NCBI GenBank assembly: GCA_029565535.1
Contig: JAKQNZ010000091.1
Span: 1-44,737, forward strand
Length of the DNA: 44,737 bases
Direction of reading: 5' to 3'
Origin: Candidatus Cloacimonadota bacterium
Lineage (GTDB): Bacteria > Cloacimonadota > Cloacimonadia > Cloacimonadales > Cloacimonadaceae
The notes below the pieces were generated by a model. The model ran no database searches, had not been told where the DNA came from, and worked only from the letters and a program-made list of their open reading frames with translations. Of this stretch, positions 1 to 44,737 are shown piece after piece. Positions within the stretch are counted from its first letter, which is position 1, and each line of letters opens with the position of its first letter. The translations under genes were made by a program, and so were the position numbers.

Positions 1-1
1 T

Positions 2-256
2 GATCGACCGGAAGTCATAACGTATTATAATGAGCAACTATACACCATCAAATGGCTTGCATATCAATCTGACAATACTGTAACCGGAACAGGTTTGAAA
101 GATACTCATATATTCAATGGATATATATGGGGTATAAGGAGATTATCTGCACTCTGTGTTTATCATTCTGACGTATGTAGCGCTATACTGATAACCTGGT
201 ATAAGATCACACTAGAACTAGACCAGACGTCTTTTGCAGGAAGGGACGAGGATTAA
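2..256 (+). CDS. C-terminal end of an unrecognised protein (partial)
   Basis: An open frame enters from the left edge and runs 84 codons to a TAA at 254-256. The residues are mixed and protein-like (for example TYYNEQLYTIKWLAY near the start and an acidic GRDED end), with no low-complexity stretch. I recognise no family, and the start and most of the protein lie outside the window. It is convergent with the AraC-type gene on the minus strand, and a long hairpin and a terminator lie between them. The length is only modestly above chance, so a decayed gene end or a random open frame remains possible. Confidence 0.4.
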   Translation, partial: DRPEVITYYNEQLYTIKWLAYQSDNTVTGTGLKDTHIFNGYIWGIRRLSALCVYHSDVCSAILITWYKITLELDQTSFAGRDED

Positions 257-331
257 TCGTCTCACCCGCATTATCAAATCGGAGACCGGCAGACTGAAGA
301 TATTCAAATCTGCTCTGCGCTTGTCTTCACC

Positions 332-385
332 CCATCATACCACTATCATACCACATGGGCATGTAGTATGATAGTGGTATGATGG
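332..385. repeat. 54-bp near-perfect inverted repeat (hairpin/cruciform)
   Basis: The arms at 332-351 and 366-385 are perfect 20-bp complements. After one mismatch (352/365) the pairing continues with ACATG (353-357) against CATGT (360-364), leaving a 2-base loop. Each arm also carries a direct 10-mer duplication (ATCATACCAC at 334-343 and 345-354). There is no T-tract on either side, so it does not look like a simple terminator. It lies in the convergent gap between the partial left-edge gene and the AraC-type gene. Confidence 0.85.
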
Positions 386-410
386 AGATATGGTCCCAAG
401 GATTTTCAGG

Positions 411-443
411 GAAAAAGCTAAGCCCGGAGCGAAGTCCGGGCTT
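411..443 (-). terminator. Rho-independent terminator of the AraC-type gene
   Basis: Read on the minus strand, a perfect 9-bp stem (AAGCCCGGA with TCCGGGCTT, arms 435-443 and 420-428) with a 6-base loop is followed almost at once by five T (plus-strand A at 412-416). It begins 13 bases past the TGA of the AraC-family gene, the classical position for its intrinsic terminator. Confidence 0.85.
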
Positions 444-456
444 GGGGCATTTAAGG

Positions 457-1317
457 TCAGTCTTTCAGAAGTGGAACCCAGATTTCAAATACCGAATCCG
501 GGCTATTAGGCTTGAAGCGCTGGTCATATACTTCCAGGCTGTCGGTTTCGGCCATCTGGCAGCCGTTTTCGTTCATCCACACTCCGAAGATATACTGGTA
601 GGTATTATGCAGGCTATCCAGCAATCCCCGATGTTCAAACACGGCATAATTGGCTTCCGGCACGGTATGGGCGATCATGCCTTCTGGAATTGGGGCTTTC
701 TCGTTTACAGCCATGCCAGCGATAAAGGTGAATTCTTCCGTGGCTGGATCGCTTCCTTCAAACACGCATACTTGATAGGCTTTATCTGGTTCCAAAACTT
801 CGGGTATCTCTTGAACGCGCTTTGCAAAGTCGTTCCACAAATGGTGCAAAGTAGAGCTGGGATTAGCTCTGCAGTGTACCCCGAGCACCCGGAAAGCGGG
901 TTTTTGTTCATTACGGACTTTCATGTTTTTTGCTCCTTTTTTGAGGTGGGAATAGCTATTGTCCAGGCTAATTGCCGGAAAATAGACCAGAGAGCTGATC
1001 TGGCGGCGAAATCGTCCCGGGCTGATGCCGCTGAGCGCAGAAAAGGAACGGGTGAATGCTTCCTGCGATTCGAACTGGTATTCCCGGGCAAGCTGAGCGA
1101 TTGGTTTGCGCGTGTAAAGCAACTCGTATGAAGCTTCGCAAAGCCTTCTGCGCCTTAGGTAATCGCCTGCGCAGTGACCGGTCAAAACCCTGAACAGACG
1201 ATGAAAATACCATTGGGAATAATTGGCGGCATCGGCAATGTCTTCCAGACTGATCCGCCGCTTCAGATTCTCCTCGATGAATACCAGGGCTCTGTTTACA
1301 CAGGAAAGATTGGACAT
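457..1317 (-). CDS. AraC-family regulator with GyrI-like effector domain
   Basis: The 286-residue protein has an N-terminal AraC/XylS-type double helix-turn-helix (residues about 8-105, including ISLEDIADAANYSQWYFHRL and a second helix around LAREYQFESQEAFTRSFSALSG). A C-terminal GyrI-like/AraC effector-binding fold (about 130-286) follows, with the AVFEHRG and EVYDQRF segments typical of that fold. Family members (Rob, SoxS-like, BmrR-like architectures) bind hydrophobic ligands and control efflux or stress genes. The ligand and targets here are unknown, and no efflux gene is adjacent. An AGGAG Shine-Dalgarno sequence supports the ATG at 1317. It is a single-gene unit with its own terminator downstream. 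Confidence 0.9.
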   Translation of the reverse strand: MSNLSCVNRALVFIEENLKRRISLEDIADAANYSQWYFHRLFRVLTGHCAGDYLRRRRLCEASYELLYTRKPIAQLAREYQFESQEAFTRSFSALSGISPGRFRRQISSLVYFPAISLDNSYSHLKKGAKNMKVRNEQKPAFRVLGVHCRANPSSTLHHLWNDFAKRVQEIPEVLEPDKAYQVCVFEGSDPATEEFTFIAGMAVNEKAPIPEGMIAHTVPEANYAVFEHRGLLDSLHNTYQYIFGVWMNENGCQMAETDSLEVYDQRFKPNSPDSVFEIWVPLLKD

Positions 1318-1515
1318 CCGTTAACTCCTGATCCATTTTTGATACATCTTGCCATAACCTGAGAGGAAAAGTCCGTCAAGATATTTTATCCTGCGAGAAA
1401 CTTGAATATGCAAAAAACTGTGGCCGACGACCCTCAGGGCTGGATTACTGCAGCAGTCCTAGCTGGTGCACCCGTTTTGGATAACGCAAAGCTATTCTTT
1501 GAAGTGTAATTTTAT

Positions 1516-1692
1516 CTACTTGGCAAGCAATACCTTACAGCTTTGCTGTTCTTTGCCGCATTGCACTTTCCAGATGTAAACGCCGGAAGCTACCTTACTG
1601 CCATCATCACTGGTGGCATCCCAATCAAGGGTGTTTCTACCGGTTTGGAACGTGTCTTCTTTCCAGCTTTTTACTACCTGTCCTTTTAGGTT
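1516..1692 (-). pseudogene. 3' fragment of the IS-split transglutaminase-like gene (sorting-domain tail)
   Basis: Read on minus from the IS edge, this encodes NLKGQVVKSWKED, then a TGRNTLDWDATSDDGSKVASG segment, then VYIWKVQ and a final VLLAK, stop TAG at 1516-1518. This is the last 58 residues of a type IX-style sorting domain of the FlgD-like fold. The matching first 688 residues end in VSIY at 3316 on the other side of the insertion sequence. Joining the two halves across one copy of the 5-bp target duplication gives VSIY-NLKGQ in one frame. The fragment has no start codon and is not expected to be translated now. Confidence 0.9.
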
Positions 1693-1697
1693 GTAAA

Positions 1698-3315
1698 CCC
1701 AATTAATGCAGTAGAATCCCCACTACTAAGAAAAGTGTTGCATATAATCGCCTGTAGCATTGATTTGAAATCAATCACAAACCCAAATCAAGACGGGAGA
1801 AAAATATGCAACAGAGTCATTCGAAAAAGAGCCTAGAAAAGAGTCAAGTCAAAATTGAGTTTAGCCCCAAATTGATCACATCGTGGGGAGGAACAGCAGC
1901 ATTATTTTCAAGGTATTTCGATAAGATCGGTTTTAGGGAACTGGTAGAGAAGATATATCCTGTCCATGAGTACTCCAACAACTCAACCGGAGTGTACTCG
2001 AAGCTATTATCGCTGTTTATCTCGGTTCTCAATGGCGGAACCAAGTTTTCACATATCAACTACATGGAGAATGGGGTCAAGATCTTCGAACGTTGTTTTA
2101 GAGTGAAGCGCCTGGTCAAATCATCCACCGGAATAACCAGATATTGGAACAAGTATGATAGCATGTCACTAACTGAGACATTGCTACAAAACATCAGCCA
2201 GTATTTCCTGCATCCGCTGCTGGAAAACGCGAATATCGAGAAGGATACCCTACGTTTTGATTCCACTGTGATCACGCGCTACGGAACGCAGGAGGGAGCC
2301 AAAAAGGGCTACAATCCCGCCAAGCGTGGAAGGCCGTCAAATCACCCGCAGTTGGCTTTTCTGGGAAGCGGATACACGGTCAACTTTTGGAATAGAGCAG
2401 GCAATACACGTTCTGCCAATGGTATTGTTGAATTCTATAACCAGACCAGAGGCTTCATAGGAGACATCAAGATAGAACGGGTATTAGCAGATAGTGGTTA
2501 CTATGACCGCAATTTCATCCTGAAGCTCGAGGAAGACAAGATGGAGTATGTGATTTCAACTCCCATACATCAATATTTCCAGAGGATCATATATAACCTG
2601 AGCGAATGGAAGCGGGTTGATGACGGTATCGAAGTTAGCGAATTCGCATACTCACATTATAACGAAATCTGGGGTGGTGAACGACGCTATGTAGTGGTCC
2701 GTCAGGAGATCAAAAGGCGTCCTAAAGCTACCGGCAAGCAGCTGAGCCTTTTCAAGGAAGAGGACTATGGCAAAGAGTATCGCCATTCCCTTTATATAAC
2801 AAACAACAAAACAGACACACCTTACGATATCTGGTGCTATTATCGTCCCCGTGCTAATGTGGAGAACATCATCGAAAACCTGAAGGATGGCTTTGGCCTT
2901 TCAGCTTACAACATGAAGAGCTTCTGGGCTACGGAAGCGGTTTTGATGACGATCTGCCTGATCCTTCATAATCTCGTGACAGTGCTCATCAAACAGGTTC
3001 TGCATACCAGTGATAAGGACAGGAAACTACGCACCATCAGGATGGAATATCTGGTCGTTCCCGCCCTTTTGGGAAAGGATGGCAGGGATGACGTTCTGAG
3101 GTTGGGGCTGACTAACCCCAAAAGACAAACAAAGTTCACAGAAGCACTTGAAAGACTGAAAGATATGAAGCTAACATTCTACTGCAATGCTGTTGAGAAT
3201 GAGGAGGTGGCATGAACTGAATCAATAGCAGTTGGTGTACACAAAAACACCCGGGAGATCAGTTAAAAATCAGTCCCAAAATAGAGACTGTGAAAACCCT
3301 ACTGCATTATTTGGG
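1698..3315 (+). mobile_element. IS1380-family insertion sequence, complete, 1618 bp
   Basis: The ends are 17-bp inverted repeats with one mismatch: CCCAATTAATGCAGTAG at 1698-1714 and the complement of CCCAAATAATGCAGTAG at 3299-3315. The element is flanked by the direct duplication GTAAA (1693-1697 and 3316-3320). It carries one intact transposase. Ends starting with CC and a short 4-5 bp duplication fit the IS1380 family. The insertion lies within a transglutaminase-like gene, and excision with one GTAAA copy restores that gene's reading frame. This is strong evidence for a single, recent and unrearranged insertion. Confidence 0.95.
1806..3215 (+). CDS. IS1380-family DDE transposase
   Basis: The 469-residue transposase catalyses cut-and-paste movement of the surrounding element. 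The RNase H-like DDE core is visible: the first Asp in RFDSTVITRYG (about residue 154), followed by the family signature KGYNPAKRGRPSNHP; the second Asp in VLADSGYYD (about 227); and the Glu in the YYRPRANVENIIENLKDGFG block (about 355), which matches the R-x-x-x-E-N-x-I-x-x-L-K motif of the IS1380 group. The start ATG has a GGGAG Shine-Dalgarno sequence. No frameshift or stop is present, so the element may still be active. The DDE placements come from motif reading, not alignment. Confidence 0.93.
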   Translation: MQQSHSKKSLEKSQVKIEFSPKLITSWGGTAALFSRYFDKIGFRELVEKIYPVHEYSNNSTGVYSKLLSLFISVLNGGTKFSHINYMENGVKIFERCFRVKRLVKSSTGITRYWNKYDSMSLTETLLQNISQYFLHPLLENANIEKDTLRFDSTVITRYGTQEGAKKGYNPAKRGRPSNHPQLAFLGSGYTVNFWNRAGNTRSANGIVEFYNQTRGFIGDIKIERVLADSGYYDRNFILKLEEDKMEYVISTPIHQYFQRIIYNLSEWKRVDDGIEVSEFAYSHYNEIWGGERRYVVVRQEIKRRPKATGKQLSLFKEEDYGKEYRHSLYITNNKTDTPYDIWCYYRPRANVENIIENLKDGFGLSAYNMKSFWATEAVLMTICLILHNLVTVLIKQVLHTSDKDRKLRTIRMEYLVVPALLGKDGRDDVLRLGLTNPKRQTKFTEALERLKDMKLTFYCNAVENEEVA

Positions 3316-5379
3316 GTAAATGCTTACTTTTAGCTCTGCCCTTTTTGCCAAATAAAGATCTAAGGTCATATTACTTGAAAAGGGATTAGGATAGGCATTC
3401 AGCAGCCTAAGGGCTTGCGGGACTTCGTTTGCGTCCTGAACTGCCGAACCATAGCTTTCGTAGATCATGGCCCCGCTTAGTTTCAGGGAATTCCGGTGAT
3501 GATGGGAATTGTCCATAAAAGCGAACCAATTCTGTCCAACAGGGATATCAAAACTGCCGATACTCCCCATGGTAGGAGCCACATAGCCAACAGCAGAGCC
3601 CATTCCATCGAGCTGCCAAAAGAGAATGTTATCCGCATCCATCACCATGAAAGATGCATCAGAGGGCTGATTTATAAACTTATAATGATAAGGTTGCGAA
3701 CCCAGACTATAGATGTCGTCCCAAAGGGTAAGCGAGGTGATGTAGTAGCCAAAACACTGAAAGGAAACGGCAAAGCGATGGTCGATCACGGGATCCTCAG
3801 GGGCCGGGATATCTTCAGGAACCGGAAGCGGCATGGCCATCGGGATCACCAGAATGTATTGGTAGATTTGGCCGTCCACGGAATTATCGATAAGCTGTGT
3901 ATAGGTGCCTGCGATTTCCGGGAAAAGACCGAAATTGGTTTCCACGCGGGCGCGGTAATTGCGGTTTTCTCCCACGCTGAAGGTCGCAAACCCATTATTG
4001 TCTGTGAATTGCTCGCAATCGTAGCGATTGCTGGTCTCCACGATGGCCAAGACCACTCTGGCTCCATCCACAGGACGCATACTGATGTCTACCACCTGGA
4101 TGCGGATTGTGGCATGACCCTCGGAATAGCGTTCAGTAACCGGGGTAAAAAGGCCGTCGGAACGAATCTCAAACACACTGCCAAAAACCTTGCCCCAGCC
4201 GTTTTCATAAACCAGGGGGTTATCGATGTAGCCATTCACGGGTTCCCAGGCTACCCAGTTTTCGTCCCAGAATTCGTTCCAAGTGTGGTCGGTGGAAACT
4301 GACAGAATGCTGGTGCAGGGAATCAGGGCCAGCCTGGCCACGGCCGAAGTAAGGTCGGCATATTCACCACAACGACCCATGCGTTTGGTAATGATGCGAA
4401 CCGGCTGATGGGGACGTTCGTTATTGGAGTTGAAACTCATGTTCTGGTTTATCCACCATTGGATGGTGCGAATGGCGTCGTTGCCAGTGCCATCCCTATT
4501 GAACAGAGTTTGGCACTCAGAAAGGGTATCGGCCAACACCGGATAGCCGGTTTCGTTCAGGGTATAAAGGTAGCTACGCCAGAATTTCCCAGTGGGGGGT
4601 TCGGCTATGTTATTATTGTGATTTGAGTTGTTTTCTACCACAGTGGGGTTTATGTAAGCCGCTATTTCGTCGGTTAGCTTGGGATGCACGATATACCAGT
4701 AATAAATATCTTTGGGGACGGTTATCTGCTGAATCTGACCAGTGGCGTCCTTTTTGTAATAACGGGTTGTGGAAAAGTAGTTTCCGCCAGTTGTAGCCGA
4801 GCCGGTATTCACTACCTCCACATAATTGAGCTGGGAATCAATGCTGTAGATAAATGCAGCGTTTTCGGTAAAAAGCTCGGGCCGGGCAAATGCGGAATTG
4901 AGGTATTGAGGCGAAGAATATGCTATGCAAAAGGCAATCTCATCCACAAAGGGATCCTGGCTATTAATGATTAGATTTGCCCACAGGCTTTGTTTTTCGG
5001 GAGTAAGGCTGGCCAAAACGCTACCCAATTCGGCTTGCAGCCAGGTGGGAGCTTTGCCGACGGCTTGTTTTCCTTCCGGGTTCAGAACTCCCTGACTGCC
5101 AAAAATCAGGGCCTGGGAACTTAGATTATCGAACTGCAGGCCATATTGCTGCTTGGCGTTCAGGCGAAAATTCAAATCCAGGTTTAACACCGGATTCCAC
5201 TCATCTCTTGCGGGTAATGGACAGGAGTACGGAATTGGAGTTTGGATAAATTCGGATACTGGCTCCTGGATACCGATGACAGCATCGGAACAAGGAACCT
5301 CGGAAACGGTTAAACCTCGCTCGCTGGCCCAAAGGCCAAAACCACTGAGGACCAAGGCAACTATCAGCAATTGTCTCAT
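3307..5379 (-). pseudogene. Secreted transglutaminase-like protein, 3' end cut off by the IS
   Basis: A signal peptide (MRQLLIVALVLSGFGLWA) leads into a long N-terminal region with no recognised domain. A transglutaminase-like papain-fold domain follows, with the Cys in GRCGEYADLTSA (about residue 337), the His in DHTWNEFW (about 365) and an Asp downstream in NGYIDNP. Next comes a carboxypeptidase-regulatory-like beta domain (about 430-510, ATIRIQVVDISMRPVDGARV) and a YPNPF linker (about 664) opening a type IX-style sorting domain. The frame then crosses into the IS after VSIY and ends two residues later (PK-stop). The normal last 58 residues lie at 1516-1692 (reconstructed length 746). A GAGGTG Shine-Dalgarno sequence supports the start. 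The truncated form keeps the catalytic triad but should lose its C-terminal export/anchoring signal. The substrate is unknown. Confidence 0.88.
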
Positions 5380-5550
5380 TGCTTCACCTCGTAATTCTTT
5401 GATGTTTTTGCTATTCTCTGAGATGATAGAAAGCTGTCAACAAAGAAAACCTGTTTGGGAACGATCACCCGGATACAGCGGATTTTGGCGGATTACCAGA
5501 GATTCACCACGTTACATCATCACTTCATCACCTATCCACTTATTCACCGA

Positions 5551-5652
5551 CTCCAGGACTCTAAACTCAAACCCATCTTATACTTATCCTATATTTATAG
5601 GATGGGATCGGCTAAGCCCTGGCTGTAATGGCAGCTGCGGCAGAGCAGAAGG
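5551..5652 (+). repeat. Dispersed hairpin repeat, copy 1
   Basis: The core is a 35-bp imperfect palindrome at 5572-5606 (arms CCCATCTTATA and TATAGGATGGG). It is preceded by a short CTCCA-containing lead and followed by a module reading ATCGGCTAAGCC, then TGGCTGTAATGGCAGCTGCGG and CAGAGCAGAAG. The same arrangement occurs on minus at 15711-15828 and on plus at 25183-25306; the core alone occurs on minus at 39019-39053. Just after the module a second small hairpin forms (GGCAGAGCAGAA with TTCTGCCCTGCC). The rest of the 5380-5781 gap shows no gene. Confidence 0.85.
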
Positions 5653-5739
5653 ATTCTGCCCTGCCGCTGTGCCTGGTTTGGAACTCCGCGCTTTAGCTTC
5701 AGACAGCCAACCAGGGGAGCCATTTACAAGGATAAGACT

Positions 5740-5770
5740 TTAGCTATCTACCGGCCTTCATGATAGCTAA
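5740..5770 (-). terminator. Hairpin after the DUF3078-like gene, possible terminator
   Basis: The perfect 9-bp stem TTAGCTATC/GATAGCTAA (arms 5740-5748 and 5762-5770) begins 12 bases past the stop of the minus-strand DUF3078-like gene. The following minus-strand bases (AAGTCTTATCC) hold only a weak T-tract. Termination is therefore plausible but not certain. Confidence 0.45.
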
Positions 5771-5781
5771 GCTAAAGCTGT

Positions 5782-6657
5782 TTAGAATAAGGTATAGCTG
5801 AATCCCAGCCCCAGGATCTCCTTCCACTGCACTTCGTGGATTTGTTCTTTTTCGTAGCGCATTTCGAAAGTGAGGTTTGCGGAAAGCAGACCCCAAAGTT
5901 TGGTGGTAATTACGTTTTCCCAAACCAGATCAGGTGATTTCCAATCATCGCTAGTCAGTTCGTCCTCTTTGGAATTGAACAAAGCCTGGTAAAGTTGCAA
6001 GCGCGACTTGAAACTGGCTTCCAGGGGCGAAAAATTGTGCTTGTATTCGGTAACCGACTCCAAACCGCCGTCCACCGTGGTTTCCAGTTCGCGGGTAACG
6101 TTATCTTGCTGCAATACATCACGGTCTACCTTTTCACGAAAGGCGGCACCCAAACGTGAACTGAGGTAGTTGATGTCGTTATTCACGAAGGTACGAATTA
6201 TACCAGCGGTTTCCGTGAAGAGCATGGGATTGATAATCCTGGTAAGAGTGGAGTCAGATAGATCCAGGAATTGGGATTCCATCCTGCCCGCGATGAAAGG
6301 ATCAACCCAGCCTTGCGTAGTGAAGCGCAAGATCGATTCCAGGTCTATCTTGTCAGTTGATTTAGTGGGATGCTCCCAATAAACGTCGCCCACGGTATTT
6401 TCTTTTTGGAGGTGGGTTTGCCCAAAGGCCAGCTTCAAAGTGGTTTTGCTGTTCAGCCAGGGTTTGAGCTGTTTTTCTGCGCTGGTATTTGAATTTGCCA
6501 CCCAAGTGATGTTGCTTAGTTCTGTACCCTGCCAGGAATCGCTGTAAGAGCTTTGAGTAAGTGACAGATTGATATCCGAATCCAGCTTCCAGTTTTCTGC
6601 GCTCAAAGTCAAAGGCAGAAGCAACACTATCACCAGAATACCATATATCTTTCTCAT
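5782..6657 (-). CDS. DUF3078-like outer-membrane or periplasmic protein
   Basis: The 291-residue protein has a clear signal peptide (MRKIYGILVIVLLLPLTLSA). It is rich in alternating polar and aromatic segments typical of outer-membrane beta strands (WKLDSDINLSLTQSSYSDSW, KTTLKLAFGQTHLQ, NLTFEMRYEKEQ) and ends in an aromatic residue (GFSYTLF), as barrel proteins do. The N-terminal segment with a W-x-G-x-x-L-S pattern resembles DUF3078 proteins of Bacteroidota, whose function is not established. An AAGGAAG Shine-Dalgarno sequence supports the ATG. It lies 10 bases downstream of the MscS gene and probably shares its transcript. The family assignment is tentative; export is well supported. Confidence 0.65.
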   Translation of the reverse strand: MRKIYGILVIVLLLPLTLSAENWKLDSDINLSLTQSSYSDSWQGTELSNITWVANSNTSAEKQLKPWLNSKTTLKLAFGQTHLQKENTVGDVYWEHPTKSTDKIDLESILRFTTQGWVDPFIAGRMESQFLDLSDSTLTRIINPMLFTETAGIIRTFVNNDINYLSSRLGAAFREKVDRDVLQQDNVTRELETTVDGGLESVTEYKHNFSPLEASFKSRLQLYQALFNSKEDELTSDDWKSPDLVWENVITTKLWGLLSANLTFEMRYEKEQIHEVQWKEILGLGFSYTLF

Positions 6658-6667
6658 AATGCTTCCT

Positions 6668-7471
6668 TTATGCCCAGATTCCTTTGGCGGTAAGAGCCAG
6701 CTTGATCTTTTCGGTTAAAGCTGCCTGCACAGTGCCCAGGTCTGCATTATTTACATGTGCATATAGCCCAAAGGTTATGGCTGCGGCATCGGCAGCCGTG
6801 ATGGAAACAGCAGGAGCCGGGTCTTTCAGAACCTTCTCTTCAGAATTCAGGACTGCCAGCAGCAATTCGCGGGTGCCATTGATGTCTGAGCTGCCAGGAA
6901 CACCTATGCTAAGCTCAATTCTGCGGGTCGGCATGGCGCTGAAATTTGTGATGCTGTCGCCTGAAAGCTTGGCATTGGGAACAATGATCTTGCGGTTGTC
7001 GCTGGTAAGAATGATGGTGGAAAAAACACCTATGTCATGCACTTTCCCGGTTATTCCAGCCCCAATGATGCTCTCGCCGACTTTGAAGGGTTTGAAGAGA
7101 ATGATCATTACGCCCGCAGCGAAATTGGATAATGAGCCCTGCAAGGCCATACCAACGGCCAGACCTGCAGCACCGATGATCGCCACAAATGAGGTTGTTT
7201 GCACCCCGAGCTTGCCAACTGCGGCAATAATAACAAAAATCAACAGAATCGCATAAACCAGGTTCCCGATGAAGGCAGTGAGCGATGAATCGACCTTGCT
7301 TTTGCCCATCAGTTTTTTTATCAGATTGCTGATCATGCGGGCCACCCATTTCCCGATCAGATAGATCAAAATGGCAGCCAGAAGTTTTAAACCAATTGTG
7401 GTTAAGAAATTGGGCGCTTTTTCGATAAGCGAAGCCCAAGCGCCAGGATTAACCATAGTAGAATCAGGCAT
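6668..7471 (-). CDS. Small-conductance mechanosensitive channel (MscS family)
   Basis: The 267-residue inner-membrane channel opens under membrane tension and releases solutes during hypo-osmotic shock. Two N-terminal hydrophobic helices (about 24-45 and 68-92) are followed by the glycine/alanine-rich pore helix TM3 (GAAGLAVGMALQGSLSNFAA, about 110-130). The beta domain motif FKPFKVGE and an alpha/beta cytoplasmic domain come next. The length matches short MscS proteins. The start is placed at the ATG at 7471, which has an AAGGAG Shine-Dalgarno sequence eight bases upstream; the frame stays open 22 codons further up but without a good site. Downstream lies the DUF3078-like gene. Confidence 0.92.
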   Translation of the reverse strand: MPDSTMVNPGAWASLIEKAPNFLTTIGLKLLAAILIYLIGKWVARMISNLIKKLMGKSKVDSSLTAFIGNLVYAILLIFVIIAAVGKLGVQTTSFVAIIGAAGLAVGMALQGSLSNFAAGVMIILFKPFKVGESIIGAGITGKVHDIGVFSTIILTSDNRKIIVPNAKLSGDSITNFSAMPTRRIELSIGVPGSSDINGTRELLLAVLNSEEKVLKDPAPAVSITAADAAAITFGLYAHVNNADLGTVQAALTEKIKLALTAKGIWA

Positions 7472-7608
7472 TTGTCTCTCCTTATTAGCCTTGATCTGGA
7501 ACAGGACAGCACAGCAAAAAAGCCTTATCCCATTCAATATTCAAGGTTTATTTATTCATATAAGTCAAGATAAGCCGATTAGTCACTTTTGCAAACAAGT
7601 ACCCGTAA

Positions 7609-8523
7609 TCAGGGTATGTATGGCGCAATATTTGCCCGGCGAACTATCCGCTTCAGGTCTTTGTATTGCGATAGCAGCAAACCCACAATGGTCAGCGCCA
7701 AGCCGAGCGCGCCCAAAAGCGAAAGCGTGTCGCCCAGCATCAAATAGGCCAGGATAACCGTGAAGACGGGAATAAGGTTCGTAAACACATTGCTCTTAAT
7801 CACTCCCAGGTCGCGAATCACACCAGTATAGAGCATAAAAGCCCCTACAGAAGCAAAGATGGACATCGCCGCAATAGTTATCAACCCTTGGATATCCTGC
7901 TGCATACTGAAGAAATGACTGCCATCGTAGTACAAAAAGAGCGGAGAAAAATAGAGCAAGCCAAACAAGCTCTGCCAGGCTACAATGGTTAGGGCATTAT
8001 ATCGCAGAGTTAACTCCCTTACCGTGATGCCGTAGAACATACCCGCAAAAACCGCCACCAGCAGAAACAGCACTCCTTTCAAGGTAGCCGAAAGGTCATC
8101 GCTGCCCAGACTCATAACCGCCACGCCGCCTGTTGAGATCAGCAGCCCCAGAATTAACGACAAACTGATCTTTTCTTTCAGAATCAGCCAGGCTCCCAGA
8201 GCAGAAAAAATGGGTATCGTAGAGATAATCAGGCTGCCCAGGGTTGAGGAAACATATTGCATGCCATTGGCTTCGCCGATGAAGTACATAAAAGGCTCGC
8301 AAAAAGCCACAAGCATCAGATGCAGATAGTCCTTCCCCTTAATAACTTCCCGCTTTTTTCCCAGCCACATCACGGCAAAAAGCAGACCCGCCGCCAGAGC
8401 CAACCTAAGAAAGGTGATCTCATAAGGACGGTAGCTGCGAAACGCAATCTTGAACCAAACGAAGGTAAGCGACCAGAATAGCATGGCCAGGGTCGCTTTC
8501 AGGTAGGTGAACCAGAGTCTCAT
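7609..8523 (-). CDS. EamA-family (drug/metabolite superfamily) transporter
   Basis: The 304-residue inner-membrane protein has about ten hydrophobic segments in two EamA halves. The first half begins LWFTYLKATLAMLFWSLTFVWFK and includes the RLALAAGLLF helix; the second opens near KGVLFLLVAVFAGMFYG and contains the characteristic NVFTNLIPVFTVILAYLMLGD helix (about 250-270). Such proteins export or exchange small metabolites; the substrate cannot be told from sequence. Its ATG overlaps the TGA of the upstream sulfite-oxidase-like gene by four bases (ATGA), so it is translationally coupled as the last gene of the long minus-strand operon. Confidence 0.9.
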   Translation of the reverse strand: MRLWFTYLKATLAMLFWSLTFVWFKIAFRSYRPYEITFLRLALAAGLLFAVMWLGKKREVIKGKDYLHLMLVAFCEPFMYFIGEANGMQYVSSTLGSLIISTIPIFSALGAWLILKEKISLSLILGLLISTGGVAVMSLGSDDLSATLKGVLFLLVAVFAGMFYGITVRELTLRYNALTIVAWQSLFGLLYFSPLFLYYDGSHFFSMQQDIQGLITIAAMSIFASVGAFMLYTGVIRDLGVIKSNVFTNLIPVFTVILAYLMLGDTLSLLGALGLALTIVGLLLSQYKDLKRIVRRANIAPYIP

Positions 8524-9269
8524 TCTTTAAATCCGGTTACCTCTCCGCCCGGGATTTCCTTTATCTTGCCGCCATCGTTTATGTCGCGGCACATACCCGG
8601 CTCAATCTCTGCGCTGTCGGTGTAACCACGCTGCTCCCAAAAACCGGGTACATAGTAGTCCATCAATTCTATCTTCACAACACTCTTGGCGGATTTATAG
8701 CCCCAAAGATATGGTATGAAGGCGCGCACTGGACCGCCATAGTCCTCCGTCAGATACTCACCGTCGAAGCTATGCGCCAAAAGGGATTTTTCTTTCAGGG
8801 CAATCTCAACCGGTATGGAAGTGTCGTAAACCTCGCCGACGCTCCAGAACCGAACGAATTTACAGGATGGCTTGATGCCCACTTCTTTCAGCAACACCGA
8901 GAGCGCTACGCCTTTCCAGAGACCGCCCACTGACCAACGTGTGACGCTGGTAAGGCGTCCCTGCACTTCGCTTTGAGCCAGCTCATTCAATTCATTCCAG
9001 CTAAAGCTGCGCGGTTTGGAGCAGCTTCCGCTGATCTCTATCGTCCATTTTTCCCGGTTCAGAGCCCCAGGATGCCCTTCCGCCCAAAAGATGGGAGTTT
9101 TCAGTTCGGCAAGTTTGTGCATTTTTTTATCCTTGGTTTTAAGTGAATCTTCTGCGTTTGCAGCTTCGAAGGTCTGAGCCGCACTACAATAGCGGGGTAA
9201 GACAAGAAATACCAGACATAGTAAAACGAGCAAGGCAGCGGCATAAATGTATCTCATGTATACTCGCAT
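8520..9269 (-). CDS. Sulfite-oxidase-fold (molybdopterin-binding domain) protein lacking the Mo-ligand cysteine
   Basis: The 249-residue protein carries one N-terminal membrane helix or signal anchor (MRYIYAAALLVLLCLVFLVL), so the domain should face the periplasm. The rest is an oxidoreductase molybdopterin-binding domain: SGSCSKPRSFSWNELN, VTRWSVGGLWKGVALSVLLKEVG, DYGGPVRAFIPYLWGYKSAKSV and GFWEQRGY all fit the MsrP/SuoX-like fold. In active relatives the motif reads C-V-T-R-W-S and the Cys binds molybdenum. Here the residue is Ser108 (codon at 8946-8948, AGC, one change from TGC). It may be a degenerate or non-redox member. The gene starts three bases after nnr; the second ATG five codons in is an alternative start. 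Confidence 0.82.
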   Translation of the reverse strand: MRVYMRYIYAAALLVLLCLVFLVLPRYCSAAQTFEAANAEDSLKTKDKKMHKLAELKTPIFWAEGHPGALNREKWTIEISGSCSKPRSFSWNELNELAQSEVQGRLTSVTRWSVGGLWKGVALSVLLKEVGIKPSCKFVRFWSVGEVYDTSIPVEIALKEKSLLAHSFDGEYLTEDYGGPVRAFIPYLWGYKSAKSVVKIELMDYYVPGFWEQRGYTDSAEIEPGMCRDINDGGKIKEIPGGEVTGFKE

Positions 9270-9272
9270 GCC

Positions 9273-10793
9273 CTAAACATCTTTAATGAACAGGTTTTCG
9301 ATGATATCCGAAGGCAGAATGGAAGGTGGATATCGCTTCCTGGCCAGAAACTCGGCGGTCTTTCCCATCAAAAAACTGGCATTGATGGCGGCAAGCCCCA
9401 GTTCCATTCCCTGAGCTGCAAAGGAGGCAATAATCCCCGAAAGCACGTCCCCGCTGCCACCCGTGGCCAGTCCGTCGTTCCCGGCCGTATTGATCAGCAG
9501 CCGTTCTCCATCGCTGAAAATGCTGGTATCGCTTTTTAGCAGGATTTTCGCTCTGGTTTTGCCGGTGAAGCTTTGCAGACAGCCTAGAACATCATTTCTC
9601 AGAGCTTCCCTCTCCAGCTTTGCCAAAGCACAGAATTCACCCCAGTGGGGTGTCAGTAGAATATTCGGTTTTTCCAGTTCATTGACCAGTTTGTTGTCTG
9701 TTGCGATCAGCCGGATTGCATCCGCATCCACCACGGTTGGTACTTTCGAATGCATAAGAACTGACTTTAACACAGTGTGAGCATAAGCGTCCAAGCCCAG
9801 GCCTGGACCGATAACAATGCTATCTGCCCACTCCGCAATCAAAGCCAGGAAATCTCCGTTCACAGCTTCGCTGTCCTCATCCTCAACAATGGGAATAAAC
9901 ATGATTTCTGGCGGAAGATGCAGGTAATACTGCTGAACATCCATCCGGCTATGCAGCCTTACCAGACCAGCACCTGCTCTCAAAGCAGCCTTGGAACTCA
10001 TGATCACCGAACCTGTAAAGCCCAGCGAACCTCCGATAACCGCCACGTGCCCATAATTGCCCTTGTGGGCATTGTAAAAGCGTTTGGGGCGACAGTAGTT
10101 TTCCTTGTCTATCAGCAGCGCAGCCTGCACATCGTCGTTAAAGCTGGTTGGTACCCCCAAAGGAATAGTGGCCAGTTTTCCGCAGAAGTGTTTGGCAGGC
10201 CCCAATAGCATGCCTATCTTGAGAGCATGGATAGCAAGTGTGCAATCTGCTTTAAAGGCTTGCTCAGAGCATCCGGTCGCGGCATTCAAGCCGGAAGGCA
10301 CATCGACGGCGATCATTTTAGCCGGCATTTCGCAAAGCAGCGAGAAGAGCTTTTTATGATACCCGCTCAGTTCGCCTTTGAAGCCTATTCCAAAGATAGC
10401 ATCGATGATCATGCTGCAGGAAAAGAGATTATCCTCCAGCCAGTCAATGCTTTCTTCTGATGTTGCCCTGAAGGTGGGAATCTTCAGTTTTTGGCAAATT
10501 TCATAGTTTTCTTTGGCTTCTGGCGTGAAGCTACCCTCGTGCACACATACCAAAGCAACGCTAAATCCATAGTGATCCAGCCAGCGGGCAATCACGAAGC
10601 CGTCGCCGCTATTGTTGCCAGCGCCGTGCAGAATTGCGATCCGGGCATTAAGATGTTCGGAGAACTGGTCTCTTATATAATCTGCGCAACCCTTTCCGGC
10701 GATTTCCATCAAAACCCGGGAAGGAATTCCCAATTCATTAATCGCTCGTTCATCCACGCGTTTCATCTGTTCAGGGCTCAGGACGTAGCTCAT
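9273..10793 (-). CDS. nnr: Bifunctional NAD(P)HX epimerase / ADP-dependent NAD(P)HX dehydratase
   Basis: The 506-residue repair enzyme converts damaged hydrated NAD(P)H back to NAD(P)H in the cytoplasm. The N-terminal YjeF_N epimerase domain (about 1-215) starts MSYVLSPEQMKRVDERAI and contains AILHGAGNNSGDGFVIAR and the IIDAIFGIGFKG segment. The C-terminal ribokinase-like dehydratase domain (about 230-506) has the GHVAVIGGSLGFTGSVIMSS opening, DADAIRLI, LTPHWGEF and the NDGLATGGSGDVLSGIIASF nucleotide-binding motif. The length is normal for the fused form. Its ATG overlaps the stop of the histidine kinase by one base (TAATG), which indicates coupling. Confidence 0.96.
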   Translation of the reverse strand: MSYVLSPEQMKRVDERAINELGIPSRVLMEIAGKGCADYIRDQFSEHLNARIAILHGAGNNSGDGFVIARWLDHYGFSVALVCVHEGSFTPEAKENYEICQKLKIPTFRATSEESIDWLEDNLFSCSMIIDAIFGIGFKGELSGYHKKLFSLLCEMPAKMIAVDVPSGLNAATGCSEQAFKADCTLAIHALKIGMLLGPAKHFCGKLATIPLGVPTSFNDDVQAALLIDKENYCRPKRFYNAHKGNYGHVAVIGGSLGFTGSVIMSSKAALRAGAGLVRLHSRMDVQQYYLHLPPEIMFIPIVEDEDSEAVNGDFLALIAEWADSIVIGPGLGLDAYAHTVLKSVLMHSKVPTVVDADAIRLIATDNKLVNELEKPNILLTPHWGEFCALAKLEREALRNDVLGCLQSFTGKTRAKILLKSDTSIFSDGERLLINTAGNDGLATGGSGDVLSGIIASFAAQGMELGLAAINASFLMGKTAEFLARKRYPPSILPSDIIENLFIKDV

Positions 10794-12346
10794 TATCTCT
10801 CCCTGTTGTGCTTCTGAGTAGGCAGCTTGATCTCAAAGGTGGTGCCTTCGCCGAGAGTGGATTGCAGCACCTTGATATGGCCATTATGATATTCTTCGAT
10901 GATGCGTTTGGCCAGGCTGAGACCCAAACCCCAGCCTCGGGTTTTGGTGGTAACTCCTGGCTCAAAGATGCGTTTCCACTGGCCGCGGGGAATGCCTTTG
11001 CCTTCGTCGCGGATGTGGATGTAGATCCAGGGTTGCTTCAAAGTGGCGGTAACAATGATACTGCCTCCTTTTTTACTCATGGCATCCACGCAGTTTTTGA
11101 TCAGGTTTTCCAGAGTCCATTTGAAGAGCTCCATATCCAGCAGTACCTTGATGCCTTCCACTTTGCTGATCAGATGGATGTCGATCCGGTTTCCCAAGTG
11201 TGGCATGCGATGTGAAAAGTAATCCACTATCCCGCTCAGAATCTGATGCAGATCCTGCGGTTCCAGCTTCGTCATACTTCCCACTTTGCCAAAGCGGGAG
11301 GCGATGTTTTTCAGATGATTCAGGTCGGCTGTCATGTGCTGCACGATCTGTTCCACGTCGCGTTGTTGTCCATTGGGAGGCGCTTCTTTCAGATAGTCCA
11401 GCCAGCCCATCAAGGAAGTGATGGGGGTTCCGAACTGATGTGCGGTTTCCTTTGCCAGCCCAATCCAGAGCGTGTCCTTTTCGGTACGACGCAACAGAAA
11501 GAGTCCATAAGCTCCAAAAAAGATCACCATAGTGGCCAGAAACAGCTCCAGCAGCACGATATAGCGAATATGCGACAGAGACTTGGGAGTTGAGAAATAG
11601 ATATAGCCCAGGCTATCTGCCTGGTTAGAAAGCGGAATTTCATCCATCACTCCGATCAGTCTTGCCAGTTCTTGCTGTTCTTCGGTGGAAATCTGGTAAT
11701 AGCTTACGTTTTCCGGAACTCCGGCATTACGCCAGAACAGCGGCTGTTTATAGCGGTCGGTAACGATGATCGAGGTATCCACGTTTTTTACGAACTGCTC
11801 GAAAGATATCGGTTTGCCATAGAAGGCATAACCGGTTATCTCCCCATCGTCCATCAGCGGAGTTTGCACCATCTGCTTCATCAGATTATCCAGCTTGTTG
11901 CGGCTGCGAACCGAAAGCTCGTAAAACAGGGAATCGGTGGGGACGCCCACGTTTTTCCACATCTGGGGTTGGTAATTGGCGTCGGTGATAATAATCGCGA
12001 TGGGATTCTGGGGCATGAATTCCGTGCTGATGTAATCCCACAGATTTTGTTTAAAATCGCGGGAAGCAGTGAACTGCAAATATTTCGAACTGATCTCGGT
12101 AAGTAGCTGGGCATTGCGTTCCGCCGCCCGCAGATAGCTATCGGTATAGGCTATGTATTGAGCAAAGATGCGGGGTACGAATTCCTGTTCACTCCTGGCT
12201 TTCTTGATCAGAACCTGGATGTAAAAGGCAAAAAACACGAAGATCAGCAGGCTTCCGGTGATAAAAACGAGTCTGATCCGGTTAAAGACGTTAGCGTTTT
12301 TTTGCTTTTTCCCAGTGGGAATCGAGTTCGGCAAGACTTGCTTCAT
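10793..12346 (-). CDS. Sensor histidine kinase with duplicated periplasmic sensor segment
   Basis: The 517-residue inner-membrane sensor has two membrane helices (about 24-46 and 259-286) enclosing a periplasmic domain. The domain holds two similar copies of about 65 residues: IIITDANYQPQMWKNVGVP at 118-136 and IIVTDRYKQPLFWRNAGVP at 193-211. After the second helix come an H-box around His303 (TAHQFGTPITSLMGWLDYLK), an N-box (LENLIKNCVDAM) and G-boxes (DEGKGIPRGQW, TRGWGLGLSLAKRIIEEYHNG). No response regulator lies next to it, so its partner is elsewhere. A GGAGAGG Shine-Dalgarno sequence supports the start, which overlaps the end of mazG by 56 bases. The signal sensed is unknown. Confidence 0.93.
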   Translation of the reverse strand: MKQVLPNSIPTGKKQKNANVFNRIRLVFITGSLLIFVFFAFYIQVLIKKARSEQEFVPRIFAQYIAYTDSYLRAAERNAQLLTEISSKYLQFTASRDFKQNLWDYISTEFMPQNPIAIIITDANYQPQMWKNVGVPTDSLFYELSVRSRNKLDNLMKQMVQTPLMDDGEITGYAFYGKPISFEQFVKNVDTSIIVTDRYKQPLFWRNAGVPENVSYYQISTEEQQELARLIGVMDEIPLSNQADSLGYIYFSTPKSLSHIRYIVLLELFLATMVIFFGAYGLFLLRRTEKDTLWIGLAKETAHQFGTPITSLMGWLDYLKEAPPNGQQRDVEQIVQHMTADLNHLKNIASRFGKVGSMTKLEPQDLHQILSGIVDYFSHRMPHLGNRIDIHLISKVEGIKVLLDMELFKWTLENLIKNCVDAMSKKGGSIIVTATLKQPWIYIHIRDEGKGIPRGQWKRIFEPGVTTKTRGWGLGLSLAKRIIEEYHNGHIKVLQSTLGEGTTFEIKLPTQKHNRER

Positions 12347-13058
12347 GGATATCCTCTCCGGATTTGTGATAATGGTCTTCGATACTGTGAAAGCGCCTGG
12401 TAAATTTGCGCGTGCAGTCTTTCAGAGCCGCTTCAGCATCGATGCCAAGTTTGCGGGACAGATTTACCAAAGTAAAGATCATATCCCCCAGCTCTTCTTT
12501 TATCAACTCCTGGTCGTTCGAGGCCAGAGCTTCGTCCAATTCTTCACGCTCTTCTTCCAGCTTGTCCAGGATTGGCTTCAGGTCTGGCCAATCAAAGCCC
12601 ACTGAGGCGGCTTTTTCCTGGGTACGCTGAGCCTGAATCAAGGCCGGTAATGCTCTGGGAATGCCATCCAACACAGATTTGCGCTCAATTTTCTCTTTCT
12701 TTTTGATCCTTTCCCAATTCATCTTTACCGCATCTGCGTCGCTTAACGAAAGGTCGCCAAACACATGGGGATGTCTGCGAATCAGCTTGCTGTTTATTTT
12801 CTCCAGCACATTCTCAATATCCCAGATACCCTCTTCAGAGGATATCTGCGCCTGAAACACGATATGCAACAACAAATCGCCAAGCTCCTCCTGCAGGGAA
12901 TCCATATCCTTGTCCTCAATGGCTTCCACGGCTTCGTAGAGCTCTTCGATGAAGTTTGGCACCAGGGATTCCCGAGTCTGCTTTATATCCCAGGGACAAC
13001 CGTTTTCTCTGTTGCGCAGGTCGGCGACTACCTTCACAAGTTGTTCAAAATTACGCAA
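12291..13058 (-). CDS. mazG: Nucleoside triphosphate pyrophosphohydrolase MazG
   Basis: The protein of about 255 residues hydrolyses NTPs to NMP and pyrophosphate, acting as a housecleaning enzyme. Two MazG domains are visible. The first contains ENGCPWDIKQTRESL and the metal-binding pattern EELYEAVEAIED with EELGDLLLHIVFQAQ; the second contains LEEEREELDEAL with EELGDMIFTLVNLSRKLG. I place the start at the TTG at 13058, where a GGAGAA Shine-Dalgarno sequence sits seven bases upstream and TTGCGTAA overlaps the ligase stop. A TTG 16 codons further upstream (13106) is open but less likely. The gene is the third in a tightly packed operon with polysaccharide genes before it. Confidence 0.95.
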   Translation of the reverse strand: MRNFEQLVKVVADLRNRENGCPWDIKQTRESLVPNFIEELYEAVEAIEDKDMDSLQEELGDLLLHIVFQAQISSEEGIWDIENVLEKINSKLIRRHPHVFGDLSLSDADAVKMNWERIKKKEKIERKSVLDGIPRALPALIQAQRTQEKAASVGFDWPDLKPILDKLEEEREELDEALASNDQELIKEELGDMIFTLVNLSRKLGIDAEAALKDCTRKFTRRFHSIEDHYHKSGEDIHEASLAELDSHWEKAKKR

Positions 13059-14334
13059 GTTCTTTTCTCCAGTTAACTGGATTGGCAATGCGGTCATAGA
13101 GCGCAAACATAATCCAGATATGATGATTCCATTTTATCGAGCTAGGCATGCTGGCGGCTGGAATAAACATAAGTAAACTAACCAGATGCATCAGATAATA
13201 GTATTTGGTTTGCACATTTGTAGATTGCCTGTAAGCCAGATAGAGCCAATACAGCCAACGACCATACAAAAACAAAAAAAACAAAAGAAAAACCAAGCCA
13301 AAATTACCCATAAGTTCCAGGAAATAATTGTGTGGATTGATAATCCCGGCAGTTCGATACAGCCTGTCCGTATCCATGTGCCGTTCAAAGTTTCCTGCTC
13401 CCACTCCGAAAAAATGGCTGCTTTCCAGGATTTCCAGGCTTTCCGTGATTAGCTGACGTCTGATCTGCATACTGCTGAGCCGGGAAGATACCTGCTCGGA
13501 AGAGAGGCTTACGATTTCCCGCCTGGCGATGGCAATGCCCAGACGCATGAAGGGCCCGGCAAAAAAGAAAAGCGCAGAACCCAGCAATGCAACCAGCAAA
13601 ATCGACAGCAAGCGGCTTTTCCAACTGGCATGCCAGACAGCCAACCAGACAAGCATGGCTGCCACGGCCAGCAACGCAATCCGTGCTCCTTGCAAAGTGA
13701 CAATCAACAGACAAGCCAGAGAGAGCAATTGAGAAAACACACGCGTCAGTTTCCCAGGCAGAACCTTGGGCAAGAAAATAAGATAAGGCAATAGCGGTAA
13801 AATGAAGGCCGCCAGCAGGTTTTCCCCATAAAAGGGGCCAGTAGGAACGAAGGAATCCTTGCCATATAGCTTGGAAACCGGCAGATGCTGCTTCGTGGTT
13901 ATCTCCCACAAGGCGGTCAGCAGGTAGGCGATTAACACCAGAGTAAACAGGTAATGTATCTTGTGGCGGATGGCCTGATCCCGGAATAACGCACTGAACA
14001 TTATAAAGATCAGAGCGTTGCGCAGCAGCAGCGTAGTATAATAATGCGTTTCGGGCTTGTTTATCGCCCAGAAATAGCTAATCGCAGCATAGGCGGCCAA
14101 ACTAGTCAGATAGAGAACCGAAGGGGTGTTTACCTCATCCAGAATGCTCTGCCGGGGAAACGCCAGAACAAAAACCAGACACAGCGCAGTAGCTCCCAAA
14201 AAGGCATAGGTATTCAGGCTGTAGCTGATGGTGTAAAACTCCAGCAGCGCATACAGCAGCATACATAGAATCAGCAGGCTTTTTGCGCTTAGTCTGCTGG
14301 AAAAGGGATTGAAAACAAGCTCACCTTGGCTCAT
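13051..14334 (-). CDS. O-antigen ligase / Wzy-like polymerase family membrane protein
   Basis: The 427-residue protein has roughly ten to twelve hydrophobic helices. The Wzy_C signature region (about 275-330) includes the SSHFFGVGAGNFERHMDTDR segment and PHNYFLELMGNFGLVFLLFF, the loop with His that in WaaL and Wzy proteins takes part in transfer of undecaprenyl-linked glycan. Proteins of this family either polymerise repeat units or ligate glycan to lipid or protein; sequence alone does not decide. Its ATG overlaps the stop of the upstream Wzz-type gene (ATGA), which favours a role in polysaccharide assembly together. Confidence 0.9.
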   Translation of the reverse strand: MSQGELVFNPFSSRLSAKSLLILCMLLYALLEFYTISYSLNTYAFLGATALCLVFVLAFPRQSILDEVNTPSVLYLTSLAAYAAISYFWAINKPETHYYTTLLLRNALIFIMFSALFRDQAIRHKIHYLFTLVLIAYLLTALWEITTKQHLPVSKLYGKDSFVPTGPFYGENLLAAFILPLLPYLIFLPKVLPGKLTRVFSQLLSLACLLIVTLQGARIALLAVAAMLVWLAVWHASWKSRLLSILLVALLGSALFFFAGPFMRLGIAIARREIVSLSSEQVSSRLSSMQIRRQLITESLEILESSHFFGVGAGNFERHMDTDRLYRTAGIINPHNYFLELMGNFGLVFLLFFLFLYGRWLYWLYLAYRQSTNVQTKYYYLMHLVSLLMFIPAASMPSSIKWNHHIWIMFALYDRIANPVNWRKELA

Positions 14335-15509
14335 CCCCTGCCCTTGAGTGCTGCCACTATCTCATCCAGCTTGGCCTTGTTTTGCCGGAACAGCCCTTCC
14401 CAAATCAGAACCACCACACAGCTTAACATAAAGACTGCCAGAGTGGTAAAAACGACTATCAAAGCACGTTTGGGACGGGATCGCATCCCAGCCAACTGGG
14501 GCTGATCGTAAACCTCGAAAGTGGGAAGGTCTTTCAGTTCCTCCAGCTTGGCCAGCTCGAACTGAGGATACAGGTACTCCAGCACCTTTTTCTTGATTTC
14601 GGCGTTGATCATGAGCTGGGCATAGCGCATACTGAGATCGGGAATCTTGTCTATCTGGATGATATACTTGGGATTTATTCCCTGCTTTCCACCTTCCAGG
14701 GACTTTATCTGCTGCTGAAGCAGGTCAATTTTGTAGGCAGATTTTTTAAGGATGGGCGAGTCGGCACCATACTGGGTTTTTTCCAACTCATATTCCATCT
14801 GGGCTTTGATCAATTCCGAAGCGCTATTGCTGTAAAGGTTTACCAGCGATTGAGTTTGCTCGTCGATGGCGATGGACTGGTTGCTGGCCTGAAAATCGCG
14901 CATTGCCAGAGCCAGGGAATCAACCTCAAGCATGGTTTTATTTACCTGTTTTTGCAGAAATTCCCGTTTTTGCCGGCCTTTGCTCATGCGGTTTTGCAGG
15001 TTGAATTTTTCCAGATAGTCCAGATAGTAGCGGGCAATATCACGCGATAGAACCTTGCTTTTGGTTTCCACCCGAAGGATAACGAGACCGTTTTCCTCGT
15101 CCAAAGCCAGGTTTACAGTTTCGGCCAGTAAAGCTCTGATCGCCAGGGCCATCGCTTTGCTGCTATCGGCTTCACTGATTTTGTAATAAGGGATCAGATT
15201 GAATCTACGCACCACTTCCTCGCGGAATTCACGGCGCTTCATAATGTTTATAAAATCCTTGCTAAGTTCCGAAGCGGGAGTGCTGATCAAACCTCCCCCC
15301 ACCATTTCAAGCAAACTGGAACCGAAACCACCCAAAGCGTCGCTTTCCGAAACGGGTTTTAAAGTGGCTACCGATTCCCAATACTGGGGGGCAAGCAGCG
15401 CATAAATAACCGATCCGGCAACAGCTAAAAAGCAGAGCACGATTATCAAAATCCGGTGTTTCGCCAATACCAGAACCAAGTCCAGAATCCCCATCTCTTT
15501 ATTTGTCAT
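14331..15509 (-). CDS. Wzz/GNVR-type polysaccharide chain-length or export protein
   Basis: The 392-residue inner-membrane protein has the classical layout: a first helix (about 14-35, HRILIIVLCFLAVAGSVIYA), then LAPQYWESVATLKP. A long coiled-coil periplasmic part follows (about 170-290, KREFLQKQVNKTMLEVDSLA), then the proline-rich PRPKRALIVV-like start of the second helix (here RSRPKRALIVVFTTLAVFML, about 345-372) with a short cytoplasmic end. There is no C-terminal Walker kinase, so it is not a fused tyrosine kinase. It heads the operon running to the EamA gene; 350 bases of mostly repeat DNA lie upstream. Confidence 0.92.
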   Translation of the reverse strand: MTNKEMGILDLVLVLAKHRILIIVLCFLAVAGSVIYALLAPQYWESVATLKPVSESDALGGFGSSLLEMVGGGLISTPASELSKDFINIMKRREFREEVVRRFNLIPYYKISEADSSKAMALAIRALLAETVNLALDEENGLVILRVETKSKVLSRDIARYYLDYLEKFNLQNRMSKGRQKREFLQKQVNKTMLEVDSLALAMRDFQASNQSIAIDEQTQSLVNLYSNSASELIKAQMEYELEKTQYGADSPILKKSAYKIDLLQQQIKSLEGGKQGINPKYIIQIDKIPDLSMRYAQLMINAEIKKKVLEYLYPQFELAKLEELKDLPTFEVYDQPQLAGMRSRPKRALIVVFTTLAVFMLSCVVVLIWEGLFRQNKAKLDEIVAALKGRG

Positions 15510-15710
15510 ATTGCTTTCCAGAGGCTCACCGCTTTCCAGTTCGATTCCGGTAAACCATACTTAGATTTTGTCTTGGGCAGTTTACTTAAAGGCAGGGATT
15601 TGTCAATCACAATTTTTCCCGTTAGAATTACCACGGCCTGCTTATCCCAAAACCTATGTCAGTTCGTTTGATAATCCCACTCTCAACAAGCTGAGCCCTG
15701 CGGGGCGATT

Positions 15711-15828
15711 AACTTCTGCTCTGCCGCAACTGAAATTGCTGTTAAGGCTTAGCCGATCCCATCCATTACCCATCTTATAAACACAGGGTAAGTATAGGAT
15801 GGGAGTGGGTTTGAAGTCTTGGAGTGCT
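15711..15828 (-). repeat. Dispersed hairpin repeat, copy 2
   Basis: The 35-bp palindromic core lies at 15769-15803 (arms CCCATCTTATA and TATAGGATGGG). On minus it is preceded by CTCCAAGACTTCAAACCCA and followed by GATCGGCTAAGCC and a diverged GTTGCGGCAGAGCAGAAG module. A short tandem of GGAGTGCT (15821-15841) abuts it. The repeat fills much of the 15510-15862 gap, in which I see no gene. Confidence 0.85.
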
Positions 15829-15862
15829 GGAGTGCTGGAGTCGGTGGCAAAACCTAACAATG

Positions 15863-17857
15863 CTATTTAAGGATGCAGAATTTGCGCAGCGCCTGCATCC
15901 CCATGGTATCTTCCATGCGCACGAAATAGACCCCCGAAGCACAGTTTTCCAAAGGCACGATAACATGTTCGCTGGGTTGAGGTGATACGTAAGTTTTCAC
16001 TTTTTGGCCTCTTAAGTTGTAAATACTGATGTTCAGGGAAGATAACCAGACCTTATCCTTGCGCTTCAGATGCAAAGCTTTATCCTGATAATACAAAACG
16101 AGATATGGATAAGCCGGAGTATCTATGGAAGCACCGCTCAGGAGGATTTCTTCATTGTTTTGTGCCTCTATCAGCGGTAGTTCCACTTCCTGGTCATGGT
16201 ATTTTATACTCAAGTCCTTCAAATTGTTGGATGATTTATTGGTCAATCTTACACTTAGCAATTCACCGCTTTTCGTTTTACTGATTCCGCTTATCTGCAG
16301 TTTCTCGATGGCCAGCATGCGGTCAAAGATTGTTTCCAGCGTATCTATCCACAGACCCCGGTATTTTTGGTAGTAATTCAGCATCTCGAAGCGTTCGTTC
16401 ACTTCGTCCTTAATCTCGCAGGCTCCGCTATTGTAATCAAAAAAAGCGCCAATGGTGGCGGATTCGTCGAAGCCAAAATGTGTATAAACCACGCAGAGGC
16501 CCTTGGCTGCAAGAAGTGCATCAAGATTTTCCGGTATCAGATTGTGCTTCATGTCCACCAGATATGAATAGCCTTTGTTTTCCCAGGTCTGCATCTTGGT
16601 GCGTCCAAAAAACCAAAGCGGACGGGTCAAACCCTCAAATGCGCTCAGCCGGTGCGGCAAGAAGCCAGGTTCGTCAAAGGAATTGAAGGGGTTTACATTC
16701 AGATTGTCCCCCAGCCAGAAATAATCCACTTGGGAGTCATTTATCGCATTAAGCTGATAATAAGGTGAAGCGGGGTCAAAGCCTTGATAGCAAAGCGCTT
16801 CCGGATTATTTACCCAGGAATGATCGATCCAGGTTCGCACCCCATACTGCTGCATCGTCCCGGTTATGCTGTTATAGGTGGCGGCTGTGGAATCGGCAGT
16901 GTTTGAAAAACTGTGATATCCGATGGTATTGCCATAATCCATCAGTTCCTGCCAAAGATAACCAAGCAACGGTTCAGATGCGCCAAAAACGGTATTGGTT
17001 ACCTTGATGTCGTTGGCGACGAGGCCTGTGGTAAGATACTTTGGGCTACTGGGCAGGGAACTGCCATAATACACAGCTCTCAATTTGCGGTCTGCTTCAC
17101 CGTCGGCGTCGTTGGTGATGCAGAGCGCGGCTTGCTTTTTTCCCAACCAACGATTGATAGTGAGCAACACAGGTCTTTCCGTGAACAGCAGCCAGGACCA
17201 GCTGTCGCTTTGCCCCGGCTGGCGATACAGGCAATCGATCATGATATTGAATTGATCGGTGGGGGCGTTATACAGCCTGGCCAGGTGCGCTGTGTGATCA
17301 TACAGACAAATGGCGTTTTCCTTCAGCATTTCCACGTTGCTACAGCCGTCATAGTTTGAAGCTACGAACCACAGGCTGGTATCGGCAAAGGCAATCTGCA
17401 TAGCCTTGTCCGTATAGGGAATCAAAGCTGTATTGAGAGAAGCATCACGCCTGGCAATGGCTTGAGGGCCGCGATAGAAAGCTTGGGGATTGGCTCCCAG
17501 ATATTCCAGACCAAGATAAAAATCCCTGATTTGCACCGCAGTATGATATTGGGTTCTTATGTTGAATTGCCAGGCCTCTGCTCCCAAACCCGCTCGACGG
17601 CCAAGCGACAGCTCGAAAGAGAGCTTGGAATGGCTGAAAGAGATAACGCTGCTATCGGGATAAATAGTTATAGAGCTGGCGAACTCAAGCGTTTCATAGT
17701 CATATTCCGCATTTTTAGTTTGTAGGTATGGATTTAGCCTAAACTCCTGTCCATTGAAGACTAGGGTGCCAGAATTTGTTAACGGACTTTCTGCGCTAAG
17801 AACCGAGCAAACAATCAGTAGGACAAATACGAGGTAAACAACAATAGAGCGAGCCAT
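15863..17857 (-). CDS. Secreted protein with NodB-like deacetylase fold and type IX-style sorting domain
   Basis: The 664-residue protein has a signal peptide (VYLVFVLLIVCSVLSA) and ends in a sorting domain (SSLNISIYNLRGQKVKTY, then ASGVYFVRMEDT, last residues FCILK). The central region (about 240-500) looks like a divergent polysaccharide-deacetylase barrel: AALCITNDADGE (about 245) would supply the catalytic and metal aspartates, and GNTIGYHSFSN (about 313-323) matches the H-x-x-x-H strand except that the second His is Asn. It may be an inactive or re-purposed deacetylase acting on surface glycan. An AGAGAGGAA Shine-Dalgarno sequence supports the start. It lies 59 bases downstream of the asparagine-synthetase-like gene. 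Confidence 0.72.
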   Translation of the reverse strand: MARSIVVYLVFVLLIVCSVLSAESPLTNSGTLVFNGQEFRLNPYLQTKNAEYDYETLEFASSITIYPDSSVISFSHSKLSFELSLGRRAGLGAEAWQFNIRTQYHTAVQIRDFYLGLEYLGANPQAFYRGPQAIARRDASLNTALIPYTDKAMQIAFADTSLWFVASNYDGCSNVEMLKENAICLYDHTAHLARLYNAPTDQFNIMIDCLYRQPGQSDSWSWLLFTERPVLLTINRWLGKKQAALCITNDADGEADRKLRAVYYGSSLPSSPKYLTTGLVANDIKVTNTVFGASEPLLGYLWQELMDYGNTIGYHSFSNTADSTAATYNSITGTMQQYGVRTWIDHSWVNNPEALCYQGFDPASPYYQLNAINDSQVDYFWLGDNLNVNPFNSFDEPGFLPHRLSAFEGLTRPLWFFGRTKMQTWENKGYSYLVDMKHNLIPENLDALLAAKGLCVVYTHFGFDESATIGAFFDYNSGACEIKDEVNERFEMLNYYQKYRGLWIDTLETIFDRMLAIEKLQISGISKTKSGELLSVRLTNKSSNNLKDLSIKYHDQEVELPLIEAQNNEEILLSGASIDTPAYPYLVLYYQDKALHLKRKDKVWLSSLNISIYNLRGQKVKTYVSPQPSEHVIVPLENCASGVYFVRMEDTMGMQALRKFCILK

Positions 17858-17916
17858 AATTCCTCTCTTTAGAAGCTATGGAATCAGATTGATGCAAATA
17901 TTGTTCCCAAACCTGG

Positions 17917-19557
17917 TTATTCTGGTCTGCCTCTGTCGATGTCCAAGCCCAAAAGGTACTGCAAACCGCGCACCGCGCTATATGCCTGAAATCTTTCGCT
18001 CAGCATTTCGCTGCTAAACATGGTGTTTAGATCGGTTTTTAGCTCCTGGCTTAGCAGATCACGAAGGCTTTCCGGAATCATAAACAGAGGAGTGAATCGC
18101 TCTCTTAGCTGGGTATTCACCTGCCACCAGTAATCAAAAGGATTCATGTTCAGGCGGTTTGGTTTGCCGCTGATTTTCCTCAGCAGCTTGTCCGAACCCC
18201 GCCAGAAGTTATACTTTAGCCTGGCTAAAAGATAGGGATAATTGGCTGGAGCGTTGAACTTCTCCCATACCAGCCTGGCAGCCTGGGGATAACAGCGTTT
18301 CATCCAATCCAGATAAAACCTGGCTCCACTTCTCCAGGCCGGATCAAGGCTGAGGGCATACTGCATGAACTGTGGCTCCATAAAAGGCGATAAGCTGTAG
18401 CCGGAAACCAAACTGGCCAGATCGCCATTGGTGATGCAATTGAAACCGCGGTTTTCCAGCACAAAAAGCTCGTGTACAGGATAATTATCTGCCAGTCCCT
18501 GCAGTTCAGAAGCCAGCTTGGGCAGCAGCCTTTTGGAATAGGCTCCCGCCACCAGATTTACTGCACTGTGTCCTCTGGCCTGGAGATAGGAACCCTTCAT
18601 GATGTCGCCGATCTGGCCGCTGTGCAAAATCCGTTGCTCGTTCGCCGGTAAAAACCGGATCGCCTGATACAGATGCGCCGCACCATGCAGCACGATCTGA
18701 GCTTCGTGATAGATCAGATTATCGTCCAGATGATCCAGGTACCTGCCTTCCTCCAGGGAAAAGAAACGGTAGCCATAACCCAATATTTTGCAGATCTGCA
18801 CTGCAATACTCTGATCCAGATAGCCCGGCTCGGAAAAATTCAGACAATCTACCTGAGCGTAGCCCAGCTCCCTGGCCGTAAAGAGCACCAGCCGGGAATC
18901 CAGCCCTCCGCTTACAAAAGCAAGATGCTTCCGACATTCATCCCTTTCGAAAGCAGCCTTTACCGCAGCGCCAAAGAGATCTTTCAGTTCGCCAAAAGCC
19001 TTGTCCCTGGCTCTGGGTATAGTATTTGTGCAATAACGGAAATAACGCTGTCTGGTGATACCTTGCAGATTTGCCTTTAGCAAGGTGGAAGCTCCAAACT
19101 GCTGGATGCCTGAAATGGTGCTAAACCCTTCCAGCATATAGCCATAGCTAAGCATCATTCTGATCCCCAACTCGTCGGGAACCGAACTGATTCCGTTATC
19201 GGTCAGCAGTTCAACCAGCAATTTGATTGTATCAGCCACTAACAGCAGCTTGTCGCTATGATAGTAGTAAAGCCTGTAGTTATTGCTAGGTGCGCTGTAG
19301 ATGCGCAGTTCCTGATTCGGACCTGAATAATAAAGAGCAAAAAACTGGCCGTGCAAGGCTGCAAGTTCGCTGTCTCGGGTCTGGCTGAGGATAGCCTGCA
19401 GTTTGTGTACGGTATTGCCCTTGATGCCCGTTACGATTCCCCTGAAAAGGCAGAAATCCTCAGAATTACGCACAGTGAAGCTGTCATCTACGGTTTTGGC
19501 CAGATAACGCTGATAAACCTTCAAGCTCCGGCCATCCGGCCAGGCATCGGAAAACAC
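17917..19557 (-). CDS. Asparagine-synthetase-like amidotransferase of a polysaccharide locus
   Basis: The C-terminal half (about 190-480) is an asparagine synthase domain with the ATP-binding SGGLDSR loop (AFVSGGLDSRLVLFTARELG, about 208-227). The N-terminal half resembles the Ntn-type glutaminase domain (ALHGQFFALYYSG, then YYYHSDKLLLVADTIKLL) but has no Met-Cys start, so glutamine-dependent chemistry is doubtful. Such proteins occur in exopolysaccharide clusters and may amidate sugars or peptides. The start is uncertain: the coordinates use a GTG at 19557 without a Shine-Dalgarno sequence. The frame stays open up to 19635 and includes a CTG at 19608 preceded by GGAG, giving LSLTQPEFFCSRLG in front. 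Runs of eight and seven T lie in this stretch. Confidence 0.82.
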   Translation of the reverse strand: MFSDAWPDGRSLKVYQRYLAKTVDDSFTVRNSEDFCLFRGIVTGIKGNTVHKLQAILSQTRDSELAALHGQFFALYYSGPNQELRIYSAPSNNYRLYYYHSDKLLLVADTIKLLVELLTDNGISSVPDELGIRMMLSYGYMLEGFSTISGIQQFGASTLLKANLQGITRQRYFRYCTNTIPRARDKAFGELKDLFGAAVKAAFERDECRKHLAFVSGGLDSRLVLFTARELGYAQVDCLNFSEPGYLDQSIAVQICKILGYGYRFFSLEEGRYLDHLDDNLIYHEAQIVLHGAAHLYQAIRFLPANEQRILHSGQIGDIMKGSYLQARGHSAVNLVAGAYSKRLLPKLASELQGLADNYPVHELFVLENRGFNCITNGDLASLVSGYSLSPFMEPQFMQYALSLDPAWRSGARFYLDWMKRCYPQAARLVWEKFNAPANYPYLLARLKYNFWRGSDKLLRKISGKPNRLNMNPFDYWWQVNTQLRERFTPLFMIPESLRDLLSQELKTDLNTMFSSEMLSERFQAYSAVRGLQYLLGLDIDRGRPE

Positions 19558-19635
19558 AAGGCTCTGGCCGAGCCTGGAGCAAAAAAACTCGGGCTGCGTT
19601 AAACTCAGGCAAAAAAAACTCCGTTCAGCCAGGGC

Positions 19636-22152
19636 TTACTCTCCAGGTTCTACGAACTTTCCGCCCGCATTTACCACCGAGCCTTCCATCCTGATCACCC
19701 GGCCATGCACGATCACTTCGCTGCCCTTGCTAAGGGTAAGGCTGGATCCTGGCAACAGAATCAAATCCCCTTCACAAACTATCTTGCCTTGTTTGGCAAT
19801 CAGGGTTTTGCCGCCCAATATCAAGGGATGGGTAAAGCGGTAAGAGCCTTTTTTCACTTTTGCAGGAAGGCTGCTGACCAAGCTAAGCATGCGTCCTTCG
19901 CCTGCTGCCAGGCTAAGCTCCACCCTGTCCTTTTTTCCCACCCAAAGGCTGTTGTCGTAGGGATCATAAAGAGCCGGAGCTGGACCCAGCAGGTTTTTCT
20001 GCAAGTGCAAACGCAGGGTTTGCGGTTTATAGGCACTGAAGTATTTTGCATAATTATCGGGATGTACCTGATCTGGATTGGCGGGGCCATCCTTGCCGGG
20101 TTTATTGAAATAGTCGGTTCTGCGGTTCACCGCCATCACGGTTAGCTGGTTTGCTTCATTCAGATAATACCCGCACTCAATATAGCCGGAATAGTCTCCT
20201 CCTCCGCTTTTTACTACCTGGGTTTGAGTAATACCCATTGCAGCTACGGTCTTGGCGGGCGTCTGCTTGTTCTTTTGGGCAGTATCCGCCCCCAGCCATT
20301 TCAGTTCCAAGAGGTGTTTGGCATAGTATTTGGCGCGGGGATTGGCGTTTTTAACGGGTTCATACAGGTATTGATATTCTTTTGCCAAGCCATCGGGAGC
20401 AGCTATTATGGGAGCGTATTCGCCGGAACCGTCCTTCTGCACGAAGCCATGCAGCCGGTAATGCATAATGCCATCCGGCTGATAACACAGCGGCAGATAG
20501 ATCAGGGCAAGCTGAGTAGCCTGAGGCGGCATACACCAGGAAAGCCACTGTTTACCGCTCCACCAGCCAGCAGCCTGCACCACAGGATAAAATTTCCGTT
20601 CAGGGCGTTTCAGGCTGTATTCCTTGCATTCCCGGTAGGTTTTCAACATCCTGTTTTGCAGCACTTCCTGGATAAAATTCGATTCTTTAGGAGCGTAGCG
20701 CAGGCCGGGTTTTACCGGATAGATATCGGTCATCATATAATCCGGCTCCAGAAACTCTCTCGCAAAGGCTACATGGTCATAATAGGTCTGTCCGTCATCC
20801 ATGGCGAGTTCACGGTATTTAGTGTCGTAGATTGTGGTCATTGTGCTGTATCCGGTTTTGGGCAGCATTTCGCGCAGAAGTTTCAGGCTGCTAAGATTGG
20901 CCTGGAATGGTTCATCCATGGTATAAAAGTGCTTTATCACGTCGCCGTGAGGAAGTTTCAAAAACTTATCCACTCGCTGTTTGATCTTTTCGGCATAAAC
21001 ATCTGGTTGGGTACGCAAATTGCGATAAATCTGGTCTTCGATTTCGATATAGTCCAGACTGAGCTCGCAGTTGCCATGCCAATAAAGCAGCGGACTCAGA
21101 CCGCGGATATTGAACCACCACCAGGAATCCTCATTGGCGGGATTATGATCCAGGTCAGCGGTAAGCAGTTTGGTTTGTTTCAGTTGCTCGTAGCTAATGG
21201 CATATTCCAGTTCGATAAAGCCATTGGGCTTGCCCAGGCGCAAATAATCCTCGTAGCTGAAGATTCCCTGTTTGGCGTTTGCACTTTGCAAGGTGATTTT
21301 TCCCGGAGCAGCACTCTTTTCCTTGAAGATGCCTTCCACTTTTACGCTGGGCTCATTGCTCAGGGCAAGGTTTAGCTGGGCTGCGGTTTCCAGTTCATTC
21401 TGCTTACCCATTTTTCCAGTTGGCGAAACCGTAAAAAGCGGGGTGGAAGCGGAAATGGAAGGGCTAAATCCGCTCAGTTTGAGCCGAAAGCGAAAGTAAA
21501 GCGAGTCCGTATCCGGCCCTTTGCCTTTTTGAGTGTTGTATAGCCTTATCTCATCGCTCAGCTTTACTGCATTGCCGTTTTTATCCTTCCAGCGATAAGT
21601 GATATCAGTATAGGCATATCCGGCTTTGTCACGGCCTGGAAGGCAATTCCAAACATGCCCATAGGAAGCTCCCGCATCCGAACTGGCCTGGCCGATGCGT
21701 GGCTCAGCCTTGGCGTTGTTTGTGCCGATAACCGTGCCGTACCAGTAAAGAGAAGACAGGTTATCCTTGGGCTTTACCGCCTTGGCATCGCTGAATTCTG
21801 CTTCAAAGCGATAGGCAAAACTGGTGCTCAGCGCTACGAGCGCGTAGTGCCTACTGTCGCCGGGGTCATTGCTCCAGCATTTATCGGTCAGCAGCGCATC
21901 CAGCTTGTTTGCGTCCAGAATCTTCAGCAGTTCATCCAGGTTTTTGTCGCTGTTATTGGTATCCATCACCGTCATGTTGTAGCCCAGTTCCTGCATCCGC
22001 TGAGCCAGATATTCGTTATTGTTGGCGAAAAAACCGCCAGTGTTTTGAAGGTAAGAATAGATTCCAAAGGGATAGTGATCCGAGTATTTGGCTGCCAGGC
22101 TGATACTTAGCAGCCAGAACAGCAGCCCAAACAAGCTTATGCGCTTTATCAT
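19636..22152 (-). CDS. Large secreted protein, possible TIM-barrel glycoside hydrolase-like
   Basis: The 838-residue protein has a signal peptide (MIKRISLFGLLFWLLSISLA) and a GGAG Shine-Dalgarno sequence. I do not recognise the family with certainty. The middle (about 370-560) has features of a carbohydrate-active TIM barrel: KHFYTMDEPFQANLSS, FLEPDYMMTDIYPVKPG, then PVVQAAGWWSG, with acidic residues at strand ends. A C-terminal stretch (about 770-838, GGKTLIAKQGKIVCEGDLI, then GSSLTLSKGSEVIVHG) resembles a right-handed beta-helix or adhesin-like strand repeat. No sorting domain is seen. It starts 12 bases after serS, with the asparagine-synthetase-like gene downstream, which suggests a role in surface glycan handling. 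A 383-residue open frame on the opposite strand is a shadow. Confidence 0.75.
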   Translation of the reverse strand: MIKRISLFGLLFWLLSISLAAKYSDHYPFGIYSYLQNTGGFFANNNEYLAQRMQELGYNMTVMDTNNSDKNLDELLKILDANKLDALLTDKCWSNDPGDSRHYALVALSTSFAYRFEAEFSDAKAVKPKDNLSSLYWYGTVIGTNNAKAEPRIGQASSDAGASYGHVWNCLPGRDKAGYAYTDITYRWKDKNGNAVKLSDEIRLYNTQKGKGPDTDSLYFRFRLKLSGFSPSISASTPLFTVSPTGKMGKQNELETAAQLNLALSNEPSVKVEGIFKEKSAAPGKITLQSANAKQGIFSYEDYLRLGKPNGFIELEYAISYEQLKQTKLLTADLDHNPANEDSWWWFNIRGLSPLLYWHGNCELSLDYIEIEDQIYRNLRTQPDVYAEKIKQRVDKFLKLPHGDVIKHFYTMDEPFQANLSSLKLLREMLPKTGYSTMTTIYDTKYRELAMDDGQTYYDHVAFAREFLEPDYMMTDIYPVKPGLRYAPKESNFIQEVLQNRMLKTYRECKEYSLKRPERKFYPVVQAAGWWSGKQWLSWCMPPQATQLALIYLPLCYQPDGIMHYRLHGFVQKDGSGEYAPIIAAPDGLAKEYQYLYEPVKNANPRAKYYAKHLLELKWLGADTAQKNKQTPAKTVAAMGITQTQVVKSGGGDYSGYIECGYYLNEANQLTVMAVNRRTDYFNKPGKDGPANPDQVHPDNYAKYFSAYKPQTLRLHLQKNLLGPAPALYDPYDNSLWVGKKDRVELSLAAGEGRMLSLVSSLPAKVKKGSYRFTHPLILGGKTLIAKQGKIVCEGDLILLPGSSLTLSKGSEVIVHGRVIRMEGSVVNAGGKFVEPGE

Positions 22153-22164
22153 AATAGCTTTCTC

Positions 22165-23424
22165 CTATAGTTTGATGCCCAGCCAGGGCTGTAACACAGG
22201 CGGGATCAAAATGCTCCCATCAGCTTGCTGATAGGTCTCCAAAAGTGCGATCATCAGCCGGGGCGTGGCAAGTCCGGATCCGTTCAGAGTATGCACGTGC
22301 CGCACCTTGCCGTCTTTGTCCTTATAACGGATATTGGCGCGCCTGGCTTGGAACTCCCCAAAATTGCTCACTGAGCTCACTTCCAGGTATTTTCCCGTTC
22401 CAGGGGCCCAAACTTCCAGGTCGTAAGTGCGCTGGGAGGCAAAGGACAGATCCCCGGTGCAGAGATTTACAACCCGGTAGTGCAGTCCAAAGGCCTGCAA
22501 TATGGCCTCGGCATTGGCCAGCATCTCTTCCAGGGCTTGTGCAGAACCTTCCGGCTCCACAAAGCGAACCATCTCCACCTTGTTGAATTGATGCAGCCTC
22601 TGTAAACCGCGGGTATCCTTGCCATAGGAACCGGCTTCACGCCTGAAACAAGGTGTGTAGGATACGTAGCACTTGGGAAGGTCCTTGTAGCTGAGCACCT
22701 CATCGGCATATATGTTCGTAACAGGCACTTCCGCCGTGGGAATCAAGAAGAGATCGTCCTCATTAATGTGATACATATCTTCTTCCAGCTTTGGCAATTG
22801 CCCGGTTCCGGTCATGGTTTTGCGGTTGACCGCCAGGGGTACCATCAGTTCTTCATATCCGTGTTTTTGCTGGTGAAACTCGAGCATAAAGCTTATCAAA
22901 GCCCGTTCCAGACGAGCCCCAAAACCAGTATAGATTGGAAACCCGCTTCCGGAGATCTTGGCACCCCGGGGCAGATCGAGCAGCTTATTTTGCGTGGCGA
23001 TCTCCAGATGGTCTTTGGCTTCGAAACCAAGTTCAGGCTGTTTACCCCAGATTTTCGCGATGGTATTGGCCGTTTCGTCTTTGCCGATTGGCACTTCCGG
23101 CTGGGGTACATTGGGAATGGTAAGCAACAGGCGGTCAAACTCCTCATTCACGCCATTCAGGTTGGCCGCAACCAGCTTTATCTCTTCGGCCACCTGAGAC
23201 ATTTCAGCCAATTCCCTGTCTGCGTTTTCCCTGGCTTTCTTCTTCTGGGCTATCACCTGAGAAACGCTGTTCTGACGCGCCTTAATGGTATCGAAATCAA
23301 ATTGAAGTTTGCGCCGCTGCTCATCCAGAGCCAAAAGGGTGTCCAGATCGGCCTTTTCATTCTTGTTGCTTATCGCTGTCTTCATCAGTTCCACATTGCT
23401 GCGGATAAACTTGATATCTATCAT
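22165..23424 (-). CDS. serS: Seryl-tRNA synthetase
   Basis: The 419-residue class II synthetase charges tRNA-Ser (and tRNA-Sec where present). The N-terminal coiled-coil tRNA arm (about 1-105) contains RRKLQFDFDTIKARQNSVS. Catalytic motifs follow: a motif 1 region near RALISFMLEFH, motif 2 FRREAGSYGKDTRGLQRLHQ (about 255-275) with the TAEVPVTN serine-binding segment before it, and motif 3 GSGLATPRLMIALLE (about 382-396). Length and ending (LQPWLG) are normal. A GGAG Shine-Dalgarno sequence supports the ATG. It follows tpiA by 91 bases. Confidence 0.98.
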   Translation of the reverse strand: MIDIKFIRSNVELMKTAISNKNEKADLDTLLALDEQRRKLQFDFDTIKARQNSVSQVIAQKKKARENADRELAEMSQVAEEIKLVAANLNGVNEEFDRLLLTIPNVPQPEVPIGKDETANTIAKIWGKQPELGFEAKDHLEIATQNKLLDLPRGAKISGSGFPIYTGFGARLERALISFMLEFHQQKHGYEELMVPLAVNRKTMTGTGQLPKLEEDMYHINEDDLFLIPTAEVPVTNIYADEVLSYKDLPKCYVSYTPCFRREAGSYGKDTRGLQRLHQFNKVEMVRFVEPEGSAQALEEMLANAEAILQAFGLHYRVVNLCTGDLSFASQRTYDLEVWAPGTGKYLEVSSVSNFGEFQARRANIRYKDKDGKVRHVHTLNGSGLATPRLMIALLETYQQADGSILIPPVLQPWLGIKL

Positions 23425-23515
23425 TGTTTTAACTCCTTAGTTCAATATACTTTAATGACTTTGATCACCTACCTGAAACCCAGAAATACCAATATAAGCC
23501 GATACTCGATAAAAC

Positions 23516-24286
23516 CTAAGTTAAGCCTATCGCGGTATTTATCATCGCCAGAAAGTCGTTTTCCTTCAGTGACGCGCCGCCAATCAAGCCGCCGTCTATG
23601 TCTGAGCATTCCAGCAGTTCCTTAATGTTATCGGGTTTTACACTGCCTCCATAGAGGATGGAAAGGTTTTGCGCCACGCTTTGCCCATAGGTTTCGCCAA
23701 TCCATTTGCGGATGATGGCATGCACTTCCTGAGCTTGTTGAGGAGTGGCGGTTCTGCCGGTTCCGATTGCCCAAACAGGTTCGTAGGCGATGATGATCTC
23801 TGTTCCGCTTTCCAGTTTCAAGTCTTTCAGACCGCCTTCCAGCTGGCTCAGCACCACTTTTTCGGTATCTCCGGCATCTCTTTGGGCCAGAGTTTCGCCA
23901 ATGCAAACGATGGGGACAAGGCCCTGGTCCAGAAGTTTAAAAAGCCTCTGATTCACGCTGGCATCCGTTTCGCAGTGGTACTGGCGGCGCTCAGAATGGC
24001 CTATAATGCAGTATTTCAGGCCTAAAGAAGCCAGCATGGGAGCCGATACCTCACCTGTATATGCACCATCATTGCGCTCAGAAACATCCTGGGCGGATAC
24101 CATCAAGGGCGAAGCGAAGGCTTCTCTCAGCGCTTCCGTTAAAAAGGGGTAGGCAGGAGCCACAAGGGGGATCACTCTGCCCAAATCCAGTTTGTTTAGC
24201 TGGGGAACCACAGCTTGCAGGAAACTCCTGGTTTCGCCCAAACCTTTGTTCATCTTCCAGTTACCGGCGATAATCAGCTTGCGCAT
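23516..24286 (-). CDS. tpiA: Triosephosphate isomerase
   Basis: The 256-residue glycolytic enzyme interconverts dihydroxyacetone phosphate and glyceraldehyde-3-phosphate. All signatures are present: GNWKMNKG at the start (Asn/Lys of the active site), IIGHSERRQY with the catalytic His (about 98), AYEPVWAIGTGRTATP with the catalytic Glu and the flexible loop (about 169-184), and YGGSVKPDN and GGLIGGASL for phosphate binding. A GAGGTG Shine-Dalgarno sequence supports the start. The gene is divergent from the DUF4097-like lipoprotein; the gap 24287-24463 should hold both promoters. Confidence 0.98.
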   Translation of the reverse strand: MRKLIIAGNWKMNKGLGETRSFLQAVVPQLNKLDLGRVIPLVAPAYPFLTEALREAFASPLMVSAQDVSERNDGAYTGEVSAPMLASLGLKYCIIGHSERRQYHCETDASVNQRLFKLLDQGLVPIVCIGETLAQRDAGDTEKVVLSQLEGGLKDLKLESGTEIIIAYEPVWAIGTGRTATPQQAQEVHAIIRKWIGETYGQSVAQNLSILYGGSVKPDNIKELLECSDIDGGLIGGASLKENDFLAMINTAIGLT

Positions 24287-24463
24287 TGCCGCACCTCACT
24301 TTTTTCATTTGGAATATACAATCCTTTGAATCTGCTCAAAAGGTCAAGCGTTTTCTTAATGAACCTCTACAGAGAACTGAACAATTGACGATACCATCTC
24401 ACTCCTTGCCAACCCAGGCAATTCCGGTTAAAATATTTCAAAAAACCTATGGAGAAAGTTATT

Positions 24464-25132
24464 ATGAGCAAAATTTACCGTATCTTCGCAATCGCGCTGA
24501 TCCTGCTAAATACCATTTTCCTCTATTCTTGCAAGGGTTCGGCGGGATACTTCAAGGACGTGGTGGATAATAAAACCCTGAACAGCGTTCTGGTGGATGG
24601 AATTCCCTTGGAACACAAAGGTGAGATTGGCATAAACGATAATTATTCCTCCAGCCGCCTGGAAATAAGCCAGGGAACTATGTTTGCAGAGTTAAACGGC
24701 AGTCCCGAAGCCAAGGTGAATCTGAAGGTGGAATACCTGGAGTTTCAGCCTGGCGACGCTTCCATAACCCTTGAAGACGGGGAATTGAAGACCAGCAGCA
24801 AATCCGGAAACCCCGTGGCCATCACCAGAATAAGCGGCAGCATACCCGAAAAACTTGGCCTGAACCTGGAAATCGGAACAGGAAGCGTGAAGCTGAATAA
24901 CCTGAAAGGGAACCAGATAGTAAACATCGATACAGGAACCGGAAGCATTATCCTGAACGGATGCAGCTTGGATAAACTGAGTGCAAACAGCGGTACCGGA
25001 AACGTTTCCTTAAGCGCTTGCAAGATCAATAGCGCTGAGATCGACACCGGCACGGGAGACATTATCCTGCAAAATAGCCAGGTTGGCAAACGGGAGTTCA
25101 ACACAGGTACAGGAAAAGTGATTGATAAGTAA
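24464..25132 (+). CDS. DUF4097-like lipoprotein with repeated DTGTG beta turns
   Basis: The 222-residue protein has a lipoprotein signal ending in FLYSC (lipobox Cys about 23). The C-terminal half is built of regular repeats, LEIGTGSVKLNNL, DTGTGSIILNG, NSGTGNVSLSA, DTGTGDIILQN and NTGTGKVIDK, which matches the DUF4097/adhesin-like beta-solenoid pattern. These proteins are exported; their role is not established. The start is the second ATG (24464), because GGAGAAAG stands eight bases before it and overlaps the earlier in-frame ATG at 24449. It is monocistronic and convergent with the radical SAM gene. Confidence 0.85.
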   Translation: MSKIYRIFAIALILLNTIFLYSCKGSAGYFKDVVDNKTLNSVLVDGIPLEHKGEIGINDNYSSSRLEISQGTMFAELNGSPEAKVNLKVEYLEFQPGDASITLEDGELKTSSKSGNPVAITRISGSIPEKLGLNLEIGTGSVKLNNLKGNQIVNIDTGTGSIILNGCSLDKLSANSGTGNVSLSACKINSAEIDTGTGDIILQNSQVGKREFNTGTGKVIDK

Positions 25133-25182
25133 GAACACGGATATCTCGGATTCAACGGATTAACAATTGTCTAATCTGCTGC

Positions 25183-25306
25183 ACCAGAACTCCAAACCCA
25201 TACCCATCCTATACTTACCATATGTTTATAAGATGGGTAAAGGATGGGAACAGGATGGGGTCGGCCGAGCCTTAGCTATAATGGCAATTGCGGCAAAGCT
25301 GTAGGA
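25183..25306 (+). repeat. Dispersed hairpin repeat, copy 3, overlapping the radical SAM 3' end
   Basis: The 35-bp palindromic core is at 25203-25237 (arms CCCATCCTATA and TATAAGATGGG), preceded by CCAGAACTCCAAACCCATA and followed by GGGGTCGGCCGAGCC and TAGCTATAATGGCAATTGCGG. The last module, read on minus, is the end of the radical SAM coding region (LCRNCHYS and the stop at 25272). The core lies between two convergent genes and could act as a weak bidirectional stop, but there is no T-tract. Confidence 0.85.
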
Positions 25307-26303
25307 TATCTCCTCGCCGTTGGCGTTGAGCCTGGCGCATTTGCCTAAGTTGCAAATGGTTCCATGCCTCATCTATTCCAGTTTCCCGAATATCGCCAAT
25401 AATAATTCGTTTGCTCAAATCACGGCAGCTTCCCTTAGCAGGACAGAGGGGAATTTTCCCATCAGGCTTGATCTGCAGGTCACGAAACGGTACTGCGCAC
25501 ACAGGAGGGCTATCCACCTGATGGCTTTGCTGCAGGAAAACATCATTCTGTATCGGCGTATCTGGGTGCTGGAGGATGAATTGTGGCAGAACGATATCGC
25601 AGTATTGCATTAGTAAAGCGCGGTCTTTGGCTTCGCAGGACAAGGTGGAGGGCCGTAGCATCAACCTTATCTTTATCAGACTTTTCGCTTTCATTTGCTT
25701 CTTCAATTTCGACAAAGCGATCAGATTCGTCATGAACCGATTGTAGCTGGCTCCCGGGCGGGATTTTTCGTAAATTTCCTCGCCGCCGGCATCCAAAGAC
25801 AGTTCAATGAGACTTACTCCGCTTCGCAGCATCGTTTCGGCAATTGATTCATCCTGCCACTGACCATTGCTGATGATGGACAGGAATCTGCAGCGCCTGG
25901 CAAGTTCAACTAGATAATGCCTAAGCTGAGGATGCTGAGTAGGCTCTCCCCCGCTTACTCTGATGCGGTTAACTGGCTGGCTGTCAAGCTTTTCCAATAT
26001 TATTTTGAACAGCTCTTCCGGCATGAAGCCACGCGGTTCCGGCAGCCAGGGATGATTGCAGTAAAGGCAGCGCAATTCGCAGTAATCGGTAAAATCCACA
26101 GAGAGCAAAGGCGGAAGCTCCGCATCGGGGAACAGAAACGGGTATTTCAGGATCAATAGCTCCCGAAGGGGGATTCCCCGGCGCAGGACGCTATAATTAA
26201 GCTTCAGATAGCTGTCCAAATGAGCCAGATACCAGGATAAGCTGCTCTGCTTACCGGGCTTTAGAAGATTTCTACGGCCTGCGGTAGAGCGTGTGGCTGC
26301 CAT
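25272..26303 (-). CDS. Radical SAM/SPASM-type enzyme
   Basis: The 343-residue iron-sulfur enzyme has the radical SAM cluster motif C-x3-C-x2-C at Cys75, Cys79 and Cys82 (DYCELRCLYCNHPW) and the SAM-binding RVSGGEPTQHP segment (about 115). A C-terminal SPASM-like region carries further cysteines (PVCAVPF, then PLCPAKGSC, and LCRNCHYS at the very end). SPASM enzymes modify peptides or proteins, or carbohydrate or cofactor precursors; the substrate is unknown. It starts five bases after the metallophosphoesterase stop, with no strong Shine-Dalgarno sequence of its own, so it is likely coupled. Its last 10-12 codons coincide with a dispersed repeat module. Confidence 0.9.
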   Translation of the reverse strand: MAATRSTAGRRNLLKPGKQSSLSWYLAHLDSYLKLNYSVLRRGIPLRELLILKYPFLFPDAELPPLLSVDFTDYCELRCLYCNHPWLPEPRGFMPEELFKIILEKLDSQPVNRIRVSGGEPTQHPQLRHYLVELARRCRFLSIISNGQWQDESIAETMLRSGVSLIELSLDAGGEEIYEKSRPGASYNRFMTNLIALSKLKKQMKAKSLIKIRLMLRPSTLSCEAKDRALLMQYCDIVLPQFILQHPDTPIQNDVFLQQSHQVDSPPVCAVPFRDLQIKPDGKIPLCPAKGSCRDLSKRIIIGDIRETGIDEAWNHLQLRQMRQAQRQRRGDILQLCRNCHYS

Positions 26304-26308
26304 TTGCG

Positions 26309-29014
26309 TCAGCGCAGGATGATCAGCTTGCGGCTTTGCGTTTGCCCTTGCAGTTTCAAAAAGTAGATGCCGCTGCCGAGTTGGTCTGAGGGGTTGAACA
26401 GCAGGCTGTTGACTCCGGAATTCAGGTTGGAAAAGCTTTGTTCCTGAACTTTCTGGCCTTTCAGGTTATAGAGTTCCAGGGTCATCTGCGCTGCTGGTTT
26501 GGCGCTGGTAAGGCTAACCGTGCAGGAACCCTTTGCCGGATTGGGATATATGGAATCCAGGCAGAAAACTCTGCTAACCAGGCTTTCGTCCTGCACCGCA
26601 ACTCCATTGGCCGCCAGACTAACCACAATACTACCATTGGCCGGGAGATTCACCCGGACGTAGCAGATATTCTTCTGCCAGGTTCGCTCGATCTGCTCGA
26701 TCACCCCGTTGCTAACGTCATATCCTGTGGTTCCGGCCGGCATAATGAATTTTACCAGTGTGTTTTCGAAGGCCAAGGGCTGGCCATTTATTATTGTGGC
26801 GGTAACGGTGTCAGAAACGCCATAATTGGACGGAGAATAGCTGATGCTGAGATTAGAGCCCGTAGAGCCTGCATAAATGGAGTTATAGGGAGTTATGACA
26901 TCATTATTCACTCTGATCACCCGGTAAGCGCGATTGCCGTCACAGGTGCTGCGGGTGGAAAGATCGTAGGGCTGAGAGTAGATCGAGCCGCTATTGGAGT
27001 GAATGTGTCCCCATAGCGCCAGATCGATGTCCAAAGCGCTGAGGTTTAGCTGTTCCTGAAAGTCGTAGTGGTGAAAGAGTACCCTGGTATGGTCGGGATG
27101 CAGACTCAGCATATCGTTCAGCCAGTTCAATTGCTGATCCGTAAAGCTTTCATTGCCATATATGTATTGCCGCCAGTAGTCGTAGTTGTCATAGGCTTCC
27201 AGACCAACGAAGAGGGTATTATTGTAGCTGAAATAATAGTCCTGAGTGTGATAAGGCCAGCTTGTGGCTTCATTATCCAGCCAGTTCCAGCCGAAATAGC
27301 GCCACCAATTGCGCCGGGCTGAACCTGCTGGTGGCGGAGTGGAGTTCCAGCCCCCAATATCGTGATTGCCGGCTGTGACGAAAACCGGGACTTCCAACTC
27401 GGATATAACGCGCTGCACCCAGCCGTAATGATATTGATTGGCAAAGCCTTCCAGCTCGCCTTCGTTGATCAGATCGCCGGTCAGCAGCACAAACTCAGGC
27501 CTGATGAGATTAATATCGTCCATCACCGCCCGGAAATCCACCACCGATAACGAATCGGCGTCAAAACCGGCATCAGGATAGAAGATGCGGGTAGGCATGT
27601 GTAAATCGGTGATATGCACGAAATAGTAGCTGCTTTTACGGCTTGGAAGCACCTGCACGGCGTTTTGGGAGATGTCGTGAAGACCGCCGGAAGCATTGAC
27701 TTCCAGATCGTAAAGCTCGAAAACATTCACCTGGGGAATGGTGACCGTCAGGATCCAGCGATCGGGATTGGATTGCCAGTTTGCCGAAACCATCGGCAAG
27801 CTGATCCTTTTCAGACCGTGCAGCAGCCAGGCATTGAAGCTAGCGCTACTCTGGGGTGCCAGGCAGGTGATATACATCGTTTCTCCGGGTATCTGGATGG
27901 CCGGCACATTCAAAATGGGACGCTGGATAAGGGTTAAAGTATCGCCAGGTGCGTTGTAGCTGGAATTTACGGTAACACTACCCGGGATAAGGGTATTGAT
28001 GGCATCATCCCCAAATTGCACATTGCTGAAACTGAGCGGGGAAACTCCCGTATTGGCGGCATAAAACATCAGATTGAGCAGGTTTCCAGAGCCGGAAAGG
28101 ACACTGGGACTGCTGTATGATATCTGCAGATAGCCATTATTGGCGCTCACCGAAATCCCTTCCGGCTGCGATAGGCAAGCCTGGGCATTATAACTTTGAT
28201 ATTGCAATACTGTGGGATTGTAGTCCAAACGCAGGCTGTAGCTATGGTAATCCTGTCCCGGATCGATAGCGGTGATTCCCAGGGGAACCGTAACATCGCT
28301 GTGCAAGGCAGCGGTTATCACAGGAGCGGAAAGCACCAGGGCATTGCCAAAAGGAATCAGGTCTGCCTCACTGCGCGGATTGAGTCCATAAGCGCTATAG
28401 GTGTAATCCACAACCCCAGTTATCGAGCTATAAATAAGGCCAGTGCCGATCGCTGTCCAGCTATGACCGGGGCCAAAACATTGGTTATCAATCTGGCATG
28501 GTCCGCTGCCGTCGCTTACGCTGAATTCCTGGTAGGAATTGGGATTGTCAATTACGGTGGCGTTTTGCACTTTAACCAGCACTCCTTCCCATTCTTCTGC
28601 GCTAGAGGGATTGGCAAGCGCAGAAGTGCTAACCACCGGAATTTCGGGTAAGGGGTTATTGGTGCTGAGGGTTTGATAATCGGTAAGCTGATAAAGTTCG
28701 GTGAATCCGTAATACTCGGAAACGGTTCCGCTAAGCTGCACCATGGCGCCCACCGGGGGTTGAAAGCTTTGATTGTATATGTATAAACCGCTCCAAGGAC
28801 CTCCCTGGGGATCACAGATATAAAACCCATAACTGTTGGCTCCGCTTCCGGAATAGAATCTGGCAACACTTACGATGCCTTGGACAGTAACACTTTGTCC
28901 CTCATAGGGGGAAACTCCGTCTCCCTCCGCGGTGTATTGGATGTCATAACAGCTTAAGGCACTAAGGCTTATTATAAAGCTAAGAGCCAACAAGGTCAAT
29001 ATGTATTTTAACAT
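26309..29014 (-). CDS. Secreted metallophosphoesterase with OB-fold, cohesin-like and sorting domains
   Basis: The 901-residue protein has a signal peptide (MLKYILTLLALSFIISLSALS). An OB-fold domain like those of secreted nucleases comes first (about 20-140, GQSVTVQGIVSVARFY), then a cohesin-like beta domain (about 225-365, SYSLRLDYNPTVLQYQSY). A calcineurin-like phosphoesterase follows, with metal ligands in HITDLHMP (about 471), LTGDLINEG (512), TAGNHDIGG (551), LFHHYDF (649) and WGHIHSN (669). The end is a type IX-style sorting domain (SIYPNPAKGSCTVSL, YNLKGQKVQEQ, SGIYFLKLQGQ). The start is the ATG at 29014 with AGGAG upstream. It probably cleaves extracellular phosphoesters; the substrate is unknown. 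It is the first gene of an operon with the radical SAM enzyme. Confidence 0.88.
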   Translation of the reverse strand: MLKYILTLLALSFIISLSALSCYDIQYTAEGDGVSPYEGQSVTVQGIVSVARFYSGSGANSYGFYICDPQGGPWSGLYIYNQSFQPPVGAMVQLSGTVSEYYGFTELYQLTDYQTLSTNNPLPEIPVVSTSALANPSSAEEWEGVLVKVQNATVIDNPNSYQEFSVSDGSGPCQIDNQCFGPGHSWTAIGTGLIYSSITGVVDYTYSAYGLNPRSEADLIPFGNALVLSAPVITAALHSDVTVPLGITAIDPGQDYHSYSLRLDYNPTVLQYQSYNAQACLSQPEGISVSANNGYLQISYSSPSVLSGSGNLLNLMFYAANTGVSPLSFSNVQFGDDAINTLIPGSVTVNSSYNAPGDTLTLIQRPILNVPAIQIPGETMYITCLAPQSSASFNAWLLHGLKRISLPMVSANWQSNPDRWILTVTIPQVNVFELYDLEVNASGGLHDISQNAVQVLPSRKSSYYFVHITDLHMPTRIFYPDAGFDADSLSVVDFRAVMDDINLIRPEFVLLTGDLINEGELEGFANQYHYGWVQRVISELEVPVFVTAGNHDIGGWNSTPPPAGSARRNWWRYFGWNWLDNEATSWPYHTQDYYFSYNNTLFVGLEAYDNYDYWRQYIYGNESFTDQQLNWLNDMLSLHPDHTRVLFHHYDFQEQLNLSALDIDLALWGHIHSNSGSIYSQPYDLSTRSTCDGNRAYRVIRVNNDVITPYNSIYAGSTGSNLSISYSPSNYGVSDTVTATIINGQPLAFENTLVKFIMPAGTTGYDVSNGVIEQIERTWQKNICYVRVNLPANGSIVVSLAANGVAVQDESLVSRVFCLDSIYPNPAKGSCTVSLTSAKPAAQMTLELYNLKGQKVQEQSFSNLNSGVNSLLFNPSDQLGSGIYFLKLQGQTQSRKLIILR

Positions 29015-29072
29015 GGGTTCTCCTGATGAAGTGGAGGGGTTATGTATGAAATTTTGCGCAATCATTTCTTTA

Positions 29073-29205
29073 TTCAACACAGAGAAAAACAGAGAAAAGC
29101 AGAGATGAATGATATCCTATTTGTATATAGTTCATTAACTTCGGTGCCTTCGGTGTTTTCAGTGTTCTCCGTGGTTAAAACAAAATCAGTTAAATCCGTG
29201 TGACC
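29073..29205. repeat. Degenerate intergenic repeat of the 'ACAGAGAAAA / TCCGTGGTT' type
   Basis: The segment contains AACACAGAGAAAAACAGAG, then CTTCGGTGCCTTCGGTG, TTCTCCGTGGTTAAAAC and AGTTAAATCCGTGTG. Related wording recurs at 25133-25163 (AACACGGATATCTCGGATTC), at 38590-38625 (GAAAAGCAGAGTTATCC) and at 38845-38875 (GCATTCGGTGTTCTTCGGTG). There is no coding potential. It fills the gap between the metallophosphoesterase and HtrA-like genes. Confidence 0.55.
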
Positions 29206-29212
29206 ATTTTAA

Positions 29213-30046
29213 CTATATAGCCTGCAGAATGGCTTTCACGCTATTGATCGGGATGGCAAAGCCGATTCCGATATTACCGCCGTTTTCACTGAAAATAAAG
29301 GTATTTATCCCGATCACTTCACCGTTGATGTTCACCAGGGGACCACCGCTATTACCAGGATTTACCGCAGCGTCGGTTTGGATCATTGCTTTGTAATCGT
29401 GGCGGTCCTGGCGGGGAGCAAAACTGCGATTCAGCGCAGAGATCACACCCACGGAAACGCTGGGTTTGGAATCGTTCATCAAGAAGCCATAGGGATTACC
29501 CAGGGCAATGCTCCATTCGCCAATGATCAGATCAGAAGAATCACCCAGTTTTGCAACTGGCAGTTTGTTGCCGCTGATCTTCAGTTTGGCGATATCGTGG
29601 ATTTGGTCGATCCCCACGATGCCAGCGTCAAACTCACGTTTGTCAGGCAATACCACTTTGATCTGGGTAGCGCCGCTGACCACGTGCGCATTGGTTATTA
29701 TGAAGCCTTCGGCGTCGTAGATCACTCCGCTGCCGATGGATTGAACCTGACGCTGCATCGGGTAACCGAAGAAATCAAAAAAACCAAATCCAAAGGGGCT
29801 GCGTGCCCGCACTAGTTCGGTTTTGATCACGTTTACGCTCACCACTGCGGGTTCCACCAGGCGAACAGCGTTGGTGATGGCATTTTGGCGGGATACATCC
29901 ACGGCTTTATTTGCCTCTGCCTTGGGGCTGAACATGTTTCCCATGTCAGTCATGGCGCGGTCGTTATTACGGTTTATCAGAGCTATGGTGATTCCGGCAT
30001 TGAGCAGAATAATGACAATGATGGTAAGGCAACTGATGTTTTTCAC
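29213..30046 (-). CDS. HtrA/DegP-like trypsin-fold protease without PDZ domain
   Basis: The 277-residue protein is anchored or exported by an N-terminal helix (VKNISCLTIIVIILLNAGITIALI). The protease domain has the complete triad: His in FIITNAHVVSG, Asp in IHDIAKLKISG and Ser in NPGNSGGPLVNING. It also has the HtrA-typical IGSGVIYDAEG and ALGNPYGF blocks. The protein stops at GFAIPINSVKAILQAI, exactly where PDZ domains normally begin, so it should act as a PDZ-less quality-control protease in the periplasm. The start is put at the GTG at 30046 with AGGA upstream; the open frame continues 25 codons further up into the DUF116 gene. It is the last gene of the envelope-biogenesis operon. Confidence 0.93.
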   Translation of the reverse strand: MKNISCLTIIVIILLNAGITIALINRNNDRAMTDMGNMFSPKAEANKAVDVSRQNAITNAVRLVEPAVVSVNVIKTELVRARSPFGFGFFDFFGYPMQRQVQSIGSGVIYDAEGFIITNAHVVSGATQIKVVLPDKREFDAGIVGIDQIHDIAKLKISGNKLPVAKLGDSSDLIIGEWSIALGNPYGFLMNDSKPSVSVGVISALNRSFAPRQDRHDYKAMIQTDAAVNPGNSGGPLVNINGEVIGINTFIFSENGGNIGIGFAIPINSVKAILQAI

Positions 30047-30060
30047 GGTTGATGTCCTGT

Positions 30061-30810
30061 TCAGATAAATTTCTTGATGGCGAATTCGATTGTAGAAGCG
30101 CTGACCGTGGTTTCGAAGCAAGGTCCCTTGGGACGTTCGTTCAGTACCGCATAAACCGGATAGCGCCAGCTATCTCGCACGCCGTCGGTCAGATCGCGAT
30201 GACAGGCCACGGCGATGATCACGTCGGGATTGGTGTCCACGATCAGTTTACGCGCCAGAGAACCGCCAGTCGCCACTGCCGCCTTTACGTTGTAGCGCAA
30301 TTGGATATCCTTCATTTTTGCCATGTCGCAAGCTCCGCAGGCTTCGCATTCCACCACGTTATTGGTGATGCGGATGCGGCAATCGGATTTTTGCAGGCAA
30401 TGAGGAAGCAAAAGCAGGATGTTCTGGCTGTGCACGCCGACGGAATTGCTCAACACGATTTCGTTGTTAAAATGCAGAAATGATTCCTGGAGGATCAGTT
30501 TGTTTTGCAAAAGCAGCTTGCCCAGCCACTTGGCCAGATAAAAATAGATGTTTACCAGCATCCAGGAACTATAGATCTTCATTCCCCGGGGTTTTATCTT
30601 CTGGTGAGTGCTCATCAGAATAAGAATCCAACTGCTTACCAGCAGCACCAGCACGATAAAAATCACCGTGTAGAGAATGGTGCCCCAGGCCGAAAGCCCC
30701 AGATTGTGATAACTGGCTAACGCCATTCCAAAATAGAGAGCGGCGATCAGGAAGAGCGAAACGCTTACCAGCATTGGAAATTTGATAATAGCAAGATAAT
30801 GTTCTTTCAT
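30061..30810 (-). CDS. DUF116-domain membrane protein
   Basis: The 249-residue protein has two N-terminal membrane helices (about 9-30 and 42-64) and a cytoplasmic DUF116 domain with a cysteine cluster (CLQKSDCRIRI, then VECEACGACDM) and the conserved VKAAVATGGSLARKLI and ACHRDLTDGV blocks. The cysteines suggest a metal or iron-sulfur site. The function is not established; family members often sit beside def and fmt, as here. The start at 30810 is chosen because it lies four bases after the fmt stop; the frame is open 15 codons further into fmt. Confidence 0.9.
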   Translation of the reverse strand: MKEHYLAIIKFPMLVSVSLFLIAALYFGMALASYHNLGLSAWGTILYTVIFIVLVLLVSSWILILMSTHQKIKPRGMKIYSSWMLVNIYFYLAKWLGKLLLQNKLILQESFLHFNNEIVLSNSVGVHSQNILLLLPHCLQKSDCRIRITNNVVECEACGACDMAKMKDIQLRYNVKAAVATGGSLARKLIVDTNPDVIIAVACHRDLTDGVRDSWRYPVYAVLNERPKGPCFETTVSASTIEFAIKKFI

Positions 30811-30814
30811 AATT

Positions 30815-31744
30815 TCACATCCAAAGTTTTTCACCTGCTGAAAGACGTGCGCCATTTACAAAAGCGCTTGCTTCCATGATTTTTTTTCCTGCAGCCTGAA
30901 CCAGACAGATCAGAATCTGGCAGTCCAGGCAATTGACGGTGAAACCTTTATTCTTGATCACGGAACCGATGGTTCCGCATTCGCCGGAAGGCTTCTCTGG
31001 CAAAATGAGAGCTTCCAGCAATTTCAGTTTGTTGCCCCTAAAATATGTCCAAGCCCCTGGCTCCCAAGAAAAAGCCCGGATTTTGTTCTGAATGGCCAGA
31101 GCGGGATTTTTCCAGCTTATCTGACAGAGGGAAGAATCGACCTTAGGGCATAGCGTGGCTTGGGCTGCGTCTTGCGCATCCTCAGCAAAAGGCAAAGGCT
31201 GCTTTTGCAGTAAACTTAGCAGCATCTGGGCAGCCTGTTGGGCCAAGCGTAGCTGTAGTGCGCTGTAATTCTCGTTTTCCAGAATCCTTAGCGATTCCTG
31301 CGCGATTACCGGCCCTGCATCCATAGTAGCGCTCAGCCGGAAGATTGTGGTTCCGCTAAGCTTGTCTCCGGCCAACAGAGCGCTTTGAATCGGGCTGGCG
31401 CCACGGTAGCGAGGTAGAAGAGAGGGATGCAGATTTATAGCTTTTCCAGGTGCCAAATGGCGCAGTTTCTTGCCTATAAAACCGCCATAGGAGGCTGTGA
31501 TCAGGATATCAGGCTGTAAAAGGGCTATCTCATCCACATGTTTGTTGATATTCTCTGGTCTGATCAGCGATAGGGAATGAGAAAGGGCATATTCTGATAC
31601 TGGGGTGGGGGTAGGGCGCAGATTTCGTCCTGCGGGTTTATCGGGCTGGCTGATCACCAGGACTGGCGGCATGCCGTTTTCGCACAGCAGTTCCAAGGCT
31701 GGAATGGCATAAACAGATGATCCGATAAACACGTGTTTGATCAT
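30815..31744 (-). CDS. fmt: Methionyl-tRNA formyltransferase
   Basis: The 309-residue enzyme formylates the initiator Met-tRNA. The N-terminal formyltransferase domain contains the 10-formyl-THF site: INLHPSLLPRYRGASPIQ (about 105-122) with the catalytic Asn-His, followed by GTTIFRLSATMDAGPVIAQE with the Asp. The C-terminal OB-like domain (about 205-300) contains IRAFSWEPGAWTYFRG. The length is typical. The ATG overlaps the def stop (ATGA), so both steps of N-terminal formyl handling are coupled. Confidence 0.97.
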   Translation of the reverse strand: MIKHVFIGSSVYAIPALELLCENGMPPVLVISQPDKPAGRNLRPTPTPVSEYALSHSLSLIRPENINKHVDEIALLQPDILITASYGGFIGKKLRHLAPGKAINLHPSLLPRYRGASPIQSALLAGDKLSGTTIFRLSATMDAGPVIAQESLRILENENYSALQLRLAQQAAQMLLSLLQKQPLPFAEDAQDAAQATLCPKVDSSLCQISWKNPALAIQNKIRAFSWEPGAWTYFRGNKLKLLEALILPEKPSGECGTIGSVIKNKGFTVNCLDCQILICLVQAAGKKIMEASAFVNGARLSAGEKLWM

Positions 31745-32301
31745 TCAGGAAGGCCTTCCATAACGTTTATACCGTTCTGGGTATGGGAAGCCAGTTCTTT
31801 TAGTTTGGCTTTCAAGCGCAGCCTGGCAAGAGTGGAAATGCGGTCGGTAAACACAATGCCTTCCAGGTGATCATACTCATGCTGAATCACCACGGCTTTG
31901 AATTCCTCCGCGCTTTCCTGAATGCGGTTTCCCAACTGATCGGTATAAGAATAGGTGATTCTGGCGCTGCGATGCACATCGGCATAGATTCCCGGCAGGC
32001 TGATGCAGCCTTCTTCACCCACCACTTCTCCCTCGCGGCTTTCGATAAGGGGATTGATCATCACTATGGGATTCTTCTTTTCGCCTTCATGCGCCCAGAA
32101 TGGATCGATCACGAAAACCCGGAAATCACTGCCCACCTGGTTTGCGGCCAAGCCTACGCCGTCGCGTTCATACATTGTGTGAATGAGGTCGGGGATGAAT
32201 TCTTGCAAGGCGGGGTCAAAGGGATCAGACTCCGGAAGCTTCTTCTTCAGAAGTTCGTCGCCATAAAGTCTCACTGGCAGTAGCTTGGGATTTATTTTCA
32301 T
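31741..32301 (-). CDS. def: Peptide deformylase
   Basis: The 186-residue metalloenzyme removes the formyl group from new proteins. All three motifs are present: GVGLAANQVG (about 53), EEGCISLPG with the metal Cys (about 96) and QHEYDHLEG with the two metal His and the catalytic Glu (about 139). Its ATG overlaps the yajC stop (ATGA). It lies upstream of fmt in the same operon. Confidence 0.98.
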   Translation of the reverse strand: MKINPKLLPVRLYGDELLKKKLPESDPFDPALQEFIPDLIHTMYERDGVGLAANQVGSDFRVFVIDPFWAHEGEKKNPIVMINPLIESREGEVVGEEGCISLPGIYADVHRSARITYSYTDQLGNRIQESAEEFKAVVIQHEYDHLEGIVFTDRISTLARLRLKAKLKELASHTQNGINVMEGLPE

Positions 32302-32642
32302 TTTGCTTCGGGTTTGTCCGTCGGATTCAGAATAGCCACGATAGCGCTTTTTTGGAAGTCAACCCGCACTTTGTTGGTATCGTCGATTTCCACCACCACT
32401 ATGCCCTTGTCGGGTTTCAGGGATACCACGCGGCCATAGATTCCGGAAGAAGTAAGCACCTTGTCGTTTGCCTGCAGCCTGTCCTGCATGCTTTGGGTTT
32501 CTTTCTGGCGTTTTTGTTGAGGCCTGATCAGCAGGAAATAGAGAATTCCAAACATCAGCAGCATCATGATGATGCTACTGCCACCAAAACCTGATTGCGC
32601 AGCAGGAGCGCTACCTGCCGCCTGTAAAAGTATATATTGCAT
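32298..32642 (-). CDS. yajC: YajC, SecDF-YajC preprotein translocase subunit
   Basis: The 114-residue protein has a single N-terminal membrane helix (about 22-40, IIMMLLMFGILYFLLIRP) ending in the RPQQKRQKE motif typical of YajC. A small beta domain follows (VLTSSGIYGRVVSLKPDKG, about 60-78). It helps the Sec translocase. The start is the ATG at 32642 with AGGAG eight bases upstream; the longer open frame begins inside pgpA and lacks such a site. secD and secF are not in this window. Confidence 0.95.
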   Translation of the reverse strand: MQYILLQAAGSAPAAQSGFGGSSIIMMLLMFGILYFLLIRPQQKRQKETQSMQDRLQANDKVLTSSGIYGRVVSLKPDKGIVVVEIDDTNKVRVDFQKSAIVAILNPTDKPEAK

Positions 32643-32650
32643 TTTATCTC

Positions 32651-33136
32651 CTATAATCCAAAGAAACTTGGATAGATTTTCGTTATTATCAGCAGCAGGA
32701 GAGTGGCATATACTCCCGCCAAAAGGTCGTCGGCAACTACCCCCCAACCGCGGGGCAGCTTTTGCGCACGGTTAACCGGAAAGGGCTTGGCTATATCAAA
32801 CACGCGAAAAAGAACCAGCGCATAAAGCCCAATCAACCAACTCCGCGGAAACCAAAGCACCACAACAAAAAATCCGCATACTTCATCGATAACGATACTG
32901 CCGTTATCGTGTCCCAGGGTTTTTTCCGCCACAGAGGAAAAATAAACCGCTATCAGGCATAAAGCAAGCAGAACTGCCAGGCCAGGCAATCTCAAACCAG
33001 GAGAAAACAGTGAGGCTGGAAGCAACAGGTATGCTCCATAGGCTGCTACACTGCCCCAGGTACCCGGCATTTTGGGCAGGAATCCGATTCCGAAAAAGCT
33101 TGCCACCCAGGTATGCAGATTCAGCTTTTTATTCAA
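32651..33136 (-). CDS. pgpA: Phosphatidylglycerophosphatase A
   Basis: The 161-residue membrane phosphatase dephosphorylates phosphatidylglycerol phosphate. Family marks are GFLPKMPGTWGSVAAY near the start, the acidic metal site IVIDEVCGF (about 80) and the terminal DDLLAGVYA (about 140). About four hydrophobic helices are present. The start is a TTG at 33136 after AGGTGA. It lies 21 bases downstream of the SurA-like gene. Confidence 0.95.
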   Translation of the reverse strand: MNKKLNLHTWVASFFGIGFLPKMPGTWGSVAAYGAYLLLPASLFSPGLRLPGLAVLLALCLIAVYFSSVAEKTLGHDNGSIVIDEVCGFFVVVLWFPRSWLIGLYALVLFRVFDIAKPFPVNRAQKLPRGWGVVADDLLAGVYATLLLLIITKIYPSFFGL

Positions 33137-33157
33137 ATCACCTGTCTCTGAAGTTGG

Positions 33158-34414
33158 TTAAAGGGTTACCTGAACGTAAGATTCCCGTTTGAGTTCCTGA
33201 ATCCAGATTCCATAGGCTTCCATCTGTTTGCGGCGGAAGACGATGTTTTGCACCTGGTCTTTCACTTCGTCATAACTGTAGAGGCGGGTTGGCAGTTCTT
33301 CCAAGCGGACGAAAAGATACAGCATTCCTTCGTTTTCCAAAACGGGGCTTAGCTGGCCAACCGGGGTTTGCATGATCTGCGTGGCAAAGAGTTCAGGCAG
33401 ATCGCGTTCGGAAAATTCTCCCAATTCACCTCCTGTTTCTGCGCTTTCTGGATCTAGAGAAAACTCTCTGGCCAGAGCGTTGAAGCTTTCACCGGCGGCG
33501 AAACGCTGTCTGAGGTTTTCCATCAGTTCTTTTTCACGCAGGGTATCGGCTTCGGAAGCAGAGATCATCTTCAGGATGTGTCGGGCCCGGATTTCTTCGC
33601 CTTTTCTTTCTTCCAGTTTTATCAGGTGATAGCCAAACTGGGTTTCCACGATCTCGCTCACTTCGCCTATATTTAAAGCAAAAGCCGCATTTTCAAAGGG
33701 TTTAACCATCATTCCGCGGCTGAAGAAACCAAGGTCGCCACCCACTTCTTTGCTGGGGCAGTCGCTTTCGGAGCTAGCCAGAGCGGCAAAATCTTCACCG
33801 TTTTGCAAGCGCCGTTCGATTTCTTTCAATTCGTTCAGCCTGGCAGTTGCGGCATCCTTGCCGGGTTTTATCTCGCGCATTATCATTCCCAGTTTCCAGG
33901 AAACGGGTTTAATAGCCAGGGAATCCTTGGTAGTTTCATAAAAACTGCGCATCTCGGGCTCGCTAACCTTCACCTTGGCAGAGATAAAACGCTCCACCAA
34001 TTGCTCCGTTAGAGCGCTTTCGGTAAGCATATCCACATAGTAGTTAAGCAGATCACGTTCGGTAAGCTTGCTTTTTTTTAGGTCTTCGGCAAAGGCCGCA
34101 TCGTTGCCATAACGGCCTTTGATCTGTTTCAGATAGCGGTCTGCCATGTTTTTAATCCTGGTTTCGTCCACTTTGATGTTCAATTCACGGGCTTTTTGCA
34201 GCATCAGCTTTTGTTCCACCATTTCACCCAAAACTTCCTGGGGATCGGTATCCGGGGTAAGCACTTTGGCCTGCTGCATCTGAGCCAGTTGTTTCTGCAG
34301 ATCGGACAGCAGGATGATGTCGGTGCCTACTTTGGCCACGATTTTGTCCACCAGTTCTGCGCAGAGACCGCTTAGGGCCAGCAGCAGACAGGCAGCCACA
34401 ATTATCTTCTTCAT
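33158..34414 (-). CDS. SurA-like periplasmic peptidyl-prolyl isomerase/chaperone
   Basis: The 418-residue protein has a signal peptide ([19 protein letters not shown]), an N-terminal SurA_N helical chaperone region (about 20-165) and two PpiC-type parvulin domains. The first is around [15 protein letters not shown] to [10 protein letters not shown] (with [10 protein letters not shown]). The second is around [10 protein letters not shown] to LYLFVRLEE (with [11 protein letters not shown]). It should fold outer-membrane proteins. The start is the ATG at 34414, eight bases after AAGGA; earlier in-frame codons lack spacing. It follows a second PpiC-type gene in the operon. Confidence 0.94.
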
Positions 34415-34424
34415 TGGCATATCC

Positions 34425-35228
34425 TTAGTAATAATATATCTCACCACTTTGTGATTTGATCTCTCTGATCAGGTCCTGGTAAATCTGATCCTGTTTTTCC
34501 AGCAGCACCTTGCGTTTTATCTCAGCGCGGTAGTCCTCAAAATTGGCTTCCTGAGTGGTGCTGCGTTGCTCTGTTATGCGAAAAACGAACCAAAGCTGAT
34601 CTTTATTTACCAGTCCCAGTTCGTTTTCTTTCAAATTGCGGGCGGCCAGCCAGAAGCTGGAATCAGCTCCAGCAGCATTAACGAAGCCCAGCATACCGTT
34701 GCGAAGCTTCAATTCTTCCTGCGAGTAGCGCTGAACCGCCTCATTGAAGTTCATTCCAGCCAATAGCTGGTTCATTACGTTCTCGGCCAGCAATTTATCC
34801 TTCAGGGCAATGCGCTGCACACTGTATTCCACGGCGTTCTTTTGAAATTCCGCCTGGTGCAGACGGAAATAATTAAATAGCTGATCTTCCGACACCTGAA
34901 TCTGGGCCAGACGCTCTGCGATCAAAGCATTGGCCTTTACCTTCTTGGCGGCATAGCTGATCCGCTGTTTCACCTCAGCCTTCTTGTTCAATCCCTGCTT
35001 GTCTGCGTATTGAGCTAAAACGCTAAGGTTCACCCAATCTTCTATGTATTTCTTGCGTAGTTCGGGGCTCAGCTTGTCCCATTCCTCCACTCCAAAAGTG
35101 GCTTTGAAGCTTTCCAGATATAGTGTTTCACCGTTCACCTGAGCCAGAGCGATGCCTTTGTCGTCCTTCTTGGGGCTGCAGGCCAGGCTGAGCAGCAAAA
35201 CCAGGGCTAAGAAAATCAGTTTCCTCAT
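34425..35228 (-). CDS. PpiC/SurA_N-type periplasmic lipoprotein
   Basis: The 267-residue lipoprotein ([17 protein letters not shown], lipobox Cys17) is predicted to fold or chaperone exported proteins. It has a SurA_N-like helical start ([19 protein letters not shown]), coiled helices with many Lys and Gln, and a parvulin-like region ([20 protein letters not shown], then [20 protein letters not shown]). The parvulin core is shorter and more divergent than in the next gene, so isomerase activity is uncertain. Its ATG overlaps the upstream stop by four bases. Confidence 0.88.
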
Positions 35229-36463
35229 AAAAACGGCGGGGTATAAATTATCCGGACATAAGGCATTTTATCAGGCGGAGTGGCGCCGAGATTGTCAAAA
35301 AACTCCAGTGAACCAAAGTTCTGCCTTTCCTGCAAAGACTGAATCATGATCCCCAATGGTTCCTTATCGCCAGAGCTATATGCCTGAACCAAAGGAGTAA
35401 TCTCTATCTCCAATCTGTCATCTTCCACAACCCCGTTGCTGGTGTCAGTTCCTATGATTTGTTCATAATCAGCTTTCACCAGATTTGTGATCCCGTTTAT
35501 ATTCTCCTTCACCACATTGAAGGGATACAGACTAAACGAGGTACTGCCTGTATAATAGGTATTCGTATTGGGCTTTACATGCAATACCAAAACCGCCTTA
35601 TTCACAGTCATACGTCTGAGATCGGTTAAACTAAGCAACTGACCGTTATTATCGCGAAACATGGTATTTAAGGTGTCTTGCAGGCCATACTTGATAAACA
35701 GGCGGGTAGAGGTGAGATTGTCTATCTTCCAGGTTTCGCTGGCAATACCTTCCGGAGCTTCCAAAAAGTAGGTGTCGCGGTCAGCTTTTTTAGAGAGGTC
35801 GTTCCAAGACCCTTCTTCACTGGTCTTGTAGCGAAGGTTCAGTTTCGGACCATACACGGTTTCGTTGGAAGCTATCTCAATCCAACCGCTGTCTACCTTT
35901 ATGGCCAGATTCCAGCCTAGAGTATCAGCCTCCACTTCCCAGGGAATCAGATCGCCGGTATCCAAAGCAAACTTGATCTCTTTGCCGGTAGTACTTACTG
36001 AGTCGCTAAGTGTGTAAGTTGCCAGGGGCTCCGGGCTGATATCCATTGCCAGGGAGGCTTCGATCGTATCGGGCAGAGCTTTGTTTACCCTGTATAAACT
36101 GAGCGACAAAGGATTATTTTCATTGGCGGAGCTCTTGATCAGCTTCACCTTGATGTAGCAGCTATCTCCAACCACGGAATGTATCGTAGTTGAAGCCGGC
36201 ATTCCCGTGAATCGCAGATAGGAAATCGAAGTGGCACTGCGTTGATTTGCTGTCAGCAGTTTACTCTCAGTTCCTTTGATCTTTGTCAGTTCGTCTGCAG
36301 GATAGCTGTAGCCAAAGCCGATATTCAGCGTGTCGTTCACACTCAATGTATCGATTCCGCTCCAGTTGTTTCCAGTTAGATTATCTTTCTTGGTGCAGCC
36401 TGTGGCGATTATGCCTGCCAGCAGCAGCAAGAGAGTCCATTTCAGCCGTGATGTCGAATCCAT
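35225..36463 (-). CDS. Lipoprotein of unknown function, DNRLRE-like beta domains possible
   Basis: The 412-residue lipoprotein has the signal LKWTLLLLLAGIIATGC. The body is beta-rich; the segment SATSISYLRFTGMPASTTIH followed by a string of beta strands (CYIKVKLIK, LSLSLYRVN) resembles DNRLRE/CBM96-type modules, and a second similar unit lies near LTDLRRMTVNKAVLVLHVKP. I cannot assign a function. The start at 36463 has AGGA upstream; the open frame continues 26 codons further up without a site. It heads the nine-gene minus-strand operon and borders the origin region. Confidence 0.72.
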   Translation of the reverse strand: MDSTSRLKWTLLLLLAGIIATGCTKKDNLTGNNWSGIDTLSVNDTLNIGFGYSYPADELTKIKGTESKLLTANQRSATSISYLRFTGMPASTTIHSVVGDSCYIKVKLIKSSANENNPLSLSLYRVNKALPDTIEASLAMDISPEPLATYTLSDSVSTTGKEIKFALDTGDLIPWEVEADTLGWNLAIKVDSGWIEIASNETVYGPKLNLRYKTSEEGSWNDLSKKADRDTYFLEAPEGIASETWKIDNLTSTRLFIKYGLQDTLNTMFRDNNGQLLSLTDLRRMTVNKAVLVLHVKPNTNTYYTGSTSFSLYPFNVVKENINGITNLVKADYEQIIGTDTSNGVVEDDRLEIEITPLVQAYSSGDKEPLGIMIQSLQERQNFGSLEFFDNLGATPPDKMPYVRIIYTPPFL

Positions 36464-36590
36464 AATAATAGTCCTGTTAAAGAGTAATTTTGAAAAAAAG
36501 TAGTTATAGTAGGCTCTGTGGATATGGGGATAATCGGTCAAGCTTTTTCTTTTTCACCCTGTTTTACCGGGTTTTAGATAGCGCCATGCT

Positions 36591-36715
36591 ATGTGGATAA
36601 TATGTGGATAAAGTTCGAGTTTTCTCCCACTTTGTACACGGTAAATATGCGACAACCGCTTTATCCACAAGTTATTCACACCTGTTCACAGATAGCTGTC
36701 CACATCTGTGGATAA
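36591..36715. other. Putative replication origin, DnaA-box cluster downstream of dnaA
   Basis: There are five close matches to TTATCCACA: on minus at 36592-36600, 36603-36611 and 36707-36715, and on plus at 36661-36669 and 36672-36680 (TTATTCACA). They lie in the 288-bp gap between dnaA and the lipoprotein gene. An AT-rich stretch (36712-36760) follows and could be the unwinding element. A second cluster flanks dnaA on the other side, so the origin may be bipartite. Confidence 0.75.
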
Positions 36716-36751
36716 CTATTATAGTAGACTGCTAATTCATACTGAAACATG

Positions 36752-38083
36752 CTAATTCCGAATGTCGTTTATTGTTTGTTCCACTTTACTGCGAAAATCC
36801 TGATCTTCCCTAAAGCGGTTTTCGATCATTTTCTTGGCATGTAAAACCGTGGTATGATCCTTACGGTTGTAGTACTCGGCAATTTCCTTCAGGGAAAGCT
36901 GGGGAATCAGATAATTGGCCAGATACATCGCTACCTGACGAGGCATAGATTGGCTGGATTTACGCGATTTTTCCATGATTTGCGGAACGCTGATTTCAAA
37001 GTTTTTACACACCTTTTGAGTGATCGAGTCTAGGGTGATGTTTTTCAGTTTTTCAGTGATCATATCAGCCAGGATGTCGGAAGCAGTGCTTACGTCTATC
37101 TCTTCGGGATTCAGCTTGTTATAAGAAGAGAAAGCCAGTATCCTGATCAGGGAGCCTTCCAGAGCGCGAACGCTGCTAGTGATGTTATCGGCGATAAAAT
37201 CGAACACCTCATCCCTCATTTGAATGTTTTCCGGTTCTGCTTTTTTGCGCAGGATGGCCACTCTGGTTTCAAAATCAGGATTCTTCAGATCGCATAGCAA
37301 ACCACTTTCAAAGCGGGTTACCAGCCTTTTTTCCAGATCGGGGATATCCTTGGGAGGCCGGTCGGAAGTGAGCACGATCTGCTTTTTATTATCGAACAGC
37401 GCATTGAAGGTGTGAAAAAACTCTTCCTGAGTTCCTTCCTTATGCGACAAAAAGTGAATGTCGTCCACCAACAGCAAATCCACCTTGCGAAACTTGGCCC
37501 TGAATTCCGGCATCTTGTTGCCCCTAATGCCTTCTATCATCTCATTGGTAAAGGCCTCGGAAGTGATATAAAAAATGCTGCAATTGCGTCCTTCCTTTAG
37601 TACAAAATTTCCGATTGCCTGCATCAGGTGAGTTTTACCCATTCCGCTTTCGCCATAGATAAAAAGCGGATTATAGGTGTAGCCAGGTGATTCGGCCACA
37701 GCCTTGGCTGCACTATAGGCAAAGTTGTTATTGCGTCCCACCACAAATTCCTCGAAACTATAACGCTCGTTCAGCTTGGTGTTCAGGGTAACTTTTTTGC
37801 TGTTGTATTCGGGAACCTCACCCTCGGCTCCAGCGGTTTTGTGCGATTGGCTGATAAATTCCACCTCGTAGCGGCGGCCATAAAGTCCATATGAAATTTC
37901 ACTGAGCACATTCCGGTAATTCTGATTGAGGTAATTGGCTGAGAACTGGGTGGCAACCCTTACCATAAGTTGCTTGTCGCTCATATCCACCAATTGCGTA
38001 TCCGAAAACCATGTCTTGAAACTCTGGGGATTGATATTCTCCTCCAGCTTATCCAGAATGTTCTGCCAGATATCCTGATCCAT
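36752..38083 (-). CDS. dnaA: Chromosomal replication initiator DnaA
   Basis: The 443-residue initiator binds DnaA boxes and opens the origin. Domain I (about 1-80) starts MDQDIWQNILDKLEENI. The AAA+ core has Walker A GESGMGKTHLMQAIG (about 144), Walker B LLLVDDIHFLSHKEG (about 206) and a sensor region near VTRFESGL. Domain IV has the DNA-binding helix-turn-helix with YYNRKDHTTVLHAKKMIENR (about 405-424). The length is normal and the linker domain II is short. The clusters of TTATCCACA on both sides support autoregulation and origin location. Confidence 0.98.
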   Translation of the reverse strand: MDQDIWQNILDKLEENINPQSFKTWFSDTQLVDMSDKQLMVRVATQFSANYLNQNYRNVLSEISYGLYGRRYEVEFISQSHKTAGAEGEVPEYNSKKVTLNTKLNERYSFEEFVVGRNNNFAYSAAKAVAESPGYTYNPLFIYGESGMGKTHLMQAIGNFVLKEGRNCSIFYITSEAFTNEMIEGIRGNKMPEFRAKFRKVDLLLVDDIHFLSHKEGTQEEFFHTFNALFDNKKQIVLTSDRPPKDIPDLEKRLVTRFESGLLCDLKNPDFETRVAILRKKAEPENIQMRDEVFDFIADNITSSVRALEGSLIRILAFSSYNKLNPEEIDVSTASDILADMITEKLKNITLDSITQKVCKNFEISVPQIMEKSRKSSQSMPRQVAMYLANYLIPQLSLKEIAEYYNRKDHTTVLHAKKMIENRFREDQDFRSKVEQTINDIRN

Positions 38084-38108
38084 AACTCACTATCCCGTTA
38101 GTTTTTAT

Positions 38109-38240
38109 TTATCCACAGGCCCAAAAGGCTTTTGCTGCCGTTCATCGATGTTTACAACTGCTTTTATCGCCAACCTTTAGCTTAGGTAAATGGAGGCTGG
38201 CGGTGACAACTGAATCCCGGTTATCCACAAGTTATCCACA
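38109..38240. other. DnaA-box cluster upstream of dnaA
   Basis: Three perfect TTATCCACA boxes lie on plus at 38109-38117, 38221-38229 and 38232-38240, the last two separated by two bases. They sit in the dnaA promoter region and may serve both origin function and autorepression of dnaA. Confidence 0.75.
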
Positions 38241-38241
38241 C

Positions 38242-39018
38242 AATTGTCATAACGATTATTATCTCTGTGCTTTAACTTTTCTCAGCAGGTGCCTGAGAAC
38301 CTGCCTGGCCAAAAAAATCCAGAGTTCTGCATTTGTCAAGCAGCTAAACATCCACACTGCCGTGGCTTAGCTATCCTTGTGAATCGCTAACTACATGCTA
38401 AATAGAAAACTATATCCCTATATATCGCTTTCATGATTCAATTAGTAATGCCATAATTTATTGTTTATGAACAGATTAACGATTTTAGTATTTCGCTGTA
38501 ATCAAGGGTGGTGAAGTGGCGTGGTGGTGATGAGAATGAAAGATTAACAAGCTTTCTGCGAATGGCAGCTTAGCCTTCTGTTAAACACTTAAGAAAAGCA
38601 GAGTTATCCAGAAATAAGCAGAGATTCTTCTTATAAACCAAAACTATGCAGTAATGCAGTTCCCTGTCCCTGGAATGCCAGCGTCTCGCAGGCAAGATAT
38701 TACCAGCCTCTGGCTGTTTTTTATGTCAGCGAGACGCTGGCAGACCTTTTCTGGTGAGACACCGTAATTCCGTGCGCTGGAATTCTACTGCATTATCTGG
38801 GATGAATATGTGACATCGGTATTAATCTCTGTTGCTATTTGTTTCTTCTGTGCATTCGGTGTTCTTCGGTGGCCTAGTTTTTAAACCACTGTTCAATTCC
38901 CTTATCCGCGATATTCTGTTCAATCCGTCAAATCGTATGTTCGTTTGTAACATCACTCTGTCGGGACTGGACACTATCTCAGTCAGGATGACGGAGCTAC
39001 CTGGGATCCCACCTTATA
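38242..39018. other. Gene-free repeat-rich stretch beside dnaA
   Basis: There is no open frame with a ribosome site or protein-like composition, and no tRNA fold was found by eye. The stretch contains fragments of the degenerate GAGAAAAGCAGAG and CGGTGTTCTTCGGTG type and one IS-end-bounded element (38638-38801). The 69-codon frame at 38832-39041 reads through repeats and is not considered a gene. Confidence 0.6.
38638..38801. mobile_element. MITE-like element with IS1380-type ends
   Basis: The right end CTACTGCATTATCTGGG (38785-38801) matches the IS end at 3299-3315 in 16 of 17 bases. Its complement continues AGAAT as the left IS end does. The left end CCAAAACTATGCAGTA (38638-38653) matches the same sequence with one insertion and a substitution. 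Inside lies a 13-bp perfect inverted repeat (GCCAGCGTCTCGC at 38677-38689, complement at 38729-38741), with a small CAGCC/GGCTG hairpin followed by six T between its arms. No coding capacity and no clear target duplication are visible. A non-autonomous derivative mobilised by the IS transposase is the likeliest reading. Confidence 0.6.
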
Positions 39019-39053
39019 CCCATCCTATAAATATTGGGTAAGGATAAGATGGG
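39019..39053 (-). repeat. Dispersed hairpin repeat, copy 4 (core only)
   Basis: A 35-bp palindrome on minus has arms CCCATCTTATC and TATAGGATGGG. It is the same length and arm sequence as the three other cores, but the GGCTAAGCC/GCGGCAGAGC module is absent. Confidence 0.8.
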
Positions 39054-39233
39054 AATACGGTTGAATTATATTCCAAGACATCCTGCCCGGGGTAACCCCA
39101 GGATTAATGCTTCATTTACAGAGTTTTATACATTTCTACGGATTGAGACGCCTCCTCCGATTACTATGTTGGTATATTCCCCTTACGAATCTGGATAAGA
39201 ATAAATCCAGAAAAGAAAAACTGGAAATTCTGC

Positions 39234-39263
39234 TTGACAGGATTCAAAACCTGTAATCTTTAT
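39234..39263 (+). promoter_or_regulatory. Possible promoter of the cyclase-ATPase gene
   Basis: A perfect TTGACA (39234-39239) is followed, 18 bases on, by CTTTAT (39258-39263) within the AT-rich run TAATCTTTATAAACTTAAT. The gene's start codon lies 28 bases downstream. The -10 match is imperfect. Confidence 0.4.
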
Positions 39264-39290
39264 AAACTTAATCTCTGCTCTGGAGGCTAT

Positions 39291-42290
39291 ATGACAATAG
39301 ACACAGATCATGACTTCTTTTTTGACCTTATCGAGCCGGAAGAAGAAAACCGGCTGCAGCGCGACAAACTGAAACTGAAGGAAGGCGAACGCAGGGAAGT
39401 GAGCATTCTCTTCGCCGATGTGAAGAACTCCACAATGATGGGCAGCCGGCTGGATCCGGAAGTGTTTCACCGCAAACTGGACGAGTTGATGAAGCGCTTC
39501 ACTCGCTGCATCACATATTATGGCGGCTACGTGGATAAATATATGGGCGATGGAATCATGGCGCTCTTTGGGGCAAAAAAAGCCACGGAACAGGACACCG
39601 AACGCGCCATTCTTGCCGCTCTACGCATGATCGATCAGGTAACACTATACAATCTGGGAAAACAAAGTGAAAACGCCGCTCCGGAAGAGCAAATTGGCAT
39701 CCGAATCGGGATAAATTCCGGACTGGTGTTGGTGGGCAAGGTCGGAGAGGCACGGGAAGGGGATTTCACGGTTACCGGTGCGGCAGTACATTTGGCCCAG
39801 CGCATGGAAGTCAACGCCCCGGTAGGTAAAATCCTGATGCCTCTGCATACCAAGCAGGCCGCAGAACGCTTCTTTGATTTTGAGTATTTTGGCAGCGTGC
39901 AAGCCAAAGGCTTTGCCGAACCCATCGAAACCTTTGCAGTGCTGAAACCTAAGCTGGAAAAGGACAACCGCTGGTATCGAAGGCTTTCGGTTTTTGTTGG
40001 ACGAGACGCCGAACTTTCTGTGCTGAGCAAAGCTTTCACCAGTTTGGAGCGAAGAATCCAAGGCCTGGCTTTGGACGTGGAAGAGACAAGAGTAATAGGT
40101 TTATGTGCCGATGCCGGATTGGGGAAATCGCGCTTGGTTTACGAATTTACCGCACCCCTGATAAACCGCGCCCAGATTATGGCGGCTACCGCTTCGGGCT
40201 TGGTGAAAACCCCCTTCAATCTCTTCAGCAATCTGCTGGAACACGAATTTGGACTGCAGATTTCTGAAGACCGGGCTTCCAAGAAAAAAAAACTGGAAAA
40301 AGGGATCAGACAGCTTTTCGACAGCCAGTCTGATAGCTCAGCACCCGCCCTTTGGGATTGCCTGCCCCTGATCGGATTCCTTTTGGAAATCCCGTATCCA
40401 GATGCGCGGCTAAAGCTGGGCGGGCCTGACCTGCTCACACATCTGAAGATCGCCCTGAAAACAGTTATTCTGCAGATCATCAGCCATAAAACCAGACTTG
40501 GCAAACCCCTTATTCTGATCCTGGACGATCTGCACTGGCTGGACGAATCCAGCGCCGCAGTTCTGGACGAACTACTGCAGATCTTGCTGCTTGTGCGTGA
40601 ACATGGAGCATTTTTACCGGTGTTGATAGTGATGCAATACAGGCAGGATTATACCGTTCCAGAAGGTATAGCCAAACTGGAAAGCTTCCGGCAGTTGGAA
40701 CTGAAACCGCTGTCCGACAACGAGATAATGCGGCTGATCAGGTTCCACACCAAAGATCAGCAAATCCCGGAGGAAACCCTGGAAAAAGTGCGGATTCTCA
40801 GCTCCGGAAACCCCTTCTACCTGGAGGAATGGTGCAACTACCTGCATGAATTGCCAAAACATGAGCTCTATGACCTGCCTGTGCCCAATAACCTGCATGC
40901 GCTGATCCTCTCCCGGCTCGACCTGCTTGATTCCGCTATTCGTATCCTGCTGCAAAAAGCCTCTGTGATCGGTCATGAATTTCTGGTGGAAATCCTGCGT
41001 TGGATGGAGAGTAAGCTCTATAACCCCAGCGATTTGGAAGACACGCTAAAGAACTTGGAACAGCAGTCCTTTATCCTGAAGCTGCTGGGTTTTGACTACT
41101 CGGCTTACTTTTTCAAGCATATCATCACCCGCGATGTGGCTTATCAAACCCTGCTGCTGGAAAACCGCAAGATCTTGCATTCCCTTGCCGCCCAGGCAAT
41201 TGAAGAGCTCTATCCAGACCGCAACGAAGAGTTTTTGTATCAGCTAGCCGATCATTACCACCGCGCCGAAAACCCCGAAAAAGCGGTTTTCTATCTGGAA
41301 AAGGCTGCCCTTGCCGCTAAAAAAGCCTACAGCAACAGGCTGAGCATAGACCTCTTTGAAAAGCTGCTCCAGTGGAAAATTGCAAAGGTGGAAGGGTGGA
41401 ATGGTGAAACCCTTTCCCCAGCCCGCATCCTGCTCCACCTCACCGAGATAAAATGGCTGATAGGACAATGGGATTCGTCCGACCTCGATCTCCAACAAGC
41501 CCTAAGCTTTGCCGAACAATCCCAAGACCTCGAAGAACTCTTCGACTGCCACCGCCTGAAAGGCATCTCTGCCTTCCAACGCGGTAATTTGGAGGCTGCC
41601 AAAACATCGTGGGATAAGTGTCTGAATCTTGCGGATTCGTTGAACGGTTCTGACGAGAAACAGGTCGCTTCAAGCGAGCGACCCTACGTACAGGCGGACG
41701 CCGTTCCGCCCTCAACATCAGGGCCCCTTGCCACCTCGCCCTCTCAACTTCTAGCTATAATCCACGGCAATCTCGGCATCTGGTACCAACACCACAAGCT
41801 CTATGACGAAGCCCTTTCCCACCACACCCAAAGCCTGGAATACGCCTCCGGCATCAAAGACGAGCTTCGCAAAGCCCGCACCCTCACCAACCTTGGTTTG
41901 ATGTTCCTTGGCCAAAAAGACTACCCTAAAGCCGAAAGCCATTTCCTTGCCTGTTTGGAGATCGCCGAAGCCAATCAATACTTGAAAGAACAATCCATCG
42001 CCCTGGGCAATCTGGGCTTCCTTGCCTACAAACAAGGCGACCTGGATAAAGCCATGCAGTTCTACGAAAAGAAATGGCTGCTCGTGGATAAGATGGACGA
42101 CAAAGCTGAACTGATCAAAGTACTGGGTAATATCGCCAATATCCATCGTGATAAAGGACAGCACAGAGAAGCGCTGGAGTATTACGAGAAAGTATTAGAA
42201 CTTAAACTGCCCCAAGGCAATGAAAAAGAAATAAAAATAACGAAAGATCAAATTGAGGCTATGAGAAACAAACTTGTTAGTAATACATAA
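39291..42290 (+). CDS. Class III nucleotide cyclase-like / AAA ATPase / TPR regulator
   Basis: The 999-residue cytoplasmic protein starts at the ATG with GGAGG six bases upstream. The N-terminal cyclase domain (about 35-225) has both metal aspartates (SILFADVKNST and KYMGDGIMALFGA) and a purine-pocket Lys. The transition-state motif reads TGAAVHLAQR, with His167 where Asn is usual. A STAND-like AAA ATPase follows (about 240-600) with Walker A CADAGLGKSRLVYEF and Walker B LILILDDLHWLDESS. Tetratricopeptide repeats fill the C-terminus (about 660-980, LGNLGFLAYKQGDLDKAMQFYEKKW). Residues about 788-815 form a low-complexity linker encoded by a palindromic repeat. It is likely a signal-integrating regulator; the product is uncertain. 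Confidence 0.9.
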   Translation: MTIDTDHDFFFDLIEPEEENRLQRDKLKLKEGERREVSILFADVKNSTMMGSRLDPEVFHRKLDELMKRFTRCITYYGGYVDKYMGDGIMALFGAKKATEQDTERAILAALRMIDQVTLYNLGKQSENAAPEEQIGIRIGINSGLVLVGKVGEAREGDFTVTGAAVHLAQRMEVNAPVGKILMPLHTKQAAERFFDFEYFGSVQAKGFAEPIETFAVLKPKLEKDNRWYRRLSVFVGRDAELSVLSKAFTSLERRIQGLALDVEETRVIGLCADAGLGKSRLVYEFTAPLINRAQIMAATASGLVKTPFNLFSNLLEHEFGLQISEDRASKKKKLEKGIRQLFDSQSDSSAPALWDCLPLIGFLLEIPYPDARLKLGGPDLLTHLKIALKTVILQIISHKTRLGKPLILILDDLHWLDESSAAVLDELLQILLLVREHGAFLPVLIVMQYRQDYTVPEGIAKLESFRQLELKPLSDNEIMRLIRFHTKDQQIPEETLEKVRILSSGNPFYLEEWCNYLHELPKHELYDLPVPNNLHALILSRLDLLDSAIRILLQKASVIGHEFLVEILRWMESKLYNPSDLEDTLKNLEQQSFILKLLGFDYSAYFFKHIITRDVAYQTLLLENRKILHSLAAQAIEELYPDRNEEFLYQLADHYHRAENPEKAVFYLEKAALAAKKAYSNRLSIDLFEKLLQWKIAKVEGWNGETLSPARILLHLTEIKWLIGQWDSSDLDLQQALSFAEQSQDLEELFDCHRLKGISAFQRGNLEAAKTSWDKCLNLADSLNGSDEKQVASSERPYVQADAVPPSTSGPLATSPSQLLAIIHGNLGIWYQHHKLYDEALSHHTQSLEYASGIKDELRKARTLTNLGLMFLGQKDYPKAESHFLACLEIAEANQYLKEQSIALGNLGFLAYKQGDLDKAMQFYEKKWLLVDKMDDKAELIKVLGNIANIHRDKGQHREALEYYEKVLELKLPQGNEKEIKITKDQIEAMRNKLVSNT
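41663..41710. repeat. Double palindrome inserted in frame in the TPR region
   Basis: Two neighbouring hairpins occur: GGTCGCT with AGCGACC (41663-41669, 41677-41683), and GGCGGA with TCCGCC (41693-41698, 41705-41710). The G+C-rich wording and the encoded linker (VASSERPYVQADAVPPST) differ from the helical repeats on both sides, so this looks like a REP-type sequence inserted in frame. Confidence 0.6.
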
Positions 42291-42542
42291 GGAAGTTGAT
42301 ACTAACCCTCGATGATACGCAGGTGTGATTTGGATACCGTGGTTAAAGAAACTGAAGTCAGTAAGGAAATATAGAATGAAGTGTGAACACATAACAATCA
42401 GAAATCGATTGATTTTGTTGTTGTAATGCAGCAATGATGTATTCGTTTTATAGAAATGTTTCAAGCAATTCCATTTTATTCTGCCAAACGGAATAAAACG
42501 TGCATTGTTTATTTGCACACATCAGGTATGGAGGTGAAAGAA

Positions 42543-44737
42543 ATGAAGTCTAAACTTTTACTGATAATGGCTCTATTGGGCATACTTACATCCTGGCTGA
42601 TGGCTCAGCAACCTGGTTGGAACTGGGCTACGCAAACCTCAGGTGCTCCCAATGCATACAATTTTGGCAATCACATCTTGAAAACCGGAACAGACTATCA
42701 GGGAAACCTGATTGCCTCGGGCTACAGCAATAGCAGGATTTTTCTGGATGATACCATGCTGTTTCCATCTGGCACAGAGTATCCCAATACAGATTATTCC
42801 TATCTTTGGAAAAAGGATGAAACCTCCCACACGGTGTTTATCAAAAAGTTTGATGGTATAGTTTTATCCCCTGTCTCCGTATCCTGCGATATTTACAACA
42901 ACATCTACCTTTGGGCAGATATCTGGGTTCCCACTGTCTTTGAGGATGTTCTCTACAATTCCTCTGACGGAGATTTATTGATCAAGTTCGATCCCCAGGG
43001 CAATGTTATCTGGGTGAAGCAACACATTTGGGGTAACGTGGCTGTTACTGCAAATGGCATCTGTTTTATCTCCGGCTATTTTACCGGGACAAAAACCATT
43101 GGTGGTCAAACGCTTACCAGCTATGGTCGCGAAGATATGTTTATCGCCAAGCTCGATCAGAATGGAGACTGGCAATGGGCAAAGCAATTTGGAACCGCTA
43201 CTGGTGATGAACGCTGCTACCAAGTAGCCCCCCTGCCCAACGGAGAGTGTTTCTTAGCTGGAAAAGCCCCTTCCAGTTGCGATTTTGACGGACACACCAT
43301 GTTCTTTACCCAGGGTGGTCTGTTTGTTGCGAAGCTAGATTTTAATGGAAATTGCACCTGGCTGGAAGGCTTGGGCTCATCCGATTATCAGATAGATGAG
43401 TATTTCGCTTCCATTTGCTCCAATAATCCCAATATAGTATATCTCTACTACGATGTCCGCAATGACAACAACCTGCAAACCTCAGGCATATATGTCAAGA
43501 GGTTCAATATCAATGAATTTTGGACGCCAGACACAATATTTCATATTTCAGCCACTTCCGATGTGCGTAGCCGGAAAATGGTGATGGACAACGCAGGAAA
43601 CATATATGTGTGCGGTTATTACTATGATCCATTCACCATCGGGGGATATTCTTACCCTTGGGAAAATGGAGATTTTATCTTTAAACTAAATGGCGATGGA
43701 AACATCCTGTGGTCTTACGATCATGGACAAAACGTGTCAGATAACGAATACAACCTCAGTTACTACGATATCTGCGTAAGCTATCAAGGCATTACATATA
43801 TAACCCTGCAAACCTGGGGCGTTAGATTGGTTCAACCCTTTTACACCTATCCAGGCAGAGGAAACTATGCCTTGCGCCTTTCTGCCACAGGTGAACCCGA
43901 ATGGCTTGCCTCAAATTGGGTAAACACAATTGGAACTGAAGCCACAGACCTCTGGCGAACCACTTCCGGCGATGCCTTTGTTTGCGGAAACTTCGAAGGC
44001 GACAGCTTTTGGGGCAACACCTATCTAAAAAACCGCGGCAGCAGCAGCACAGATATCTTTGTTACCCGTTTTGACTCCGCCAATCAAACCCTGTGGACAG
44101 CCTGTGCAGGTGGCGAAGGAAACCAGGAAGTATCTGCCATCTATACAGATAGCTATTTGTGCAGCTATGTAACCGGAAAATTTAGCAGCACAATGCAGTT
44201 TGGCGATATCACAATTCAAAGCAGCGGAGCCGAGGATATATATGTAGCAAAGCTGGATGAGCAGGGAAACTGGCTGTGGGCTTTTGCAGCAGGTGGACAA
44301 GGTAACGATGCAGGTTTGGATGTTGTTGCCGATAATGCAGGAAATGTATATGCCTGTGGCTATTTTACAGGAGCAGCAAACTTCGGCATAGATGATTTGG
44401 AAGCCCAGGGTGCCACAGATGGCTTTGTGGTAAAGCTAAACAGCATCGGCACATGTATAAACGCAGTTCAATCCAACACAGAAGGGGAAGACCAAGCCAC
44501 AGCCCTTGTCATAGACAATCTTGACCGCCTTTGGCTGGGCAACAATGAAGTTCCAGAAAGCAACTTACCGGAAGCCCAACGCATTACAATAAATAGACTG
44601 AGCCTTAGTCTTGATACCCTGGATTCCCTTAGCTCCAACACAGCAGAAGACCTTTGCCTTAGCGGACTTGCCCTGGATAACTCCAATAACTGCTATCTAA
44701 TTGGAACCTATCGCGATGAACTAAATTTTGGCAGCCA
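42543..44737 (+). CDS. Secreted beta-propeller-like (SBBP-type repeat) protein, 3' end outside window
   Basis: From the ATG at 42543, with GGAGGTG Shine-Dalgarno sequence, the frame is open to the window edge (731 codons). A signal peptide (SKLLLIMALLGILTSWLMA) precedes many blades of the form DMFIAKLDQNGDWQWAKQFG, YVAKLDEQGNWLWAFAAGG and VYACGYFTGAANFG. This is the SBBP-like pattern 'F-x-x-K-L-D-x-x-G-x-W-x-W' of secreted proteins in this group, spaced about 50-100 residues apart. A C-terminal sorting domain would be expected beyond the window. The role is unknown; surface or extracellular location is likely. The 252-base gap before it shows no other gene. Confidence 0.85.
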   Translation, partial: MKSKLLLIMALLGILTSWLMAQQPGWNWATQTSGAPNAYNFGNHILKTGTDYQGNLIASGYSNSRIFLDDTMLFPSGTEYPNTDYSYLWKKDETSHTVFIKKFDGIVLSPVSVSCDIYNNIYLWADIWVPTVFEDVLYNSSDGDLLIKFDPQGNVIWVKQHIWGNVAVTANGICFISGYFTGTKTIGGQTLTSYGREDMFIAKLDQNGDWQWAKQFGTATGDERCYQVAPLPNGECFLAGKAPSSCDFDGHTMFFTQGGLFVAKLDFNGNCTWLEGLGSSDYQIDEYFASICSNNPNIVYLYYDVRNDNNLQTSGIYVKRFNINEFWTPDTIFHISATSDVRSRKMVMDNAGNIYVCGYYYDPFTIGGYSYPWENGDFIFKLNGDGNILWSYDHGQNVSDNEYNLSYYDICVSYQGITYITLQTWGVRLVQPFYTYPGRGNYALRLSATGEPEWLASNWVNTIGTEATDLWRTTSGDAFVCGNFEGDSFWGNTYLKNRGSSSTDIFVTRFDSANQTLWTACAGGEGNQEVSAIYTDSYLCSYVTGKFSSTMQFGDITIQSSGAEDIYVAKLDEQGNWLWAFAAGGQGNDAGLDVVADNAGNVYACGYFTGAANFGIDDLEAQGATDGFVVKLNSIGTCINAVQSNTEGEDQATALVIDNLDRLWLGNNEVPESNLPEAQRITINRLSLSLDTLDSLSSNTAEDLCLSGLALDNSNNCYLIGTYRDELNFGS

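Follow-up and report, generated by a model that had tools for sequence, protein, structure and literature searches.

The 164-bp sequence at positions 38638–38801 of the window, the whole 44,737-nucleotide stretch of DNA under analysis, is a member of a MITE family that has IS1380-like ends and carries captured REP-like repeats. The distribution of group II intron junctions across the genome shows this MITE to be the main niche of the intron in this bacterium. The explanation as a whole, in which an IS1380-ended MITE with captured REP-like pairs later became the target of a IIC-like intron, is considered highly probable.

The MITE copy in the window and its relatives

The features of the window copy, and of the complete IS located in the same window, are as follows.

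38638..38801, minus strand: intron-free MITE copy, A-end on the right and B-end on the left, with the boundaries common to the family
38780..38801, minus strand: A-end terminal repeat CCCAGATAATGCAGTAGAATTC, 16/17 against the IS right end, conserved in about 30 A-ends
38638..38659, plus strand: B-end terminal repeat CCAAAACTATGCAGTAATGCAG; family B-end consensus CCCAAACAATGCAGTAATGCAG
38633..38637, unstranded: left flank ATAAA, 4/5 against the right flank; decayed target-site duplication, judged from the sequence and the family statistic
38802..38806, unstranded: right flank ATGAA; decayed target-site duplication, judged in the same way
38676..38694, minus strand: TGCCTGCGAGACGCTGGCA (consensus TGCCAGCGAGACGCTGGCA), forming the second hairpin of a REP-like pair; the intron targets its 3′ edge
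38672..38673, minus strand: vacant insertion point of the intron, ...GGCATTC^CAGGGACAGGG; other copies have the intron here
38704..38716, unstranded: middle hairpin CAGCC-TCT-GGCTG with TTTTTT behind it on the plus strand; terminator-like
38724..38742, unstranded: TGTCAGCGAGACGCTGGCA, a hairpin that matches the reverse complement of the one at 38676–38694 at 89%
38750..38766, unstranded: decayed outer hairpin, consensus TCCGGTG-AGA-CACCGGA, adjoining GGAATTCC; within the inverted REP-like pair it is the second hairpin
1698..3315, plus strand: complete IS sharing the terminal repeats of the MITE, with an exact 5-bp duplication, GTAAA, at 1693–1697 and 3316–3320
1806..3215, plus strand: uninterrupted IS1380-like DDE transposase of 469 aa, with PF13701 and NF033539 profile matches

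An earlier note on this DNA had proposed that the sequence shares the terminal repeats of the IS, with an indel at its left end, and that it encloses a 13-bp perfect inverted repeat and no gene, all of which is borne out. The right end (38785–38801, CCCAGATAATGCAGTAG on the minus strand) agrees in 16 of 17 bases with the right repeat of the IS, and in 15 with the left; when up to three mismatches are allowed, the window contains exactly three such terminal-repeat sites, against 0.11 expected by chance. The B-end consists of the A-end repeat with a short TGCAGTAA duplication, its terminal CCC mutated to CCA. The perfect inverted repeat sits within a 19-nt, 89% complementary pair (38676–38694 and 38724–38742), and no ORF of at least 100 aa covers the copy. 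Its position beside DnaA boxes also holds: it lies upstream of dnaA, approximately 400 bp past the boxes at 38109–38240, with further boxes at 36592–36715, and is neighboured by dnaA (36752–38083, minus strand) on one side and a cyclase/TPR gene (39234–42290) on the other.

A search of the 2.6-Mb draft genome (234 contigs) with a 231-bp query returns partial or complete matches in about 45 places, representing at least 30 insertions of a 160–170 bp element. These comprise 17 complete or near-complete uninterrupted copies, 12 copies with one half running into the intron (including C213, a much shortened copy) and one cut by a contig end; seven further halves joined to the intron 3′ end possibly belong to the 12 intron-joined copies. 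In the complete copies, homology begins and ends at the IS1380-like terminal repeats. The occurrence of a single copy only, named in the earlier note as fatal to its reading, is thereby dismissed, and the further copies with the same ends that it had called for are present. The element has the characteristics of a MITE, being short (about 165 bp), non-coding (no ORF of at least 100 aa), multicopy (at least 30 copies) and bounded by terminal inverted repeats common to an autonomous IS of the same genome (16/17 and 15/17).

The 23 aligned copies differ from their consensus by a mean of 4.6% (range 1.3–9.2%; 5.9% for the window copy) and from each other by 8.4%, a star-like divergence that suggests a past burst of this family. 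Extra tandem hairpin units are found in copies C156, C165, C185 and C215. The MITE was not found in eight congeners and 52 other relatives, save for fragments of hairpins in G004, one of the congeners, and short matches to the ends in G042, nor did an exact-pattern search of viral contigs reveal it with the pattern tried.

Mobility and the candidate transposase

The 5-bp flanks of 13 complete copies are TTTAA-like, and their paired flanks agree in 50 of 65 bases compared with 41 of 65 after re-pairing (p = 0.0006), so that they behave as degenerate 5-bp duplications; as only three of the 13 are exact duplications, how long and how exact the duplication is has been derived from this statistic. 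The expectation of flanking 4–5 bp duplications is thus upheld in degenerate form. Empty sites are found as well. When the flanks of the C146 insertion are joined minus one duplication, they align unbroken to a host repeat present elsewhere in the genome (...GTCAGTTAAAGC...), of which at least seven uninterrupted paralogous copies were identified.

G000:C146:9344-9771 (flanks of L004): host repeat of about 180 bp, with paralogs on C157, C223, C71, C102, C94, C232 and C116

This repeat family (CCTGGGACGTAAGTCCCAGGTATGC...), with at least eight copies, serves as the insertion site for several MITE copies. A match in the congener G005 across the C33 insertion point (76% identity) was considered as an orthologous empty site and rejected, since it falls within a repeat and thus represents an empty repeat copy rather than orthology. 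For the window copy, no orthologous empty site was found in the congeners, where only 48-bp stretches of one flank were matched, in G004.

These flanks also bear on whether the family could be an old, immobile MITE that gained its copies through segmental duplication or homologous recombination and not by transposing. Such an origin would suit the finding that every copy is mutated (1.3–9.2% from consensus), and copies C33 and C215 do share a flanking repeat; however, nearly all flanks are different, they carry duplication-like TTTAA motifs, and empty paralogous sites exist, which together require past transposition and leave this alternative improbable. The MITE may nevertheless be inactive at present.

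The 469-aa transposase scores 84.9 bits against PF13701, above the cut-off, and 163.8 bits over nearly the whole of the NF033539 (IS1380) model, below its cut-off of 180, which together place the candidate parent in the IS1380 family. Several relatives of this transposase are assigned by name to Cloacimonadota, the lineage of the organism. The window's transposase is the only full-length copy seen among 50 genomes of the family, and because the intact transposase is found in the window alone, the window's IS is the obvious, if unproven, candidate for the supply of transposase to the MITE. We infer that this transposase may act in trans on MITE ends that are 15–16/17 identical to its own, not perfectly so, around an interior that is unrelated. 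A simple internal deletion of the window's IS was rejected as the origin of the MITE, as the two have no interior sequence in common; used as a query against the window's genome, the IS matched itself and remnants only, and no MITE.

Other miniatures of this kind are found among the relatives. In the sister genus G031, deletion derivatives of 345–346 bp with IS1380 ends (L168–L170) join transposase residues ~2–47 to residue ~377 onward, and a 388-bp IS1380-ended miniature is found in G042 (L176), of another family; these are independent miniatures with the same IS ends. In the MAG DJKA110_ANT-KO_bin.50, IS1380 right ends with the last 15–22 transposase residues are fused to repeated non-coding cargo (TAACGCATAACGGATAACG...; L101–L105), a candidate for another family of non-autonomous IS1380 derivatives. 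The window's IS itself (region 1500–1700) apparently lies within a coding region that resembles, by eye, the C-terminus of a Por_Secre_tail sorting domain (reverse strand, 1500–1697).

Hairpin pairs in the interior and the intron behind them

The interior had previously been described as a palindrome that might be a recruited REP-like sequence. The inverted repeat stands, but in place of one palindrome the MITE contains about four hairpins, that is, two inverted copies of a two-hairpin unit of the form [hairpin]-NNCC(T/A)-[hairpin]-ATTCC. Read in one orientation, with approximate spacers, the interior is GGAATTCC-[hairpin]-AAGGTC-[hairpin]-TAAAAA-[hairpin]-TAAAACCT-[hairpin]-ATTCC. Units without IS ends stand free on C119 (twice), C45, C10, C125, C60, C146, C232, C187, C126 and C151, and related hairpin fragments are found in G004. 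Across 12 aligned units, 96.9% of the cells of the second hairpin are paired and 20 show double changes, and the covariation score of 0.55 compares with 0.20 for shuffled alignments, none of 500 shuffles reaching it. Like REP/BIME sequences, these hairpin pairs are intergenic, recur, and vary in their stems in a compensatory manner; "REP-like" is used here in that sense, RAYT association and a GTAG tag, the strict marks of REP, forming no part of the evidence. Since homologous hairpin pairs with compensatory changes stand free in the genome, the interior is, on these comparisons, a captured REP-like module and not IS sequence, which supports the recruitment idea. A further locus (L160, G000:C195:7950-8400) contains four tandem copies of a unit of about 65 bp with decayed REP-like hairpins (CCTGCCTCTGGCTGG / CAGCCTCTGGCTG).

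The REP-like interior and the free pairs would also be expected if a Y1 (RAYT-like) transposase had spread a repeat of REP/BIME type whose IS1380-like ends were incidental, and the genome does encode three Y1_Tnp genes, one approximately 600 bp from the free pair on C10. However, the repeated unit stops at the IS-like terminal repeats with their TTTAA-like flanks rather than at the hairpins, the empty sites are cut at the IS-like ends, and no GTAG-type tag was seen. A RAYT-moved REP was rejected as the mover of the MITE unit on these boundaries, and this possibility, already largely refuted, is thought extremely unlikely.

The hairpins might alternatively have been selected chiefly as transcription terminators or mRNA stabilisers, with transposition a side aspect. 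They fold strongly (single-strand DNA folding gives z = −5.4 against shuffles for the window copy and z = −7.5 for a better preserved copy), and one, with TTTTTT after it, has a terminator-like score. Against this, differences between copies resemble random decay, with broken stems in the window copy, compensatory changes are not evident between MITE copies, and the MITE is absent from congeners; selection of this kind as the main cause is accordingly judged very unlikely.

Many contigs end inside the MITE with GTGCGCCTGTGCGTG..., and others start with ...CTCCCCTACCCCTAT followed by the remainder of the MITE; these edges are the opposite termini of a group II intron, with boundaries GTGCG...CTAT and a domain V; matches to the Rfam model RF00029 score 59.6–60.2 bits, the 3′ end here giving 59.6. 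A further Rfam match, to STnc430, was discarded as below the gathering score. The junction lies directly 3′ of the hairpin (...CGCTGGCATTC^CAGGG), the insertion point being ...GCCAGCGAGACGCTGGCATTC^CAGGGACAGGG, and in the MITE copies the intron nearly always has the same orientation and position. At L020 (G000:C48) and L024 (G000:C32:12726-12964), one hairpin is inverted (a TCT rather than AGA loop) or the intron is opposite to the MITE orientation, oddities that possibly reflect cruciform inversion or insertion at a mirror hairpin. The window copy is an empty target.

Twelve of 15 intron 5′ junctions are in the MITE, and the remaining three in free hairpin pairs. As MITE elements make up only about 0.25% of the genome, this concentration is what identifies them as the intron's main niche. 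IBS1, made up of the last four exon bases ahead of the insertion point, reads ATTC in 14 of the junctions and ACTC in one. It is almost an even question, leaning slightly against, whether target density alone accounts for this pattern, the intron entering wherever a hairpin is followed by ATTC and the MITE providing most such sites, with no lasting consequence for either element. The three insertions in free REP-like pairs and the sister introns behind unrelated hairpins agree with this account, which narrows the preferred explanation without contradicting it; with 12 of 15 junctions falling in so small a fraction of the genome, the MITE is still the main niche.

The intron interior of the window's genome is unassembled in this short-read draft, and its EBS1 and IEP are accordingly predicted from sister species. 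A PF00078 search for reverse transcriptase genes in the assembled genome returned only a Cas6-RT-Cas1, the intron's own IEP not being among them; this fusion-like ORF of 905 aa on C222 (L079) was considered as the IEP and rejected as unrelated. Intron relatives are present in 13 of 50 genomes of the family, the window's genome included. Complete introns of sister species are 1.87 kb in length with one ORF, and the congener IEP matches TIGR04416 (group II RT/maturase) at 375 bits and has RVT_1 and GIIM but lacks HNH. Among solved proteins it is nearest to the GsI-IIC RT and to the 7uim group II RT/maturase. Such a class C-type IEP without an endonuclease domain was thus observed in sister species only. 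Their introns lie nearly all directly behind hairpins, as at nearly all 5′ junctions here, and the hairpin sequences are unrelated. Among six aligned sister introns, a tetranucleotide covaries with the exon bases in 23 of 24 possible pairs, compared with 16 at the next best position, which identifies it as EBS1, the partner of IBS1. The boundaries, the endonuclease-less IEP, the stem-loop target and the EBS1–IBS1 pairing suggest a group IIC-like intron, a class-C-like assignment made from these features without an IEP tree. In G017 (L120, L121), a related intron is found in at least 15 places, behind hairpins where seen, probably a second expansion of this intron lineage.

Order of events and relation to known elements

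Among the intron 5′ ends, 5 of 1711 bases vary (0.3%), every one of them at a single position, whereas the 3′ ends are identical. As MITE copies differ by 4.6%, the MITE probably spread first and the intron later, provided that assembly has not homogenised the intron ends, which can occur with repeat ends in a short-read draft and makes this a weaker form of dating. In the proposed sequence of events, REP-like pairs would once have been bracketed by IS ends and moved in trans by an IS1380-type transposase recognising CCCARATAATGCAGTAG ends, of which the simplest source would be the window's IS or a close relative since lost. Each transposition would have spread the two inverted hairpin pairs. 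Later, a IIC-like intron would have targeted the 3′ edge of the hairpin (stem, ATTC as IBS1, insertion point, C as IBS3), filling many MITE copies and a few free REP-like pairs, with the MITE spreading landing pads for the retro-intron through intergenic DNA, where they are harmless.

MITEs, REP capture and stem-loop targeting by IIC introns are each known already. The CCC-starting terminal repeats, 5-bp A+T-rich duplication and DDE transposase matching IS1380 models are as in the IS1380 family (IS1380, ISEcp1), whereas the MITE has no ORF and an interior unrelated to the IS, and the window's transposase scores below the NCBI equivalog cut-off. IS1380 transposases serve as an outgroup to piggyBac (PMC10813416); eukaryotic piggyBac elements also have CCC-starting ends and a TTAA-type target (PMC10813416), however the elements described here are prokaryotic and have degenerate 5-bp TTTAA-like flanks in place of a strict TTAA. 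Like other bacterial MITEs, including those of Thiomargarita, the element is short, non-coding, multicopy and hairpin-rich with IS-like ends, and MITE–intron nesting also has a precedent in the group I "MITEtron", in which a MITE lies inside a group I intron (PMC4853749). Here the nesting is reversed, with a group II intron inside the MITE, at one fixed hairpin, many times. The intergenic hairpin pairs with compensatory changes resemble REP/BIME sequences, but travel inside a DDE-type MITE with no GTAG tag or proven RAYT partner. In P. putida KT2440, two of nine group II introns are in REPs (PMC1525189).

Bacterial group II introns are known to target homing sites, terminators and attC sites (reviewed in PMC4424553), and the structure of stem-loop recognition by IIC introns has been described (PMC10190682). 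The present intron resembles group IIC introns in inserting on the 3′ side of a DNA stem-loop, in its short IBS1/IBS3 pairing and, in the sister species, in an endonuclease-less IEP near the GsI-IIC RT, and differs in that its target is a MITE-borne REP-like hairpin with ATTC, rather than a T-tract or attC. In the open-access literature, searched mostly by title, no report was found of a MITE as the principal home of a group II intron, of group II introns in Cloacimonadota, or of IS1380 MITEs.

It is possible, although on balance doubtful, that the elements form a three-layer system in which the IS1380-type MITE with its captured hairpins provides genome-wide pads on which the intron depends and the MITE could in turn carry the intron; if so, DNA transposition and retrotransposition would help each other. 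These findings add IS1380-ended miniatures to the elements of Cloacimonadota and offer a concrete case of DNA transposition creating a retroelement niche, in the likely order of MITE, then intron. A MITE that multiplies the target would explain the expansion of the IIC-like intron without harm to genes.
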